NCBI GenBank assembly: GCA_021604005.1
Contig: BQIV01000014.1
Location: 1 to 64,000 of the forward strand
DNA: 64,000 nt
Source of the DNA: Nitrospirales bacterium
GTDB lineage: Bacteria > Nitrospirota > Nitrospiria > Nitrospirales > UBA8639
Reading direction: 5' to 3'
Shown piece after piece: positions 1 to 64,000 of this stretch. The notes beneath the pieces are model-generated. The model was given only the letters and a program-made list of their open reading frames with translations. It did not search any database and was not told the DNA's origin. How positions within the stretch are numbered: position 1 is the first letter of the stretch; every line of letters starts with the position of its first letter. The position numbers and the translations under genes are program-made.

Positions 1-150
1 CTCCCACGACCGGTCCGGATACTCGCCCAGGGGGTTGCCCACTTCGATGACCGGTTGCAAGGCCGTTAAGGCTAACGCCTTATCCGCCAACGCCACCGCG
101 GCCACCGTCCCCGCTGAGACTTTTAAAAATTGCCGTCTGGATAAGAACAT
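1..150 (-). CDS. nxrA: Nitrite oxidoreductase/nitrate reductase alpha subunit, N-terminus (partial)
   Basis: The first 50 codons of a leftward gene that runs off the window edge. The protein begins MFLSRRQFLKVSAG, a twin-arginine signal (SRRQFLK) followed by an Ala-rich stretch ending near ALADKALA. It continues into NPLGEYPDRSWE, which resembles the conserved segment just before the Cys/His cluster ligands in NarG/NxrA-type Mo-bis-MGD enzymes. A perfect AAGGAGG Shine-Dalgarno fixes the start. In Nitrospira this enzyme is the periplasmic nitrite oxidoreductase that converts nitrite to nitrate; the Tat signal agrees with a periplasmic location. The upstream sigma-54 activator supports nxrA, but with so little sequence an exported NarG relative is possible. 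Confidence 0.65.
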   Translation of the reverse strand, partial: MFLSRRQFLKVSAGTVAAVALADKALALTALQPVIEVGNPLGEYPDRSWE

Positions 151-157
151 GAAAATA

Positions 158-164
158 CCTCCTT
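158..164 (-). promoter_or_regulatory. Strong ribosome binding site of the nxrA-like gene
   Basis: On the minus strand AAGGAGG lies 7 bases before the ATG at 150. It is a full-length match to the anti-SD sequence, expected for a very highly expressed enzyme subunit, and it settles the start codon. Confidence 0.85.
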
Positions 165-332
165 AGAAACAACAATGATAAGAGATTGAATGGCTGGCAT
201 TCCAAAATCTGCAGGGTATGGCCCTGCCCCAGTACGATCACCTCCTTTTTGAATATATCTCACTGCCTTTTTGCGCTTAATCATGACTTTTAGAGACCTG
301 TCAGTGTCATCATTTAGACTTTTATATCAAAA

Positions 333-347
333 GCAATTGGCATACCC
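333..347 (-). promoter_or_regulatory. Candidate sigma-54 (-24/-12) promoter of the nxrA-like gene
   Basis: On the minus strand the sequence GGGTATGCCAATTGCT carries the invariant GG (345-346) and GC (333-334) separated by exactly ten bases, with a perfect TTGC at the -12 element. The predicted transcript would start near 321 and leave a leader of about 170 nt before the AAGGAGG site. The neighbouring gene encodes a sigma-54 activator, which makes the match more credible. Start site not measured. Confidence 0.55.
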
Positions 348-439
348 TCTTGAATGTGGAGTTATGGTGACCTTGAAATTTTTAAAAAAACAATAAAATT
401 AGGTTAATTTTTCAATGAACACTAAAAACAAGCTAAAAA

Positions 440-495
440 TGACATCACGCTGACATCGAAATATCGCGCAAACATATCCTATGTAGCGAAATATC
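440..495. promoter_or_regulatory. Direct repeats, possible activator binding (UAS) region
   Basis: Two copies of CGAAATATC at 457-465 and 487-495 are spaced 30 bp apart (about three helical turns). Two copies of TGACATC at 440-446 and 451-457 are 11 bp apart (one turn). They lie about 100-150 bp upstream of the candidate -24/-12 element, the usual distance for an enhancer bound by a sigma-54 activator. The role is inferred from position. The rest of 165-883 is AT-rich with no visible gene. Confidence 0.35.
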
Positions 496-883
496 AATGA
501 AATATATATCGTAAAAGCTTATTAAATAAGTATTATAAGCTAATTAATAAAACTCACACTTCATGTAAGTGTTACCTAATGAAGCTACTATTTTCAGAAA
601 GATACGGTGAAATGCGAGAGAGACCAAGCAGAGAAATGGCAGTAAGCGGTGCACACTATGTGCGCAGAGGAAATGTTCACAGAAGTTGTCACCTTGTGAG
701 CGATAAGAGATTTTTCAATTCTCTTGGCGCAGGGAGATCAGCAGTAGAAAGCTAGCCACGATTCATTTCGTGTTCCATACCATACAAGAGACAGCCTTGG
801 GTGAACGTCTCGTCGTGGCCCACTCTTTGGATTTCAGGTGGCCAGGCCGTGCAGACGTTCGTGATCCTACGGCTGTTGCTAGG

Positions 884-2416
884 TTAAACCTTAGACCGGC
901 GTTGAATCCCGAGTTTTTTCAAACGACTCCTAAACGTACTTGAGTTGAGGCCGACCAGCTTGGCCGCTCCATGCTCACCATCAATACGCCAGTTGACTTG
1001 CTCCAATGCTTCAAGAATCTTATTTTTTTCAACTTCACGGAGAGTATGACCGCTGGAAGAAGAGACTGATGGAGGGACAGGGGCCTGAAGGGAGCAGAAG
1101 TGACTGTCATCGACATCTAGAACTGTTGATTCCGAAAGAATTGCGGCTCGCTGAATCACATTTTGCAACTCTCGCACATTTCCCGGCCACGAATACTGCA
1201 TGAGCCGCTCAAGAGCATCACCGTGGATTTCCGTACACGATAATTTGAACTTTGCACATATTTTGTCCAAAAAGTACTGTGCAAGCAGAGGAATATCAGT
1301 CGGTCGATCTCGTAGAGGCGGAAGAATAATAGGAAAACCATGCAGCCTGTAAAACAGATCAATACGAAATCGGTTTCCAGAAATAGCCCCCTTTAAATCT
1401 GAATTTGTTGCAGCAATTATTCTCACGTCGACGGGAATGGACTCTTTTCCACCAACACGATCAACCTTTCCATCTTCCAAAACCCGCAATAATTTGGCCT
1501 GAGCATTCGGCGGCATTTCCCCAATTTCATCAAGAAACAATGTCCCACCATTGGCTAATTCAAACCGCCCAAGCTTGAGCTCATCAGCGCCGGTAAATGC
1601 GCCTTTTTCATGTCCAAACAATTCACTTTCTACAAGCCCGGACGGGAGGCCAGCGCAGTTAATCGCGACAAAAGGCCGACGGGAACGTGGACTGATACTG
1701 TGAACATAGCGCGCCAATAACTCTTTCCCTGTCCCAGTTTCTCCAGTAATCAATACACTGGAGTCTGTGTGCGCCACGACTTGGGCGAGACTTTGGACTT
1801 TTTTTAAGGCCTTACTTTGACCAATCATCCCTCCGGTAGATTCAAGCGGCTCTTTCGCAACGTGAGCAGACATTGAGTTCTTTGCCTGAAGGTCTCTGTC
1901 AACCCCATCAAGCTGCTCATACGCCAATTCATTACTAACCAAAAGGCCAAGAATCGTGGCAATTTGACTCAGGAAATCAAGTTCTTCGACACTCGCTTCA
2001 CCAGCCTCCACACAACCAATATTAAATGTCCCTAAACACTTGTCTCCCACAAGCAACGGGAGAGACACCATGCGAGCAAGACCTTCCTTGCAATAAGAAT
2101 AGTCTTCTACAAATAATTGATTTTTCCTTAAATTTCCTCTAATAAGCGGCTCTCGATTTTCATAGACCCACCCAATACCACTTCCCTTGCGATGCACAAG
2201 AGAGTCCGCTCGTAATAACGGATCGCCGAACTTGCTCTCAACAGCGTAGAACTGAAACGCGTCGAGTTCTGAGAGAAACAGCGTGATCTCAACCTTATCC
2301 CAAGACACGACATCCTCAATGTGAGCGACAATTGCCTTCAAGCAACTCTCAAGATCCAACCGAAGACTAAGGATTTTGGTAATTTTTGATAATGCCTGAT
2401 AATAAGTCTGTATCAT
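884..2416 (-). CDS. Sigma-54-dependent transcriptional activator (GAF-AAA+-Fis HTH)
   Basis: A 510-residue enhancer-binding protein. Residues 1-165 form a GAF sensory domain like that of FhlA. The central AAA+ module has Walker A GETGTGKE (225-232), the sigma-54 contact loop GAFTGA (272-277), Walker B TLFLDEIG (292-299) and the PGNVREL box near 411. The C-terminal 45 residues are a Fis-type helix-turn-helix. It hydrolyses ATP to open sigma-54 promoters. There is no receiver domain, so activity is likely controlled by ligand or redox sensing in the GAF domain. It lies immediately upstream of, and in the same direction as, the nxrA-like gene, with a 733-bp gap that holds a -24/-12 element, so that gene is the obvious target. 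Which molecule the GAF domain senses is unknown. Confidence 0.93.
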   Translation of the reverse strand: MIQTYYQALSKITKILSLRLDLESCLKAIVAHIEDVVSWDKVEITLFLSELDAFQFYAVESKFGDPLLRADSLVHRKGSGIGWVYENREPLIRGNLRKNQLFVEDYSYCKEGLARMVSLPLLVGDKCLGTFNIGCVEAGEASVEELDFLSQIATILGLLVSNELAYEQLDGVDRDLQAKNSMSAHVAKEPLESTGGMIGQSKALKKVQSLAQVVAHTDSSVLITGETGTGKELLARYVHSISPRSRRPFVAINCAGLPSGLVESELFGHEKGAFTGADELKLGRFELANGGTLFLDEIGEMPPNAQAKLLRVLEDGKVDRVGGKESIPVDVRIIAATNSDLKGAISGNRFRIDLFYRLHGFPIILPPLRDRPTDIPLLAQYFLDKICAKFKLSCTEIHGDALERLMQYSWPGNVRELQNVIQRAAILSESTVLDVDDSHFCSLQAPVPPSVSSSSGHTLREVEKNKILEALEQVNWRIDGEHGAAKLVGLNSSTFRSRLKKLGIQRRSKV

Positions 2417-3100
2417 AATATGTACCGCAATAATTGTGATTCTTGCAGATTAACCATTTTTCTATACATTTCATCCAAACAATGACATGTGCGTAATAAA
2501 TGATATAAATGGCTAAGCAAAACAGAGACCAATCTCAAAAATCTCACCCCTCAAAGCCTTCCACAGGCATATTGTCGCCATATCTATCGGGATAAATACC
2601 CTTAGTTTTCAGTTTAATTTCGTGTCCCGCCGAATGTTCCCTTGCTTATGCAGAAGCAGTAAAACAAGGCTAAAATCATACGCTTTCTTAAATTATCCAA
2701 CATGAAAGCTGAAACAGAAACACCTCAGAACGTTTTCGAACAACTGCAAACGTGCATATGCGCAACCATTTTATATACAGACAATTTTGACCTTGAAATT
2801 TCCAGGCATTCAATGCTTAAACAGTGAAATATCAAGGCAGTAAAGATGGTGGCCAATAGAGGCTTCGTATCGCTATGGCAAGACGAAAGTTCTACAGACA
2901 ACTAGAGCAAAACCACACGTTGTACAGACGGAAGTATATTGGAAGGGCTAGAGAGGGACACGTGGGAATGGCGTGCCAACACTTGCACGACATAGCCTAC
3001 TTCAGCTATCAAGACATAGAAATTCATGATAGCCGATACAATTGTATTCATTGCAGTATGAGGCTCGACCACACGTTCTTCAATACAAGTCGCTAGCCCT
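2417..3100. other. AT-rich intergenic region without a supported gene
   Basis: A 684-bp gap between the sigma-54 activator (leftward) and a rightward hypothetical gene. It must contain the activator promoter. Short opposing frames near 2875-3123 overlap each other, have no Shine-Dalgarno and resemble nothing I know; I do not call them. Confidence 0.5.
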
Positions 3101-3121
3101 ATGGTCCAACTGGACTCGCAC

Positions 3122-3499
3122 ATGAATATCTATCAACTTTCAGGCCTTGATGAACGAGAGCGAGGCTTCACACGTCAAGTAGAATGTACCAAGGAACAAG
3201 AGAAATACCGTGTCCTCCTTCGCTATGAGCGCCTTATCATCAAAGAACATTCGGCAACGGACGAAGCGTCAGCTATCCGAAACTTGATTACCACCCTTCA
3301 AGAGAAAGGCTACACTCAATTGCGGTCGCAGCTGATCTTTCATGAGGAAGTCTATTTAGGAAGTCAAGAATTATGGGTAGAGTACCCAGATCCAGAATGT
3401 GGTGACGTACAGAAACCGTCTATGCTCAAACGGCTTCGTCAGTGGTTGAATTGGAATAAGCCTTCGAAGCCCGGTAGTCATTCACATGACCGATGTTGA
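3122..3499 (+). CDS. Hypothetical protein, about 125 residues
   Basis: A soluble, charged protein of unknown function. I place the start at MNIYQLSG (3122); an in-frame ATG at 3101 is possible and neither has a clear Shine-Dalgarno. The middle part (VLLRYERLIIKEH, then AIRNLITTLQEKGYTQLRSQL, then YLGSQELWVEYPDP) has the alternating pattern of a compact alpha/beta fold, which argues for a real gene. The C-terminus is basic with a short Trp-containing stretch. It converges with the HD-GYP gene on the opposite strand and seems to be a single-gene unit. I do not recognise the family. Confidence 0.6.
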   Translation: MNIYQLSGLDERERGFTRQVECTKEQEKYRVLLRYERLIIKEHSATDEASAIRNLITTLQEKGYTQLRSQLIFHEEVYLGSQELWVEYPDPECGDVQKPSMLKRLRQWLNWNKPSKPGSHSHDRC

Positions 3500-3537
3500 T
3501 GAGGCCTGCCACAACATTCTTTAACGCCTCACAGTTC

Positions 3538-4842
3538 TCACTCAACTAGGGATTGTACCTCGGGCGATTCAGACGTCGACGGGTAGTACGAGATAATACG
3601 TCGGGGGTTCAAGTAGTCACGAATTTCCGGAGATAATTCACGGGGACGAATCGCTTCTTTGATAGAAATGTCTTCTAATCGTGCAAGATCCAAAATCATG
3701 GCTTCCTCCTTGGGAATATCAGGAGAGTACACCATCACGATCGGACGAAGCCGCGCTTCCATATTCACACTCGTAACCAGCCCCATCGAGCCGTTCGTCA
3801 ACACCACCAACGAACCCGGCGGATAGACGCCAAGCTGACGGATCAAGGTCACAACTGCATCACCCCACAAACCCGCCCGCTCCTTTGTATACAACACAGA
3901 AAGCGCTTCCGAAGGCGTAAGACTCATTGACGCGATTGGGTGATTACACAGCTCATCGTACGCATCGGCCACCATCACAATTTTAGCATACTGCGTAATC
4001 CCTGCCTCCTTGAGCCCTGACGGATACCCCGAGCCATTTAACCGCTCATGATGCTGTAACACAATATCAAGACATTCGTGGGGAACTGTAGGAAAGGCCG
4101 TTAATGTATCCTTGCCATACCGAGGATGTTTTTTTAAGACGGCTTTTGTATCAGCTGAGGTTGATCGAGATTTTTTCAGTAACATTTCAGCAGAATACTT
4201 CAATTCACCAATATCATGCAGCAGCGCGCCCATCGCAATTTTTTCGATTTCATGTCGCTTTAGACCAAGATCGCGAGCAATCAAAATGGACAGCGTACAG
4301 ACATTGAGTGAATGCAGCAAAAATTCTTCTCCGGTTTCATTCGAGCCCATCAAATTCATGAGGGCACGGGAAGAATCGTTACTCACTAAAATATCATTAA
4401 GTGACCCGATCATTTTTTTCGCCGTGATCAAGCCACGCGAGGAACCAGCACTGAGGTCTTGCAACATCACTTTTCCTTCACGCAACACCTCTCGATAATC
4501 TTGCTCAACCTTACGGAGATGTTCTTGGTAGACTCGATAGTCATCCTGTAATTCAATTTTCTGTTGCACAAGCTCTTCGTGCATGGCCACATCCGATTCC
4601 GATGTCTCGTGATCAGCGCCCATTACAGACGAATCCCCCTCCTGATCTCCACTCCCTTCCGGATCAGATTTATCGGGGTCGTAGAGCAACTTGACTTTTG
4701 TGAGTCCACACAGCGTCGCCAACTCTCTCCGGCATTTGACTTTGAATGTATTCGTGGGAAATGGATGACTAAACCACGATCCTTCGATTTTTATATATAA
4801 ACCAACGCGCAACTCGTTTGCGGTAATTTCTTCAAAAGCCAT
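3538..4842 (-). CDS. HD-GYP domain protein with N-terminal DUF3391-like domain
   Basis: A probable cyclic di-GMP phosphodiesterase of about 434 residues. The N-terminal segment (ITANELRVGLYIKIEGSWFS) matches the DUF3391-type domain often joined to HD-GYP. A charged linker and coiled coil follow, then the HD-GYP domain with HDIGELK, the HHERLNGSGYP signature and a following YDELCNHP. All metal-ligand motifs visible to me are intact. I prefer the ATG at 4842, preceded by CTGGAG, over the upstream ATG at 4866. No membrane segment is present, so the protein is cytoplasmic. It probably lowers c-di-GMP, like the second HD-GYP protein at 5993-7090. Confidence 0.88.
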   Translation of the reverse strand: MAFEEITANELRVGLYIKIEGSWFSHPFPTNTFKVKCRRELATLCGLTKVKLLYDPDKSDPEGSGDQEGDSSVMGADHETSESDVAMHEELVQQKIELQDDYRVYQEHLRKVEQDYREVLREGKVMLQDLSAGSSRGLITAKKMIGSLNDILVSNDSSRALMNLMGSNETGEEFLLHSLNVCTLSILIARDLGLKRHEIEKIAMGALLHDIGELKYSAEMLLKKSRSTSADTKAVLKKHPRYGKDTLTAFPTVPHECLDIVLQHHERLNGSGYPSGLKEAGITQYAKIVMVADAYDELCNHPIASMSLTPSEALSVLYTKERAGLWGDAVVTLIRQLGVYPPGSLVVLTNGSMGLVTSVNMEARLRPIVMVYSPDIPKEEAMILDLARLEDISIKEAIRPRELSPEIRDYLNPRRIISYYPSTSESPEVQSLVE

Positions 4843-4931
4843 AAGGCAAGACTCCAGGGCTGACAAGGTAATCGAGTTGATTATTGACCATAGCCACTCT
4901 CCGTTTTCCCAAATCCATAGGATCCACTATC

Positions 4932-5483
4932 TTATTTCACAGTCGTCCGACCAAGATTTGCTCCGTCCAATTCAATGCCTGTGAGATCGGCACGTTGTAG
5001 CTGCGCATCGGTTACATTCGCACCCCCAAAGTCGGCATTCCGTAGGTCGGCCCCTTGAAACTGGGCCTTGACCACATGCGACTTTCGAAAATTAATAGCT
5101 CGTAGATCGGCATATTGGAAGTTGGCCTCATGGCAGTCGGCTCTCGTCAAGTACGCTAAAATAAGGATGGCATGTGAACAGTTCGCCTGCACTAAGCAGG
5201 CATCCGTTAAATTCGCACCAATCAGATGCGCACCTTCGCAATTCACTCGACAAAGATTGGCTCCCATCATATTCGCGCCGAACAAATAAGTTTCCGTTAA
5301 ATTGGCATCACATAAATTCACACCTTGCAAATTACTCCCGGTCAAGTTCATCTGTCGAAGATCTACACCCTGAAGGTCGGCTCCACTCAGATCCGGACGA
5401 AGAGAGGGGTTCTCTTCTCTCCAGGTATTCCAAACGGAGTTTCCACCCTTCAAAAGATTGTGTAGATGGAGAGGGTTTGCCAT
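4932..5483 (-). CDS. Pentapeptide-repeat protein
   Basis: A 183-residue protein made almost wholly of tandem A(D/N)LXX pentapeptides (for example ADLQG, ANLTE, ANMMG, ADLRN) from about residue 32 to the end. Such repeats fold into a right-handed quadrilateral beta-helix. There is no signal peptide or catalytic motif, so the function cannot be told from sequence; some family members bind DNA gyrase, but nothing here shows that. A good AGGAAGG Shine-Dalgarno precedes the ATG at 5483. Cysteines are unusually frequent within the repeats. Confidence 0.85.
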   Translation of the reverse strand: MANPLHLHNLLKGGNSVWNTWREENPSLRPDLSGADLQGVDLRQMNLTGSNLQGVNLCDANLTETYLFGANMMGANLCRVNCEGAHLIGANLTDACLVQANCSHAILILAYLTRADCHEANFQYADLRAINFRKSHVVKAQFQGADLRNADFGGANVTDAQLQRADLTGIELDGANLGRTTVK

Positions 5484-5992
5484 GATACATCCTTCCTAAC
5501 GGTCGTCGTTACCTGGCCTCATCACACAAACTATAGAGAAGATACCGCTGCTTGTACTCTATGAATGGTTCCAGCATTCATACATCGAAACGCGTTATCG
5601 CCGATCCTATAACTTCCGTATCCTCTTGAACACCTGTCATCAAAACAGCATCAACTCTCTGACCCCAAAGTCGGCTGCAATTCAAACGCCCTTGCGCACA
5701 TAACTACCGCGTTCAAGCATATAAATGTGTATTTGAATTCAAAATCTTATGAGCATTTTCGGTTATTCATGCCGGAATATTGAGAGAATTGTATCGTTGG
5801 ATAAAGATTATTCTTACACGATAGCACCCAACCATTTCCATCACGTACGAGGCAACAGCCATTGCCAACACATAGCATCCACAATCGATCGATACGCTCT
5901 GCGACTCATTCTGAAACGGAAAAGACCGAGAGAAGGTAAAGCGACCGATCGGGAGAGAAGGTTATCTAGGCCAGACTACAACGAAGACAGCA
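5484..5992. other. Intergenic region with one copy of the 90-bp repeat
   Basis: A 509-bp gap upstream of the pentapeptide gene. Apart from the dispersed repeat at 5628-5717 I see no gene or RNA. Short rightward frames around 5749-6018 run into the end of the HD-GYP regulator on the other strand and are not credible. Confidence 0.5.
5628..5717. repeat. 90-bp dispersed repeat, copy A
   Basis: Begins GAACACCTGTCATCAAAACA and ends ACTACCGCGTTCAAG. It aligns along its length with copies B and C at 13331-13502, sharing CATCAACT, CTGA, GTCGG(C/T)TGC and the terminal (A)CCG(T/C)GTTCAAG. It lies outside genes in all cases. Nature unknown. Confidence 0.7.
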
Positions 5993-7090
5993 TCAACCTT
6001 CGTTGTATACAGGAATAGGCTCGCGTGCTCTCACATCAACATACGTTCGTTGCACTTCAAGCATCAGCGGAAGCATATCTTCGAAACGTTCAACTAAGTT
6101 CGGATCAAGGTGTGTGCCTGCCAGCTCTCGGATATGTTCGGTTGCTCGTTCAATTGCCCAGGCTTCTTTATAGGGACGTTCAGACGTCAGGGCATCGAAA
6201 ATATCGCAAATGGCACATATCCTCCCAGGCAAAGGAATATCGTCCCCGGACAGTTTATTTGGATACCCGGACCCATCCCACTTTTCATGATGAGTTAACG
6301 CAATCATCTCTGCCATCTGCAATAATGGAGAATCACTCCCGGCAAGCAACTCGGCCCCGATGATCGTATGCCGACGCATGACATGCCATTCGTCAGACGA
6401 CAATTGATCGGGCTTCAGCAGGATTTCATCCGGGATACCGATCTTGCCGATATCATGCATCGGCATAGCCTGTTGAATCAGCTTACAGTCGTCTTCCGAC
6501 ATCCCGACGGCTTGCGCCAAGATTGCCGCATAATGACTCATACGTACGATATGCGATCCAGTATCATTATCCCTGTACTCGGCAGCGCGACCTAAACGAT
6601 GAATCACTTCCCGTTGCGTTTCTTCCAACGCTTTAGTCCTGGCCGATACGGTTTCTTCCAGTGTTTCCAAATGCCGGGCATTTTCTCGATGCAAGAGACT
6701 GGTTTCAAGCAAATTACGAATTCGCATGAGGACTTCCACTTTGTCAAACGGCTTATTCAGAAAGTCCTTGGCTCCCGATTCAAGCGCACGTAACCGCGTG
6801 CCGCGATCTTCTTCCGACGTTAAGACAAGAATGGGCAAATATGATCGTTTATTAATAATTTTCAACTGTCCCATGACTTGAAACCCATCAACTTCTGGCA
6901 TGCGAATATCCAGGCAAATCAAATCTGGATTGAGTTCCCGATACAACTTCACAACCTCGCCGGATTCTGTCGTGCTATGCACATTGGTATACCCTGCCGT
7001 TTTCAGGATATTCTCCAAGAGCATGATATTCGTCATCTGATCATCCACAATCAGAATCGCCGCTTTTTGACATTGCTGTTGAGAAATCAT
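5993..7090 (-). CDS. Response regulator with receiver and HD-GYP domains (RpfG-like)
   Basis: About 365 residues. Residues 10-130 are a receiver domain with the acidic pair VDD, phospho-acceptor in CLDIRMPEVDG and the conserved Lys in NKPF. A helical linker precedes an HD-GYP domain with MHDIGKIGIPDEIL and HHEKWDGSGYP. Phosphorylation presumably controls c-di-GMP hydrolysis. The ATG at 7090 has AGGTGA upstream and is preferred over a GTG at 7099. The gene lies downstream of the hybrid kinase at 7410-10601 in the same direction, across a 310-bp gap, so that kinase is a plausible but unproven phosphodonor. Confidence 0.92.
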   Translation of the reverse strand: MISQQQCQKAAILIVDDQMTNIMLLENILKTAGYTNVHSTTESGEVVKLYRELNPDLICLDIRMPEVDGFQVMGQLKIINKRSYLPILVLTSEEDRGTRLRALESGAKDFLNKPFDKVEVLMRIRNLLETSLLHRENARHLETLEETVSARTKALEETQREVIHRLGRAAEYRDNDTGSHIVRMSHYAAILAQAVGMSEDDCKLIQQAMPMHDIGKIGIPDEILLKPDQLSSDEWHVMRRHTIIGAELLAGSDSPLLQMAEMIALTHHEKWDGSGYPNKLSGDDIPLPGRICAICDIFDALTSERPYKEAWAIERATEHIRELAGTHLDPNLVERFEDMLPLMLEVQRTYVDVRAREPIPVYNEG

Positions 7091-7099
7091 CAAACTCAC

Positions 7100-7409
7100 C
7101 TACGTCTATTGGCTGAGGAATGACAATGAATAAGACCCCGCACGCTCAACGTGGGCATCTCAAAATCACATTGACGGCACACCATACGTACTGTTTCGGT
7201 CAATTCTCTACGAACTTTATCCAACACTCACATTCCATAACATTCCTCTTACACAACGATCATCACGAAACATGAACGATGATTCATTATTGACAGACAA
7301 CATCGAACGGCTAGAGCCGATGCAATTATCGAAAAAACCAAGAACTTTCAACGGCTTCGTAACTCTAATGTGTCCACCCAGCATAGCGCGCACCAACTTC
7401 GTGTGTGAT
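7100..7409. other. Intergenic region, nothing recognised
   Basis: 310 bp between the hybrid kinase and the REC-HD-GYP gene, both leftward. No gene, repeat or clear terminator seen; likely the promoter of the downstream regulator. Confidence 0.4.
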
Positions 7410-10400
7410 TCAAGTATGCAATGAGGGACGTTGGGTCTCCAAGAAGGCCTGGTCAAGATGCTCCAATTCAGACTTGAGCGCAGCGACATCCGCTTTGGCC
7501 GTTTCGAGACTATTCGCCTGACATTGCCGTTCAAGATCGACGGCTATGTCAGCAAGTCGATGAGCGCCCATGTTTCGAGAAATACCTTTCAGACCATGTG
7601 CAGCCTCTGCTAACGCACAGGCATTGCCTTGCTCCACAGCTTGCTCGACTTGCTGTACACAGGCCATGGCATCTTCCGCAAATTGCTGAACCATTTGAGC
7701 CACAAACGCATCGCCTCCCATGCTCCGGTATTCTTCCAGCACGGCAAGGTCAAGAGACGCAACCTGTGAAGTGTCACACGCCCCGAAGTCGGTATAATCA
7801 CAGGTTTCCGGTTCTTCTTGTGCACTCGTGTTCGTCGATTCTTCACATGCTTCGGCAGGCTGTTCTGTAGGACGATCTGCCTGATCAAGGTCTGTCGCAT
7901 GATCCTCCAGCCATTCATCGCGCATGCCAGGTAGTGAGTCATGCGGAATGGCCGACAAGGTATCTGACGGACCTTGAGTCAATCCTGTTTCATCATCTGC
8001 TACAGGCATCACAGTGGCAACGTCTCCTTCTACTTCACTCTGTATGTCTGCGAACGACGCATCGTCATGTTCCGGAAGCCACTTTTGGACCATGTCCGCC
8101 AATTGCTGAGGGCTCACAGGTTTTGTAATATAATCATCCATTCCCGCAGATAAACAGGCCTCTCGATCACCCTGCATGGCATTGGCCGTCATCGCAATAA
8201 TCGGCACGCGGCGCGTGCCCTGGCGTTCGTCACTCGTCGCTCGTCGCTCGTCGGACATGTCGCACTTCTCATGTGACGCTTCACGGCCACGAATTTCTTT
8301 CGTGGCTTCATACCCATCCATTTCAGGCATATGACAATCCATCAAGACAAGGTCGTACGAGATACGACTACAGGCTTCCACAGCCTCCAGACCATTGGCC
8401 ACCACATCGGCCCGGTATCCCAAACGTTCAAGCATTAACACGGCCAATTCCTGATTCACTCGATGATCATCGGCGACGAGAATACGTTCGTCTTTATGCC
8501 GTTGGGGTGCGTTGGGGGTCGGACTGCTAGCGACAGCCTGAGAAGTTGCGGCCGTGGCGTCGTCCGCCCCTCTCACAAGCAGGGTTAACTCTTCGAAAAG
8601 CTGATGTTTTCGAATGGGTTTGGTGAGGTAGGCGCCAAACCCGGCCTCCTGCGCACTCGCGCCGTCTCTCCGGTCTCCAACCGACGACAGCAACAACAGT
8701 TTGAGGTCAGACAGATGCGGGTCTTCCCTCATCAATCGTGCCAGAGCGACCCCATCCATTTCCGGCATATGACCGTCCACAATACAGACGTCAAAGGGCT
8801 TCCCCTGAGTCGTTGCTCCACGCAGCATCGCCAACCCTTCGGTGGGAGTCGACGCCACGGCACAATCCATTCCCCAGTCCTGTGCATAACGCATCAACAA
8901 ATACCGATTCGTACTATTGTCATTCACACAACATAGCCGAATGCCTTCAAGTGTCTTCAGGGGCACGTCCGCCGGTTGTCCAGCTTGCTTTGCCAATCGA
9001 AGAGTAAACCAAAAGACACTGCCTCCACCGATGCGACTCGTGACTCCAATCTCTCCCTCCATCAACTCGACCAATTGCTTACATATGGCAAGACCCAGCC
9101 CCGTGCCGCCGTATTTTCGAGTCGTCGAACTGTCAGCTTGACTAAACGATTGAAACAGTTTGTCTTGGGCCTCGGGCTTAATCCCGACTCCCGTATCGGA
9201 AACATGGACACGGATCACCACATGATCATCCGACTCATCTTCCCGAAGAACTTGCACTCCAATTTCACCAGATTCCGTAAACTTAATGGCATTGCCAACT
9301 AAATTAAGAAGAATTTGACGGATGCGACCGGGGTCCCCGCGCACCCCATTCGGGACATCCTCAAACACCAACCCCGTCAACTCCAACCCTTTACTGGCGG
9401 CCCGTTCCGCCATCAATTCAAGGCTTTCTTCCAGAGCTGTCTGCAGGTCGAAATCAATCACCTCCAGTTCTAATTTTCCGGCTTCGATTTTCGAGAAATC
9501 CAGGATATCGTTAATAATTGTCAAGAGCGCATCGGAGGAATTCCTCACGGTCTCCGCATAATAGCGCTGATGATGCGTGAGCTCCGTCTCCAGCAATAAT
9601 CCCGTCATCCCGATCACACCATTCATCGGTGTCCGGATTTCATGGCTCATCGTCGCGAGAAATTCCGATTTGGCTCGGGCGGCATCCAGCGCCTGATCCC
9701 GCGATGCAGCAAGTTGCAGGTTCTTGACTTCCAAATCCAGTGCCGTTTCCCGTAAGCGTTCTTCAATTCGCTCTCGTTCATAATTTTCCATCCGCAGGCG
9801 ATCATTGGCCCGAGACAGCTCCTCCGTCCGGTGAGATACCAACACTTCTAATTGCTCTTGATGTTGAGCCAATTGTCGATCACGTTCTTGAATCTGACTC
9901 AACATGGCATTAAATCCATCGATGAGCGTACCCACTTCATCATGTGTATGGCGCTGTACACGTAAGGAATAATCTTTCTGCTCCGATATTCGACGAGAGA
10001 CTCGTGTAAGTTCCAACAGCGGATCGGAAATCATCCGCTGAATTCTAGTCGACAATAAAAACGACACAAGGCCGGAGACGACAAACACCAGGAGGGTAAT
10101 TCCAATAATTTCTCGCAACCGTGTCCCAAGCATACTAAGGCTGAGTCGAAGGTAGATATTTCCCAGTCGTTCGCCATTGAGCGTAATATCTCGAATAATC
10201 GACACGGAATCTAAGGAAAATGTACTACTCTGTGTTCCGGCAGCTTTCAAGGTCAAAGGACCATGGCCTCCCAAATCATACTGCGCCAATACCGATCCGT
10301 TCCGTTGAAAAATAATGGCCTGTGTAATATCGGGATGAAAACGGAGGCCACTCAATATTTCCTCTGCGGCCTCGGCATCCTGAAATGCCAAGGCCGCAGT

Positions 10401-10601
10401 ACTATTGGCCCCCAGCACATTGGCATGAATGGCTAGCTCCCGGACCGACGCCTGGCGCAACAGATACAAATCATTCAGAATCAAAATCCCATACGATGAA
10501 AGCAACGCAATCCCCGTCGTTGCCAACAACATACAGAGAAGCTTCACCTTCAGGGAGGCTTTATTAAAGCGTTCACGTATGATATGAAACGGTCCGTTCA
10601 T
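7410..10601 (-). CDS. Membrane hybrid histidine kinase (CHASE8-like sensor, HAMP, HisKA, HATPase, 2 REC, HPt)
   Basis: A 1063-residue BarA-type phosphorelay kinase. TM1 at 20-42 and TM2 at 165-183 flank a periplasmic segment of CHASE8 type. HAMP (184-237), a coiled coil, HisKA with H320 in [11 protein letters not shown], and HATPase_c with GTGLGLAI follow. REC1 (554-678, acceptor D609) has Asn-Asp (CCVND) where an acidic pair is usual, so metal binding may be weak. REC2 (706-843, acceptor D755) is intact but carries an extra peptide at about 775-796 encoded by intergenic-type repeats. An acidic linker leads to HPt with H1002 in AAHGLKG. It overlaps the YfiR-like gene by ATGA, so the two are co-translated; a TonB receptor precedes them. 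Confidence 0.95.
8215..8285. repeat. Heptamer-type repeat inside a receiver-domain coding region
   Basis: CGTTCGTCACTCGTCGCTCGTCG, followed by CGCTTCACG, are words of the intergenic heptanucleotide family found between 23700 and 62935. Here they are in frame in the kinase and encode [14 protein letters not shown] in the alpha3-beta4 loop of REC2. Confidence 0.75.
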
Positions 10602-11188
10602 TTCGATTTAACCCTTGCGAGGCGGAGTAACTTCGAGCTCAAGCGAATCTGCTTCCGTTTCAATGCATTCGGATTGATTGCAAAGCGAATATTCTTCTCA
10701 ACACGATAGAACTGGATCATACCGCCCTGCTCGAGAAAATCATCCGCCTCACCCACGGTCAAGGCCTGGCTACGTTGCAGCGCCCGCCGGACGTCCGGTC
10801 GCGTAGCGTCAATCTCACGATTCAGAAATATGACATGACATGAATGACTCGTCGATGCCGAAACACGAGGCTGAATGCGAAACCGACGCGCATGCAACAT
10901 TTTTCCCATGAACGTCCCGACCAAATACTCCGCAAACGGATCATCTCCATACACACAGATACGAATCCGCATATCCGGACCGGTAAAGACATGCTCCGGC
11001 CATTCAGTAAATTGCACAAAATGATACAAAAACGCCGCTTTTACCTGATACTCCCTAGGAGAATCGGCAAAGGCCCCGCCAGAGAACACGACACTCCCCA
11101 TCACCACTGCAAGCAACACGGTACAGAAGGAATTGACGCACCTTGACGGCAAACGATGACGGATCATTGTGTCACATCGGGAGTTCAT
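10598..11188 (-). CDS. YfiR-like periplasmic protein (DUF4154)
   Basis: A 196-residue exported protein. A hydrophobic signal (about residues 20-42, ending AFADS) is followed by [18 protein letters not shown], the hallmark of the YfiR/DUF4154 family, then [15 protein letters not shown] and a conserved C-terminal half with [23 protein letters not shown]. In other bacteria YfiR is a periplasmic regulator that restrains a diguanylate cyclase. Here it is translationally coupled (4-bp overlap) to a membrane hybrid kinase and follows a TonB-dependent receptor, so it probably relays a periplasmic signal to that kinase. An internal Met at residue 8 is an alternative start. Confidence 0.88.
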
Positions 11189-11280
11189 CGATACGGCATT
11201 TCTGGGTTACAGAACACGAACGTCCACGCACACACAGATCATTCACACACGGCCCCTAGTCGCTTCCATGCCGGATCATG

Positions 11281-13248
11281 TTAAAAATTCCATACCATCT
11301 TCCCATAGATACTTCGTTGAACTTCGTTCGCTTGCGTTTGCAAAAAACTCGGCACCATTTCCGGATGATGCGTATCAAGAAGGTTGAGGCCCGCAATCGA
11401 CAATTCGAGTGATTCCCATGGTCTCCAACCTAACCGGACATCAAGTTCCCAATATCCGGGGACGGACAGGCTTGGCAGTCCATCAACGAATCGCAACCAG
11501 GAGTCCAACTCGACGTTATGAGGTAAACTCAGCAGCGAACGAAGTGACGCTTGATGGTGAGGACTCCCCTGTTCGTCACGGTCAGGGAATCCGAACGCTC
11601 CACGCTCGGTCTCGACATCAATATTCAAATATGTATACGCACCACGGATCTGCCAGGATTCGAGAATTTGAAGATTGCTCGCCACTTCGACCCCATGCGT
11701 TCGCGCTTCCTTATTATTGGAAAACTGGAATGTCGGCAATGGTGACAACGCAATGCGTTTCGAATCGATCAGGTTGTCATAGAGATTGTAAAACGCGATC
11801 ACATCAATAGAGAGTTCAGAGATAGGCGTCAAGCGATACCCGGCTTCAAATGCGATAAGACTCTCAGGGCCTAATCGTCGATTGCCCATTAACCTGACTG
11901 GCACTGTCAGTGCAGGCGGATTAGGCGGTTGCACAATTGCCCCATTGTCGGCCGCACGAGACGGCAGTCTCACCGCCCGAGACGCGGCAAGCCACCAGGC
12001 ATGTTGAGGCACGGGTTGCCAAAGAACTCTGCCGCTCGGCTGGACTTCGAATCCGGTGAAATCATTGTGTGAAATTTTACTCCCAACGGTAAGTGTGGCC
12101 TCATCATCAAACAGACGTATCTCATCTTGAATGAATCCGTTGAGGACTCGAAACGATTTCGATCGAGGTGCCGGGGCTATGGTGAAACTCGTTCGAAAAT
12201 CATCAAACCACTGTCGATAGCCTATCCCCCAAACAACGTCTTGATTCAAGGGCAGCGCGACCCGATGCTGGAGCTCGAAGTCCACGGTATCGATGGTCAT
12301 CTCGACAACGGTTTCTTTTCGATAGAAACGGTCATAAAAAAACTGAAACGACAGGTCGGAACCTTCTGAAATCCGGCGATCCCATTTGAGAAGAATATGC
12401 CCGCCTCGCATCTCGACGTCTTCGTCCACCGACCGAGCAAACGCAGGAGCCGTAAGTGTCGGCAGCCTCACTCGTTGCCCAACATCACCGCTATACAGAC
12501 CGCCCTCGGTCATCAATGTATTGTGCGCATCGATATCCCAATCGCTCCGAAAGCCCCCCCGGAGGATACGGCCATCATCATGTGCACCGGCTTGATTAAA
12601 TTCAGTGCTCTCATGTAACGATTTCACAAATAACCGATAGGACAGATCATCACCGACCTTGCCCCCGTACCGAGCCCCCACAATAGCTTCCTCAGAACCA
12701 CCCAGCCCACTCACCAATCCGCCTTGCGTCCGCTGCGTATGCTTCGTGATGATATTGATGACCCCATTGACGGCGTTCACTCCCCACAACGTCCCACCAG
12801 GACCACGAATGACTTCAATACGTTCAATGTCCTCCAGCAGAGTATCGGTAGTCTCCCAAATCGTTCCAGCAAAAAAGGAGTTATACACATTACGGCCATC
12901 GAGCAACACCAGCATTTTATTGCTGAACCGGCTATTAAATCCTCTTGCTGAGATAGCCCATTTGTTATTATCCAGTCGAGCCACATGCAGACCCGGAACC
13001 ATTCGCAACGCTTCAGGGATACTTGTCACCCCAGACCGTCGAATGTCATCCTGTGTAATCACGAAAATCGCCGCCGCCGACCCAGAGAGTTTTTGTTTCT
13101 TCTTCGACACCGACGTGACCTCGACATTCATGAGTTCTTCCAAACTCAAGTGCGTGAGATCATTCGGAGCCGGCAGGCTATCCGCTCCCCACACACGTAC
13201 AGGCAATAGGGCCAACACAGCCACGACAAGGAGCACCCCCTGACGCAT
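11281..13248 (-). CDS. TonB-dependent outer membrane receptor
   Basis: About 655 residues. A Sec signal (ending RVWGADS) precedes a plug domain with typical motifs: VTSVSKKKQ, ALRMVPGLHVARLDNNKWAISARGFN, VLLDGRNVY, IERIEVIRGPGGTLWGVNAVNGVINIITK. The C-terminal beta-barrel ends in an aromatic residue (KMVWNF), as outer membrane barrels do. GGAGG precedes the ATG at 13248. It imports an unknown ligand with TonB energy. Because it is followed by a YfiR-like protein and a hybrid kinase in the same direction, it may have a sensory role as well as transport. No specificity can be read. Confidence 0.93.
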   Translation of the reverse strand: MRQGVLLVVAVLALLPVRVWGADSLPAPNDLTHLSLEELMNVEVTSVSKKKQKLSGSAAAIFVITQDDIRRSGVTSIPEALRMVPGLHVARLDNNKWAISARGFNSRFSNKMLVLLDGRNVYNSFFAGTIWETTDTLLEDIERIEVIRGPGGTLWGVNAVNGVINIITKHTQRTQGGLVSGLGGSEEAIVGARYGGKVGDDLSYRLFVKSLHESTEFNQAGAHDDGRILRGGFRSDWDIDAHNTLMTEGGLYSGDVGQRVRLPTLTAPAFARSVDEDVEMRGGHILLKWDRRISEGSDLSFQFFYDRFYRKETVVEMTIDTVDFELQHRVALPLNQDVVWGIGYRQWFDDFRTSFTIAPAPRSKSFRVLNGFIQDEIRLFDDEATLTVGSKISHNDFTGFEVQPSGRVLWQPVPQHAWWLAASRAVRLPSRAADNGAIVQPPNPPALTVPVRLMGNRRLGPESLIAFEAGYRLTPISELSIDVIAFYNLYDNLIDSKRIALSPLPTFQFSNNKEARTHGVEVASNLQILESWQIRGAYTYLNIDVETERGAFGFPDRDEQGSPHHQASLRSLLSLPHNVELDSWLRFVDGLPSLSVPGYWELDVRLGWRPWESLELSIAGLNLLDTHHPEMVPSFLQTQANEVQRSIYGKMVWNF

Positions 13249-13330
13249 CACTTGGACCTCCAGTCATACACACACCAATGACACGTAGAACGTGTCTGTC
13301 GACATGTCGTCATTCGATTCATTTTCACTT

Positions 13331-13420
13331 GAACACCTATAATCAAAACACCATCAACTATCTGAGACCAGCGTCGGTTGCCTTTCAAGAGTCCTTTCAC
13401 ACACACCTACCGTGTTCAAG
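13331..13420. repeat. 90-bp dispersed repeat, copy B
   Basis: Begins GAACACCTATAATCAAAACA and ends CACCTACCGTGTTCAAG. It is followed directly by copy C, so the repeats are in tandem here. It aligns with copy A at 5628-5717. Confidence 0.75.
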
Positions 13421-13502
13421 AACACCTATCATCTGAAAGAACATCATCAACTGCCTGAGCTCAGAGTAGGTTGCCTTCCAGAAGCAATCCGTCGCACACC
13501 TA
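13420..13502. repeat. 90-bp dispersed repeat, copy C (interrupted by the MITE)
   Basis: Begins GAACACCTATCATCTGAAAG and runs to CGCACACCTA. Its expected last 11 bases, CCGTGTTCAAG, lie at 13851-13861, on the other side of the MITE at 13503-13848. Comparison with uninterrupted copy B (CACACCTACCGTGTTCAAG) shows that the MITE entered this repeat at a TA dinucleotide. Confidence 0.75.
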
Positions 13503-13848
13503 TAGTTTTTTAACTTTTCATGAAGACCTATTCATCTGGGAAGTCCTGGTGTCAGAAGAGCTTTTGCTCAAGAACATTACTCATTCCCTTATTCGTATGC
13601 ATTTCTTATGGTCCTAGGCATTTGCATTCTGCCGGGGTTCGTCCCAGCAGCCGAAACCCTTTTGTTTCGGCAAAAGGACCCAAAACCATTGACGCCCAGG
13701 CCAGGCTCATCGGATGAGCTGAACCCCGGTTAGTGGGGCGGGCTAACTCGCTGCGCTCAAACAAGCCCGCCCAGTATGAGAGGCGTTCACTCAGCAGACT
13801 GGCCTGCAGGCGTCAGGTCATATATATTGAGAAAAAGTTAAAATACAA
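13503..13848. mobile_element. 346-bp MITE with TA target duplication (empty IS110 target)
   Basis: The ends are imperfect inverted repeats: left TAGTTTTTTAACTTTTC, and right (complement) TTGTATTTTAACTTTTTC. TA flanks both sides, and removal restores an intact 90-bp repeat. TA duplication suggests mobilisation by an IS630/Tc1-type transposase. There is no coding capacity. A 9-bp stem (GGGCGGGCT 13736-13744, AGCCCGCCC 13764-13772) encloses a 19-nt loop. In the second copy of this MITE (51675-53068) an IS110 element sits in that loop; here the loop is intact. Confidence 0.75.
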
Positions 13849-14225
13849 TACCGTGTTCAAGCACACATCCCATCAACATGAATACCCGTCAATTTTTCAT
13901 TGTCACGGAATATTTCAGCACCACCATGTCACACACACGCACACAGTGAGATCCTCCCTTCTCTCACACATGCAGGGTTTCTCATTATTGCTATCGGTTG
14001 AGACCCGATGTATCTGAATGATCAGAATAAAAATAGTTGTCTATGCAGCCAGAAGTACGGAAGTTGGAGGGAGGAGAAAGAGTGGCATGTCAATTCGATT
14101 CAACTCGACTCAGCTCAAAAAGATGACGAGACGGCGTCTCATTTCGAACCTGTTTCACACGAGAGACATGATCGACAATAAGCCATCAGCTAGTCAACCT
14201 AGGCTTTTGACATTTCTGTTATAGC

Positions 14226-14380
14226 GGTGACAGTTATACCGAAACGATACAACACCATCTTGCACAAGGGCACCTTCCAATACGTGAGAGAACACGTCCA
14301 GGTTTGTCAGGCAATCCAAGCGGGTATAACCTTCCGGTATTTGGTGTTGGGGCTACCACGTTGAAAGTCCTTAGGACTTA
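14226..14380. repeat. 155-bp dispersed repeat (copy 1) with a conserved open frame
   Basis: The complement aligns closely with 53096-53245, sharing ACTTTCAACG, CGGAAGGTTATACCCGCTTG, CTCACGTATTGGA and TGTATCGTTTCGGTATAACTG. In the plus frame it reads SYTETIQHHLAQ, then PIRER, NPSGYNLP and LKV, then a stop. The same frame is open in the other copy, yet no start codon precedes it here. It may be a decayed gene end or a structured element. Confidence 0.65.
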
Positions 14381-14464
14381 ACTGAGACATATTTGGATTC
14401 GCGATAACAGACAACACAGGGCGTACCCTGTGTTTGCGACAACATGAACATATGGAACGGCACG

Positions 14465-17400
14465 TTACTTCTGCGCCCGTAAGGCCTCCTGCGCCTGGAC
14501 AAACTCAGCTTGGAGGTCCGGCACAAAAGGCTGCGGCTCACAGACCGCTCCTTCCTTCCCAATGCCTTCCGCATGTGCGGCCAACGCCATGAGACGTTTC
14601 ACGCCTAAATTGGCACAAATGCCTTTTAAGCCATGCGCGGCTTCGATCAGCTCGCTCGCATTCTGCGCCTCAACCGCCCGGATAACAGCCTCCACACAGG
14701 CCGTCGCATCCAATACAAACTGGTCGGCCATCTGGCTCACAAGGCTGGCCCCTCCCAACTCCAACAATTCAGCCATCACGGCGGCATCGACAACCGGTAC
14801 GTCCGGCTCAAGTAACGGCTGAACACCCTGAGTACCGACAGACGGTGCTGGAGCAGTCTCCTTCGTGCACACAGACTGTTTGCTACGTTCTGGCTGCGTT
14901 GCCTCGTGCGGAACTACCGACTCGTCGTGTTTCATCATATCCTCCTCAATTTCTAATCCCTGTGGGTGAACAGCGGTCTCCTGACCCGGAACAAGATCCT
15001 CCCCCTTTTCACTATCTGAGACTTCCTGTCCCACTTGACTCTGGATATGGCCTTCCGACTCTTTGGGTAACCATCGATTCAATGCATCGGCGACGAGTTC
15101 CGGTTTAATCGGTTTGGCAATGTAGTCATCCATCCCTGCCGCCAAGCATTTTTCCCGATCCCCTTGCATCGCGTTGGCCGTCATCGCAATAATGGGCACG
15201 CGACGCGTGTTGCGTCGCTCGTCGTTTGTTGCTCGTATCTCATTGGAGGCTTCACCCTTGGCGCTTGACGCTTCACGGCGACGAATTTCTTTCGTCGCTT
15301 GATAACCGTCCATTTCCGGCATTTGACAATCCATCAACACAAGATCATAAGGCTGTCGAATGACCGCATCGAGCGCTTCTTGCCCATTGGAGACCACATC
15401 GGCCCGGTGCCCCAAGCGTTCCACCATGAGAACGGCCAATTGTTGATTCACCCGATGATCATCGGCAACGAGGATTCGCGCACTTCGCTTCCGTGCCGCT
15501 TCCTTCAAGGTATAACTGGTAATTAATGACGATTCATCCATGACGTCGGGACTCTGAATCCGGCCTAACACCATCGCCAGGCAGGTCTTCAATTGTGCCT
15601 TCCGAATCGGCTTCGTCAGGTAGCCGGCAAAGCCGGCATGGCGCGCAGCCGTCGCATCCCCTCGACGTCCTAAAGACGTCAAGAGCACCAGAGGCATCGA
15701 CGCCAAGGTTAAATCCCTCTTAATGGTCCGCGCTAATTCCAATCCATCCATTTCAGGCATGAGCATATCCAAGATCGCCAGATCATAGGGCCGGCCTCGC
15801 TCAGCCGCTTGCCGCAAGATATCCAATCCCTCCGACGGCGTGGTCACCGTTGTCCCTTCGAGTCCCCAATCCACAAAATACTGAGCCACGAGCCGTCGAT
15901 TCGTGAGATGGTCATCCACATAGCACACCCGGAGCTGTTGAAGATTGACAGGTGTGACATCGACCACCGACGTGCTCGCCGGCTGTTTCGCCAAGCGAAT
16001 CGTAAACCAGAATGTGCTACCGGTGCCAAGCGTACTGTCGACACCAATCTCCCCGCCCATCTGTTCGATTAATTGCCGGCAAATCGCCAACCCTAAGCCG
16101 GTGCCACCATACTTTCTGGTCGTCGAACTATCAGCTTGCATAAAGGGTGCAAACAATTTGGCTTGCACCTCCGGGGAAATACCCACACCCGTATCCGCAA
16201 CCTCGGTTCGAAGCAATACAGACTCCGCCGTTTCTTCCAGACATTGAATCTGCACGGTCACTTCCCCTTGTTGCGTAAATTTAATGGCATTGGCCACAAG
16301 ATTCATCAACACTTGCCGCAGACGTCCGGGGTCGCCCCTCAACGCCGTGGGCACATGAGCCGAAACAAGGCCTACCAGTTCCAACTGCTTCTCTCCGGCT
16401 TGCCCTCCCAGCAATTCAAGGGTTTCTTCTAAGGCCGTACGCAGATCAAAATCGATAATTTCGATATCCAATTGCCCACTTTCGATTTTCGAAAAGTCTA
16501 GAATATCGTTGATAACCGTCAACAACGCTTCGCCCGAACTACGAACTGTTTCGGCATACTGCTGTTGCTCCACCGTCAATTCGGTCTCTAAGAGCAGCCC
16601 GGTCATGCCGATCACACCGTTCATCGGCGTACGGATTTCATGGCTCATCGTCGCAAGAAATTCGGATTTCGACCGGCTCCCATCCTCCGCCATCACTTTT
16701 GCCAATTTCAATTGATCTTCTGCTCGAGTACGTTCGATCACTCGTCCAAGTTGCGTGCCGATAATGGTCATGACTTCCAACAACCGAGGGTTCGGGGCTT
16801 CGATATGCTGTGAATAGAAAACCAAGACAGCGAACAACTGATTGCCGATCGAGACCGGAAAGGCAAATCCCCCCTTGACGCCTACAGTCTCTGCATCCTC
16901 TCCGTTCAGCATATTCGGTTCTTGAGTCACATCGGACATCCAAACGGCTCTGCGTGCGGCCAAGACCCGACCGGGCAACCCGACACCAGATGGAAACTGG
17001 ATGCGCGCGACGCATTGACGGAACACATTGAACTCCGGAGAATCAAAATGCCATATCGTGGTCGGAACAAGCGTCTCGTGAGACTCATCTTTCTGAATAT
17101 AAACATGTCCAATCGGCCACTGTGTATGCGAACAGACAAGAGCAAGAATTGCGTGAAAGGCTTCGTCAACCGAATGCGCTTCATTTGCAGATACAGCTGC
17201 ACGTTGGAGCAATTGGACCATGGCGGTTTCACGTCGCAAGGCTTCCTCTGCCTGTTGCCGCTCGGTAATATCCCGAATGAAGACATTGAACGTCCTGGTG
17301 CGATCGGCAGCATGCAAGGGAGATATGGTGAGTTCCAGAGGAAACGCACGGCCCTGTTTATCATATCCGGTAATTTCAACGCGCTTCCCGAAGAGAGCCC

Positions 17401-18250
17401 CCCCATGCTCGACATCAAGAAAGCGTGCATCACTCGCGTCATGTGCCTGATCATGTTGCAACGGGAGAATGGTATCGGAAAGCCGTCTCCCTAATATTTC
17501 ATCGCGAGTCCATCCAAAAATTATCTCCGCCTGAGGATTCCAATCCGTCACAAGACCATGGCTATCCATACCGACCACGGCATCCAAGGCCGTATCAATT
17601 ATTTGCCGATTTTTTGCCTCGCTGAGCATCAAAGCATGCGACAAACGTTCAACGGCTTTTCGTACAAGATAGATGGCCAGCAGGAGGACCAAGAGGCTAA
17701 TCATGACTTGCTTGACAATGGCCCGTACCATGGCCGACTGGTGGTTTCTCAGAGAAAGCTCTACGCGAATCCACCCAACACGCACATCCTTCGTTCGAAG
17801 CGGGTGGAAAACCGTCAGATATTTTCCCTGCTCACCTTCGTGTGTGATGGTCAAAGAGCCCTCACTTTGAACGAACGTCTCTTCACGTATCGGCGGGGAC
17901 ATGACGGTCTGTCCGATGTGTTCATGCTGATCTGATGCGACAATCCTATTGTTCCGATCGATCACATCAATCCCTAAAATTTCCTCATCGCGGGAGACGC
18001 GAGTCGCCAACGCCTCTTGAACCTCACGCACATTCTCTAAAACAGACGCCGCCCCAATAAGAGATAGCCCTTCCGCCAAAGCCAAACCCCGTTGCGTAGA
18101 TGCGTCTTGTAATTCTTGTTGTTGCTCAATGACTTGAAAGACTCCATACACCCCCATGAACAGGGCAATAATGGTCGAGAGAACAATCGTCAACCATTGT
18201 TCAGGATTCTTGACGATACATTCCTGGAGTCGAAACTTTGACACGTTCAT
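14465..18250 (-). CDS. Membrane hybrid histidine kinase (PAS, GAF, HisKA, HATPase, 2 REC, HPt)
   Basis: 1261 residues. TM1 (19-40) and TM2 (180-196) bracket a periplasmic sensor of about 140 residues. Then come PAS (208-335), GAF (355-505), HisKA with H537 ([11 protein letters not shown]), HATPase_c with [11 protein letters not shown]1 (775-893, D828 with VDD intact) and REC2 (925-1050, D974). A low-complexity acidic linker leads to HPt (1150-1240, H1206 in AAHGLKG). The alpha3-beta4 loop of REC2 is lengthened by an in-frame repeat-derived stretch ([15 protein letters not shown]). It is a complete phosphorelay in one chain; the output partner is not encoded beside it. Confidence 0.95.
15195..15290. 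repeat. Heptamer-type repeat inside the second kinase receiver domain
   Basis: GTCGCTCGTCGTTTGTTGCTCG, then GCTTGACGCTTCACGGCGACG, belong to the intergenic repeat family and encode part of the REC2 alpha3-beta4 loop of the 1261-residue kinase. The location within the fold is the same as in the kinase at 7410-10601. Confidence 0.75.
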
Positions 18251-18703
18251 AGAGTCAACCTACCTCTGTTATTCAACACCAACGGTATGGCGAGGCGTCT
18301 CTGGCACTTGAACCTTTTGTATTTGGATACCACAATACCGGCTCCACATCCTGCGCTGATACCTATCGGGGAGTACACAGTGAATGGTGCATGGACAGAC
18401 TCGGATGCCCATTTGACGTACACCCCGCACGTTGTGTTTCGATATGCGAAATGTAGTCATGGATCCACATACCTGAACATACAAAATGTCGGCCTACCAT
18501 GATGTAATCTTGAGTCGCCAATTGGGAACAGCGTAGCGCAATGCGCGACATTAGAGCTAAAACGACACAATAGACGAGGAATGTGATGCAGACGGCCATG
18601 TGATTCATACAGTCCAATCCACCCAATTGTATCCACTCGCTCGATACGGCCTTATGGATTGGCGGCAGAAATGAATCGCTTCGCGGGGAACGCACCCCAC
18701 GTG
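18251..18703. other. Intergenic region, nothing recognised
   Basis: 453 bp between two hybrid kinases, both leftward. Two overlapping opposing frames (18269-18695) lack start signals and family resemblance. I see no RNA gene or repeat. Confidence 0.4.
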
Positions 18704-21040
18704 TTATGAAAGGCCTTCATCATGCACGTGATTCCGTTCGTGAGATCTTTCACTCCTCATGCCGACGGGCTCCGGTAACGTGTTGGCCGGTTCAGCATCT
18801 TGCACGGGCATCCATTTCACCAACATCGCCTGTAAGAGATCAGGCTTAATCGGTTTCGCAATATAATCATCCATGCCTGCGTTTAAGCATTTCTCTTTAT
18901 CACCGGCCATGGCATTCGCCGTCATGGCGATGATGGGAAGACGCACACGGTGAACCAACGGTTCAGATATTCCCGTACCTTGACGAGCAGACGCTTCGCG
19001 TAAACGAATTTCCGCCGTCGCTTGATACCCATCCATCTCAGGCATTTGGCAATCCATAAAAACCAGGGAATACGGCACTCGACTGACAGCTTCGACGGCT
19101 TCGCTCCCGTTCGCCACGACATCGGCCCGATAGCCAAGACGTTCGAGCATCAATACGGCAAGTCGCTGATTGACTCCATGATCATCGGCTACCAATATCC
19201 GGCTGGGTGCCCGTGCTTTCTCTTCACGGACACACAGTTGCGTGCCAAGCAAAGACGACTCATGTGCCTCCTTATCGTGTGACGATTGTCCTAACACCGC
19301 AAGCAGACATTCTCGTAATTGCATTTTTCGAACGGGCTTGGTGAGAAATCCGCTAAATCCTGCTTCCCGGGCTGCCGCCGCATCGCCTCGTCGCCCTAAT
19401 GGGGCCAAAAGGATTAAACGGATAGAGGCGAAACGAGGGTCGGCTTTCATGACCCGGGCTAAAGTGAAACCATCCATGTCGGGCATATCCATATCCAAGA
19501 TGGCAAGATCAACCGTTTCACCCTGAGCTACCTGTTCTTTCAGCACCGACAAGGCTTCAGCCGGGCTTGAAGCCATGAGTGGCTCCATCTCCCAATCCGA
19601 CACATATTGTGCGAGAAGCTGACGGTTCACGGCATAGTCATCAACACAGCATACCCGTAATCCACTCAAACTTTTTGGCGCGCATAACTCATGCTGCAAC
19701 ATAAGAGGTTGCTTGGGTAGACAAAGCGTAAACCAGAACGTACTACCCTCATGCGGAACACTCTCTACTCCGATTTCCCCGTTCATCAATTCGATGAGTT
19801 GACGAGAAATCGCTAAGCCAAGCCCCGTTCCGCCAAACCGTCGAGTCGTGGAACTATCCGCCTGGCTGAACGGTTGAAAGAGGCGAGTTTGCGCATCGGG
19901 CGAAATTCCAATTCCGGTATCCGACACTTCTACACGGAGCGAAACCTCGTCTGCCGTCTCCTGAAGAAGATGCACTTGGACGGTCACCTCACCCTGTTGC
20001 GTGAATTTAATGGCATTCCCGGCGAGATTCAGGATAACCTGCCGGAAACGACCGGGATCGCCGCGCAAGGCCGCCGGCACATTCCCGGATACCATCCCCA
20101 CCAACTCAAGATATTTTTCACCGGCTTTCTCCGCGAGAAGCTCTAAAGATTCCTCCAATGCCACGCGTAGATCAAAATCAATAAATTCAAACTCAAGTTT
20201 GCCGGCCTCAATTTTCGAGAAGTCAAGAATATCGTTAATAATCGTCAACAGAGCCTCCCCGGAACTCCTGACCGTCTCGGCCAATTGTCGTTGCTGCGGA
20301 GCCAACTCGGTTTCCAACAGCAAACCCGTCATCCCGATCACACCATTCATCGGCGTGCGAATTTCATGGCTCATGGTCGCAAGAAACTCGCTTTTCATGC
20401 GAACCGCAACTTCGGCGGCCTCTTTCGCCTCCTGAAGAGACGTCATGGTCTGTTGACGTTCCGTAATATCTCGAATGAATCCGTAGAATTGATAGGTGCC
20501 GTCTTTATAGATCGGGATAATCGCTATTTCGACCGGGAAGCGATGTCCGTCACGATGAAGAGCCCATGATTCCACACGCTGGTTGACCATATGACCTTCA
20601 TTCTTCTGAGAAAACGACTCGATACCATGAATATGCGCGGACCGGTATTCTTCCGGAACAATCATGTCGGACAGTTGCCGGCCCAAGACATCTTCCTCCG
20701 CCCACCCAAACGTGTTCGCCGCCTGCGCATTCCAGCCAATGATTTGGCCGTGACGATCCATGCCCACAATGGCATCAAGTGCGGAATCAATAATGGTACG
20801 TGTCTGAGCCTGTTCGCCTTGAATCCGCCGCTCACTCGCCTCTCGCGTCTCTTGGAGCAACTCCTGCATTTCCTGATGGGAAATCGATAACGATCGCTCG
20901 AGCAGTGCCCGACTTTGCTCGAATTCCGTATAGGTCTGATGCAATTTGGCCAGAAATGCCTGCCAATTTTTCACGTCTGATGGAGGAGACTGATCGGTGA
21001 AACCCAGACGTTTCAACTGTCGCTGAAGAAGCGCGTGCAT
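18704..21040 (-). CDS. Cytoplasmic hybrid histidine kinase (PAS, HisKA, HATPase, 2 REC)
   Basis: 778 residues with no membrane segment. An N-terminal coiled coil (about 25-80) leads into PAS (80-195), HisKA with H225, HATPase_c with [11 protein letters not shown]1 (460-585, D516) and REC2 (613-735, D663). There is no HPt domain, so phosphate must pass to a separate HPt, perhaps that of a neighbouring kinase. The REC2 alpha3-beta4 loop is moderately long ([16 protein letters not shown]) but less repeat-like than in the two sister kinases. It starts 5 bp after a FIST-domain gene, a pairing that suggests FIST supplies the sensory input. Confidence 0.94.
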
Positions 21041-21045
21041 AGCAT

Positions 21046-22185
21046 TCAGGTCTCAGTAATCGTCGTCAGCGTCATGGTTTGATTGTGAAGGTCGCATCGG
21101 CCATTCGTATAGGGCGATAGTTCACCGTAGGAATAGAAGCCGATCTGCGCCGTGCCGGACGGCAGCACATCCAATGTCGCCTCGACTTCTTCTTCCGTCC
21201 GTTCTCCCAATACGAGACGGCGACCGACACAACTAATGGCAATCGCCAACGTGGATTGGTCGAGGCGCTGTTCGTGGACCGTCAAGCTGGCGGCTTGGGA
21301 AGCGCCTTCGACCAGTCGATCGAAACTCGCCCGCATAAATTGTGCAATAGAACCTTGCGGGATGTCCCCAGCGAACGTCATTGATTGTTGCGCTTCGTCG
21401 ATCTGTAAGATCGTCCGGACCAGTTTGCGGTCTTCCGAACCGTTTGGACGAAACGCCAACGGGAAAAACAAACAGGACGCCGGCAACTCGGCCGCACGAT
21501 CGCCAAGGTATTTTTTATACAGTTCCAACGCGGGTTTTCCATCGAGTTCATAGAGCACATTGCGTTCTGAACGCGTCACTCGCCGTTCCAAACCCAACAT
21601 CTCCCATCCGCCTTTTGACCCATGCCCAATCCGCACGGCATCACCATACAACCCAACTGCAGTCACGTAGCCACTTTTCGGTTGCCCGTCGTGAATGACC
21701 CAGGTACGCTGAAAATGCTTTCCATCTCCGGCGAGCCCGCCCGTCACCACCACAGATTCGGGCAGCGTCGCATTCAACCCTTGCACAAGTTCACTCCCAT
21801 TGATCATCAAGCCATCCGATAAGACGAACACGCCCCGTAAGTCAGGCGCCCACAACGCCTCACTCAATTTTTCCCCGGCTCGATACGAATCGAGCGAATC
21901 ATGAATCTCAACGGAAGCCGACCGGATCGTCGTGCGGGCAAATTCCACCACGGCACCCGTGAAAGAATCGTCATGAATGTGCGTATCCAAAATTTCTCCA
22001 ACCGTCGAACAGCCAATGACCATCACGCCCGGATAGGCATAACAAACCTGACGAATCAAGGCTGGCGCATCGGACATGTTGGAGGCACCAAACATAATGA
22101 TGAGGGTTTTCGCAGGGTCGTGAATTGAATACGCAGGGATCTCTTCCTGCTGTCCACTCTGTAAGGTAAAGGTCTGAATCTCCAT
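21046..22185 (-). CDS. FIST N- and C-domain sensory protein
   Basis: 379 residues from the ATG at 22185, which has AAGGAGA upstream; the longer frame to 22251 lacks such a site. The FIST N-domain shows [22 protein letters not shown] and [11 protein letters not shown]; the FIST C-domain has [15 protein letters not shown] and FPLAF. FIST proteins are predicted small-molecule (possibly amino-acid) sensors that partner with kinases and methyl-accepting proteins. The stop is 5 bp from the start of a PAS hybrid kinase, so the two form an operon and likely a sensing complex. Confidence 0.92.
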
Positions 22186-22262
22186 ACGTGCAATCTCCTT
22201 GGGTTCAAGGTCAGGGTTCTCAGTACGCGTATAACCAATGATGGACAACAAGCTGAAAGCGT

Positions 22263-23687
22263 TTAGTGATGTGGTGATGGTTGCGTACGCAACATATGCT
22301 CTAACACTTTTCTGCGAACACCATGATAGGCAAGCCGCCCCTCGGTCAAAGACAAATACTGCCGGTAATGCCGTCGCGCGAGATTGGCCTGGCCTTGCTG
22401 CTCTAGATTATAGGCAAGATTCAATTGGACTTCGGGAAGTTTGGCATCCAAGAGTTCCGCTTGACGAAGCGCGTCCATCGCTTTTCCATAGTGACCTCGT
22501 TGCTGTTCGATCACGGCACGTTGCACCCAGAGGTACGGGACCGTTTCGTCCCGCACGAGGCCCTCCATAAACGCATCTTCTGCCTTTTCCAACTCACCAA
22601 GTCCAAATTGTGCCGTCCCCATCCAAAACCATGGTTCCCACGTCGCCGGGGGGGCAACAAACAATGGCTGTAACACGTCTATGGCTTCGGCATGAGATTG
22701 CTGCTGGATGAGCAATCGCGCTTTTAATAAGCGTTGCTGAGGAGAAAGGCTGCTTGAAACTTCCGCGATTGAAGATCCCTTCGTTTCCGATGACATCGGT
22801 TCATGCGGGGATTCGACATGCTGAACAAGATGTTGAGAGTCAGTATCTTGAGGCGGCAACGGAGATATCGCATCAGCCGTGGAGACACGTGGCATATCCG
22901 TTTCATCCACATGCTGCTCCATGAATTCGGTTGCCGCCTTGGGCAATTCTTGAGAAGAGAATGTTCGGTCAGATTTTTCGGACTCAGAGATGGAATTATG
23001 CTGTGCATCATCGCTCACCATCACATGCCCTTCCCTGCCGGCACTCACGTCATGAATTCCATGGTCCTCCGTCTCACCGGTACCATTCAAAGAGACTGCC
23101 TGAAACTCTGGTACGCGGTCTTCTTCCGTGGAAACGGAAGCAGTCTCAACAGACAAACCGGCTACATCGTGCATACGACGTTCAGAATCCGGTACAGTTT
23201 CTGCCATGGATTCCAACGCCAAACTCACTGTCACCTCGTGGGCTTCTTCATCCAGAGGTTCTGTGGCCGCGACGGGTTCCTCCGTATCATAGGATGGTGA
23301 AAGAGGAGGCAACTCTCCGGGTGATAATTCGTCCGGGAGCTCGGCAGATCCTGTCAGGTCTGGATCGGAAGAGATGGGCTCCAGGGGTTCATCACGGCTG
23401 AGAGCAATCGAGCGATCGGCACGTACCGGAGTGGATGAAGCGATTGATGAGGGATCAGCAACGGGGTGTTCACCCCACCAATACGCACCCATCGCCACAA
23501 CCAATGCTAGCAAGAATCCCCCAATTGACACGCTCACAAATGTGCTATCAACCACTGACGTTTTTTCATCATCTTGCACGTCGGATGTGTCGGCTTTCGA
23601 GGGGTCAGCATCGTGCGCAGACAATGCTTGCCCACTACGGGCGCGCGCCGATTGAAGACGGTTTAAGGCATCGGTCACAATACTCAT
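22263..23687 (-). CDS. Single-pass membrane TPR protein of the pilus locus (MshN-like)
   Basis: 474 residues. A short cytoplasmic start (MSIVTDALNRLQ, as in MshN/GspB-type proteins) is followed by one TM helix (about 52-69) and a long, acidic, low-complexity region to about 300. TPR repeats fill the C-terminus (LLKARLLIQQQSHAEAIDVLQPL to the end). AAGGA precedes the ATG. In MSHA systems MshN has this layout and lies next to MshM and MshL, as here. It probably supports assembly of the secretin or pilus base on the periplasmic side. Confidence 0.78.
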   Translation of the reverse strand: MSIVTDALNRLQSARARSGQALSAHDADPSKADTSDVQDDEKTSVVDSTFVSVSIGGFLLALVVAMGAYWWGEHPVADPSSIASSTPVRADRSIALSRDEPLEPISSDPDLTGSAELPDELSPGELPPLSPSYDTEEPVAATEPLDEEAHEVTVSLALESMAETVPDSERRMHDVAGLSVETASVSTEEDRVPEFQAVSLNGTGETEDHGIHDVSAGREGHVMVSDDAQHNSISESEKSDRTFSSQELPKAATEFMEQHVDETDMPRVSTADAISPLPPQDTDSQHLVQHVESPHEPMSSETKGSSIAEVSSSLSPQQRLLKARLLIQQQSHAEAIDVLQPLFVAPPATWEPWFWMGTAQFGLGELEKAEDAFMEGLVRDETVPYLWVQRAVIEQQRGHYGKAMDALRQAELLDAKLPEVQLNLAYNLEQQGQANLARRHYRQYLSLTEGRLAYHGVRRKVLEHMLRTQPSPHH

Positions 23688-23699
23688 AATTCAATCCTT

Positions 23700-23880
23700 A
23701 GAAGGGAAACAAACGTATCTCGTCGTTCGTATCTCGTGAAGCGTATCTCGTGGAGGAACCAAACGTATCTCGTTTGCCGTCTTCCGCTTCACGCTTCACG
23801 AATGACTCTTCACGTTCTTTTTTTCCCGCTTCACGCCTCACGAACGACGCTTCACGTTCTTTTTCTCACACTTTCCCCCT
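23700..23880. repeat. Heptamer-family intergenic repeat array
   Basis: Repeated words CGTATCTCGT, GAAGCGTATCTCG, CGCTTCACG and ACGAACGACG fill the junction between the ATPase gene and the TPR gene. The same words recur in most junctions of this locus. Confidence 0.85.
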
Positions 23881-23886
23881 CACGTG

Positions 23887-24708
23887 TTACCCAATCTCCC
23901 GTGCAGCCTGCCTGACCATCCAGGGACTGATCGCCTGTTCACCCTTGGCATATGCCGCAAGGAGCGCGCGATCACAGAGTTGATTAATTCGCCTGGGAAC
24001 ACCACCACTGATCATATGTACCAACATCAAAATCCCCGAATGCACGTGAACCCGGTCGTCTCGTGTGGCGACCCTCAGACGATGCCGAACATATTTCATT
24101 GTGTCTCGCAACGAAAACGGCTGCAGGCGATACCGCACGCTGATTCGCTGAGCCAGCGGACGTAAGGCTCGCCGGGCAAGCTTGCTTTCCAGTTCGGGTT
24201 GCCCCACAAGCAGCAAGCACATGAGCTTGTCTTTCTCCGTGTCCAAATTCGAAAGCAAGCGCAACCCCTCCAACACCTTGCCGCTCAACCGGTGCGCTTC
24301 ATCGACAAGCACAGCCACTTGTTCGCCGCCTTCAGCCAATCGAAGCAGCAGCTTCGGCAGTTCCCGTTGCAAGGACCCTAATGACGCATCCTTCGGGACT
24401 TTGCCGGTCAAATCTTCATAAATGGATGCCAAGAGTCCCCCGTACGATTGATCGGGATTCAATAAATACGCAAACCGTGTGTGCTCCGGCGGATGGCGAA
24501 GTAAATGCCGGCATAAAAGGGTCTTGCCTAATCCCACCTCACCGGTCAACATCGTGAGACTGCCGCTTGCAATCCCATACCGAAGATGCGTGAGTGCTTC
24601 CAGATGTTGGCTTCCCGGAAAAAAGAAGTCGGTATCCGGAGTGATACGAAATGGTGGCTCGATAAAGCCGAGTTCTTCATAGCACATTGCGACATTCCCT
24701 GAGATCAT
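23887..24708 (-). CDS. AAA+ ATPase of ExeA/MshM type
   Basis: 273 residues with Walker A GEVGLGKT (56-63), Walker B VAVLVDEAH (D136, E137) and the GQPELESKL sensor region usual in ExeA/GspA/MshM proteins. These ATPases help place or assemble the secretin through the peptidoglycan. No peptidoglycan-binding tail is present, as in MshM and unlike ExeA. It overlaps the upstream secretin gene by 4 bp (ATGA), showing translational coupling. It begins MISGNVAMCYEELGF; the core motif GFxEPPF is typical of the family. Confidence 0.9.
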   Translation of the reverse strand: MISGNVAMCYEELGFIEPPFRITPDTDFFFPGSQHLEALTHLRYGIASGSLTMLTGEVGLGKTLLCRHLLRHPPEHTRFAYLLNPDQSYGGLLASIYEDLTGKVPKDASLGSLQRELPKLLLRLAEGGEQVAVLVDEAHRLSGKVLEGLRLLSNLDTEKDKLMCLLLVGQPELESKLARRALRPLAQRISVRYRLQPFSLRDTMKYVRHRLRVATRDDRVHVHSGILMLVHMISGGVPRRINQLCDRALLAAYAKGEQAISPWMVRQAAREIG

Positions 24709-26291
24709 AGACCGCCCTCCACAATACGCGGTTGGAGAAAAATGACCAATTCACTTTTTCTCGTCACGTTATACGTGCCTTTAAACAGCCGGCCCAGCCA
24801 TGGAATATCTCCCAGCAATGGAACCTTCCGTTCGGTTTCCGACACTTCATCTTGAATCAGTCCGCCAATGATGACCATTTCCCCATCTCGAAGACGCACC
24901 AGACCGGAGGATTGCTTTACATCTAGCACCGGCGCCGTTGCGGTTTGTTGTGGTGATTGTCGAATTTCGCGAAGCCGGGAAATGATCGGCGTAACATCCA
25001 ACATAATCCACCCATCATCCGATATCTGCGGGGTCACCGATAACACCAGCCCCACCGTGACCGATTGCGCCTGCTCCGTCACGATGTTCCCCGTTCCGCC
25101 CGTGCCCTGCACCACAGTTTGCGTGAAGAAGGCTTCGTCGGTAGCCACCTTAATCAAGGCCGGTTGATTATTGAGCGTCAATAATCGGGGTTGCGAAATG
25201 ACTCGCAATTCTCCTTGCTCTTGCAGAGCCTCGACGACGGCATCAAAGTCGTTTTTCTCATAAGTCGCCCCCACAGTTGCAGCTTTGGTTACGAATCCAC
25301 CAAACGGCGCCGTGATAATATTGGACAGCACAAGATTGCCGGCATTGCCCGCAAAATCGATTTTGTCCCAATTGATACCGAGGCTGTAGTTATCATCAAG
25401 GTTGACTTCATAAATACGAGCCTCAATCTCGACCTGCCGGTGAAGCGAGTGGCGAACCTTTGCAAGATATTGCGTAATTTCTTCGACTCGTTGATGCCGG
25501 TCGGTGACTTGGATTGTGCCGGACAATCGATTAAATACCAGCCGCCCCTCGGTCGACATCAATTCTTTGACCTGTGCTTCCAGCTCTTCCCAGAATTTAA
25601 TTTCATCCTGTTGATTGACGGTGATCTCTCCGGTGCCTTGTCCGGCTCCTCCTCCGCTTGAGGAAATATTGGCCTTATTCTCTCCCGTCCCTCCGCGAAC
25701 CAACCGGATATAGTCCAGATTGAATATTCGCGTTTCAAACTTACGAACACGAATCAACTGGCCTTGTTGTTCCCAGAAATACCCGTGGGCATCCAAAAGA
25801 GCCGACATGGCCTCTTGTAGCGGTAACGCATGAAAATTCACCGTAATGTTTCCGACAATATCCGGCCCCGCTACAATATTCAGTTCATTCGAATGCGCAA
25901 ATAGCGTCAAAGCATCCACAAGAGGAATATCTTGAGCACGAAAATTGAACACAGGACCAAGGTCTTTTTCGGGTTCCATTTCTACTTTCAGATGACTCAA
26001 CGGCATACGATCCACGGGAGAGAGCGCATGAGGAGATTCCATTATATTCTGCATCTTGACATCTGCCTGTTCGGGCTGTGGTGGGGCCTGTTCTTGGCTA
26101 GCCTGTTTGGGTCCATGCTCCACGTCCACCGAACGAGTGACTGGGCTGCAACTTCCCAGTGTGACAACCACGGGAAAGAATGCGACCATCACCACGACCG
26201 CCAGCGACAGTCTTCGGTCACTACCCTGCCGGACCATACGTCTCTGCATATCATCAATGTCTTGCTTCATAGGTATCGTACATTTCGTCAT
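24705..26291 (-). CDS. Secretin (MshL/PilQ/GspD family)
   Basis: About 528 residues from ATG 26291 (alternatives at 26270 and 26237; the open frame extends to 26504 but overlaps the PilP-like gene). The N-terminus has a hydrophobic signal ending LGSC, a possible lipoprotein cleavage site. An STN-type domain (FNFRAQDIPLVDALTLFA to LIRV) and an N1-like domain follow. Then comes the secretin domain with VISQPRLLTLNNQPA, VGLVLSVTPQI and the final VIIGGLIQDEVSETERKVPLLGDIPWLGRLF. It forms the outer membrane channel for the pilus or pseudopilus. It lies in the order PilMN-PilO-PilP-secretin-ATPase, as in MSHA loci. Confidence 0.93.
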   Translation of the reverse strand: MTKCTIPMKQDIDDMQRRMVRQGSDRRLSLAVVVMVAFFPVVVTLGSCSPVTRSVDVEHGPKQASQEQAPPQPEQADVKMQNIMESPHALSPVDRMPLSHLKVEMEPEKDLGPVFNFRAQDIPLVDALTLFAHSNELNIVAGPDIVGNITVNFHALPLQEAMSALLDAHGYFWEQQGQLIRVRKFETRIFNLDYIRLVRGGTGENKANISSSGGGAGQGTGEITVNQQDEIKFWEELEAQVKELMSTEGRLVFNRLSGTIQVTDRHQRVEEITQYLAKVRHSLHRQVEIEARIYEVNLDDNYSLGINWDKIDFAGNAGNLVLSNIITAPFGGFVTKAATVGATYEKNDFDAVVEALQEQGELRVISQPRLLTLNNQPALIKVATDEAFFTQTVVQGTGGTGNIVTEQAQSVTVGLVLSVTPQISDDGWIMLDVTPIISRLREIRQSPQQTATAPVLDVKQSSGLVRLRDGEMVIIGGLIQDEVSETERKVPLLGDIPWLGRLFKGTYNVTRKSELVIFLQPRIVEGGL

Positions 26292-26310
26292 GAACATATA
26301 GATGAACCAT

Positions 26311-26922
26311 TCATGTATCTTTTTCGGCCAGCTCGCCCCGTCGCTCTTCTCGGACAACCTCGCCGACGCTCCTCTCTCTTTGTGGAATCGTCGGCGATCT
26401 CGTTTCCTCCTGACTATCAAACACCAAGTGGTGAGAGCCCAATGGTCCATCCAACCAAACGCCGTCCGAGGCAATATGCGTGACCTCCAATCCCTCGACA
26501 TCATCGCCTTCTACAACAAGCCTCCGATTGATCATGGCTAATTTCGGCTCAGGCTTCAGGGTCACGGCTGTCAGCTGCAAGGGAGGTGCTGGGGAGCCGG
26601 TCCGGTGAGACAGAACACCCCGCTCAGGTCCTCCTTCCCGCCCGGTCGCATCATCGGCATTTCGGATCTGCGTGTGATGCGTCATTGGGGCAAACGGATC
26701 ACGAGCCAAGGTGCGAGGCCAATCCAACTGAGTCACATCAATCGCCGCATGCTGCATGGGTGACGACTCACCCGTGGTATTCAAGGAACGGCTCTTCACC
26801 TGATGTGATGGAGTCTGTCCCAACGGCGCATTCTCACCGACGTCCATATTGAAATAGAGAATGAGCATAGCCGCTCCACAGAGCCCTATGACAATCCAGG
26901 GATTGTTCAATATCTGTCTCAT
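26311..26922 (-). CDS. PilP/MshK-like inner membrane protein
   Basis: 203 residues from the ATG at 26922, which overlaps the stop of the PilO-like gene (ATGA). One N-terminal TM helix (IVIGLCGAAMLILYF) precedes a Pro/Ser-rich stretch. A small beta domain then has RDPFAP, PLQLTAVTLKPEPKLAMINRRLVVEGDDVEGLEVTHI and GVWLDGPLGSHHLVF, the pattern of PilP/MshK proteins that link the inner-membrane complex to the secretin. The C-terminal 30 residues are highly charged. Assignment rests on this domain and on synteny. Confidence 0.8.
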   Translation of the reverse strand: MRQILNNPWIVIGLCGAAMLILYFNMDVGENAPLGQTPSHQVKSRSLNTTGESSPMQHAAIDVTQLDWPRTLARDPFAPMTHHTQIRNADDATGREGGPERGVLSHRTGSPAPPLQLTAVTLKPEPKLAMINRRLVVEGDDVEGLEVTHIASDGVWLDGPLGSHHLVFDSQEETRSPTIPQRERSVGEVVREERRGELAEKDT

Positions 26923-27497
26923 GTTGTCGCCTTGACCCACACGTGGATAAGAACGGTCATCTGTGCAGCCCCCGCGCCACCACGCACCTTCACTTCCTGC
27001 ACATCCACCCGGACCTGGTCTTCCGCCAGGGAGCGAAGAAAGTCCACATACCGCTCATACGCACCAGTCAAGACGGTGGACTGCTCCGGGAACACTTCCA
27101 ATGACACGGGAATCACTTCCACGTCATTGAGTTGTTCAAGACCATCATGCTTGCCATGAACACGATATTTGGATCGCAACCCCATGGATGCCGCCCTGCC
27201 CCCCATCTGTTGCAACCACATCGTCACATGATCAAGGTCGCGCAACAGCATGCGTTCGGCAGCCGCCATGCGTTCCTGCACGGCATGGGGCTCAATCTGA
27301 GACCATTGAGTCCGTAAAGCGGACACGTCATGCGACAGGTTGAAACTGGAACGGCTACTGGAATGCGCGTCCTCAATCATTGACAATTGCGTCATCAGCA
27401 CCAATCCGACAAATCCAATACTTAGACAAATACACAGAGTAATGAGCGATCCCCTATACTCACGTATCCAGGCCGGCAGATGATCAACAGCAAACAT
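26919..27497 (-). CDS. PilO/MshJ-like inner membrane protein
   Basis: 192 residues. One TM helix (about 18-38) is followed by a coiled coil (50-95) and a ferredoxin-like domain with VIPVSLEVFPEQSTVLTGAYERYVDFLRSLAEDQVRVDVQEVKVRG, the usual PilO/GspM shape. It would dimerise with the N-type partner in the alignment subcomplex. It is 5 bp downstream of the PilMN-like gene and overlaps the PilP-like gene by 4 bp, so the genes form one operon. Confidence 0.8.
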   Translation of the reverse strand: MFAVDHLPAWIREYRGSLITLCICLSIGFVGLVLMTQLSMIEDAHSSSRSSFNLSHDVSALRTQWSQIEPHAVQERMAAAERMLLRDLDHVTMWLQQMGGRAASMGLRSKYRVHGKHDGLEQLNDVEVIPVSLEVFPEQSTVLTGAYERYVDFLRSLAEDQVRVDVQEVKVRGGAGAAQMTVLIHVWVKATT

Positions 27498-27502
27498 TTT
27501 TC

Positions 27503-29002
27503 TTATCCTTGAATTCGTCCGAGCATCGAAAACTTACGTGGCCACGAACTAAACTCTTGCTGCGACAGACCGGACACTTCTTGAATCCATGCTCCCCGCC
27601 AATCTTCGATAAACTCGACATGATAGGGCCCGTCTGCTAGCCGTTCCTCAAGCTTCGTTAACGTTTGCGACCCGCCGACTAAATCGCCGGGCGCCATTCC
27701 CGTCAGTTCGACCCTCCATTCGTTGTCTTCACGAATAATCTTGGCCTCTTGCAACGTCAATGCTTCCGGAAGCACATTCCCCAAGTACCCCAACAGCATC
27801 CCTGGAAGCGGGTACGGCCGCTGGTCAATAATACGCTCCGCCTTCTCCGCTTGAGCCGTCAACTCTTGCACCCGCTTCGCCCAGACGTCTTTTTCCTTAC
27901 GTAATGTATTGGATTCCAAAGCCAGGGCCACGGCGTGACTCTGCTCCCGGACTAATCGCCCCTGAAAGAAACTCGTGAGGCCAACCCCCATGAGCAAAAA
28001 CCCCAATACGGCGGCGGCGGTCACCTTCATGAACATCTGTCGCAGCGGGGCCAAGCGCATCTCATACGACGTGAAATTACTCAAGCTTTGAACCGGCAAG
28101 AATAAACTGACCCAAATCCAGTAGGAGGGATCGGGGTTCATCGGACTCTGCATAATGGTCATGCCGGTAAACGGTTGCACGCTGGATGCCGACACATAGT
28201 CGGACATGCCCACCATCCAGACTTGCGACACGTTAATCCCAAATTGCTGCGCGCAAAACAAAATGGAGCGGGTAATTTCCCTTCCGATACGTTCCGAGGG
28301 ATCGACCCCATCACGCGTCGGACTCAAGAACCGTTCAAAGAGTGGCGTACCATCGCCTTTGGCCACCAGCAACACAATCTTATCCGACATCAAGGTGACG
28401 AGCAGCACGACATCACTGTTTTCAAGGGGCAGCGAACGCACCTGTTCGACAAATATTGAAGACAGCGGCGTCAATTGCATAGGCGTGAGATCCAGATTCC
28501 GGCACACCGCAATGACCTCGTCAACAAAATCTTTCGGCCAAATATCGACCAGCACACCGACCTTGCCCCGTGCTTCTTGCGTCGTCCGAAACCGCCAGGA
28601 CGTCGGTCCTTTCCAGGGTTTCAATTCGTCCACCACACCCTTCAGGTACATGCGTAAGTCTGCCGGTTTCATGGCCGGGACCTGGAGGTATTGATGAACG
28701 AACCGTTCATCCTCAATCAAAAAACTCACCTTCTGCCCTTGGAACTGCGTGATCTTGACCGCTTCCTGTAACGCAGTACGCAACTGCTCGGCCGATGCGA
28801 TCGCATCCGGACATTCCCAATTCGCCACCACCTGGTTCTTGACGACAGACAAGGCCCGGAGACGGCCATGGATCAAGCTGACCCCCAAAATTGTTTTTTT
28901 CAGCGGCTTTATCACATTCCGCATATGAACTGTAAATGTGGGCATATAGACGTAACCTGTCGTCTCCTTGACGGATGTACGGAGTTCGACTTCGACACTC
29001 AT
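27503..29002 (-). CDS. PilM/PilN-like (GspL/MshI-type) assembly protein
   Basis: Up to 499 residues; internal Mets at 28945 and 28924 (MRNVIKPLKKTILGVSLIHG) are plausible starts because the first 26 codons look non-conserved. The N-terminal half has an actin-like PilM fold (ILGVSLIHGRLRALSV, VSFLIEDERFVHQYLQVPAMKP). It is followed by one TM helix (about 336-355), a coiled coil and a periplasmic PilN-like domain. The PilM-PilN fusion resembles GspL and MshI. It recruits the GspE-type ATPase to the inner membrane platform. Confidence 0.85.
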   Translation of the reverse strand: MSVEVELRTSVKETTGYVYMPTFTVHMRNVIKPLKKTILGVSLIHGRLRALSVVKNQVVANWECPDAIASAEQLRTALQEAVKITQFQGQKVSFLIEDERFVHQYLQVPAMKPADLRMYLKGVVDELKPWKGPTSWRFRTTQEARGKVGVLVDIWPKDFVDEVIAVCRNLDLTPMQLTPLSSIFVEQVRSLPLENSDVVLLVTLMSDKIVLLVAKGDGTPLFERFLSPTRDGVDPSERIGREITRSILFCAQQFGINVSQVWMVGMSDYVSASSVQPFTGMTIMQSPMNPDPSYWIWVSLFLPVQSLSNFTSYEMRLAPLRQMFMKVTAAAVLGFLLMGVGLTSFFQGRLVREQSHAVALALESNTLRKEKDVWAKRVQELTAQAEKAERIIDQRPYPLPGMLLGYLGNVLPEALTLQEAKIIREDNEWRVELTGMAPGDLVGGSQTLTKLEERLADGPYHVEFIEDWRGAWIQEVSGLSQQEFSSWPRKFSMLGRIQG

Positions 29003-29084
29003 GTAGCATTTCGGACTTTTATGAATGATTCTTGATGGTTAGGGGCAATTTGATTCAGGAGGAGAAGGGGAGAAGATGTTGCTC

Positions 29085-29220
29085 GGGAAAAACGTGAAGC
29101 GTATCTCGTGAAGCGGGGGAGAAAAAACGTGAATCGTCGTTCGTGAAGCGTATTTCGTAAAAAACTAAAACGTTCTTCCAGCGAGCAACGCTTCACGAAC
29201 GACGAGATACGAACGGGGGC
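29085..29220. repeat. Heptamer-family intergenic repeat array
   Basis: GTGAAGCGTATCTCG, AACGTGAATCGTCGTTCGTG and ACGAACGACGAGATACG words sit between the PilMN-like gene and vapC. The array runs into vapC and encodes its last residues (PPFVSRRS). Confidence 0.85.
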
Positions 29221-29624
29221 TTTACGTGAACCGTCCAATCTTGGGTACGGAGGGGGATGGCGGGTGTCATGGCTTCAAAATCGGCATCGCAGTGAAGCAG
29301 CGTCACCTCATGACCGATCGCCACCGCCGCGATGAGACAGTCTGCAGCTGAAGGAGAAATCCCTCGTTTCCTGAGGCGAGCGGCATAACTCCATGCTGCC
29401 TCCCACCACGTCAGATCAAAAGAAAGCCGGGGAATAGGCGCAAGCCAACGCAGGAGCGTCTCTTGATGTTCATGAGTTCGCAGGCCGGTCATCAGCTCCA
29501 GGAGAATCCACTCGGTTATCGCCGTTTCTTCATTGGTAATGAGGGGCTTGAGAAGGGTTTGAATGGCAGGACTGCCGGAAGGCCGCAAGGCATGGATCCA
29601 AACCGAAGTATCAACGAGATACAC
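29193..29624 (-). CDS. vapC: VapC-type PIN-domain ribonuclease toxin
   Basis: 143 residues. The acidic PIN residues are visible: D5 in YLVDTSVW, E41 near EETAITEWILLELMTG, D95 in SAADCLIA and a late Asp in LHCDADFEAM. VapC toxins cleave tRNA or rRNA and are held inactive by VapB. The start overlaps the end of the antitoxin gene by 14 bp. The last eight residues (PPFVSRRS) come from the intergenic repeat, so the C-terminus is longer than the fold needs. The module sits inside the pilus locus. Confidence 0.9.
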   Translation of the reverse strand: MYLVDTSVWIHALRPSGSPAIQTLLKPLITNEETAITEWILLELMTGLRTHEHQETLLRWLAPIPRLSFDLTWWEAAWSYAARLRKRGISPSAADCLIAAVAIGHEVTLLHCDADFEAMTPAIPLRTQDWTVHVKPPFVSRRS

Positions 29625-29832
29625 GAGTCGTGCGCTTTTTTCGTTGGTGACGCAATTGGTCGGAGGTCAAGTCCAAGGGAATCGTCCCTAACGCATCCGC
29701 TAAGGCTTGAAGTCGGCGTTGACGCACAACGGCCTTCAAACTTTCATCAATCGTGCCTTTAATCGTGGCAGTCCCCAATACCTTTTTGGCTTGCTCGAGC
29801 AACTCGCGATCCATCTCAATCGTTGTTTTCAT
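29611..29832 (-). CDS. vapB: VapB-type antitoxin
   Basis: 73 residues, beginning MKTTIEMDRELLEQAKKVLG, a ribbon-helix-helix DNA-binding domain of the VapB type 2 kind, with a conserved TIDESLKAVVRQRR. The charged C-terminal tail should wrap the toxin. It precedes and overlaps vapC, the usual order, and probably represses its own operon. It is encoded between two prepilin-apparatus genes with repeat arrays on both sides. Confidence 0.88.
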   Translation of the reverse strand: MKTTIEMDRELLEQAKKVLGTATIKGTIDESLKAVVRQRRLQALADALGTIPLDLTSDQLRHQRKKRTTRVSR

Positions 29833-29914
29833 ATGGGTATTTTAAAGAATTTATATATACTATTTATTAGTTTTACCCATATCGTATACGACTAATATCA
29901 TGGCGTCAATAATG

Positions 29915-30085
29915 GAAGCCGTATTTCGTTGTTCGTGAAGCGGGGGAGGGAAAAACGTGCATCGTCGTTCGTGAAGCGTATCTCGCGGAAGGAAAGAGCG
30001 TATCTCGTATCTCGCCGTTCGTATCTCGTGAGAAGAATCTTCTTGCTTTCCTTTACGAGACACGAACGACGATTCACAAGCGACG
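29915..30085. repeat. Heptamer-family intergenic repeat array
   Basis: TTCGTTGTTCGTGAAGCG, CATCGTCGTTCGTGAAGCG, CGTATCTCGTATCTCGCCG and ACGAACGACGATTCAC words lie between vapB and the 737-residue prepilin-like gene. Confidence 0.85.
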
Positions 30086-30099
30086 CCTAACGATTGCTC

Positions 30100-32313
30100 C
30101 TACGGAGCAATCGTTAGGGTACCCCGGACATCATCGATGCCACCGTCCAGCTTGGTGCCACCCACCTCTTTTCGACCAAGCAGGAGCAGTTCGATACTTC
30201 GAGTCCCGGCCGGAACGGGAACATTGTTGATGGAAAGTTGATCCCACGTTTCGGTGGTGTTTGCCCACACACTGATATACGGGTACCCAATCGGTGAGCC
30301 ACCGGATACTGCGTCATAGAACGTGATGCGTAATTGGGCTTTGTCGTCGCAGCAACCCCCCGGCGTCTCGCCATGACCAAATCCTGAAAAACTTGTGGTA
30401 GCCTTGCCCGCATCAATGTCTGTGGCATACGCGGCCACATCCAACCGCTGAAACACACCCATTTCATGAAAATTGCTTCCTGTAACGGCATCGTCAGCTC
30501 TGGCATCGCCAAAGTAGCTTCCGCCATGCGCGTACGACATCGCGCCAGTTGAGGTCCGAGCACCCCAGCCATTGTGGCCACCGTTTCCCGTCAGATCGCC
30601 GGTTTTAGTCCATCCCGTCAGGTCGCCCGTCTCAAACCCTGGGTTGGTAATGGATAAGGCCACGATGGTCGAAGGACTGCCTTTGATCAGGATGGAATCA
30701 GTGCCCTCCGCCGTCGACGTTAACGCCACATCCGCGCCATCAACGAGAATCGTGGCCGTTCCTGCGGTATTGCTCCCCACACTCGTGAGATCCAGTATGA
30801 CAATATCGGTCACATCCACGTTGATTCGGTTGTCGCCCAAATCACTGTCTCCATACTCAAAGGACGCCAGAATTTGACCAGCCTGCAAGGTAATGTCTCC
30901 AAGATTCGTTTGCTCTTCGATGAGTTCTAAGCTTTCAAACTCTTCACTAATTCGAATATCACTTCCATCGATCAATACACTAAGGGTGCCAGCCGTCGTG
31001 GCCCCCAAGGAAGTGGGCTCGAATCGATGAACATCCTCGTCATCGTAGTAAAGCAACATGTCACCTTGGAGAAGGACCTGTCCCGCAACGGTGGTATTCA
31101 TTTCCACGAAGGTAAACGCCTCGATGTCGTCAATTCCCCCAACATCTGAGGCATCCATGAACATGAAAAAGGTTCCAGAGGAATAATCATCCAGAGAGAC
31201 AGGCCGAAAGATAAACACATCTTCGTCACGAACTGCTAATGAGTTTATACTGGTCAACGTCGCATTACCTACCATGGACAACAGGAGATCTCCTTCGTTT
31301 ATCGTCACTCCCCCAACCGTCATAGAGGCATTGACGTAATGCCCAGCATCGATATCGGTAACGCCAAAATTGCTCATTTCGATGATCGATGCAAACGTAC
31401 CGAAGGTTTGCCCGGCAGGGCCGGTTTCATAGGTTAAGTTGGGATTATCAAAAGAGACAATATGTGAATCCGTCCAGGTATCTAACCCCGGCGCATCACT
31501 TGCTGTCCCCTGTGTCGACAGCCAAAGTACGATGGAAGAGAGACAGGGTGGTGCAGACAATACACGCCATTGAGAGCCGGGGGCACAGAGCGGATCAAAC
31601 TGGTACGCAACATTGCCCGTCAACGCAAACTGCACTTCCGGCGTGCCATAGGTATTATCTTCATCGAGACTGAAGATGGTTCCGGGAAGATGATAACGCA
31701 TGTAGTCAGCCAGCGTTCCTCCTCCAGAGTTTGTGGTTGCCCCGCCTATCTGATAGCTTCCACCGTCATCCAAAGCTGTCAACGTGACCCTCAGGAACGC
31801 ATCTGCAAGATTCCCGCGATAGATGTGCAGATCGGGTATTGCACTTTCGTCCGTCGTCCACCACGTGTTGAATTCCGCGGCATTGGTGATCACAGGGTTG
31901 GCATCCGCCGTTCGATTCGAGATCAAGAGAAATCGCGCGTCGGCTAAATCGACTTCGGCCAACCCTACACCATTGTTGAATCCTCCCATATTGGGATGCA
32001 GGGCATAATACCGCGGGAACAGTCGGTCATTTTGCATCAGCTGGGTCGCGTCTAACGGCGAATAACCCGGACTGTGGGCTGCAAGGGTCGGGGGCCAAGT
32101 GCGCGTACTTCGCAGATAGGTGGCGGATCCCTTTCCAATGGATTCAAGGATTTCCTTTTCCGCTTCGTTCGCTTTCATATTGAGACTCGTGAACATATTG
32201 GGCCAAATTACGGTCGCCATGATCATGACGATCGCCAACACCCCCACCATCGCGATGAGGGCGAAGCCAGCTTCATTGTGCTCATTGACTATCTTATGAG
32301 TTTTATTCTTCAT
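30100..32313 (-). CDS. Large class III-type prepilin-like protein with beta-repeat passenger (no Glu5)
   Basis: 737 residues. The leader MKNKTHKIVNEHNEAG is followed by FALIAMVGVLAIVMIMATVI, a prepilin helix with Ala rather than Glu at mature position 5, as in GspK-type tip pseudopilins. Residues 40-240 align with the other two class B prepilins of the locus (WPPTLAAHSPGYSP, FPRYYALHPNMGGFNN, ARFLLIS, EFNTWWTTDESA, YHLPGT). Then come repeated beta modules of about 90 residues with GDLLLS or GDMLLY and DVFIFRP or DVHRFEP. A C-terminal domain begins ITNPGFETGDLTGW and resembles carbohydrate-binding or discoidin folds. It is likely a surface or tip adhesin carried by the pilus. Confidence 0.82.
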   Translation of the reverse strand: MKNKTHKIVNEHNEAGFALIAMVGVLAIVMIMATVIWPNMFTSLNMKANEAEKEILESIGKGSATYLRSTRTWPPTLAAHSPGYSPLDATQLMQNDRLFPRYYALHPNMGGFNNGVGLAEVDLADARFLLISNRTADANPVITNAAEFNTWWTTDESAIPDLHIYRGNLADAFLRVTLTALDDGGSYQIGGATTNSGGGTLADYMRYHLPGTIFSLDEDNTYGTPEVQFALTGNVAYQFDPLCAPGSQWRVLSAPPCLSSIVLWLSTQGTASDAPGLDTWTDSHIVSFDNPNLTYETGPAGQTFGTFASIIEMSNFGVTDIDAGHYVNASMTVGGVTINEGDLLLSMVGNATLTSINSLAVRDEDVFIFRPVSLDDYSSGTFFMFMDASDVGGIDDIEAFTFVEMNTTVAGQVLLQGDMLLYYDDEDVHRFEPTSLGATTAGTLSVLIDGSDIRISEEFESLELIEEQTNLGDITLQAGQILASFEYGDSDLGDNRINVDVTDIVILDLTSVGSNTAGTATILVDGADVALTSTAEGTDSILIKGSPSTIVALSITNPGFETGDLTGWTKTGDLTGNGGHNGWGARTSTGAMSYAHGGSYFGDARADDAVTGSNFHEMGVFQRLDVAAYATDIDAGKATTSFSGFGHGETPGGCCDDKAQLRITFYDAVSGGSPIGYPYISVWANTTETWDQLSINNVPVPAGTRSIELLLLGRKEVGGTKLDGGIDDVRGTLTIAP

Positions 32314-32319
32314 CGTTGA

Positions 32320-32432
32320 TCAATCGTTCGCTCGTCGCTCGTGAATCGTCGCTCGTGTAAAAAGTCTTCTCGCTTTTCTTTAACGAGATACGAAATACGA
32401 ACGACGAGATACGAACGACGAGATACGTTTTT
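32320..32432. repeat. Heptamer-family repeat array upstream of the large prepilin
   Basis: TCGTTCGCTCGTCGCTCGTG, then GTGTAAAAAGTCTTCTCGC, then GAGATACGAAATACGAACGACG. With the 54-bp leader block at 32273-32326 it is a near copy of the region upstream of the prepilin at 33388-34074. Confidence 0.85.
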
Positions 32433-32557
32433 TGAATATACTTCTGTTGTTATTTTCGGTGTGTAGATAATAGTTCTTGAAAATAGTGAAGATGAGGGAG
32501 ATCTTGAGTTTGGCGGGGACTCAACGCTTCGAAGAGCGTGAATACGGATCACAAAAA

Positions 32558-32845
32558 CTAGAATAGGCTTTCCAGATCACGCGAGCCGTGCAAGACGCGA
32601 ACGACTTCGATGCCGGCCTCCAAAGGCAGGTAGAACAGAAGGTATTTTCCTATGACAAAAAACCTGAGGGCAGGAAAAAGACTGTCGCAGGTAGTGCCTA
32701 ACTTTGGGAACTCAGCAAGGAGTCGGCATTTCTCTTCAACCGTGTCAATGAAGTGATCGGCGGCTTGCGGGTTATCTTGTGCAATGTAATCCCAGATGTC
32801 ATCGAGGTCTTGAAGCGCAAGCGGACGACGAACAATCTTTGGCAT
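32558..32845 (-). CDS. parE: ParE/RelE-family toxin
   Basis: 95 residues with the family pattern ALQDLDDIWDYIAQDNPQAADHFIDTVEEKCRLLAEFPKLG and the C-terminal FVIGKYLLFYLPLEAGIEVVRVLHGSRD. ParE members poison DNA gyrase, whereas RelE members cleave mRNA; the partner ParD-type antitoxin favours ParE. It lies 3 bp after the antitoxin gene. The module interrupts the row of prepilin genes. Confidence 0.9.
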   Translation of the reverse strand: MPKIVRRPLALQDLDDIWDYIAQDNPQAADHFIDTVEEKCRLLAEFPKLGTTCDSLFPALRFFVIGKYLLFYLPLEAGIEVVRVLHGSRDLESLF

Positions 32846-32848
32846 TCG

Positions 32849-33109
32849 TTAACGGCCTTGTTTCTTGCTCTTCAGCCGTGCCCGCCCGCGTTGTTTAATA
32901 TCATCAAAATCCAGCGATGACACCGGCCCGCTTTCAATCCCGGCCTGAATATCTTTACGCAATTGTTCCATGCGCAATTCACGCAGTTGTTCCTGTTCTT
33001 CCCACAGCCGCAATGCTTCGCGGACCACCTCACTGGAAGAATGATACCGGCCCTTCTCTACATATCTCTTCACCAAGGCTTCTAGTTCAGGTGTTAATGA
33101 GACATGCAT
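32849..33109 (-). CDS. parD: ParD-type antitoxin
   Basis: 86 residues. The N-terminus VSLTPELEALVKRYVEKGRYHSSSEVVREALRLWEE is a ribbon-helix-helix domain of the ParD/CopG group. The C-terminal part (IESGPVSSLDFDDIKQRGRAR) is the toxin-binding tail. It precedes the toxin gene in the usual order and should autoregulate the pair. Confidence 0.9.
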   Translation of the reverse strand: MHVSLTPELEALVKRYVEKGRYHSSSEVVREALRLWEEQEQLRELRMEQLRKDIQAGIESGPVSSLDFDDIKQRGRARLKSKKQGR

Positions 33110-33252
33110 AAGTACAGCCCCCTCTCTTTTCAGTTAAGAGTGAGTATGAAGGCAATGAGAAAAATTGTCAATAATTATCATACTTGTCTCTTCAAAAGCT
33201 CATGTCTTGTACCCGTAAATCTGAAAAACTCTTCCTAATGAGATACGAAATC

Positions 33253-33340
33253 CTATAGCGAATCCAAATTTGTTTCGTTTTGACTATCCCAGCGCTGTGA
33301 CAGACATCAACGTCAAAAAGTTAATTCAAACGGCTATAGC
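33253..33340. repeat. CTATAGC-ended miniature element (88 bp)
   Basis: Starts CTATAGCGAATCC and ends AAACGGCTATAGC. It has the same terminal words as the 97-bp insertion at 38140-38236, with a different interior. It lies between parD and a prepilin gene, and the rest of that 278-bp gap shows no gene. Confidence 0.55.
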
Positions 33341-33387
33341 GACGTGCAACGTCTTTTTCTCCACGAGATACGGTTGGTCTTCGCCCT

Positions 33388-34074
33388 TCACTTATGAGCT
33401 AAATAGATTCTTAGCATCTTGTAGGTCTCGTTATATTTGACCTTTCCACGTTTTTCTCGCTCATCAACCGTCGTCCCTACGCCTGCATCAAGGATCCCAT
33501 CGACCCTTTCAAATTCCCGTCTCTCAACAGGCGTCAGACGGATAAATACAAGATCGGCATTAGTTGGCAGATCACTCTTTCCGTCATCATTAAAGTCATA
33601 CCCTCTATCTGCAACTAACGTCGCAGTCCCATAAGTCGTAGCGGTCATCGCTCGTATCGTGATGCTCGTGCCAAATCCTGGTGGCGAATTCGTTAAAAAT
33701 TCGGCTAAGTAGGGCCCATTGAATTTCACCCAACTATTGGTTCCCGTGTTCAGAGGGTCGGACCTCTCCAAGGTCAGGCGCGCTGGTAGTGATAGGGGGT
33801 TCACACTATCGCCACTAGTTTCAGTGCTTGGAATGCCGTCGGCATCCAGAGGAAGAATTGATCCGATATCGGCATAATAGTCCTCAATAGCGGCCTCATA
33901 CGTCTTGACCGCTGCAACCAGGGCATTGGCTTTCGATTCGGCCATGATTTCGAACACTTTCGGCAGCAAGAGTGCCACGAGTATGGCAATCACCGCCAAC
34001 ACCCCGATCATCTCGATCATGGTGAAACCGGCCTCATTGTGCTCATTGACTATCTTATGAGTTTTATTCTTCAT
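33388..34074 (-). CDS. Type IV prepilin-like protein, class A, copy 1
   Basis: 228 residues. The leader MKNKTHKIVNEHNEAG precedes FTMIEMIGVLAVIAIL with Glu5, a canonical prepilin-peptidase site. The long N-terminal helix continues through LLPKVFEIMAESKANALVAAV. The globular domain shares YYADIGSILPLDADG, FNGPYLAEF, the glycine-rich middle, RREFERVDGILDAGVG and a C-terminal RGKVKYNETYKMLRIYLAHK with the other class A proteins. The leader and upstream repeat are nearly identical at DNA level to those of the 737-residue protein at 30100-32313. Confidence 0.87.
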   Translation of the reverse strand: MKNKTHKIVNEHNEAGFTMIEMIGVLAVIAILVALLLPKVFEIMAESKANALVAAVKTYEAAIEDYYADIGSILPLDADGIPSTETSGDSVNPLSLPARLTLERSDPLNTGTNSWVKFNGPYLAEFLTNSPPGFGTSITIRAMTATTYGTATLVADRGYDFNDDGKSDLPTNADLVFIRLTPVERREFERVDGILDAGVGTTVDEREKRGKVKYNETYKMLRIYLAHK

Positions 34075-34082
34075 CGTTGATC

Positions 34083-34240
34083 AATCGGTCGCTCGTTGCT
34101 TGTCGCTCGTGAATCGTCGCTCGTGATTCGTCGCTCGTTGCTCGTGTAAAAAGTCTTCTCGCATTTCTTTAACGAGATACGAAATACGAACGACGAGAGA
34201 CGTTTGTTGCTTCTCACGCTTCACGTTTTTTCTCCTACCC
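34083..34240. repeat. Heptamer-family repeat array
   Basis: TCGGTCGCTCGTTGCTTGTCG, GTGATTCGTCGCTCGTTGCTCG and GAGATACGAAATACGAACGACG words between two prepilin genes. The 7-bp unit TCGTYGY is clear here. Confidence 0.85.
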
Positions 34241-34256
34241 TTCACGTATGTTCCAT

Positions 34257-34946
34257 TCACTTATGAGTCAAATAGATCTTCAGCCTTTTATCAGCCGTGA
34301 CATACTTGACCTTGCCACGCACTCGGCGTTCTCCAAACGTTGCCCCTATCCCCTGATCGAGGACCGCATCCACCCGTTCGAAATCCGCGCGCTCGACATC
34401 GTGAACACGCCAAAACACAACATTGGCATTGGTTGGTATATCGTTGTTGCCGTCATCATCAAAATCCCATCCTCTATCGCCCGCTGCCACCACTGTTCCG
34501 TACGCCGCGGGGTTCGTCGCCCTCATCCTCATGCTCGAACCGAACCCCGGAGGTGCATTGGTCGAAAATTTCGTTAAGTACGGCCCATTGAAGTTTGCCC
34601 AACCATTGACGCCCGTATTCAACGGGTCGGACGCATCCAAGACAAGACGGGCAGGCAGCGATAATGGATTCGCGCTGTCACCAGTCGTTTCGACGGCTGG
34701 CTCTCCATTGGCATCGAGTGGGAGAACCGAACCAATATCGGCGTAATATTTCACAATCGCCGTCTTATACAAGGCGACCGCCGCAACCACCGCATTGGTT
34801 TTGGATTCGGCCATGATCTCAAACACTTTCGGAAGCAAAAGCGCAACAAAAATGGCAATGACCGCCAATACCCCGATCATTTCGATCAAGGTGAACCCAA
34901 AATCAGTTTGCCACTTGCCTATCGGATGCATTTTATCGTTCATCAT
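34257..34946 (-). CDS. Type IV prepilin-like protein, class A, copy 2
   Basis: 229 residues. The leader MMNDKMHPIGKWQTDFG precedes FTLIEMIGVLAVIAIFVALL with Glu5. The mature protein keeps the class A pattern: ESKTNAVVAAVALYKTAIVKYYADIGSVLPLDANG, FNGPYLTKF, DFERVDAVLDQGIG, RGKVKY and a C-terminal RLKIYLTHK. It is a tandem paralogue of its neighbours. The leader is closest to that of copy 3, showing a separate duplication from the MKNKTHK leader pair. Confidence 0.87.
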   Translation of the reverse strand: MMNDKMHPIGKWQTDFGFTLIEMIGVLAVIAIFVALLLPKVFEIMAESKTNAVVAAVALYKTAIVKYYADIGSVLPLDANGEPAVETTGDSANPLSLPARLVLDASDPLNTGVNGWANFNGPYLTKFSTNAPPGFGSSMRMRATNPAAYGTVVAAGDRGWDFDDDGNNDIPTNANVVFWRVHDVERADFERVDAVLDQGIGATFGERRVRGKVKYVTADKRLKIYLTHK

Positions 34947-34954
34947 TGAATAAA

Positions 34955-35050
34955 GCGTGTCTCGTCGTTCGTATCACGTTGCTTGTAAAAGAATGATCAC
35001 AACGCTGTTCTTAACCGAGATACGAGCGACGAACAACGAACAACGTTCTG
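34955..35050. repeat. Heptamer-family repeat array
   Basis: CGTGTCTCGTCGTTCGTATC and GAGATACGAGCGACGAACAACG words between class A copies 2 and 3. Confidence 0.8.
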
Positions 35051-35057
35051 TTGTGTA

Positions 35058-35744
35058 TCACTTGTGCATGAGGTAAATTCTCATCCGGTTGGTGGACACA
35101 TCGTATTTCACGCGTCCCCGGAGCTGACGTTCTAACGCCGTTCCTCCAAAACCCGAGTCGAGCATGTTATCGATTCGCTCAAAGTCTTTCGGTGCGACGC
35201 TTCTAAATCGGAGAAAAGCCACATGCGCGTTCGTCGGAAGATCGCTATTGCCATCGTTATCGAAATCGTAACCGCGATTTATTGCGGTCGTAGGCGTGCC
35301 ATAAGACGGACCGTCGCGTACCGGCATAAACACATGCGTTCCAAAGCCCGGGGGCGAATCCGATGAGAAATGAGCCAGATATGGACCCTGAAAGTTCGCC
35401 CAACTATTGCTTCCCGTATTCAGGGGGTCTTCCTTATCCAACGTCAAACGCGCACCCAAGGACTCGACATCGATGGTATCGCCGCTGCTTTGAGCCATGG
35501 GAGTGCCTCCAGCATCCAACGGGAGAATGGTTCCCATGTCGGCGTAATACTTCACAATCGCCGTCCTGTAGGTGGCCACCGCCGCGACCAACGCATTGGC
35601 TTTCGACTCGGCCATGATTTCGAACACTCTCGGTAACAAGAGTGCGACAAGCACGGCAATGACCGCCAATACCCCGATCATTTCGATCAAGGTGAAACCA
35701 AAATCAGTTCGACACTTGCCTATCGGATGCATTTTATCGTTCAC
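35058..35744 (-). CDS. Type IV prepilin-like protein, class A, copy 3
   Basis: 228 residues. The leader MNDKMHPIGKCRTDFG precedes FTLIEMIGVLAVIAVLVALL with Glu5. Class A features are intact: ESKANALVAAVATYRTAIVKYYADMGTILPLDAGG, FQGPYLAHF, DFERIDNMLDSGFG, RGRVKYDVSTNRMRIYLMHK. Several adjacent major-pilin-like genes suggest either alternative subunits or a mixed fibre. Confidence 0.87.
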   Translation of the reverse strand: MNDKMHPIGKCRTDFGFTLIEMIGVLAVIAVLVALLLPRVFEIMAESKANALVAAVATYRTAIVKYYADMGTILPLDAGGTPMAQSSGDTIDVESLGARLTLDKEDPLNTGSNSWANFQGPYLAHFSSDSPPGFGTHVFMPVRDGPSYGTPTTAINRGYDFDNDGNSDLPTNAHVAFLRFRSVAPKDFERIDNMLDSGFGGTALERQLRGRVKYDVSTNRMRIYLMHK

Positions 35745-35749
35745 CCTTA

Positions 35750-36022
35750 GATCATCCGTATCTCGTCGCTTGTTGCTCGTATCTCGTAAAAGAAAAATCA
35801 GAACCCTCTTCTTGCGAGAGACGAGTTAATGTCTAGGACAATCTGTTTCCCTAACCGCCATACCTCCAAATCCCTGAAACTCTTAATTTTTTCCATATCA
35901 CAACGACATTTTGTTTAAAAACTAAGAGAATCTCCTCACGAGAGACGAGCGACGATTCACGAGCAACGTCTCTTGTCCCACGAGCGACGATTCACGAGCA
36001 ACGAGCAACGAGCGACAGCTTC
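35750..36022. repeat. Heptamer-family repeat arrays flanking a short gap
   Basis: Array words at 35757-35830 (CGTATCTCGTCGCTTGTTGCTCG) and 35935-36020 (GAGAGACGAGCGACGATTCACGAGCAACG and relatives) flank about 100 bp without features. The second array abuts the stop of the class B prepilin gene. Confidence 0.8.
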
Positions 36023-36023
36023 T

Positions 36024-37868
36024 TCAAAGTGTTGGCGCCAACGTAAAACTGTCGACACCGATCCAGGAATCCAGGTTGATATCCGCTCCCTCAAAAAACA
36101 ATGTGGCTGTCGCATCGGTCGATCCCGCGCCAGTCGATGTCACGTCAAGAATTAACACATCGTTAATTTGAGTGGAAATACTCCCCCCATTTCCGACCGC
36201 ATTATCACTCCTGTCAAGGGTAACCAGAAATTGACCTGCTCGTAATGCCGTCCCACCAACTACAACATCACGCTCAATAAGATCGAGGCCCACCACTGCG
36301 GCGCTACCACCTGTCGTTCCTCCCATATCGATGTCGCTGCCGTCAATGAGGAGCGTGGTCCCGGTTGTCAACAGTCCATCATCCTCTGGAACATAGTGAT
36401 AGATTTTATTCTTATGCGAGTTCCACCCACGGCTATACAAAAACGTTCCGGCCTGTAATGTTTGCCCCCCAACTACCGTCTCCTGTTCAACGAGCGAAAT
36501 ACCGGTAATCGCAATAAAGGGGCCCGCCAGGTTGTCATAGAGCATGGTAAAGGTGCCTGAGCGATAGTCCCCTGGCGTATCAGGCCGAAAGATAAAGACA
36601 TCATCCTCCACGACAAGTATGGAATTGGTGCTGGTCAGCACCGTATACCATGCGACGGCCAGCAACAGATCCCCTTCAAACAGATCAATGGTCGTCGGGA
36701 CTAGAAGGCCGGGTTGGGTGACGGTCATATTACGCCCTACATAGTGCATGGCCGCAATGTTGGTGGAAGGGGTAAAATTACCCATATCAATCAACGACGA
36801 CACGGTCCCGCCTGTCGTCCCCGGCTCGAAGGTCAAATTGGGATTCCCTAGCTGGAGCAATTCCGCATTACTCCATGACGTGAGGCATGGCGTTCCGTTG
36901 GCCACTGCGGCATTGGCGGTTGAAAACCACAACGACCGGCACGATGGATTGGCACCGGGCGTCACCCGCCATCGCGATCCGGTTGCGTGACAGGGGTTAT
37001 AGCGATAGCCTGTATCGCGAGCGAGCGTAAATTGGACCTCCGGCATCGTATACGGCGACTCTTCATCCAGTCCGATAGTGGTTCCCGTCAAATGATACCG
37101 GGCGTGCGTCAGGTTCGGCTGAAGATGACAATCCCAATTTGTCACGTCCCCGTCAATTTGATAGGCCCCTCTGGTCCCCGCCGCAGATAACGTGACAAGC
37201 CGATAGGCATCGCTGACTTGGCCGCGATGAATCGTCAGGTCGGGAGCCGTGGCGTCATCGCTATTCCACCAGGCATCAAATTCCGCCGCGTTCGTAATGA
37301 CCGGAGCGGCATCGGCATTGAGATCGGAGATGAGCAGGAACTGCGCATCATCGAGCTGATTCACGTCCAACCCCGTGGCGTTGGGGATTCCACTGATATC
37401 GGGATGGACGAAAAAATAACGGGAGAACCCGTTTTTGTTTTGTGTGAGTTGCACCGTGTTGGTCGGAAGATAGTCGGGGCTCAACGAGACCAAGCTTGGC
37501 GGCCAGGCGCGGTTTTCGCGAAGATACACCTTTATGGCATGCGCGATGCCATCGAGCGTTTCGTCTTCTGCATCCCTGGCCGCCGCATCAAGATGATTGA
37601 GCACGCTGGGGGTGATGACCGCCCCAAGGATGGCGATAATGGCGATGACGCCGATGAGTTCGAGAAGAGTGAAGCCGTTGCTCGTCGCTCGTCGTTCGTT
37701 GCTCGTTGCTCGGCGCTCGGCGTTCGTTGCTCGTTGCTCGGCGCTCGGCGTTCGTCGCTCGTTGCTCGCGTGAAAAGTCTTTCGATTTTTTTTAATGAGA
37801 TACGATTCATGAGATATGGGATACGAGCTATAGTTTTTTAATGAGGTTTTGTAGCATTCTTGACTCAT
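36024..37868 (-). CDS. Class B prepilin-like protein with repeat-encoded leader
   Basis: The open frame is 614 residues; mature sequence begins at GFTLLELIGVIAIIAILGAVI with Glu5. It aligns with the proteins at 30100 and 38456 (WPPSLVSLSPDYLP, FSRYFFVHPDISG, AQFLLIS, FDAWWNSDDATAPD, YHLTGT). It carries the same beta modules (GDLLLA with DVFIFRP). No ATG, GTG or TTG lies close to the cleavage site. The frame is read through a heptamer repeat giving ERRATSN units, from ATG 37868 within the end of the four-helix-bundle gene. An ATG at 37810 (MNRISLKK) is out of frame. The true start is therefore uncertain. Confidence 0.72.
   Translation of the reverse strand: MSQECYKTSLKNYSSYPISHESYLIKKNRKTFHASNERRTPSAEQRATNAERRATSNERRATSNGFTLLELIGVIAIIAILGAVITPSVLNHLDAAARDAEDETLDGIAHAIKVYLRENRAWPPSLVSLSPDYLPTNTVQLTQNKNGFSRYFFVHPDISGIPNATGLDVNQLDDAQFLLISDLNADAAPVITNAAEFDAWWNSDDATAPDLTIHRGQVSDAYRLVTLSAAGTRGAYQIDGDVTNWDCHLQPNLTHARYHLTGTTIGLDEESPYTMPEVQFTLARDTGYRYNPCHATGSRWRVTPGANPSCRSLWFSTANAAVANGTPCLTSWSNAELLQLGNPNLTFEPGTTGGTVSSLIDMGNFTPSTNIAAMHYVGRNMTVTQPGLLVPTTIDLFEGDLLLAVAWYTVLTSTNSILVVEDDVFIFRPDTPGDYRSGTFTMLYDNLAGPFIAITGISLVEQETVVGGQTLQAGTFLYSRGWNSHKNKIYHYVPEDDGLLTTGTTLLIDGSDIDMGGTTGGSAAVVGLDLIERDVVVGGTALRAGQFLVTLDRSDNAVGNGGSISTQINDVLILDVTSTGAGSTDATATLFFEGADINLDSWIGVDSFTLAPTL
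37675..37770. repeat. Heptamer array within the prepilin leader region
   Basis: About thirteen tandem 7-bp units such as TCGTCGC, TCGTTGC and TCGGCGT. Three units equal 21 bp, so the encoded peptide repeats every 7 residues (ERRATSN). A change of one unit would shift the frame of everything upstream relative to the prepilin. Confidence 0.9.
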
Positions 37869-38280
37869 GATCTAGTTTTTCCAGGACAAGCCGTCCTTTT
37901 TCTCTCGGCAAATATCCTAAATCGCAAGTAACCTCTAGTTGCGTCTCCAGCTCGGCACAAGACCCCAAAGCGATATAGTGAAACTGTCGGTACTCCTTGT
38001 TATGCCTCCGATTAAAGCCCTCGGCCACATTTGAGGGGATTGATACTGCAGCACGACGCATTTGCGCCGATAACCCATAGAGTTCTACCTTGGGAAACGA
38101 TTTCGTTATCTTGTAAACATCTAAGACAATCTCTTTGCCCTATAGCCGTCCCCATACACCTCTGATATCTGCAGCGGGTAATCGCGCTGTGTCAGTGAAA
38201 ATAGCTCGGCTAGAATTCGTTTTGATTTCGCTATAGTTCCATACTTCTAAGTCTCTAAAGCTTTTGATTTTTGCAGTCAT
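37828..38280 (-). pseudogene. Four-helix-bundle protein gene broken by a 97-bp insertion
   Basis: The start MTAKIKSFRDLEVW (ATG 38280) and the remainder GKEIVLDVYKITKSFP to VSIPSNVAEGFNRRHNKEYRQF to the end match the intact paralogue at 39339-39698. Between them a CTATAGC-ended element adds foreign codons and a TAG stop. A downstream ATG (38061) leaves only 77 residues, so the protein is probably lost. The intact family (TIGR02436-like, sometimes found within 23S rRNA intervening sequences) has no settled function. Its 3' end overlaps the open frame of the next prepilin. Confidence 0.85.
38140..38236. mobile_element. 97-bp CTATAG-ended miniature element inserted in a gene
   Basis: It begins CTATAGCCGTCCCC and ends GATTTCGCTATAG. 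It is absent from the otherwise co-linear paralogue at 39339-39698, so it is a true insertion. The terminal bases suggest a TA target. Inner words (AATCGCGCTGTGTC, ATTCGTTTTGATTTCGCTATAG) recur at 53316-53400 and 58427-58512. Confidence 0.7.
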
Positions 38281-38284
38281 ATCA

Positions 38285-38455
38285 ATTTCGTTGCTCGTTG
38301 TTCGTCGCTCGTTTCTTGCGTGAAAAGTCTTGCGGCTTTTCTTTTACGAGAGACGAGATACGAACGACGAAATACGTTTGTTTCTTCCACGAGAGACGAG
38401 CAACGTCTTTTTCCTCCACGAGATACGAAATACGAGCGACGAGCAACGTTTTTTC
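38285..38455. repeat. Heptamer-family repeat array
   Basis: TCGTTGCTCGTTGTTCGTCGCTCG, GAGAGACGAGATACGAACGACG and GAGATACGAAATACGAGCGACG words between the broken four-helix-bundle gene and the 3' end of the third class B prepilin. Confidence 0.85.
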
Positions 38456-39379
38456 TCACGTTGTGCATGTCGAACCCAGCGCATTCCACTGCGAGCCTAT
38501 CGGACAATCGGGGTCGAATTGATAGCCCGCATCGGAGGTGAGCGTGAAGTCCAGCTCCGAATTCCCCGCGGAGAAGGTATCGGCTTCGTCCAGTTCGATC
38601 GACGTGCCCGGTAAATGATAGTTTCCTCGTGATGTGAGACGGCCTCCTCCCGAACTCGTGACCGTCCCATTAATCCGGTAGCTGCCTCCATCGCCTACGG
38701 CACTCAGACTCACCAGATGAAAGAGCTTGGCAACATGGCCGCGATGGATCTTCAGGTCAGGAGTGGTGGTGGTATCCGTATTCCACCAAGTATCAAACTC
38801 CGCTCCGTTGGTAATCGTCGGGCTGGCATCTGCCCTCACGTCTGAGATCAGGAGAAATCGAGCGTCCGGCAGATCGCTTCCTGCGATGCCCGTCGCATTG
38901 TTGAACCCTGCCATATCAGGATAGATGAAAAAGTATCGCGGGAAACCTCGTTCGTTTTGTCCGATTTGCGCGGAACTGATCGGAACATACGCCGGACTCA
39001 GAGCCGTCAGGTTTGGCGGCCAGGATCGGTTTTCCCGCAAGTACACCTCGATCCCTTGCGCGATATCTTGCAAATACATCGCTTCTTCATCTTGCGCGGC
39101 AATATCTAAATGCTTGACCACCTGCGGCGCTAGCAAACCACCGAGAATGGCCAGCACGGCCAATACCCCGAGCATTTCGATGAGAGTGAAACCACTATGC
39201 GTGAAACGTGAAGCGTGAAGCGTGAAGCGAGGAAGAAACGACGTGAAACGTGAAGCGTGAAGCGTGAAACGTTGCTCATGTGAAAAGTCTTCCGACTTTT
39301 CTTTAACGAAATACGCTTCACGAGATACGTAATACGCTCTAGAGTTTTCTGATGAGATTTCGGAGCATTCGAGTTTCAT
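38456..39379 (-). CDS. Class B prepilin-like protein, short form, with repeat-encoded leader
   Basis: The open frame is 307 residues; the mature part (about 240) begins GFTLIEMLGVLAVLAILGGLL with Glu5 and shows the class B N-domain (WPPNLTALSPAYVP, FPRYFFIYPDMAGFNN, ARFLLIS, EFDTWWNTDTTTTPD, YHLPGT). It ends at DCPIGSQWNALGSTCTT, before the beta modules of its larger paralogues, so it is a natural or secondary truncation. The leader is read through a CGCTTCACG-type array giving RFTLHAS heptapeptides. As at 37810, an upstream ATG (39321, MKRISLKKS) is out of frame. Start uncertain. Confidence 0.75.
   Translation of the reverse strand: MKLECSEISSENSRAYYVSREAYFVKEKSEDFSHEQRFTLHASRFTSFLPRFTLHASRFTHSGFTLIEMLGVLAVLAILGGLLAPQVVKHLDIAAQDEEAMYLQDIAQGIEVYLRENRSWPPNLTALSPAYVPISSAQIGQNERGFPRYFFIYPDMAGFNNATGIAGSDLPDARFLLISDVRADASPTITNGAEFDTWWNTDTTTTPDLKIHRGHVAKLFHLVSLSAVGDGGSYRINGTVTSSGGGRLTSRGNYHLPGTSIELDEADTFSAGNSELDFTLTSDAGYQFDPDCPIGSQWNALGSTCTT
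39195..39335. repeat. CGTGAAGCGTGAAGCG-type repeat in a prepilin leader
   Basis: Tandem GTGAAAC and GTGAAGC heptamers (for example 39199-39225 and 39240-39272) encode RFTLHAS repeats in the open frame preceding the prepilin cleavage site, then change to ACGCTTCACGAGATACG words. Confidence 0.85.
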
Positions 39380-39698
39380 GATCCAATTTTTCTAAGAGAT
39401 GCTCACTTTGTTCGGGTGAGAAATACTTCAATTCACAACTCACGTCTATTTGAGTTTCTAGTTCTGCACACGATCCCAAGGCGATATAAAGAAATTGTCG
39501 ATACTCTTTGTTGTGTCTCCGATTAAATCCTTCAGCGATATTGGATGGTATGGAAACAGTCGCACGGCGCATTTGCGCTGCCAAGCCATAGAGTTCTTCT
39601 CTGGGAAATGCTTTTGTCATTTTATACATATCTAAAACGATTTCCTTCCCAAGTGCCCATATCTCTAAGTCTCGAAAATTCTTAATCTTATGTTCCAT
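39339..39698 (-). CDS. Four-helix-bundle protein (TIGR02436-like)
   Basis: About 119 residues from MEHKIKNFRDLEIW. Diagnostic segments are FRDLEIWALGKEIVLDMYKMT, LYGLAAQMRRATVSIPSNIAEGFNRRHNKEYRQFLYIALGSCAELETQ and the C-terminal LEKLDHETRMLRNLIRKL. The family forms a small helical bundle, often in homopentamers; its role is not known. It is the intact paralogue of the broken gene at 37828-38280. Both precede and overlap a class B prepilin frame, so the pair was duplicated as a unit. Confidence 0.87.
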   Translation of the reverse strand: MEHKIKNFRDLEIWALGKEIVLDMYKMTKAFPREELYGLAAQMRRATVSIPSNIAEGFNRRHNKEYRQFLYIALGSCAELETQIDVSCELKYFSPEQSEHLLEKLDHETRMLRNLIRKL

Positions 39699-39744
39699 AT
39701 TTACGAACGTATCTCTTGGCATAACTCATTAAAAAAGAAACTAA

Positions 39745-39806
39745 CCCGTTCCCACACGTTTCACGCTTCACGTTTTTTTCTTCCCCGCTTCACGCTTCAC
39801 GCTTTC
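39745..39806. repeat. CGTTTCACGCTTCACG repeat array
   Basis: Words of the CGCTTCACG class (ACGTTTCACGCTTCACG and GCTTCACGCTTCACGC) lie between gspF and the four-helix-bundle gene. Confidence 0.8.
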
Positions 39807-39807
39807 C

Positions 39808-41013
39808 CTACCGCATTCCCCCCATCAGGCTCATCATGGGGAGGAAGATGGAGACGGCAACAAGACCTACCGTCCCTATGAGCCCGACGGTAATCATCGG
39901 CTCCATAATGCCAAAGACTTTTTTCACCCGCCTGGGAATTTCTTCGTTGTAATAATGCGCGACGTGCATGAGCGTCTGATCCAGCCGGCCGGCCGCTTCA
40001 CCGACCGACACCATTTGAATCAAGATGGGCGGAAATACCGAATGTTGCCGAAGCGCATTACTAATGGTCGCGCCTTCGGAGACGTCCTGTTCGACCTTTT
40101 TGAGCGCACGTGTGATCACGAGGTTTCCCACAAGCCGCTGACATAAACTCAAGCCTTGCAAGACCGGAATGCCAGCCTTATAGAGCACACCAAAATTATG
40201 CGTGAACCGTGAGAGGGCCAGCATGCTCTTAAGCGGTCCGAAAATCGGGGCTTTGAGCATCCACGCATCCCACAGATACGCAAAGCCCGGAATGCGGGAT
40301 TTGATCAGCCACAGGATTGCCGGGAGTCCCACAAGCACGACCCCCATGATCCACCACGCACCTTCCATGAACTTACTAAACGCCAGCACCGCGACGGTGA
40401 CAAAGGGAAGAGGAACATTCAGGCTCTCAAGAATGGGAGTAAAGCGTGGAATCACAAAGGTAAACATAATGATAAACAGACCGAGCACGGCAGAGAGAAT
40501 CGTCGCGGGGTAGATTACAGCCTGCCGAATTTCGCCTTTCATACGTTCAACCCACTCAAGATACCGCTGGAGTTCTTGAAAGGTTTCAGGCAAGGTGCCG
40601 CTTTCTTCTCCTGCTTGAACCAGATTCACGACAAGTTGCGGAAAGACTTTCGGATACTGGAGCATGGCGGCATGAAGCGGTACTCCAGTTTCAACCGTCC
40701 GCCACACCCTGCCGAGGATTTGACCAAATTCCGGATGCGACGCTTCCTGTGCCAAACTCATGAGTGATGACAGGATTGGCACGCCCGCCTGCGAAAGACT
40801 CGACATATGTGTCACAAACTCGAGAATAACCTGTGGCTTAACCTTGGCGTTCCCTTTCGAGCCGGTCACGAGCGCACGTGTTTCTTGGGCTTCCAGCAGC
40901 AGTTTTCCGGCCTCTTTGAACCGGATGCGCAACTCCTCGACGCTATCCGCGCTGATCACGCCCTTCTCAGTCTTTCCGTTCTCTGCAACGGCCCGGTACT
41001 TATAATTAGCCAT
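39808..41013 (-). CDS. gspF: Type II secretion/type IV pilus inner membrane platform protein GspF
   Basis: 401 residues. Two T2SSF domains with the usual repeats: FVTHMSSLSQAGVPILSSL, LVQAGEESGTLPETFQ, then FTHNFGVLYKAGIPVLQGL and MVSVGEAAGRLDQTL. Three TM helices are visible (about 170-195, 220-240 and 370-395). It forms the rotating inner membrane core that the GspE ATPase drives. The start overlaps the end of gspE by 8 bp. It belongs to the MSHA-like pilus machine encoded here. Confidence 0.94.
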   Translation of the reverse strand: MANYKYRAVAENGKTEKGVISADSVEELRIRFKEAGKLLLEAQETRALVTGSKGNAKVKPQVILEFVTHMSSLSQAGVPILSSLMSLAQEASHPEFGQILGRVWRTVETGVPLHAAMLQYPKVFPQLVVNLVQAGEESGTLPETFQELQRYLEWVERMKGEIRQAVIYPATILSAVLGLFIIMFTFVIPRFTPILESLNVPLPFVTVAVLAFSKFMEGAWWIMGVVLVGLPAILWLIKSRIPGFAYLWDAWMLKAPIFGPLKSMLALSRFTHNFGVLYKAGIPVLQGLSLCQRLVGNLVITRALKKVEQDVSEGATISNALRQHSVFPPILIQMVSVGEAAGRLDQTLMHVAHYYNEEIPRRVKKVFGIMEPMITVGLIGTVGLVAVSIFLPMMSLMGGMR

Positions 41014-42697
41014 CGACCACCCGCAACACTTCCTCGACTGTCGTGATGCCTTGAAAGGCTTTGGCCAGACCGTCTTCCTTCATTGTCTGCATACCGTCCC
41101 GATTGGCAATCGCTCGAATCGCGGGCAGATCGGGGCCCTGGACGATCGGGAGATGAATATGCTCATTCATCAGCAGCACTTCAAAAATTCCTTGGCGCCC
41201 ACGAAACCCCGTCATTCCACATGCCCGGCATCCTTTGCCGATCCATAGGCGGGGTTCCTGGTCCACGGGCGGTGGAATCTTTAAGGCTTTCAACACCACA
41301 TCCACATCCGTCCGCTCTTCTTTACAGCCCTGACAGATCAACCGAACGAGGCGCTGCGCCACGACACCGGAGAGTGCCGAGGCTAGAAGATACGGTTCGA
41401 CCCCCATATCGATCAGCCGGGGAATCGCGCCAACGGCATCGTTCGTATGGAGGGTTGAAAAGACAAGATGTCCGGTCATGGCTGCTCGCATGGCCAAATC
41501 CGCCGTTTCCAAATCTCGAATTTCTCCAACCATGATGACGTCGGGATCCTGCCGCAATAAGGCACGCAGCCCTGCGGCAAACGTCATCCCAATACCGGGG
41601 TTGACTTGCGTTTGCCGCACCATCGGCATTTGATATTCCACCGGATCTTCTAAGGTAAAGACCCCCTTCTCTTGTGCATTGACCCCTCGTAAACTGGTAT
41701 AGAGCGTGGTCGTCTTACCACTTCCGGTCGGTCCCGTCACAAGCAGAATGCCGTATGGACGTTGAACGACGGTCTGGACTCTTTGTTGATTGTGTTCCGT
41801 GAATCCAAGCGCGCTAAACTCTAAATGGACCGCGGATTTGTCCAAAATACGCATGACGAGACTTTCGCCGAAGTTGGTCGGCAGGGTGGAGACACGAAGA
41901 TCGACACGTTTTGTTCCCGATGTAAACGGAATGCGTCCATCCTGCGGTAGCCGCTTCTCCGTCACGTTCAGCGTCGCCATTAACTTGAGACGAGCAATGA
42001 TAGAGGCTTGAAGGGCCTTCGGGATGAGGATTTCCCGACCCAACAGCCCATCCACCCGAATGCGGATTCGCAAGTATTGCTCATCGGGCTCGACATGAAT
42101 ATCCGTCGATCGAATTTGAATGGCAAACGTGATGATTTGATTGCACAATCGAATCATCGGGGCTTCCGTCCCGGACTGTTCCCCCAACACGCCAATGCCT
42201 TGCTTCGCCAATTGATCGACCAAATTGGTGATGGTTTCACTTTGGGCGTAATACCGCTCGATGGCATCGGCTATGGTTTGCGGGGGAGCCGTCACCACTT
42301 CGACGTTCAACCCGGTCACACGTTCAACCGTATCCACCGCCATCACATTATAGGTATCGGCCAGCGCAATCTTGAGTAGGTTCCCATCCCGCCCTAACGG
42401 CAGCAGTTGAAATTGCGAGGACAGTTCGTGCGGCACAAGTTCAAGCACGTCTGGCGGGATAAAGTAGTCTGAAAGATCGAGGACGGAGGCCTGTGATTCC
42501 GTGGCCAAATAGGTGGTCAGAATTTCTTCGGTGATGAACCCGAGATTGACGAGTGTTTCCCCGAGGAATTTTCCTAGACGTTGTGATTCCTTAAGCGCAA
42601 GATTGAGCTGATCATCGACAAGCAGGCCATCGGCAACCAGACGGTCGCCAAGGCGCTTGGGTTTGACCGGCGCTTGCTCACTGAGAGAAGTGCTCAT
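41006..42697 (-). CDS. gspE: Assembly ATPase GspE/PilB
   Basis: 563 residues. An N-terminal GspE_N-type domain (10-150) precedes the motor with Walker A GPTGSGKT (322-329), Asp box VFTLEDPVEYQ, Walker B DPDVIMVGEIRD and His box GHLVFSTLHTND. A CX2C pair (CQGC) and a second (CRAC) form the zinc site typical of GspE/PilB. It powers pilus or pseudopilus extension. No PilT-type retraction ATPase is encoded in the window. Confidence 0.95.
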   Translation of the reverse strand: MSTSLSEQAPVKPKRLGDRLVADGLLVDDQLNLALKESQRLGKFLGETLVNLGFITEEILTTYLATESQASVLDLSDYFIPPDVLELVPHELSSQFQLLPLGRDGNLLKIALADTYNVMAVDTVERVTGLNVEVVTAPPQTIADAIERYYAQSETITNLVDQLAKQGIGVLGEQSGTEAPMIRLCNQIITFAIQIRSTDIHVEPDEQYLRIRIRVDGLLGREILIPKALQASIIARLKLMATLNVTEKRLPQDGRIPFTSGTKRVDLRVSTLPTNFGESLVMRILDKSAVHLEFSALGFTEHNQQRVQTVVQRPYGILLVTGPTGSGKTTTLYTSLRGVNAQEKGVFTLEDPVEYQMPMVRQTQVNPGIGMTFAAGLRALLRQDPDVIMVGEIRDLETADLAMRAAMTGHLVFSTLHTNDAVGAIPRLIDMGVEPYLLASALSGVVAQRLVRLICQGCKEERTDVDVVLKALKIPPPVDQEPRLWIGKGCRACGMTGFRGRQGIFEVLLMNEHIHLPIVQGPDLPAIRAIANRDGMQTMKEDGLAKAFQGITTVEEVLRVVDG

Positions 42698-42842
42698 ACG
42701 CTATTCACCTAGTAGACGCAGAAACAATGAGTAGGAGAAGGCAAACGGGTCGAACTGAACAGTTCGTCCGCGAGTCATGGGGGCTATTCTTTACGCCGTT
42801 GCGCACCTCCTTTTCCTATTTCACGACCATGAGGCACGAGAC

Positions 42843-43505
42843 TTACCCGTGATTCAAGTAAATCATAAGAGCTCCGGTACCGGTATCATATTTCACCCGT
42901 CCTCTCAGCGCACGATCTGCTCCCGTTCCCATACCGGGATCGATGATGGCATCGATATCATCAAAGTTTGCGGGGCTGATTCCGGTAAACTGCACATACA
43001 CCACATTTGAATTCGTTGGGATATCGCTATTCCCGTCATTATTCAGGTCCCACCCTATATTCGTGGAATCCGTGGTTGTGCCGTAGGCTACGGGGGTGGT
43101 AGCAGGCATGAACACCCCCGTTCCCAACCCCGGTGGCACGGTCGAAACAAATTTAGCCAAGTACGGTCCTCGAAAATTGGCCCATGCGTTAGCGCCGGTA
43201 TTTAACGCATCCGCGGCGTCCAATGTAAGTCTCGCCCCAAGTGATGTCGCCGTCGCGCTATCTCCGGTGGCTTCTACCGTCGGCGTGCCACCCACGTCTA
43301 ACGGCAACAAGGACCCGATATCTGAATAATAATCCACAACCGCCGTTTCGTAAGTCCTGACAGCGGCCACCAATGCGTTCGCCCGTGATTCAGCCATGAT
43401 CTCAAACACTTTTGGCAGCAACAGTGCTACCAAAATCGCAATGACGGCCAAGACACCGATCATTTCGATCAAGGTAAATCCTTGTTCTTTTTGTATGTTC
43501 TTCAT
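42843..43505 (-). CDS. Type IV prepilin-like protein, class A, copy 4
   Basis: 220 residues from ATG 43505, which has a strong AGGAGGAGAG site; the longer open frame to 43583 is not needed. A short leader MKNIQKEQG precedes FTLIEMIGVLAVIAILVALL with Glu5. The rest follows the class A pattern (ESRANALVAAVRTYETAVVDYYSDIGSLLPLDVGG, FRGPYLAKF, NFDDIDAIIDPGMG, RGRVKYDTGTGALMIYLNHG). It is the best-expressed-looking pilin start in the locus and the first pilin upstream of gspE, so it is a candidate major pilin. Confidence 0.9.
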   Translation of the reverse strand: MKNIQKEQGFTLIEMIGVLAVIAILVALLLPKVFEIMAESRANALVAAVRTYETAVVDYYSDIGSLLPLDVGGTPTVEATGDSATATSLGARLTLDAADALNTGANAWANFRGPYLAKFVSTVPPGLGTGVFMPATTPVAYGTTTDSTNIGWDLNNDGNSDIPTNSNVVYVQFTGISPANFDDIDAIIDPGMGTGADRALRGRVKYDTGTGALMIYLNHG

Positions 43506-43659
43506 AAATCTCTCTCCTCCTGCAACTTCATTGATGACCGTATGATTGATTGGTTGGGTTTCGTGCATATACAGACATTTCATTCTCGTTTTCCGTTTTC
43601 ATGGTCTTTCTTCGGAGATTCGGTCGCCAGTCTTTAGGAGGCATTGCTTATAAGGCAAA

Positions 43660-43745
43660 AAAACGTATTTCGTCGCTCGTCGTTCGTATCTCGTTAAGCA
43701 GCCTTGGCTTTCGAACGACGATTCACGAGCGACGAGAGACGAATC
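43660..43745. repeat. Heptamer-family repeat array
   Basis: CGTATTTCGTCGCTCGTCGTTCGTATCTCG and ACGACGATTCACGAGCGACGAGAGACG words between class A copies 4 and 5. Confidence 0.85.
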
Positions 43746-44434
43746 TATTGATGCGCCAGGTATATCCGAAGACTCATGTCGCCTGGTTCGTATTTCGCCC
43801 GGCCCCTGACTTGCTTTTCTTGCACGGTTTTTCCAATATCCGGCTCAATGACCGTATCGATACGGAGAAATTGCTCAGGCGTAATCTTCGTAACACGGAA
43901 TATGACGGTATGGGCCTGCGTCGGCACATCGCTTCGTGCATCATCGCCTTTGAGATCCCACGCACGATTGCTCCCCGTGACGGCGGACCCTAACGGCAGG
44001 GCTTGTTGGGTTGGGAGGAACATGTTTCCGCCGAGTTCCGGCGGGTACTGTGTGTCGAATTTCTCAAGATACGGCCCTTGAAATTTCGTCCAACGATTGA
44101 ACGATCCGACACGCGCATCACTCGCAACAAGTGTGAGTTGAGCCGGAAGCGAATTCGGATTGGCACTGTTTCCTATCCGTTCGATACGGGGTACTCCTTG
44201 AGAATCTAAAGGAAGGACGGTCCCGACATCGGCATAATAGCGACTGATCGCTTGCCGGTAGACTTTGGCAGCGGACACAAGCGATTCGGCTTTGGAGTCT
44301 GCAATCAAATCATAGACATGGGGCAACGTGATCGCGGCTAAGACCGCACCGATCGAAACGACTCCAACTGTTTCCAATAGGCTCAAACCACATTGGGCAT
44401 GGATCCACGCAGTCCTTTTGGATTTCCACATCAT
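43745..44434 (-). CDS. Type IV prepilin-like protein, class A, divergent copy 5
   Basis: 229 residues. The leader MMWKSKRTAWIHAQCG precedes LSLLETVGVVSIGAVLAAI; position 1 is Leu, but Glu5 is kept. Class A features persist: DSKAESLVSAAKVYRQAISRYYADVGTVLPLDSQG, FQGPYLEKF, FLRIDTVIEPDIG, RGRAKYEPGDMSLRIYLAHQ. It is the most divergent of the five, so it may be a minor pilin. Confidence 0.85.
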   Translation of the reverse strand: MMWKSKRTAWIHAQCGLSLLETVGVVSIGAVLAAITLPHVYDLIADSKAESLVSAAKVYRQAISRYYADVGTVLPLDSQGVPRIERIGNSANPNSLPAQLTLVASDARVGSFNRWTKFQGPYLEKFDTQYPPELGGNMFLPTQQALPLGSAVTGSNRAWDLKGDDARSDVPTQAHTVIFRVTKITPEQFLRIDTVIEPDIGKTVQEKQVRGRAKYEPGDMSLRIYLAHQ

Positions 44435-44578
44435 CTGACTTTCAAAACCGCATTCATGGGTGCACTGTCTTTCGGGTTATTGTTGATGAGTCTGTGCCCA
44501 CAAGCTAATGACTTAGGCGAAAGTCACAGGTTAGGCACTCAACCGCAAGTAGAGAGGACAACATTGGCATTTCTGCAA

Positions 44579-45250
44579 TCATGAACGTGAACGAAGTTCT
44601 TGTAATGCAATCTCGGCAAAGGGGTCGCCATTCTTTGAGGCGCGCTGGAACAACTCCTTGGCTTTTTCAATATCCTGATGTTCTGTCTGAGCCTCGGCAT
44701 ATATCGAGCCCAAATGAACGAGTGCGGCGGTGGAGTCTGGTTCTAAATGAAGAGCGTGTTCATAGGCTTCAATGGCTGCCGGAACCTTATTTTGCATTCG
44801 GAGGGCACTGCCAAGACCGACATAGGTTTCGGCTACGTCCGGTTGCTGGCGAAGGGCTTCTCGATAGGCGGCAGCGGCCGCTTCATAGTTTCCACGAACG
44901 AAAAACGACAAGCCTAATTCTTGATGCCATTTCTCGGCATGGTCTTGGATGGTAGACTGAGAGGACTGTTCAGAGAGATGGACCGGCATGGGGGAAACGG
45001 TGGATACGGATAGGCTGCGTGTTTCCACATGACTGTCAGGTGTTGTTTGGTGTGTGTCAAACAAAGAGGCATCGTGCAAGCCCCTGAGAATTGCGGCTTT
45101 GGTGAACTGGCTCTGCTGTGTCAGCGTTTCCGGGGTTTGAAACGACTGAGAACTGACGCTGTTCTCATAATTCGTGGCACAGCCCACGCTCATGAAAAGG
45201 CCCGCCAGAATAACCGCATGGCGGCTTAAGCAATTCTTTTTTGTGTTCAC
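44579..45250 (-). CDS. TPR-repeat lipoprotein
   Basis: 223 residues. The N-terminus has a signal peptide with lipobox SVGC (Cys about residue 24). A Ser/Thr-rich stretch is followed by at least three TPR motifs (LGLSFFVRGNYEAAAAAYREAL, VGLGSALRMQNKVPAAIEAYEHAL, HLGSIYAEAQTEHQDIEKAKELF). It resembles PilF/PilW-type pilotins or tail TPR proteins of pilus loci that help secretin assembly. It is the first leftward gene of the pilus locus. The 144 bp after it hold only a poorly supported short opposing frame. Confidence 0.8.
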   Translation of the reverse strand: MNTKKNCLSRHAVILAGLFMSVGCATNYENSVSSQSFQTPETLTQQSQFTKAAILRGLHDASLFDTHQTTPDSHVETRSLSVSTVSPMPVHLSEQSSQSTIQDHAEKWHQELGLSFFVRGNYEAAAAAYREALRQQPDVAETYVGLGSALRMQNKVPAAIEAYEHALHLEPDSTAALVHLGSIYAEAQTEHQDIEKAKELFQRASKNGDPFAEIALQELRSRS

Positions 45251-45731
45251 AAGGGACTCCCTGGTCGCAAAAAAACTAAACCATGCAATGTTTCCTCTAC
45301 GGCACGCATGTGCGTGTCAACATTACAACGTGAGCTCTTGCAATCTGTATCGGGAGATTTCAGGATAGCCTTAATACGCTGGACGACACATCTATCGCGT
45401 TACAGCACGTTCATGGGCGGGAATATCCAGGAGAAAGGCTCAGCTTTTCACAACAACGTACGCTATTTCACACGTCGGGAGTTATGAGGGACAGGCAAGA
45501 AATGCGAAGATTGAGCGAAACATGCTGCAATGGCTCTAGGGCACAGAAAACACAAAATGGACGAACCTAACGGAAATGAAATGTATGGGATGGGGCAAGA
45601 ACGTGACGACGAACGTGAAACAATTCCAAAATATGTAAATGTTCTCAACACCCCAAACCCGCCATGAAGAAAGGCGGGTTTGGGGTGTGACTATTGTGGA
45701 ATCGTGATGTGTTGTAGCGGACGCATCCTCA
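45251..45731. other. Intergenic region with a hairpin
   Basis: 481 bp between the glutaredoxin gene and the TPR lipoprotein gene. It should contain the promoter of the pilus locus; I could not identify a convincing -35/-10 or -24/-12 pair. One perfect hairpin lies at 45649-45687. Confidence 0.4.
45649..45687 (-). terminator. Perfect 15-bp hairpin after the glutaredoxin gene
   Basis: CACCCCAAACCCGCC (45649-45663) and GGCGGGTTTGGGGTG (45673-45687) are exact complements around a 9-nt loop, 45 bp past the grxD stop. No T-tract follows on either strand, so it may slow transcription or protect RNA ends without being a standard intrinsic terminator. Confidence 0.55.
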
Positions 45732-46058
45732 TCATTCAGACTTGAACGCTTCATTCAACAACGGTTGAAGCTCACCTTTCTGTTCCATCGGTCCCAACAC
45801 ATCGGTATCGCCATAAAACGTCCCATTGATGAACACCTTGGGTAAGGTTGGCCAGTTGGTCATTTGATTCAAGAATTCCCGCTTTTCTGGATTGGTGAGC
45901 ACATTGATCAGCTCATAGGGATGGCCGAACTTGTTAAAAAATTCCATCGTTTCCACGGTAAACCCGCACTGCGGGGCCGTTTTCGTCCCCTTCCCGTAAA
46001 TCAGGATTTTATGCTCTTTAATCTCACGTTGAACTTCTTCTTCAATTGGATTAGACAT
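45732..46058 (-). CDS. grxD: Monothiol glutaredoxin (Grx4/GrxD family)
   Basis: 108 residues. The fold motifs are IEEEVQREIKEHKILIYGKGTKTAPQCGFT, WPTLPKVFINGTFYGDTDVL and a closing helix. These proteins bind a glutathione-ligated [2Fe-2S] cluster and pass it on, usually with BolA. The active site is CGFT where CGFS is the family rule, a conservative change that keeps the hydroxyl. It lies 13 bp after a bolA gene in the same direction, matching the known GrxD-BolA partnership. Confidence 0.93.
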   Translation of the reverse strand: MSNPIEEEVQREIKEHKILIYGKGTKTAPQCGFTVETMEFFNKFGHPYELINVLTNPEKREFLNQMTNWPTLPKVFINGTFYGDTDVLGPMEQKGELQPLLNEAFKSE

Positions 46059-46071
46059 GGGATCGTTCTCC

Positions 46072-46311
46072 TTATGCTTCGTCGTTGGTTTTGGCCTGTA
46101 ACTCTACTGCATGAATACGCCCGTCTTTCATCGGCACATCTAAGGCTTGGTAAATCATACGGTGTCGATCTAATAGATTCTTCCCTTTGAACATATCCGA
46201 CACAACACCGACATTGAAATGATCCATCGTTCCTGTGCGATCAACGACAGAAACTTTGGCATCAGCCATTGATTGCTGAATATACTGCGTCAACTCTTCC
46301 TTGGTAATCAT
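46072..46311 (-). CDS. bolA: BolA-family protein
   Basis: 79 residues with DHFNVGVVSDMFKGKNLLDRHRMIYQAL and GRIHAVELQAKT, the BolA signature including the His that ligates a shared [2Fe-2S] cluster with monothiol glutaredoxin. It probably works with the downstream GrxD in iron-sulphur trafficking or sensing. Confidence 0.92.
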   Translation of the reverse strand: MITKEELTQYIQQSMADAKVSVVDRTGTMDHFNVGVVSDMFKGKNLLDRHRMIYQALDVPMKDGRIHAVELQAKTNDEA

Positions 46312-46509
46312 GTCATCTCCCCGGTTCGCGAATGGTTGATCTCTGACCTTCTAATATAGCCAACCCTCTAGAACGTGCGCAATGCCGTTAGTCGAGAACA
46401 TCTTACCGATATCTTATGAAGCGTCGTGCGTGAAGCGTATCTCGTAAGAAAACGAACTTGGGTTCATGAAGCATCAATCTGATAGAAGGCTCTTCCTGTT
46501 ATCGAATGG

Positions 46510-47241
46510 TCAGTAGTCATCGGTAGATTTGTACAAGACCCTTTTGATAAAGCCTCCAAGCCGCTCAAGGATATTCATGGGAATTTCATGTCCTCCACGA
46601 AATGCATGCCATTCTACGGAGAGTCCTTCCGCCTGCAGCATATCACCAAGTTGTTGAGCCACTTCCGGTGAAAGAATCGGATCATCGGTTCCATGACTCT
46701 GAAAGACCGGCGTGCCCTTACGCCTTACCATCAACGGAGCCCATTCGTCCTTGGCGATGAGAGAGCTAGAGAGTAAGACTACGCCGGCAAACTGTTGATC
46801 CGACCGTAGTACAATATCGCACGCGAGCATCGACCCTTGAGAAAATCCTCCTATGATGAGTTTTTCCGACGCGACATGGAAATCATTGTTCACGACCTGT
46901 ATCACGCTCATCACTTTTTCTCGGGCCTCGGACAAACCCTTAGGTACTTCTTTAATCAACTGCGCCCAGTTGCCTTTTGCACGCGTTTGAGCGAGACGCT
47001 CCATATCCAACATCCACCAGGCACGGGAATCTCCAAATCCCATATCGAGCGACAGGGGTGCTGCGGGGAAAATGAACCTGGTTTCCGCCGGGACGTCCAG
47101 CACCTGCCAGAGTGGGACCAGATCGTCACCGGGAGCCCCAAACCCATGAAGCAGCAACACAACAGGCCCCGTGCCACCCCCTTCGCGATCAGGCCCACCG
47201 GTTATTCGCACATCAAGACCTGCAATCGTTACGTGTTTCAT
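46510..47241 (-). CDS. Alpha/beta-hydrolase of the carboxylesterase/phospholipase family
   Basis: 243 residues. Oxyanion segment LLLHGFGAPGDD, nucleophile in GGFSQGSM, acid in HGTDDPILSPE and His in FRGGHEIP form a complete triad. It resembles YpfH/acyl-protein thioesterase-type carboxylesterases, cytoplasmic, without a signal peptide. Substrate unknown. Confidence 0.88.
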   Translation of the reverse strand: MKHVTIAGLDVRITGGPDREGGGTGPVVLLLHGFGAPGDDLVPLWQVLDVPAETRFIFPAAPLSLDMGFGDSRAWWMLDMERLAQTRAKGNWAQLIKEVPKGLSEAREKVMSVIQVVNNDFHVASEKLIIGGFSQGSMLACDIVLRSDQQFAGVVLLSSSLIAKDEWAPLMVRRKGTPVFQSHGTDDPILSPEVAQQLGDMLQAEGLSVEWHAFRGGHEIPMNILERLGGFIKRVLYKSTDDY

Positions 47242-47289
47242 AGGCTAGACATTCGCACTGTATTGGGAACCAGTAGACACGAAGCGTTT

Positions 47290-47400
47290 CTTATTGCTCT
47301 TGTGGAGGAAAAACGTATCCCGTGAAGCGTATCTCGTATTTCGTTAAAGAGAATCCATGACGCCTCACGTTTGTTTCTCCCACGCTTCACGAACGACGAT
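47290..47400. repeat. Heptamer-family repeat array
   Basis: CGTATCCCGTGAAGCGTATCTCGTATTTCG and CACGCTTCACGAACGACGATTCG words between the esterase and the zinc-ribbon gene. Confidence 0.8.
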
Positions 47401-47409
47401 TCGCTGCCT

Positions 47410-47589
47410 TCAATGACCCATTTTGGGAGACCCGGCATTGGCTCCTTGGGTAATCAGCGGAATTCGGAGGACTTGTTTGCAGTGCGTACAGTTGACCTTC
47501 ATCGTATTTGGGTCGGAATACTCGATGTCTTGTTCCGGTATCCAAAACAACAAACTACATTTCGGGCATTTTCTGACGAGCATCGGCAT
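47410..47589 (-). CDS. Small zinc-ribbon protein
   Basis: 59 residues from ATG 47589, which has TGGAGA upstream. Two CX2C motifs (CPKC and CTHC) separated by about 26 residues, within MLVRKCPKCSLLFWIPEQD and VNCTHCKQVLRIP, form a MJ0042-like zinc ribbon. The function is unknown; the size suggests a binding or regulatory domain. The C-terminus (GANAGSPKMGH) is polar. Confidence 0.75.
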   Translation of the reverse strand: MPMLVRKCPKCSLLFWIPEQDIEYSDPNTMKVNCTHCKQVLRIPLITQGANAGSPKMGH

Positions 47590-47663
47590 AGAACAATCTC
47601 CATCAATCACTAGTTTTTCGGTAGCTATTTAGTGTAATACAGAGCAACAACAAATCGCCAGCC

Positions 47664-48068
47664 ATGATTACATTTTCCGACTCGAAAGATATCACCCCCC
47701 AGCAGCTGATCCCCCTGTTCGAGCAAGCCCAGTGGTCTTGTGGCCGAACGCAGGATGATACGACGTCCATGCTGGCGCAGAGTGATGTGATTCTTTCAGC
47801 CTGGGAAGGCCTGCGTCTCGTCGGATTTGGACGAGTTCTGACTGATTATGTGTTTCGGGCATCAATTTGGGACGTCATTATCGACCAGCAGTATCAAGGC
47901 AGAGATATCGGCACACAACTAATCCGTCAGATTCTTGATCATCCGTCACTCGTCAAAGTTGAGCTATTTTGGCTCTGCACCAGAAATAAACAAGCATTTT
48001 ATAAGACATTGGGCTTTTCGGATCAAGAACAAACCGGTATGGTGTGGGATCGGAGAAAACATACATAA
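47664..48068 (+). CDS. GNAT-family N-acetyltransferase
   Basis: 134 residues. The acetyl-CoA binding motif A is VIIDQQYQGRDIGTQLIRQIL and a terminal FYKTLGF motif follows, as in the small GNAT proteins. It lacks any extra domain to indicate its substrate. It is the first gene of a rightward group with anmK, separated by a repeat array. Confidence 0.88.
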   Translation: MITFSDSKDITPQQLIPLFEQAQWSCGRTQDDTTSMLAQSDVILSAWEGLRLVGFGRVLTDYVFRASIWDVIIDQQYQGRDIGTQLIRQILDHPSLVKVELFWLCTRNKQAFYKTLGFSDQEQTGMVWDRRKHT

Positions 48069-48074
48069 ATGAAG

Positions 48075-48180
48075 AAACAAACGTATCTCGTATCTCGTGA
48101 AGCGTATCTCGTAGAAAAACGAAAAAGCTCTTCCCTCGCTTCTCGCTTCTCGCTTCACGCTTCACAAACGACGCATTATT
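48075..48180. repeat. Heptamer-family repeat array
   Basis: CGTATCTCGTATCTCGTGAAGCGTATCTCG and CGCTTCTCGCTTCTCGCTTCACGCTTCAC words between the GNAT gene and anmK. Confidence 0.85.
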
Positions 48181-48205
48181 CTCCACGCTTGCATGGTGCC
48201 CAACT

Positions 48206-49369
48206 ATGATTGTTGCCGGCTTAATGTCTGGAACTTCAGCCGATGGGGTCGATGTCGCACTCGTGGGCATTCGAGGATCCCAACATCGTCTCACAACACA
48301 ATTGAAATATTATGAAACGAAGTCCTATCCCCCTACCCTTCGCAAACGAGTGTTAGCAGCTGCCGAAAGCGGGCATGTTGCGGAGATCTGCCACCTCAAC
48401 GCCTATCTTGGCGAATTTTTTGCGAAAGCTACTCGACAAGCCATTGAGCGGGCCAATCTCAATCACCAACAAGTCAAACTTATCGGCTCTCACGGTCAAA
48501 CACTGCATCACCTTCCCACTCCTCGACGGGAAGCAGGCATTGGCCCCATTCGATCGACACTACAAATCGGCGATCCAGCCATTATTGCCGAACGCACCGG
48601 CATTACCACGATAGCGGATTTTCGCTCCCGGGACCTCGCGGCTGGAGGAGAAGGGGCCCCTCTCGCCCCTTACGCGCATTATCTCCTTTTTCATCATCGA
48701 TCACGTTCCCGGTTAGTCGTAAACCTAGGCGGGATTGCCAACGTAACGGTCTTGGCAGCCGGTGCGCAGCTGGAATCTATGCAGGCCTTTGATACAGGCC
48801 CATGCAACATGTTACTGGATGCCGTGACCACTCAGCTCTCACAGGGGAAACAGTCGATGGACCGGGGTGGACGGCTCGCACGACGGGGAAAAGTCGACTC
48901 GATGATTCTCCGGCATTTACTATCACACCCTTTTCTACACGCTCCACCACCCAAATCGACAGGAAGGGAAGAGTTTGGGCGCCGGTATGTACAGAGCCTC
49001 TTGCAACGAGCTCACAAACGCCGTCTCTCACTGTCGGATGTCCTCGCCACCTGTTGCCGCTTTCTGGCACTATCCATCCACCAAGCACAAACCTGGATTG
49101 CAGACGACATTCATGAAGTGATTCTGGGTGGCGGCGGTATCTATAATGCCGCGCTTGTGGGAGCCTTACAGGAAACCTTTTCGCCCATTCCGGTTCGAAT
49201 CATGGACGAATGCGGGTCACATAGCAAAGCGTTTGAAGCCATCGCCTTTGCGATTCTTGCCTATCAATGTTTTCATGGCGTCTGTGCGAACGTGCCGGCC
49301 GTGACGGGAGCTGGACATCCTGTTGTGCTGGGAAGTATGACCCCGGGACACCTGAGGAAACACAGGTGA
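48206..49369 (+). CDS. anmK: Anhydro-N-acetylmuramic acid kinase
   Basis: 387 residues. Family motifs are GLMSGTSADGVDVAL at the N-terminus, GSHGQTLHHLP, GDPAIIAERTGITTIADFRSRDLAAGGEGAPL, VVNLGGIANVTVL, FDTGPCNMLLD and GGGGIYN. It phosphorylates and hydrolyses 1,6-anhydro-MurNAc from cell-wall turnover, giving MurNAc-6-phosphate. Length agrees with the family. It overlaps the next gene by 4 bp (GTGA). Confidence 0.95.
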   Translation: MIVAGLMSGTSADGVDVALVGIRGSQHRLTTQLKYYETKSYPPTLRKRVLAAAESGHVAEICHLNAYLGEFFAKATRQAIERANLNHQQVKLIGSHGQTLHHLPTPRREAGIGPIRSTLQIGDPAIIAERTGITTIADFRSRDLAAGGEGAPLAPYAHYLLFHHRSRSRLVVNLGGIANVTVLAAGAQLESMQAFDTGPCNMLLDAVTTQLSQGKQSMDRGGRLARRGKVDSMILRHLLSHPFLHAPPPKSTGREEFGRRYVQSLLQRAHKRRLSLSDVLATCCRFLALSIHQAQTWIADDIHEVILGGGGIYNAALVGALQETFSPIPVRIMDECGSHSKAFEAIAFAILAYQCFHGVCANVPAVTGAGHPVVLGSMTPGHLRKHR

Positions 49370-49965
49370 CGTCAACTGACGACACACCGCTTTCACGTCT
49401 GCTTGAAGAAAGTACAGCTCTTCTTTCACAATTACCCGACACCTCGTTTCCTGTCATCCTCCTGACGATTCTTGTCCTGATTGCATTGACGCTTTGGCTG
49501 ATTTGGGGACGCGAGTCTGCGCAGATATCTGCACGCACCACGCATGCGGAGCCAGTGATCGAATCGCTCAATGTGTCAACCCGGCCACTGCTACCTCACA
49601 GGGAAGCGTCGATATTGAATATCGTTCGCTTAGCCGTACAAGATAGCTATCTGGTTCTCGCAAAACTTCCGCTGACATCCGTGCTCACCATTGAGAAGGA
49701 TGATCCTGCGAAATGGAAAGCGATCATGAAAGCTATACAGCACATCCGGCTAGATCTGGCGTTGATCCATCCAGGCACCTTGCAACTCGAAAAAGTCATT
49801 CGTATCACGGCAGCCGAATCCTCGACGACTCTGACACAGGAAAAAGATCAACTCGCAACGGCCATGTTGCAATCGGCAGGTATTGCGACGATTACGCTTG
49901 ACGCCAATGAATCCTATACCATTCCACAGGTATTGGAGTTACTGGGATTAGCGGAAGAAGATTGA
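49366..49965 (+). CDS. Membrane-anchored DUF2726-like protein
   Basis: 199 residues from a GTG that overlaps the anmK stop (GTGA). The short N-terminal part is followed by one TM helix (FPVILLTILVLIALTLWLIW). A soluble domain with LLPHREASILNIVRLAVQDSYLVLAKLPLTSVLTI then resembles DUF2726, a possible nuclease-related fold. A segment LDLALIHPGTLQLEKVIRI and a C-terminal AGIATITLDANESY fit that domain. Function unknown; translational coupling to anmK is seen. Confidence 0.65.
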   Translation: MTSTDDTPLSRLLEESTALLSQLPDTSFPVILLTILVLIALTLWLIWGRESAQISARTTHAEPVIESLNVSTRPLLPHREASILNIVRLAVQDSYLVLAKLPLTSVLTIEKDDPAKWKAIMKAIQHIRLDLALIHPGTLQLEKVIRITAAESSTTLTQEKDQLATAMLQSAGIATITLDANESYTIPQVLELLGLAEED

Positions 49966-49969
49966 AAAA

Positions 49970-50100
49970 ACGTATCTCATCGCTCGTCGTTCGTTACTCG
50001 TATCTCGTGAAGCGTATCTCCATTACGTAAGAAGAGTCTTTTCCCATTTTTTGACGTTTCACGCTTCACAAACGACGCTTCACGCTTGCACGCCGAAGCG
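49970..50100. repeat. Heptamer-family repeat array
   Basis: CGTATCTCATCGCTCGTCGTTCGTTACTCGTATCTCGTGAAGCG and CGTTTCACGCTTCACAAACGACGCTTCACGC words between convergent genes. Confidence 0.85.
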
Positions 50101-50128
50101 CTACGGCGCGAAGGCACCAGCAACGTTT

Positions 50129-50749
50129 TTACGAACGGATGATAGGAAGTATCGTACGAAACGTTTCTTCGCCAATGTCGGCCACGTGTCCGGCTTGAAT
50201 GCGAGGATCGTTCATGGGAATAAAGCGAGCAACTTTCACCCACGACCGATTCGCCAATACCGCAGCTGTTTGCGACTTCCGATCTCGCGTGAGCTCCATG
50301 GTATAACCCGCACCATGCTTCCATTCCCACAACGAAGAACTCAAACACAGACATACGTCGTGCTCACAAATATCTGCATAGTGATTGATCATATTCTCTT
50401 TATAACGGCGAATGTTGGGGCCTTCCAGTATGAGTGCAAACGCCACATGATGCCCCCACCAGAAGAGCGTACGAAAGGCAAACTTTTCTTCTCGCGTGTA
50501 ATACCGCGGGAAGTCGAGATATTGATACGGAAAATCCTCCAGATGTTCTCCTTTCACAAACTGGACGGCTTCAGGCTTAAAGTGCTGTGGAGCGATCACA
50601 TCCACCCCCATAAGAACCGACTGCAGACGCGTATACAGTGCCTCTAATGTCCGACGGACCGTCACGGTGATATGAGCTTTTATACGAAAAAATTCCGTAT
50701 CCGCAAAGCATTCAACTTCTTCAGATGAAAATGAAAACGATTGATTCAT
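50129..50749 (-). CDS. Conserved-looking hypothetical protein, 206 residues
   Basis: A soluble protein without signal or membrane helix. It is rich in aromatic residues: FPYQYLDFPRYYTREEKFAFRTLFWWGHHVAFALILEG and LSSSLWEWKHGAGYTMELTR. The balanced composition and codon use indicate a true gene. No motif tells its role. It stands alone between two repeat arrays, convergent with the upstream rightward pair and divergent from the exonuclease gene. Confidence 0.7.
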   Translation of the reverse strand: MNQSFSFSSEEVECFADTEFFRIKAHITVTVRRTLEALYTRLQSVLMGVDVIAPQHFKPEAVQFVKGEHLEDFPYQYLDFPRYYTREEKFAFRTLFWWGHHVAFALILEGPNIRRYKENMINHYADICEHDVCLCLSSSLWEWKHGAGYTMELTRDRKSQTAAVLANRSWVKVARFIPMNDPRIQAGHVADIGEETFRTILPIIRS

Positions 50750-50754
50750 AAAGG

Positions 50755-50845
50755 ATAATGTGAAGCGTTGTTCGTGAAGTGTGAAGCGTAGGAAGAATAT
50801 TCTAACTTCTTTTTCACCAAATACGTTTCACGAAATAGGCTCAAA
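50755..50845. repeat. Heptamer-family repeat array
   Basis: GTGAAGCGTTGTTCGTGAAGTGTGAAGCG and ACGTTTCACGAAATAGGC words between the hypothetical gene and xth. Confidence 0.75.
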
Positions 50846-50852
50846 AAAATTG

Positions 50853-51674
50853 ATGAAAATTGCCACTTTTAATGTGAACTCCATTCGTCGGCGGCTGCCC
50901 ATTGTACTGGACTGGCTGATGAAGAAAAAGCCGGACGTGCTATGCCTACAGGAAACTAAAGTTCAGGATGCGGACTTTCCCTTGGACGCGTTCTCTGACA
51001 CAGGCTATCACATTACCTTTCGAGGTATGAAATCTTACAACGGCGTAGCCATCCTCAGTCGAACACCACCAGAGGATGTCTCCTCCGGATTCGGAGATAA
51101 AGAAGAACATCACGACGATCCGATGCGCCTCATGCGAGTCGTGATCCAAGGCATTCCAATTCTGAATACCTATGTGCCTCAAGGTTTCTCGATCGATTCA
51201 CCAAAATACCAATACAAGCTTGGCTGGTTTCGACGGCTCACTCAGTATTTTCAACAGCACTTCTCCCCCCAAAAACCTGCAATATGGTGCGGTGACATGA
51301 ATGTCGCCCCTGAACCCGTCGATGTTCATCACCCAGACAAGCATCTCAAACATGTCTGTTTTCATGAGGACGTTCGAAACGCGTACGAACATGCGCGCGC
51401 CTGGGGATTCGTCGATGTCTTTCGCGCACATTACCCCAAACGCCAACAATTCACGTTTTGGGATTACCGGCAACCCAGTGCATTGGAGAATAATCGCGGG
51501 TGGAGGATTGATCACATCTTGGCCACACCGGTCCTCGCACCGGCTTGCACCAAAGTATCGGTTGACCTCGGTCCACGTAGAGCGGAAAACCCTTCAGATC
51601 ATACAATCTTGTGGGCAGAATTCTCGAGGTATAGCGAATCCAAATACGTTCCAGCTGAGGTCAATCAACTATAG
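50853..51674 (+). CDS. xth: Exodeoxyribonuclease III
   Basis: 273 residues from MKIATFNVNSIRRRL. AP-endonuclease/exonuclease III motifs: CLQETKVQDADF (metal Glu), WCGDMNVAPEPVDV, GWRIDHILATP and NPSDHTILWAEF (catalytic Asp-His). It acts in base-excision repair. The final 14 residues (YSESKYVPAEVNQL) lie past the usual family end and are encoded by a CTATAG-class repeat; the stop TAG is the edge of the following MITE, so the insertion has replaced the native end. Confidence 0.94.
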   Translation: MKIATFNVNSIRRRLPIVLDWLMKKKPDVLCLQETKVQDADFPLDAFSDTGYHITFRGMKSYNGVAILSRTPPEDVSSGFGDKEEHHDDPMRLMRVVIQGIPILNTYVPQGFSIDSPKYQYKLGWFRRLTQYFQQHFSPQKPAIWCGDMNVAPEPVDVHHPDKHLKHVCFHEDVRNAYEHARAWGFVDVFRAHYPKRQQFTFWDYRQPSALENNRGWRIDHILATPVLAPACTKVSVDLGPRRAENPSDHTILWAEFSRYSESKYVPAEVNQL

Positions 51675-51773
51675 TTTTTAACTTTTTCAGAGTACCTATG
51701 CTCTTACGCCTGCAGGCCAGTCCGTTGAGTGAACACCTCTCATACTGGGCGGGCTTGTTTGAGATTCTATGGT

Positions 51774-52590
51774 TTATGTCAAGCCTCGTGTGAGGCGGGC
51801 CGGGTCAAACATGGTCTGATAGCGGTGAATGGACCAAGCCGCCCGGGCAATTTTCCGCGCGAGAATCACTAAGGTGGCCGTTGAGCTCCATCCTTGGATG
51901 CGATACGAGTCATAGATGGGTTTCCAGACTTTGGTTTTGACGGCGGACATGGCGGCATTCAAGAGCAACCGGCGCAATTCGGCCGGGCCTCGTTTAGACA
52001 AGCGCCGTCGCCCGCTCTTCTGCCCCGAGTCTTTGGCTCGAGGGTCTAACCCGGTAAAGGCGACAAAGGCATCGGCATTGTGGAACGGCACTCGCTCTAA
52101 AGTATTGGTGAGGCTCATCCCCACCAACGGGCCGACGCCCACAATGGTCTCAACTCGTTGTTGGGCTTGTTGATGGGGTGGGGACTGGGCCTCGACGGCG
52201 AATCAACCGATCCACCTGCCGTTGCTGGGCGGTTGGGGGCCTGTAGGCGCGCAACCCGGCGTGTTCTTGAGCGATCATCCGAGCGAGCAACGTGGCATCG
52301 ACTCGGTCGGTTTTCGCCCGAGCCCCCAGAGCTTTGGCATAGTACCGCGTCTCCATCGGCTTCAAGAGATAAACGGTATGGCCATGGGCATGCGCCAGAT
52401 CGGCCAGCAGCTCATGATACGGACCGGTCGATTCGAGACCAATCCGGCTCCCGGCCGGTAATGTCTTCAGCCAGGCGCACAAGGCGCTGCGCTGATTACG
52501 AATCTGCTGAACCGGCCATCGTTGATCCGCACTGGTCACGACGACGGTGTCTTTGGCCACATCGACTCCCACATTCAAAACGGGTTGCAT
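51774..52590 (-). pseudogene. IS110-family transposase, frameshifted
   Basis: The N-terminal half (MQPVLNVGVDVAKDTVVV, GLESTGPYHELLADLAHAHGH, KTDRVDATLLARM) is a DEDD RuvC-like domain. The C-terminal half (GVGPLVGMSLT, FVAFTGLDPRAKDSGQKSG, RRLLLNAAMSAV) is the Transposase_20 domain with its catalytic Ser region. They lie in different frames; the break falls near 52165-52195 beside a run of Cs (CCCCACCCC on the minus strand), where one base appears extra. The total length equals that of an intact IS110 transposase. A sequencing error cannot be excluded. Confidence 0.88.
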
Positions 52591-52624
52591 ACACGTTGCC
52601 TCCAAAAGTAAAGTTGCCACAATG

Positions 52625-52800
52625 GGGTGGGCCACACCAACGTAAGCTTGTGTCCAAATCGGCGGTCATGAGTGATGCCGCGAGATTCTTCATCGACGTT
52701 GAGGGTGTGGATGGGAGAAGTCTCAAACCGTCTGTCCAGAAGCTGGCAGATGCGCAGCGATGTCCCTCCACCCCCGGTCCCTCTTAGCTTCTCAAGAATG
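52625..52800 (-). ncRNA. Predicted IS110 bridge RNA with readable target and donor guides
   Basis: The non-coding end upstream of the transposase. Minus-strand guides: TCGCTGCGC (52752-52760) equals the left half of the empty target plus core base; GTTTGAG (52722-52728) is the complement of the right half with core (CTCAAAC). CTGCCAG-CTT-CTGG-A-CAG between them forms the stem of the target-binding loop. Further on, AGAATCT (52683-52689) equals the IS end with core, and ACAAG (52649-52653 region on the complement of CTTGT) pairs with the other IS end. This is the order expected of a bridge RNA. Ends are approximate. Confidence 0.75.
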
Positions 52801-53095
52801 AAACGAAAAGACCATACAAGCGCAGCGAGTTAGCCCGCCCCCCAAAATGGTGTTCAGCTCATCCAATGAGCCTGGCCTGGGCGTTCATGGTTTTGGGTCC
52901 TTTTGCCTTCACAACAAAGGGTGCACCCTTCAGGATGCGACAAACAATACACTCGGCCGCCGGGAGGAACCCCGGCAGAGAACAAAAACCAAGGACGATA
53001 AACAGTGCATGTGATGAATGAGGGGATGAGAATGAACAATGTTCTTGAGTAGAAGCTCCTCTGACACTATAGCGAATCTCAATTCGGTCCAGCTA

Positions 53096-53245
53096 ATGCC
53101 TAAAGACTTTCAACGCGGTGTCAAAACCTTCAAACATCGGAAGGTTATACCCGCTTGGATTGACTGACCATGCTTGACGTTTCCTCTCACGTATTGGATA
53201 GCAAATTTGCACAAGCTGGTGCTGTATCGTTTCGGTATAACTGAG
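53096..53245. repeat. 155-bp dispersed repeat (copy 2) with a conserved open frame
   Basis: Matches the complement of 14226-14380. On the minus strand the frame reads SYTETIQHQLVQ, PIRER, NPSGYNLP, LKVF then stop, as in copy 1. It belongs to a possible 76-residue frame (53093-53323), which I do not call as a gene because copy 1 has no start. Confidence 0.65.
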
Positions 53246-53400
53246 TCGGCTATAGCTCAGCGGTCCAACGCTGGAATTAGCGAAAGTTATAGCCTTACCT
53301 TTGAGCGTATGCTTGCACGACATGCGTGATTGCGCTGTGTACGTGCGGTCAATTCAACTACACGTTATGCGGTTTCGCTATATTTGAAACGACGATAATC
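53244..53400. repeat. CTATAGC-class repeats
   Basis: GGCTATAGCT (53248) and AGTTATAGCC (53285) form an inverted pair. From 53316 CACGACATGCGTGATTGCGCTGTGT to TTTCGCTATATTTGAA aligns with 58427-58512. Another eroded set of miniature elements. Confidence 0.55.
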
Positions 53401-53490
53401 TGCTTGGACACGGTTGTTGGACGAACGATGTTATCGCAAGCCTGAGAATGAGTTGCTACAGATGAAAGACTGTAAGTCTCAGACTCATGA

Positions 53491-53520
53491 ACAAAGCCGC
53501 CTTTTGCAAGGCGACTTTGT
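53491..53520 (-). terminator. Hairpin after the arginine decarboxylase gene
   Basis: ACAAAG-C-CGCCTT, loop TTGC, AAGGCG-A-CTTTGT gives two 6-bp stems around one mismatch, 56 bp past the stop of the decarboxylase gene. No T-tract follows, so it is only a possible terminator. Confidence 0.45.
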
Positions 53521-53575
53521 CATGGATCTAAACAATAGGAAGTGAGAAGAGTGAACGTCTCAAGAGACGGGATGG

Positions 53576-54166
53576 TTACTTTTTTCGTGAGGATTTTCGC
53601 TGAGTTTCCGCCTGCATATTTTCTGGTGGAATAAAGACCCCGCACGCAACCACTGTCGTCCAAAGGTTCGGCTTTCCAATGGCCGACTGCGTAATGTTTT
53701 GAGTTCGAACAATTTTCCCACCCATCTTAAACACCTGCTCACGCTCTTTCCAGGCGACATCGGGGTCGAAATCGATGCCGAGTGTCGTCGCGAGCATTTG
53801 GGCGGCCAAGTCCTCGGTATAATCCCCGGCTTCTTCGTCGGTTTCACCATAGGCATGATGTTCGGACAGATAGCCATAGTGGGACTCACGTCCTTGAGGA
53901 ATCGCTAAGCCAATGGACGCAGAAATGAGACGATTGCGTTCGTTGGTTTCGGATCGCGCCATCACGCAAAAGGTAATTTCACCTGGATTCAGGAGTTTTT
54001 CTCCTCGTTTCCGTGGAACGATTTTACAATCCGGAGGGAAAATTGAAGACACGCTGACTAAATTACAAGCCGCAATTCCTGCACTGCGCAGGGCTTCTTC
54101 GAAAGAGGTTAATTTCTCTCGATGCACGCCCACCCCACGAGTCAAAAACATATGTGTTGGTACCAT
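53576..54166 (-). CDS. Pyruvoyl-dependent arginine decarboxylase
   Basis: 196 residues. The motif [14 protein letters not shown] contains the Ser-Ser self-cleavage site that makes the pyruvoyl cofactor. [26 protein letters not shown] at the start and [31 protein letters not shown] in the large chain match the family. It converts arginine to agmatine, the first step of an arginine-based polyamine route. A deoxyhypusine-synthase-like gene 3 kb upstream in the same direction supports that. The C-terminal tail is basic (QRKSSRKK). Confidence 0.94.
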
Positions 54167-54429
54167 ACCCCCCTCCTCTTTCCTTAGAAACCGACAATAG
54201 CTACCTCATGCCTCGACCTATCCCTTCGCACACACCAGCACCCTATGCAATACGATATGAATCCGTTGTTGTATGTATGAAAAAGGTGAGTGATGAAAAG
54301 GATAGTTGAACAAACCCTCAACACAAGAGTTTGTTATTTACCAAGAACCACGGACAAGGTGCAAGAAAGAATTGGATAATTCATGTTACATTTTGATGAC
54401 GAAATCACTTCCAGTCATCTATCTTGAAT

Positions 54430-55866
54430 TCAAGACGGAGGGGTATTCAAGACCAATAACTTGGGCTCCATCAATTCCTGTATGGCGTACTTGACGCCTT
54501 CTCGACCAAGCCCAGAGTCCTTGATCCCGCCATAGGGCATGTGGTCGGCACGGAATGTCGGAATTTCATTGGCGAGGACCGCTCCCACGTCAAGTTGCTC
54601 AAACGCATGAAAGATCTTCTGTATATTCTGCGTAAAGACTCCGGCTTGCAACCCATAGCTTGAATCGTTGAGTTGTTGCACGGCATCTTCGAATTGTCGA
54701 TACGGAGTCACTGTCACGACAGGTCCGAACACTTCTTGGCAGGAAACCGTCATATGCGACTCTACATCAGTCAGCACAGTCGGCGACACGATCGAACCTT
54801 GACGCGTTCCGCCACTACGAATCGTAGCCCCTTGCGTGACCGCCTCATTGATCCATGACTCAACACGCTGAGCCGCAGGTTCGTCAATCAGCGGTCCGAC
54901 GACGGTCTCATCCCGGGCAGGATCACCCACAACCACATCTCGAACACGGCTGAGAAACTTTTCAACCACTGAATCATACATTGACTCATGTACATACACA
55001 CGTTGAACCGAGATACATGTTTGGCCTGCATAACTAAACCCACCCGTAACACAGCGCTGAACGGCAAGGTCCACATCGGCGTCCGGCTCGATGATCACCC
55101 CGGCATTCCCTCCTAATTCCAACAACACGCGTTTTTTCCCAGCCTTCACCTTTAACATCCAGCCGACGGCAGCACTTCCGGTAAAGCTCAAGGCCTGGAA
55201 ACCGTCATCTTGAACGAGCGACTCAGCCAGATCATTGTGACAGGGAATAACGTTGATGGATCCGGCTGGGAAGTCGGATTGCACAATCACCTCACCTAAC
55301 AACAGAGCCGTCAGCGGAGTCTGCGGAGCCGGTTTAATGACAATAGGATTTCCTGCAGCCAGACTAGGCGCCACTTTATGAGCTACCAAATTCAGGGGAA
55401 AGTTAAATGGCGTAATCCCCAACACCGGTCCAATCGGAAACCGGCGAAGTATCCCCGTGTAGTGCTCCATCCCTGCCTGACGATCCATCGGGATGATCTC
55501 GCCTGGGATACGTGTGGTTTCTTCACTCGCAATGAGAAATGTTTGAATAGCACGGTCCACTTCCCGGCGAGCATCGGATATCGGCTTCCCAGCTTCTTCG
55601 CTAATGGTTTTCGCAAATTCTTCGCGTCGACGTTGAAGCGAATCGGCAATGTGGTGCAAGCCCTTTGCCCTCGCATGAGCTGGAAAACTTCGTAGATGCG
55701 TAGACGCGGCCGATGTGGATTGGAGAACTTGAGAAATTTCCGGCTCACCGGCTTGGCAGACCTGCGCCAGAACATGTTGATCGTATGGATTACAAACCGG
55801 TTCAGTGTGAGAAGTCCGAATCCATTCGGAGCCGATGAGAAAAGCCCGGGGAGAGTCTGTCGACAT
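54430..55866 (-). CDS. Aldehyde dehydrogenase (NAD(P)-dependent)
   Basis: 478 residues from ATG 55866. Visible family motifs: FNFPLNLVAHKVAPSLAAGNPIVIKPA, FTGSAAVGW, LELGGNAGV (general base Glu), GQTCISVQRVYVH (catalytic Cys), CQEVFGPVVTV and ANEIPTFRADHMPYGGIKDSG. The composition resembles lactaldehyde/succinate-semialdehyde-type enzymes. The physiological aldehyde is unknown; placed between polyamine genes it might oxidise an aminoaldehyde, which is inference. Confidence 0.93.
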   Translation of the reverse strand: MSTDSPRAFLIGSEWIRTSHTEPVCNPYDQHVLAQVCQAGEPEISQVLQSTSAASTHLRSFPAHARAKGLHHIADSLQRRREEFAKTISEEAGKPISDARREVDRAIQTFLIASEETTRIPGEIIPMDRQAGMEHYTGILRRFPIGPVLGITPFNFPLNLVAHKVAPSLAAGNPIVIKPAPQTPLTALLLGEVIVQSDFPAGSINVIPCHNDLAESLVQDDGFQALSFTGSAAVGWMLKVKAGKKRVLLELGGNAGVIIEPDADVDLAVQRCVTGGFSYAGQTCISVQRVYVHESMYDSVVEKFLSRVRDVVVGDPARDETVVGPLIDEPAAQRVESWINEAVTQGATIRSGGTRQGSIVSPTVLTDVESHMTVSCQEVFGPVVTVTPYRQFEDAVQQLNDSSYGLQAGVFTQNIQKIFHAFEQLDVGAVLANEIPTFRADHMPYGGIKDSGLGREGVKYAIQELMEPKLLVLNTPPS

Positions 55867-55883
55867 AATTCCCGCCACGAAGG

Positions 55884-56168
55884 TTAGGGGGTAAGCGGAC
55901 CATCAGCCAGCATTGCCGAATCAGCAACCGAGGGAGAAACATGAGATGGCGCTCCAGCGGCTTGCGCTTTGGCAATTAACTCTGGCGTACCCCATTCTTC
56001 TAATGACTCGAAGGCAAAAGGCTCAAAGGTTGATACGGCGCCACAGCCTGGACACCCTTGAATAGGAACTTTGGCTCTAAACACCTCTTCGAGACATTCC
56101 ATGCACACAAATAAATCGGGTTCGCCTTGCGAACATTCTACAGACCAATACATCAAAGAATCTGACAT
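55884..56168 (-). CDS. Zinc-ribbon protein of unknown function
   Basis: 94 residues from MSDSLMYWSVE; a longer frame begins at 56204. Two pairs of cysteines (CMEC and CPGC) separated by 17 residues suggest a zinc ribbon. The C-terminal half (PELIAKAQAAGAPSHVSPSVADSAMLADGPLTP) is low in complexity. It is 17 bp upstream of the aldehyde dehydrogenase start and is likely co-transcribed. No family recognised. Confidence 0.68.
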   Translation of the reverse strand: MSDSLMYWSVECSQGEPDLFVCMECLEEVFRAKVPIQGCPGCGAVSTFEPFAFESLEEWGTPELIAKAQAAGAPSHVSPSVADSAMLADGPLTP

Positions 56169-56251
56169 AATACGTAACGTTCCCTTTATGTTAAAACGAC
56201 TCAACGTCGGACAACAGCCTTACTCCGGGCCATTCCAGACGTAGCAATGTG

Positions 56252-56938
56252 TTACGACGCCTCTTGCGATGGCACAGACTGTAAGACTTTTTCAATTTCC
56301 TCTTGAAACACATCGAATGGGAAGGCTCCAGGAATCATGACCATTTCGCCATCTTTCGGAAGCGACGTGACAAAAATAACGAATCCCGGCGTACCTCGAA
56401 CTCCGAGTGTTCCACCTTCAATTCGATCTTGATAAATCGCCTTCACGTAACTATCGCCGCTGACGCATTCCGAAAACTTTTCGGTATCTAGCCCTAACTC
56501 TTTTGCGTACCCGGTCAGTTGCTCCGGCTCGAATTGTTGATCACTATTAAACAACCGGTCATGCATCGGCCAGTAGGCATCCTGTGCTCCGGCACAACGA
56601 GCCGCCTGCGACGCTTGAAGTCCAGGCCCTCCTGGAGCACGCGGGAAATCACGATAGACAAACCGGACTTTTCCCGTATCGATATATTCCGACAACAGGC
56701 GAGGGAAGGTTTCATGAAAAAACTTTTCACAAAACCCGCAGGTGAAGTCTGAATATTCCAATACGGTCACCGGAGCCTTTGGATCGCCGCGCACAATATC
56801 GGTATCTCGAACAAGAAAATCAGTCGAGGTTTCCGCAACAGCCAAAGAGGTGATGACCAAGAGCAACAGGCCAAATATGGAAGCCTGAACACAGCGAAAC
56901 ACCCGCTTGCGAGACGTATGTAATGGCATATGAAGCAT
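56252..56938 (-). CDS. DsbA-like periplasmic thiol oxidoreductase
   Basis: 228 residues from ATG 56938; the open frame extends further upstream without support. A signal peptide (FGLLLLVITSLAVAETS) precedes a thioredoxin fold. The motif DFTCGFCEKFFHETFPRL has the active site CGFC, and the cis-Pro loop is GVRGTPGFVIF. An inserted helical domain carries ASQAARCAGAQDAYWPMHDRLF. It belongs to the DsbA/DsbG-like group that forms or isomerises periplasmic disulphides. Extra cysteines (CAG, SECVSGD) match the family. Confidence 0.9.
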   Translation of the reverse strand: MLHMPLHTSRKRVFRCVQASIFGLLLLVITSLAVAETSTDFLVRDTDIVRGDPKAPVTVLEYSDFTCGFCEKFFHETFPRLLSEYIDTGKVRFVYRDFPRAPGGPGLQASQAARCAGAQDAYWPMHDRLFNSDQQFEPEQLTGYAKELGLDTEKFSECVSGDSYVKAIYQDRIEGGTLGVRGTPGFVIFVTSLPKDGEMVMIPGAFPFDVFQEEIEKVLQSVPSQEAS

Positions 56939-57073
56939 AGAGTTTACGTTCTTTATCCAAAGGTTGACAATAACGACACAGTGAACATACCAAGAGGCTA
57001 TTGTGTCATTCTCGATAAGCCGTTGTCGAGTCTCACGCATGGAAGTGAGAGAGACTCATCCCTCCACCGCGTC

Positions 57074-58174
57074 TTATTTTTTCGATAGACGTTCAAGAAG
57101 GCCCATCATCAGAATTGGCCAGACGACTGTCGCATCACTCAACACTTCCGAGAATTGCCCACCTTCATGCTGTGGGACAAACTTTCCCCACGACACCCCT
57201 TCTTGGTACGTGCAACCACTTAGCCCTCCCCAATAATCCGGCTCCGGGCATATCCGCACGCCATAATGAAAGCGCGGCGGCGTCAAATTTGTTCCAAGCC
57301 GGACATTCAGTATTTCAATGTAGGGCGGCGTTTGTTGCGCCCAGTTCCGTGGCACTCCCCCCCCAATCGTAAAGATTCCCAGACGTTTGGCAGACAGGAG
57401 TTGTTCCGTGTAGCTATTGAGATCGAGAAATGGATTAAAGGTCGGTCGATGCTGCTGCAACCGCGCCCATATGTCTTGGGTTTTACCATTTTCTGATGGA
57501 TGCTCATGCCCTTTTCGATAGTGCTCGGCCATCGCCCAGATGGAGACATCAAGCCCAAGCTCTGAATCCGTAAACGCCGGGATGTAGACGGGAACACCTT
57601 TCGTATAGGCACTCTTAAGAATAGCCGGTCCCTCGAACTGTTCGGCAAGCGTTTGACCAAGTTCACGATTCAGCCGCTCCGACGACAGCTGTTCATCGGG
57701 AGATAATCGCTTTAACGTCTCACCAACCACCTCTTCAACATGATTTAAGTTTAATTCCATCTCCAGCGTGTCATACACACGATTATAGCCCTTTTCGTAT
57801 AACTCGGGATCGCTCATGGTGGGTTGATACTTATAATGCGTCGCGCCAACGGCTTCGCTCATGCCGTGTGCCATGAGCGCACCGGTTGAGACTACGGCTT
57901 GCACCATGCCTTGATCAATCATGGTGCTAATGATTTTCCCCATCTTGGCAATGGTCATCGCTCCTGACAGAGTCAACACCACCTTGCAGTCGGGATCTTC
58001 GATCATGTTGGTTAAAATATCAAATGCTTCCCCCAATCGACGTCCGCCAAAGGCTGTTTTTTTCATGGCTTCCAACAAATCAGAAAATGAATGGACGGCA
58101 TGCGGATCAAGCGATTCAAGCGCCTCTAGTCCATCTTCTTTTCCATCATGGAACTGTCGTGTGTTCATAATCAT
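57074..58174 (-). CDS. Deoxyhypusine synthase-like protein
   Basis: 366 residues. Family motifs: VVLTLSGAMTIAKMGKII, VVSTGALMAHGMSEAVG, a long acidic helix region, YIPAFTDSELGLDVSIWA, RLGIFTIGGGVPRNWAQQ and GCTYQEGVSWGKFVPQ, whose Lys matches the enzyme-intermediate lysine of deoxyhypusine synthase. Bacteria lack the eIF5A substrate, and bacterial members make homospermidine or related polyamines by NAD-dependent aminobutyl transfer. With an arginine decarboxylase nearby, a polyamine role is likely. Exact product not determinable. Confidence 0.9.
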   Translation of the reverse strand: MIMNTRQFHDGKEDGLEALESLDPHAVHSFSDLLEAMKKTAFGGRRLGEAFDILTNMIEDPDCKVVLTLSGAMTIAKMGKIISTMIDQGMVQAVVSTGALMAHGMSEAVGATHYKYQPTMSDPELYEKGYNRVYDTLEMELNLNHVEEVVGETLKRLSPDEQLSSERLNRELGQTLAEQFEGPAILKSAYTKGVPVYIPAFTDSELGLDVSIWAMAEHYRKGHEHPSENGKTQDIWARLQQHRPTFNPFLDLNSYTEQLLSAKRLGIFTIGGGVPRNWAQQTPPYIEILNVRLGTNLTPPRFHYGVRICPEPDYWGGLSGCTYQEGVSWGKFVPQHEGGQFSEVLSDATVVWPILMMGLLERLSKK

Positions 58175-58317
58175 CTCATCTGTTGTTCAATAAATAATAC
58201 TGAGGTCGAATCAGTCTAGCACAGCGCGGAAAGATTTCAGGAGAGGAATAAGTGTGAAACTTTATGACGTACGACCTGTGGCAAGCGAACACTTGCTGTA
58301 CATGCCTTCAGGAAGGT

Positions 58318-58395
58318 TGGTGGTCCCAACGGGATTTGAACCCGTGTCTGCACCTTGAGAGGGTGCCGTCCTAGGCCAAGCTAGACGATGGGACC
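58318..58395 (-). tRNA. tRNA-Glu (CTC anticodon)
   Basis: On the minus strand GGTCCCA pairs with TGGGACC; the D arm CGTCTAGCTTGGCCTAGGAC is typical of tRNA-Glu. The anticodon stem GCACC/GGTGC holds loop CTCTCAA with anticodon CTC, reading GAG. The T arm is ACGGG-TTCAAAT-CCCGT, the discriminator is A, and CCA is encoded. Confidence 0.95.
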
Positions 58396-58426
58396 AATCT
58401 GCGCAATACCTGTTTCACGTTCGTTG

Positions 58427-58512
58427 CCACGACGTGCGTGATTGCGCTGTGTCCGTGATGCTAATTCGGCGGAACGTTCTCTGGTTTCGCTATAATTGAA
58501 TCGGCTATAGCG
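58427..58512. repeat. CTATAGC-class dispersed repeat
   Basis: CCACGACGTGCGTGATTGCGCTGTGT to GGTTTCGCTATAATTGAATCGGCTATAGCG. It aligns with 53316-53400 and, in part, with the gene-interrupting element at 38140-38236. It lies just upstream of tRNA-Glu. Confidence 0.6.
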
Positions 58513-58663
58513 GAAGTCTCGGCAAAGGGCTCTCGTTCGCCTCATTATCCAGGGAACGAAACTGTACCACAGGGGTGTTGCCCGCGCAATAATTCTTCAC
58601 GATTCGCACGCAGCAATCGTGTCATCATATAAAACACACGGACCATCACAAAGTGGGCATGCG

Positions 58664-59104
58664 TCAAATACTCCTCGACGGCGCGCCCCACTGTTTCCCA
58701 TTGACTCTGATAAAGCCACGCATGAACGGATGAATACCGCAATGATAGGCATAGTCGCCAGGCGGTAAATCAGGAAGCACGAAGTGTTCGCCTGGCTCGA
58801 GCATTTGGGACTCAAATGCACATTTCGATCGTCGCAGGCAATCGTCCGCCAGGATGGAATGCCGCTCTCTTCCTCTATTTTCCCATTGAATCACCGACCC
58901 AGCTTCGGCCGAAACACTGTGGGGAGAAAAAAACGGAGGATGCTGTTGAATGTGAATAGAGACTCTCGATGACAGCGCTTGACCGTTAACCGAAAAAGAC
59001 CGTCCCAGCACCCCGGCAAGAAGAACCGTCATGATCACAAGAGTCAGCACGGGCCAATGCATGTACTTATTCCTCATGGTAGACATTCTCGTGGTATTGT
59101 TCAC
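58664..59104 (-). CDS. Exported cupredoxin-like protein
   Basis: 146 residues from a GTG 7 bp after the HtrA stop; ATGs at 59086 and 59077 are alternatives. A signal anchor (WPVLTLVIMTVLLAGVLG) precedes a plastocyanin-like domain. The type 1 copper ligands are His in ENRGRERHSIL and Cys-His-Met in YHCGIHPFMRG. It is probably a small periplasmic electron carrier, reasonable in an organism living on nitrite oxidation, though partners are unknown. The gene is coupled to htrA. Confidence 0.87.
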   Translation of the reverse strand: MNNTTRMSTMRNKYMHWPVLTLVIMTVLLAGVLGRSFSVNGQALSSRVSIHIQQHPPFFSPHSVSAEAGSVIQWENRGRERHSILADDCLRRSKCAFESQMLEPGEHFVLPDLPPGDYAYHCGIHPFMRGFIRVNGKQWGAPSRSI

Positions 59105-59111
59105 GGATCTC

Positions 59112-60641
59112 TTACGGTTTGATCGTAAGAAAAATTGTTCTCGCCCCTCGTTTCAACAAGACGAGCACCGACGTCGTTTCTCCCAGTTCACTGGCAATCG
59201 CGTCAAAGTCTTCAATGGTTCGTATCGCCTTTCGATTGACCTCAAGAAGCATATCGCCCTTTCGAAGACCGGCCCGATCAGCCGGAGCATCGGGGTCCAC
59301 ACGTGCAATCAAGACCCCTCGATCGTCGGATGTTTGACCAGATGCTACCGGGTGAACAGTCACACCTGAAAGCGCATGTTTCCCAGTCGATTGCTCATCG
59401 GGCTTACTCGACAAGGACGCTACATCCTTCGGCATCTCCCCAATATCAGCGCTCAACTCACGGACTTCACCATCTCGCCAGACGGAAAGCGTCACGCCGG
59501 AATTTGGTGACGTTTCAGCCACGAGCGACCGCAGATGGGTAGGATCTTTGACTGGCTTTCCATTAAAGCGACGAATGATATCACCTCGTTGTACCCCGGC
59601 GTGTCCCGCTGGACTATCGGCAAATACATCTCCCACCAACGCCCCTGCCGTATCCGGAACATCAAATTGCTCGGCCAAGTCATACGTAAGTTCTTGAATC
59701 GACACGCCCAGCCAACCGCGAATCACCTTGCCATGTCCAATCAGACTTTCCATCACATTTTTCACCATGCGGCTGGGAATGGCAAAACCAATCCCCATGT
59801 ACCCGCCGGTTTGTGAAAAAATAGCGGTATTGATGCCAATGAGCTGACCCGAGAGATTCACTAAGGCACCACCGGAGTTTCCGGGGTTGATCGCGGCATC
59901 CGTTTGGATGAAGTTTTCGTAATCGACTATCCCCATGTTTGCTCGACCCACGGCACTGATAATTCCCATCGTCACGGTTTGGTTAAGGCCAAAGGGATTG
60001 CCGACAGCCAAAACCATTTCCCCGACTTGCAGCGCACTCGAATCTCCCCAAGGCAACGTCGGTAAGCCCGTGGCCTCAACTTTAATCACGGCGAGATCGG
60101 TTTTGGGATCGGTCCCAATCAACTTGGCGGGAAATTTCCGTTTATCGCTAAACAACACCGTCAACTCATCGGCCTTCTCAACCACGTGATTATTGGTCAC
60201 GATGTATCCATCAGACCGCACAACCACGCCTGAGCCCAATCCTTGTTCTTTCCTCTTACGGGGTTGCTTGAACCGCTCTTCAAATTCTTCCCCAAAAAAT
60301 CTTCGAAAAAACGGATCATTAAAAAACGGAGATTGTTGAGACCCTTTCGAATGTGCCACTTTTCGGCTTGACGAAATATTTACCACCGACGCCATGGCCT
60401 CTTTCGACACTTTGATAAACGTATCATTCGAGGGAAGTGAAACAGTAGCGACGTTCATACCCCGAACCTCCGACTCTGACTCAGCACTCCTCGTCGTCGC
60501 TTCGGCGACAGGAGCAGACCCGCCTGGCACTTCGGAACATTGGACAAATGCGCTGAGTATACAGATAGCTACAATTATGCCAACGCCATATGCTTGGTAC
60601 TGTATGAAGGAAGAAAGATACGGCTTGGAACCCACTTGCAT
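59112..60641 (-). CDS. Periplasmic serine protease of the HtrA/DegP family
   Basis: 509 residues. An N-terminal membrane anchor or signal (YGVGIIVAICILSAFVQC) is followed by the trypsin-like domain with His in IVTNNHVVEKAD, Asp in TDPKTDLAVIKVEA and Ser in NPGNSGGALVN. Two PDZ domains follow (about 300-390 and 420-505). It degrades or refolds damaged envelope proteins. The charged linker PRKRKEQGLGSG before the active-site His is usual in DegP. A cupredoxin gene follows closely. Confidence 0.95.
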   Translation of the reverse strand: MQVGSKPYLSSFIQYQAYGVGIIVAICILSAFVQCSEVPGGSAPVAEATTRSAESESEVRGMNVATVSLPSNDTFIKVSKEAMASVVNISSSRKVAHSKGSQQSPFFNDPFFRRFFGEEFEERFKQPRKRKEQGLGSGVVVRSDGYIVTNNHVVEKADELTVLFSDKRKFPAKLIGTDPKTDLAVIKVEATGLPTLPWGDSSALQVGEMVLAVGNPFGLNQTVTMGIISAVGRANMGIVDYENFIQTDAAINPGNSGGALVNLSGQLIGINTAIFSQTGGYMGIGFAIPSRMVKNVMESLIGHGKVIRGWLGVSIQELTYDLAEQFDVPDTAGALVGDVFADSPAGHAGVQRGDIIRRFNGKPVKDPTHLRSLVAETSPNSGVTLSVWRDGEVRELSADIGEMPKDVASLSSKPDEQSTGKHALSGVTVHPVASGQTSDDRGVLIARVDPDAPADRAGLRKGDMLLEVNRKAIRTIEDFDAIASELGETTSVLVLLKRGARTIFLTIKP

Positions 60642-60861
60642 GAATCGCTCCTTTCACACACAAAAATCTCTACCTACGGTTACGCTCGACAGCAGAGAGT
60701 GACGCTCTCTCACCCTGTATGTATCATATCATCTTGTCTTCGTTAAGCGTAATCGTTCATTTTTTCCACACATTTCTAGAAATATACGGACAACACACCC
60801 ACTGGGGGTTGAGCTGCGACACATACCTGAATTCTAAAAATTGAAGATACGCAGGGAAGGA

Positions 60862-61557
60862 CTACACTCGAGAAGGCGGACGATGCACAACAACTCCTTG
60901 AGGCGTTCCGACAATCAGCGTTGAGGTCATGCCAACAAACAACCCGCTCTCAACAACCCCGGGAATGTCATGCAACTGTTGAGCAAGTCTCGAGGGATTT
61001 GCAATAGCGGGTCCGTGTAAATCCAGAATATAATGTTGATTATCTGTCACAAAGGCCTGGCCGTTTCGCTCTCGTCGCGTCGCGCGATACCCCAATTGCT
61101 CAATAGCGCGCACCGTACTCGGCCATCCAAATGGCGTCACCTCAACGGGAAGAGGAAATGCCACACCTAATGACGACACAAGTTTGCCGTCGTCAACAAT
61201 CACGACAAACTGCTTGGCATTCGCGGCAATAATTTTTTCACGCAGCAAGGCTCCGCCGCCACCTTTTATCAGATTCAGTTGTGGGTCGACCTCATCGGCT
61301 CCATCAATTGCGACATCAACACTCCAATAATCTTCATCTTGTAAGATTGGAATATGCAGTTGCGAGGCCATGAGGGCGGTCTCTTGAGATGTTGGGACAC
61401 CTTGTATCCGTAGTCCTTCTTGTACTCGGGGAGCTAGAGCTTCAAGGAGATATCGAACGGTGGACCCTGTCCCCAGCCCGACGGTGTTTCCATCGTGAAT
61501 ACATTCAAGAGACTTTTCTGCCGCCGCCTTCTTAAGATTCCATGTTTCAGGTTTCAT
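60862..61557 (-). CDS. rpiA: Ribose-5-phosphate isomerase A
   Basis: 231 residues. Motifs VGLGTGSTVRYLLEAL, VDVAIDGADEVDPQLNLIKGGGGALLREKIIA and VEVTPFGW match RpiA; the catalytic Asp, Lys and Glu lie in these segments. It interconverts ribose-5-phosphate and ribulose-5-phosphate in the pentose phosphate pathway. It lies 82 bp downstream of a glucokinase gene in the same direction, so both are likely in one carbohydrate operon. Confidence 0.95.
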   Translation of the reverse strand: MKPETWNLKKAAAEKSLECIHDGNTVGLGTGSTVRYLLEALAPRVQEGLRIQGVPTSQETALMASQLHIPILQDEDYWSVDVAIDGADEVDPQLNLIKGGGGALLREKIIAANAKQFVVIVDDGKLVSSLGVAFPLPVEVTPFGWPSTVRAIEQLGYRATRRERNGQAFVTDNQHYILDLHGPAIANPSRLAQQLHDIPGVVESGLFVGMTSTLIVGTPQGVVVHRPPSRV

Positions 61558-61639
61558 GTTTCAGAGATGTTGCCCGTCGCTCGCCTTCCGTTTGACGTTT
61601 CTCTTCTTCCGCCATTTTGCAATGTGCACTGTGAAATGT

Positions 61640-62722
61640 TCATTGTGCTTGACTGGATTCTCGAAGCTGTGCCGCCACGGATGCGGCCCCCAGCAGAGCC
61701 GCCTGTGGGTTGAGAATAACCTGAACAGGAATCTTCGATAACAACCGTTTATACCGCCCCTTAGCGAGAAACGCTTTCATAAATCCTCCCTCACTCAGTA
61801 ACGGAAGTATTTTGGGCGCAATTCCACCCCCCAAGTACACTCCTCCATACGACAACGTGTTCAATGCCATATTGGATGCTTCTGCGCCATAAATGGAGAT
61901 AAAAAGATTCATTGCTTCAACGCAAATTTCCGGCTTTCCTGCCAAAGCCGCATCCGTAATCAGCGTCGATGGGTCGCCGGTGGGTAACGACTCGGCAAAC
62001 CAGGTAGGCTCATTTTTATTGGTGTCACGCAGAAACTGATAGAGGGTATGTAAGCCAGGCCCGGACAAGACTCGTTCATAACTGACATGCAGGTAACTAC
62101 TCCGAAGGTAACGAAGCAATTCGATTTCTCGATCACTATTCGGGGCAAAATCCGCATGTCCCCCTTCGGAGGGACACACATGATAGCGGGTTCCATCCCA
62201 GAATAATGTGGCTTCTCCCAACCCTGTCCCCGCTGCAAGCAGCGTCCGCGTCCCGGAACTTTTTGCAGGAACCGAGGGCGTCAAGGATTCCATTTCATCA
62301 GGCCGTAAAACGAGAAGACCGGAAGCCGTCGCTTCGAGATCGTTGACAAGGCGAACACCGTTCACGCCAAGAAAGTCGGCTAACGTTTCGCCTTTGATAA
62401 CCCAGGGCAAATTGGTAGCCTTACAGGTATTATTGATGACAGGGCCTGGGACACCAAAACACGCCGCCGTCAACGAGGCTCGAATTTCTTCTGAAGACAA
62501 TCGAGGAGGACCGGGTGATGCATCCGAGGTTTCATCGTCTTCATCAGCGTCTGACGACGGCGCACCATCCTCTTCTTCGAGAAATTCGGTGATGATCGCT
62601 TCTAGCGATTCATAATCCTGACTCCAAAACGAGTCTTCACGAATGGGTTCAACCCGGGAATCGTGCCAATCAAAAATCGCCAACAGGGTTTTCGTGCCCC
62701 CAATGTCTCCGGCAAGTATCAT
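61640..62722 (-). CDS. glk: Glucokinase
   Basis: 360 residues. Motifs are LAGDIGGTKTLLAIF (phosphate 1), FGVPGPVINNTCKATNLPWVI, VRLVNDLEATASGL (catalytic Asp), LLAAGTGLGEATLF, PSEGGHADFAP and YGGVYLGGGIAPKI. The group is the bacterial glucokinase (Glk) family. It phosphorylates glucose with ATP. Unusually, an acidic insert at about residues 50-73 (EEEDGAPSSDADEDDETSD) lies between strands of the first lobe, making the protein about 30 residues longer than the usual size. Confidence 0.93.
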   Translation of the reverse strand: MILAGDIGGTKTLLAIFDWHDSRVEPIREDSFWSQDYESLEAIITEFLEEEDGAPSSDADEDDETSDASPGPPRLSSEEIRASLTAACFGVPGPVINNTCKATNLPWVIKGETLADFLGVNGVRLVNDLEATASGLLVLRPDEMESLTPSVPAKSSGTRTLLAAGTGLGEATLFWDGTRYHVCPSEGGHADFAPNSDREIELLRYLRSSYLHVSYERVLSGPGLHTLYQFLRDTNKNEPTWFAESLPTGDPSTLITDAALAGKPEICVEAMNLFISIYGAEASNMALNTLSYGGVYLGGGIAPKILPLLSEGGFMKAFLAKGRYKRLLSKIPVQVILNPQAALLGAASVAAQLRESSQAQ

Positions 62723-62839
62723 GAATGACCCTCGACAACTAACGCTTCAATCAGAAAGAATGGCCCCCAAATTTGTCAATGTACATACAAAAGGAGAGTA
62801 CCACCATAGCGGATACCTAGGCAGAGGCGCAAGAATCAC

Positions 62840-62935
62840 CCGTTGTTCGTCGCTTGTATCTTGGGGAACGTATCTCGTTTCAAAGCAACTAGAACACTCT
62901 TCCCACGCTTCACGAATGACGAGCAACGTTTAAAT
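62840..62935. repeat. Heptamer-family repeat array
   Basis: CGTTGTTCGTCGCTTGTATC, GAACGTATCTCG and CACGCTTCACGAATGACGAGCAACG words between glk and the MEKHLA gene. The array enters the latter and encodes its last residues (NVARHS). Confidence 0.8.
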
Positions 62936-63428
62936 ATGACCATTGTGAAAATGTTGCCGCTTGTCCATGCTTGATACCCTGCGCATCCACGACATTCCAC
63001 ACAATGGCTTCCTCTACCAAAAACCGTTTTCCTGTCTTTGAAATCCGCACTCCCCGGTAATCATCGATGTAACCGTGAGATTCTGCTCGTCGCAGCATGT
63101 CTGCCCGTTCGGCCCGGTTGATTGGTTCCGCGGTCAATCGAGATGGGGTTTGTACAAGCTGCTCCCAGTCCATCTCCCAGAGTGCCAGAGCCGCACAATT
63201 ACCATAGTTCAAAATGGGATCATCTTCTAGTCCATGAGAGACCACTACCATCGAACTCTTCGACAATCGTACAGCCTGTTCCAGAAACGTCCCTGTACGA
63301 TCGATCAATTCTTTGGCCAGCCAATGTCGATAACTGTCTAAGAGGAGTTGAGACCATTGGACCACGTGCGGCTGTTGCCAATGCGCTCCTTCGTCCCATT
63401 CTAGAGAACCCTGTGAATTATCGATCAT
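62910..63428 (-). CDS. MEKHLA-domain protein
   Basis: 172 residues. The PAS-related MEKHLA domain is clear: ILNYGNCAALALWEMDWEQLVQTPSRLTAEPINRAERADMLRRAE, then IDDYRGVRISKTGKRFLVEEAIVWNVVDAQG and GQAATFSQW. In other proteins the domain senses ligands or light, and stand-alone bacterial copies have no known role. It is soluble. The final NVARHS is contributed by the intergenic repeat. Confidence 0.88.
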   Translation of the reverse strand: MIDNSQGSLEWDEGAHWQQPHVVQWSQLLLDSYRHWLAKELIDRTGTFLEQAVRLSKSSMVVVSHGLEDDPILNYGNCAALALWEMDWEQLVQTPSRLTAEPINRAERADMLRRAESHGYIDDYRGVRISKTGKRFLVEEAIVWNVVDAQGIKHGQAATFSQWSYLNVARHS

Positions 63429-63626
63429 TTCAACCCATTATATTCGTTTAACCCATCACTCGCTAAGCTCACGTTCGCTTAAGAGAGGGCCACAGAAAGA
63501 ATTCAGAACGCTCCTGACGCACATTCATTGCCAATCACCATACAATATTTTATGCTGAAGAGAGAAGAACGTGCGAAGAATTCCTCTATTCTTGAATAGA
63601 GGTGCCCTAGAAAGAGAGGTGGTAGC

Positions 63627-64000
63627 ATGCCGACGACACCAAGCAGTCTCAAATTCACGTATGAGGACTACCTGGGCTTCCCGGAAGATGGGAACCGTCA
63701 TGAACTCATCGATGGAGAACACTACGTGACACCAGCTCCACTGACCAAACACCAACGAATTTCCTCAAATCTCCTCGCTCATATTCATCATCACTGCCAA
63801 CATAACAATGCAGGGCTCGTACTGGCCGCTCCGACAGATGTGGTGTTTTCAGAGGCAGACGTCGTACAACCCGATTTGGTATTCATCGCCAAAGCCCGAC
63901 AACACATCGTCACACGGGAAAATATCCAAGGGGCTCCGGACTTCATTGTCGAGATTCTCTCCGATTCGACCAGGCGACGTGATGAGCGGACGAAACGAAC
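63627..64000 (+). CDS. Uma2-family (DUF820) endonuclease-like protein, 5' part
   Basis: 124 codons before the window ends. It begins MPTTPSSLKFTYEDYLGFPED after an AGAGAGGTGG site. The Uma2 core follows: GNRHELIDGEHYVTPAP, HQRISSNLLAHIHHHC, VLAAPTDVVFSEADVVQPDLVFIA and APDFIVEILSDSTRRRD. The acidic/Lys PD-(D/E)XK-like residues (PDLVF and VEILS) are present. Such genes are highly duplicated in many genomes; function is unproven. The 3' end lies outside. Confidence 0.9.
   Translation, partial: MPTTPSSLKFTYEDYLGFPEDGNRHELIDGEHYVTPAPLTKHQRISSNLLAHIHHHCQHNNAGLVLAAPTDVVFSEADVVQPDLVFIAKARQHIVTRENIQGAPDFIVEILSDSTRRRDERTKR

Follow-up and report, generated by a model that had tools for sequence, protein, structure and literature searches.

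A TA-duplicating miniature inverted-repeat element with a hairpin core in the draft genome of a Nitrospirales bacterium

The window, that is, the whole stretch of DNA that was analysed, comprises 64,000 nucleotides at the start of contig C14 (BQIV01000014.1) of a 4.7-Mb Nitrospirales genome assembled in 92 contigs (GCA_021604005.1). It contains an ORF for a TonB-dependent receptor, a diverged tandem repeat with units of about 90 bp, a 346-bp element that splits one of these units, and the two parts of a second, disrupted copy of the element. The features are as follows.

11281-13251, minus strand: ORF for a TonB-dependent receptor of the outer membrane, with the element ~250 bp upstream of its start
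13331-13419, no strand: intact ~90-bp tandem unit, holding the empty site (TA at 13408-13409)
13420-13500, no strand: second tandem unit, portion left of the insertion
13501-13502, no strand: left TA of the target-site duplication
13503-13848, plus strand: the element (probable MITE), 346 bp, module type A-short-R0
13503-13531, plus strand: left terminal inverted repeat (TIR)
13532-13628, plus strand: left module, type A
13630-13820, plus strand: predicted structured core; same-family relatives have the core without the TIRs
13821-13848, plus strand: right TIR
13849-13850, no strand: right TA of the target-site duplication
13851-13861, no strand: final 11 bases of the split tandem unit, CCGTGTTCAAG
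51670-51763, minus strand: right part of the second, disrupted copy (TIR and part of the core)
52819-53067, minus strand: left part of the second, disrupted copy

The intact tandem unit reads CACACC-TA-CCGTGTTCAAG at the undivided site, and the split unit reads CACACC-TA, the 346 bp, and then TA-CCGTGTTCAAG. An earlier note on this DNA had described a 346-bp unit that splits a copy of the 90-bp repeat, with TA on either side, 11 bases of the copy beyond it and the neighbouring repeat copy as the empty site, all of which agrees with the present analysis. Its count of repeat copies, labelled A to C, has to be amended, since two units were detected, together with no more than the 14 initial bases of a third. 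The imperfect inverted ends that it had noticed were likewise recovered as TATAGTTTTTTAACTTTT and, on the reverse strand, TATTGTATTTTAACTTTT, with 16 of the 18 outer positions in agreement.

The host carries dozens of dispersed copies of the element. A DNA search of the genome gave 56 matches (40 of 97 candidates scored), and the 18-base end motif occurs 64 times with up to one mismatch, compared to once for the reversed control, and 105 times with up to three mismatches, compared to 22. The 56 matches and the counts of 64 versus one rule out chance as the origin of the ends. As is characteristic of MITEs, the unit is short, non-coding and bounded by terminal inverted repeats, and its copies are many and dispersed, with searches using its modules giving 79 clusters on 50 contigs, some of which are pieces of one copy. 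Both termini are present in 25 clusters of 323-753 bp, where the value of 753 takes in a neighbouring module; the unit length across the copies ranges from 323 to 714 bp. The copies lie mostly between ORFs, 41 of the 79 clusters lie at contig ends, and no autonomous transposase was found between paired ends in the copies examined.

Alignment of the genome copies to define the ends, as the earlier note had proposed, yielded 24 intact copies with flanks. Their TIRs are alike and TA is present at both edges in 22 of them, L083 and L084 each missing it on one side. It had been set beforehand that the TA duplication would be given up if the flanks proved to be part of the repeat; this was rejected, as the 24 copies have differing flanks at their edges. 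A search of all collected sequence with the joined flanks of these copies, one TA being kept, resulted in four empty sites, all gapless at the junction with one TA kept in the joined flanks. Two of them are clean, retain the TA and lie in diverged tandem repeats, namely that of the window copy (75% identity over 107 query bases) and that of L021 on contig C21 (81%). The third, for L013, is another repeat on C41 (70%, TA kept), and the fourth, for L014, is another repeat within the window (73%, TA not kept). Together, the empty sites argue well for duplication of a 2-bp TA on insertion, which is the target duplication of IS630/Tc1-mariner elements. The repeat at L021 (1141-1246) is a direct repeat of ~106 bp, with the element in one unit, as in the window.

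The second copy in the window (51670-53067) is interrupted by an IS110-type insertion with DEDD_Tnp_IS110 and Transposase_20 ORFs, which has entered the core's G+C-rich hairpin at its loop. The TATAG end of this copy supplies the stop codon TAG of an exonuclease/endonuclease-family ORF at 50781-51674. Another repeat, TTATACCGAAACGATA, stands alone at 14216-14400 and at about 53080-53330, and is also nested inside copies of the element, for example in the congener G003 (L048). Lone interior ends at C28:33817 and C60:12748 were considered as autonomous copies and rejected, as they belong to a separate miniature family of ~104 bp, of which a pair at L079:3518 and L081:3566 is 87% identical and has the ends TATAGTATTTTAACTTTCA and TATAGTGGTTTAAATG.

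An effect of the element on the TonB-dependent receptor gene is a conjecture, because no promoter-like site is present at its ends; outward sigma-70-like promoters were rejected, with one found versus 1.6 expected. Comparison with the upstream region of an orthologous receptor was also abandoned, as a different receptor-like gene lies directly upstream in L042 and no flank is shared there. A preferred gene context was rejected on the 24 copies, for which rough ORF calls gave no clear pattern: 20 have ORFs on both sides, of which nine and six are co-directional, four convergent and one divergent.

The earlier note had taken the TA duplication to indicate an IS630/Tc1-type mobiliser, and had suggested a search for an IS630 gene with the same terminal repeats. 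No transposase gene flanked by the element's own ends was found in the host, the genus or the order. In profile searches with HTH_Tnp_IS630 (PF01710) and DDE_3, the former matched 14 of the 97 genomes searched and none of five genomes (the host and four congeners, two of which bear the element). The only DDE_3 match in the host is a 35-position fragment beside the IS end TATAGTCATTCC, a type unlike the ends of the element which also bounds the IS630 of L146, leaving the host draft genome with no cognate IS630 transposase in these searches. Among the congeners, DDE_3 matches strongly (1.3e-29) only in G002 (L230), where a match to the element is absent.

TATAG marks the termini of complete or near-complete IS630s in the order, a candidate end pair being present in part of 30 loci. 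Complete IS630s in relatives have TATAG in common with the element and differ from it in the remaining end sequence, as exemplified by TATAGTCATTCC in L146, TATAGTAATTTGAA in L149 and L154, and TATAGCYAAGCC in several loci of genus g12; the L149 protein matches DDE_3 (6e-33) and HTH_Tnp_IS630 (9e-24). The TATAGTNTTTTAACTTTT pattern is found in four of 235 genomes, namely the host, its congeners G003 and G004, and G005 of a sister genus, the only exact match outside the genus. In G005, TATAGTATTTTAACTTTTAAC lies ~50 bp before an IS630 remnant ORF, the first part of which matches PF01710 (HTH_Tnp_IS630, E=1.9e-8). As the IS630s of relatives have TATAG ends and the end in G005 adjoins an IS630 HTH, we infer that an IS630-family transposase was most likely the mobiliser. 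The proposal of an IS630/Tc1-type mobiliser therefore retains the TA duplication, the TATAG termini and the G005 remnant in its favour, and falls short in that no transposase with these ends was found.

The mobiliser could be hidden in assembly gaps, since copies often coincide with contig breaks (41 of 79 clusters) and four of 20 small contigs (C72-C74 and C76-C92) read as N. MITE-type ends are present in four of these 20 contigs (L110, L112, L114 and L116), and the set was rejected as the location of the mobiliser because it holds no long paired element. On contig C85, L104 has a long ORF that by eye resembles a eukaryotic retroelement reverse transcriptase and is perhaps assembly contamination. 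Viral contigs were also rejected as a source: 11 contigs with a stricter motif (one more half-fixed and one more fixed position), which served as a specificity control, have no IS630-like neighbour or start and no convincing inverted partner.

The core (13630-13820) extends beyond the element. Matches were found in 39 of 97 genomes, host included, and a phylum sample gave 14 matching genomes out of 295, none of them from outside the family, when two candidates were scored for each genome. In other genera of the family the core lacks the element's ends: this was seen in the flanks of the retrieved matches, and the end motif is missing from the g9 genomes scanned for it and from all of these relatives in the 235-genome search. 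Of 40 places in the host where the core was located (40 of 70 candidates scored), 38 share a cluster with a typed terminus; of the remaining two, the one on C60 lies 355 bp from an end motif and that on C33, at a contig end, has no end in the surrounding sequence. No Rfam match was obtained in 13200-14450 at E up to 1. Single-strand folds of the core are better than those of shuffles (z -4.8 and -5.1). A 45-pair structure, examined on 25 sequences, gives 94.5% paired cells, and 13 of its pairs are changed on both sides, compared to 32-47% and 3-8 pairs for slid control structures; the structure was derived from the same alignment as the covariation count. The double changes are spread over several helices, and most of them set the own genus apart from relatives and so represent few independent events. 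Judged from these alignments, the core is a family-wide, G+C-rich predicted hairpin repeat with covariation, and its structure is likely maintained by selection. A further-reaching proposal, which we regard as doubtful, is that the core would be an independently selected structure, as RNA or cruciform DNA, adopted as cargo by an orphan IS630-type MITE; the MITE would then carry a regulatory or nucleoid structure from place to place while exchanging modules, and would have stayed polymorphic through gene conversion among its dozens of copies since the transposase disappeared.

Alignment of 16 copies revealed variants of each part. The left module is of type A, B or C, where B corresponds to A plus an insert of ~96 bp that has TATAGC at its borders. 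The hairpin of the middle part is either short or longer, and the right module may or may not include a ~95-bp segment with CTAG at its borders. Of the 79 clusters, 26 were typed for all three modules, with unclassed left modules omitted (for example, C29:6329 and C43:34292). Nine of the 12 possible combinations were seen among these 26 copies, and three pairwise tests gave no association between modules (P 0.26-0.42, with small numbers at n=26). Within 26 core sequences, linkage among 12 variable sites is weaker the farther apart they lie (permutation P 0.011), and all four combinations are present at 73% of site pairs, which together suggest that recombination may have taken place between copies. 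Chimeric assembly and repeated mutation are serious alternatives as causes of the mosaic. Short-read assembly, if used here, may in particular have joined different copies, an artefact that would concern the mosaic and not the element itself, given that 41 of the 79 clusters lie at contig ends and that units of 323-714 bp exceed typical short reads. Against this, many of the mosaic copies are internal to contigs and differ in their flanks, and modules B, C, long and R96 turn up with constant boundaries in differing combinations. An artefact is the less likely explanation, though one of appreciable probability.

The aligned genomic copies, the second empty site and the absence of coding content support a MITE that duplicates TA. 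Our favoured reading, with a probability of about 85%, is that this MITE is a non-autonomous DNA transposon of the type moved by IS630/Tc1-mariner transposases. An IS630-family transposase acting in trans would have bound the 18-30 bp ends, excised the MITE and inserted it at TA, and its gene would since have been lost, or be missing from the assembly. The payload would be the G+C-rich hairpin repeat kept family-wide, and the copies may afterwards have swapped modules or gained nested insertions.

The IS427 group of IS5 also duplicates TA, and a transposase of this or another TA-duplicating family could have mobilised the unit, in keeping with the lack of an IS630 gene with these ends in the MITE-bearing genomes. 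However, the TATAG termini are common to the MITE and the IS630s of the order, and the sole matching end outside the genus adjoins an IS630 HTH, which makes another family improbable. It is more improbable still that the copies are an old repeat spread by homologous recombination rather than transposition, with the TA edges lying within the repeat: the copies do look recombined and TA is nearly constant at their edges, but the two clean empty sites keep one TA with no further trace, and the flanks of the 24 intact copies are unlike at the edges.

Assignment to the MITEs makes this a new family of a known kind, an ordinary element with an unusual payload. What look new here are the apparently modular copies and the family-wide covarying hairpin core that relatives have without these ends. 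The family provides a documented TA-duplicating MITE with empty sites for a group that is Nitrospirales-like by its nearest named genes, and for which a limited search of the literature on Nitrospira MITEs led to work on a bioreactor community. Should long-read genomes bear out the mosaic and the covarying core, it would follow that a MITE can capture a conserved structured repeat and that MITE diversification continues without the transposase.

Among known elements, the Correia elements of Neisseria have ends that also begin TATAGT, with a TIR sequence that differs from that of the MITE beyond the first bases. In excerpts of two reports (PMC2229807, PMC2649163), the Correia elements, or NEMIS, likewise have TA at the termini, TIRs of ~24-26 bp, a folded core, versions with and without an internal segment and a mobiliser that is not known, in a unit shorter than the MITE here. 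RUP of Streptococcus pneumoniae, with IS630-Spn1, is also small, non-coding and present in many intergenic copies, with inverted ends resembling those of an IS630 and insertion at TA, as described in parts of PMC2229807 and PMC3049150. The same parts give RUP as a simple 107-bp AT-rich unit with its IS630 partner in the same genome, whereas the MITE here measures 323-714 bp, contains a G+C-rich hairpin core and modules that can be exchanged, and is missing its partner. The pneumococcal BOX elements are also composite small repeats of variable length (67-637 bp) with a TIR and a target duplication; according to the portion of PMC3049150 on them, their variation lies in the number of boxB units, whereas the copies here exchange entire left, middle and right modules for alternative ones. 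TIMEs, the Tn3-derived miniature elements, differ in their Tn3-type 38-bp ends, 5-6 bp duplications and usually single copy, but, in the sections of PMC4133298 that describe them, they are also mosaic and non-autonomous, with foreign modules between their TIRs.

Follow-up and report, generated by a model that had tools for sequence, protein, structure and literature searches.

Within the IS110 group, bridge RNAs in the LEs, CT cores, circle promoters and REP targets have been described, as has the layout of a long LE and a short RE (PMC11208160). Guidance by the RNA was shown by experiment for IS621, and ISPa11 and ISPpu10 were shown to have bridge RNAs of their own (PMC11208160). RNA guidance has also been described for IS110/IS1111 elements (PMC11187229), and members of the IS110 family are known to insert into REP sequences (PMC1525189). 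The element considered here lies in a stretch of 64,000 nt, the window, which comprises positions 1 to 64,000 of contig BQIV01000014.1 of a Nitrospirales bacterium (UBA8639; GCA_021604005.1). Judged from its anatomy and its guides, it is very probably (roughly 0.94) a non-autonomous, decaying copy of an IS621-type IS110-group element, which was inserted by an RNA-guided mechanism and whose transposase has been broken since. The sequence-only reading of the window had proposed a possibly new example with a natural target that can be read directly: the target is indeed directly readable, whereas the newness was overstated, the mechanism having been published (PMC11208160, PMC11187229, PMC1525189).

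The element, its target repeat and its decay

The IS110-group element occupies the CT of TCGCTGCG-CT-CAAAC, within the apical loop of a palindromic repeat (MITE). Its placement exactly at the CT of the MITE, as originally proposed, is borne out by the junctions, read directly and by script; in both readings, no target duplication beyond the CT cores is found at these junctions. The features of the element and of the empty sister site are:

51764..52818, minus strand: IS110-group element body, 1,055 bp, CT cores on both sides (the MITE halves join at these points in ~35 empty copies)
52819..52820, minus strand: left core dinucleotide CT, LT-LE junction (sequence read and script)
51762..51763, minus strand: right core dinucleotide CT, RE-RT junction (sequence read and script)
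52150..52590, minus strand: 5' portion of the transposase gene, with a RuvC-like DEDD domain (PF01548), after which the frame shifts (domain match; comparison with intact L025)
51774..52142, minus strand: 3' portion of the transposase gene, in a different frame from the 5' portion and carrying the conserved serine in a Transposase_20 domain, PF02371 (domain match)
13688..13815, plus strand: sister MITE (palindromic repeat) without an insertion, its apical loop containing the target (hairpin fold, z = -4.3)
13748..13762, plus strand: empty target site TCGCTGCGCTCAAAC (exact 15-mer search)

The repeat is a long hairpin, the apical loop of which is the target. Copies of the element and of the repeat were counted genome-wide by sequence search: roughly 35 further genomic copies have the repeat halves uninterrupted as GCGGGCTAACTCGCTGCG-CT-CAAACAAGCCCGCCC, and TCGCTGCGCTCAAAC, searched as an exact 15-mer, is found 46 times as a perfect empty site in the 4.7 Mb genome (0 occurrences of the reversed-pattern control in the same genome). 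The empty site of the sister MITE at 13746-13765 has the sequence first ascribed to it, again read directly and by script; a second copy is thus present as claimed, but two MITEs are too few, since dozens exist. Many contig ends of the genome (G000: C16, C11, C41, C43, C38, C30) fall inside the repeat, so that collapsed insertions there could be missed.

The LE is long and the RE short, with 228 nt upstream of the ATG at 52590 versus about 10 nt past the stop. Near the element ends only the short ACCATA/TATGGT is present; the long subterminal inverted repeats and the long-RE RNA of the IS1111 type are absent. Relative to the intact L025 (90% identical DNA), a single 137-nt deletion shifts the transposase frame, a break missing from the sequence-only reading; PF01548 and PF02371 are both present in the window element in separate frames and are unsplit in intact relatives. 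The latter encode 317 aa with invariant D10, E53, D95, D98 and S234, and align with IS621 and ISCro4 over residues 6-310 (E = 1.3e-25 and 6.2e-26, respectively). A search of the genome for an intact copy of the element found none; given this and the frameshifting deletion, the window copy is dead on its own. Other IS110-type transposases in the genome are not close relatives, and mobilisation of the broken element by them in trans is only a possibility.

A second remnant in the genome (L021, G000:C29) keeps its RE, at the same CT as in the window element but in a different copy of the repeat; its LE is gone, apparently through a deletion between short GTTGGTGGGG repeats, one in the MITE and one in the transposase gene. 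In a same-genus genome, the L030 remnant likewise has its RE at this CT of the repeat and has lost both LE and RNA. Copies with unchanged guides at unrelated targets had been named as the observation that would speak against guidance; these two remnants share the CT site, and relatives at other targets carry guides changed to match.

Guides and fold of the bridge RNA

The bridge RNA and its guides lie in the LE; all four guides are found, by direct reading and by script, where they had been claimed:

52623..52772, minus strand: bridge RNA core, in which the target-binding loop precedes the donor-binding loop (167 bits with covariance model R1, whose training set included this sequence; fold; counts of pairs)
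52752..52760, minus strand: left target guide (LTG) TCGCTGCGC, equal to the left target plus the first core base (9/9 match; unpaired in the centroid fold)
52722..52728, minus strand: right target guide (RTG) GTTTGAG, complement of CTCAAAC (7/7 match; unpaired in the centroid fold)
52683..52689, minus strand: left donor guide (LDG) AGAATCT, equal to the RE terminus plus core (sequence; unpaired in the centroid fold; GAATC invariant in the family)
52647..52651, minus strand: right donor guide (RDG) ACAAG, complement of core plus LE terminus CTTGT (sequence; unpaired in the centroid fold; CAAG invariant in the family)

To assess chance matches, the 228-nt LE was shuffled 20,000 times by dinucleotides. 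Single guides recurred in 10 (LTG), 567 (RTG), 162 (LDG) and 3,839 (RDG) of these shuffles, the RDG (5 nt) being weak evidence by itself. LTG followed by RTG occurred in 0/20,000 shuffles, as did all four guides in order; the joint fit is improbable by chance, as had been argued.

In the centroid fold, all four guides are unpaired and lie in two internal loops. A position outside such loops had been held out as contradicting the bridge RNA; the guides are found inside, in a fold backed by 20 related LEs. On these aligned LEs, the two stem-loops are paired in 98.9% of cells, a value that falls to 37-48% when partners are slid, and compensatory changes occur at four pairs (12 compensatory cells vs 3.5 in shuffles). 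As most pairs are invariant, the support for the fold is moderate. The energy of the single-sequence fold is unremarkable (z = -1.5) and uninformative by itself; in single-sequence folds, GGGGTGG can also pair with the 3' CCACCCC as another basal stem, which leaves the guide positions unchanged.

Guides and targets in related elements

Elements with a protein identity of roughly 60% or higher, from Nitrospirota and some other MAGs, were taken as relatives; their guides and targets, extracted by one rule, form 21 distinct guide-target pairs. In permutations of these pairs, the own-guide fit of the left target is 5.57 vs 3.86 of 8 when swapped and that of the right target 4.29 vs 3.25 of 5 (p = 5e-5 each); the permutation does not remove the relatedness among elements, and p for LT is only 0.03 when it is confined to the six closest elements. 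The donor guides are nearly invariant, and hence matched to the element ends and outside the reach of this covariation test. Between unrelated target families, namely TCGCTNCG-CT-CAAAC, TTCGACNNG-CT-CAGG and TCAGTCGT-CT-CAGAG, the guides change along with the targets. Length covaries in a single case, L092, which combines a 10-nt guide with a target arm that is longer by one base (9/10 match). In L028, L029, L049, L050, L075 and L076, the left target fits only after a one-base shift of register. In these six, TCG stands one base farther from the core than a 9-nt guide predicts, as if a base were bulged.

The target of the six nearest elements is TCGCTNCG-CT-CARAC, and all six sit in repeats of palindromic type. 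The variable LTG base equals the site base in five of them: G/G (L001, L027), T/T (L025), C/C (L085) and A/A (L093); the sixth, L026, has a G-U wobble with guide U opposite G. Because all four bases occur among the empty sites in the host genomes of L025 and L093 (T in 11/28 in G016, A in 13/41 in G414), the match of the guide base is not forced by the host. Possibly, though this is put forward tentatively, the guides track drift of the host repeat loop (TCGCTNCG, N = G, T, C or A), with lineages having changed the matching guide base; if true, element and host repeat would be a natural series of reprogrammed bridge RNAs in one close family.

The apical position of the target in a strong palindrome, and the presence of all six close relatives in repeats of this type, would also suit recognition of the hairpin or palindrome by protein contacts, the guide-like matches then reflecting shared ancestry (e.g. 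captured repeat sequence) and not base-pairing guides. The matches, however, are limited to guide-length stretches, on opposite strands and at loop positions, guides and targets co-vary even across unrelated target families, and the IS621 precedent is experimental (PMC11208160), which together make recognition by protein contacts highly improbable.

Two further sets of loci were observed. Four elements of G318 (L128, L134, L137, L140) have nearly identical bridge RNAs, one in-frame TAG in the transposase and four different targets. Three tnp-less model matches, L149, L151 and L158, were considered as solo bridge RNAs of a new element type; this candidate was rejected, the matches being one orthologous remnant in syntenic DNA. 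The remnant (L151:1501-1621; L158:1501-1618; L149, minus strand, about 930-1100) resembles a target-binding loop, comes from a related IS110 LE and is without a transposase or normal donor loop; it lies at orthologous places of three related genomes in about 81-91% identical DNA, and LTG and RTG differ among the three.

Junction promoter, proposed course of insertion and known systems

Two would-be promoter boxes lie at the opposite ends of the element:

51777..51782, minus strand: TTGACA in the RE, would-be -35 box of the circle-junction promoter (sequence)
52811..52816, minus strand: TATGGT in the LE, would-be -10 box of the circle-junction promoter (sequence)

By sequence only, joining of RE and LE would give TTGACA-17 bp-TATGGT in the window element. 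This junction would be the promoter expected for the IS110 group, in which a promoter made only in the circle is known (PMC11208160). The 17-bp spacer to a TATGGT-like box is found in 22/23 elements with both ends, and the spacer is 18 bp in L092. That the bridge RNA was kept for a host function after transposase loss (domesticated, e.g. as a regulator acting on repeat transcripts) might be read from its intactness beside a broken transposase and from the target-loop-only remnant that three related genomes retain at orthologous positions, but is very unlikely: no promoter is evident in the inserted copy, where the junction promoter is split by the insertion, the second genome copy and the same-genus copy have lost the RNA, and recent insertion followed by decay accounts equally well for an intact RNA.

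In the preferred reading, the sequence shows the anatomy, the target, the guides with their fold and covariation, and the deletion; we infer that the RNA was made, that it guided the insertion and that the deletion came afterwards. The ancestor would have left its site as a circle, in which a sigma-70-like promoter, formed where RE and LE meet, would have driven the bridge RNA from the LE. The first internal loop of this RNA would have base-paired with the two strands of the apical-loop target TCGCTGCG-CT-CAAAC in the repeat and the second with the element's own joined ends, enabling the DEDD/serine transposase to recombine target and donor at the CT core; the 137-nt deletion would have broken the transposase later. 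The finding leaves the known mechanism unchanged and adds a Nitrospirota lineage to those in which the target specificity of a bridge RNA can be read. Guide-target rules could be examined in a small natural series, made up of six close elements with one variable guide base and, in a single genome, as many as dozens of empty sites; a set of intact 317-aa recombinases comes with it.

All defining features of the IS110 group (IS621 type) that are checkable by sequence are present; Rfam (Rfam 15) gave no match to the bridge RNA up to E = 1, a look-up that is uninformative on membership. The IS1111 group (seekRNA) shares an RNA-guided DEDD transposase (PMC11187229), but carries its RNA in a long RE and has long subterminal repeats, whereas in the window element the RNA is in the LE and the RE is short. 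Like the window element, ISPa11, ISPpu9 and ISPpu10 (IS110 family, REP sequences) have a fixed insertion point in a repeated palindrome, and ISPa11 also lacks the usual direct repeats (PMC1525189); their repeats and hosts are different. ISCro4 (IS110 family, structure 9t56), compared by its transposase alone, has full-length transposase homology to the intact relatives and is not a close relative. IS621 of E. coli shares the DEDD plus Transposase_20 recombinase, the CT core, the bridge RNA in a long LE, the order and strand of LTG/RTG and LDG/RDG, the circle-junction sigma-70 promoter and targets in palindromic repeats; it differs in its distant protein (E about 1e-25), its target and an RTG match of 4 vs 7 nt here, and the window element differs from it in its broken transposase. 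The mechanism is already known for IS621, and the window element is a clear natural example of it, not a new kind of system.
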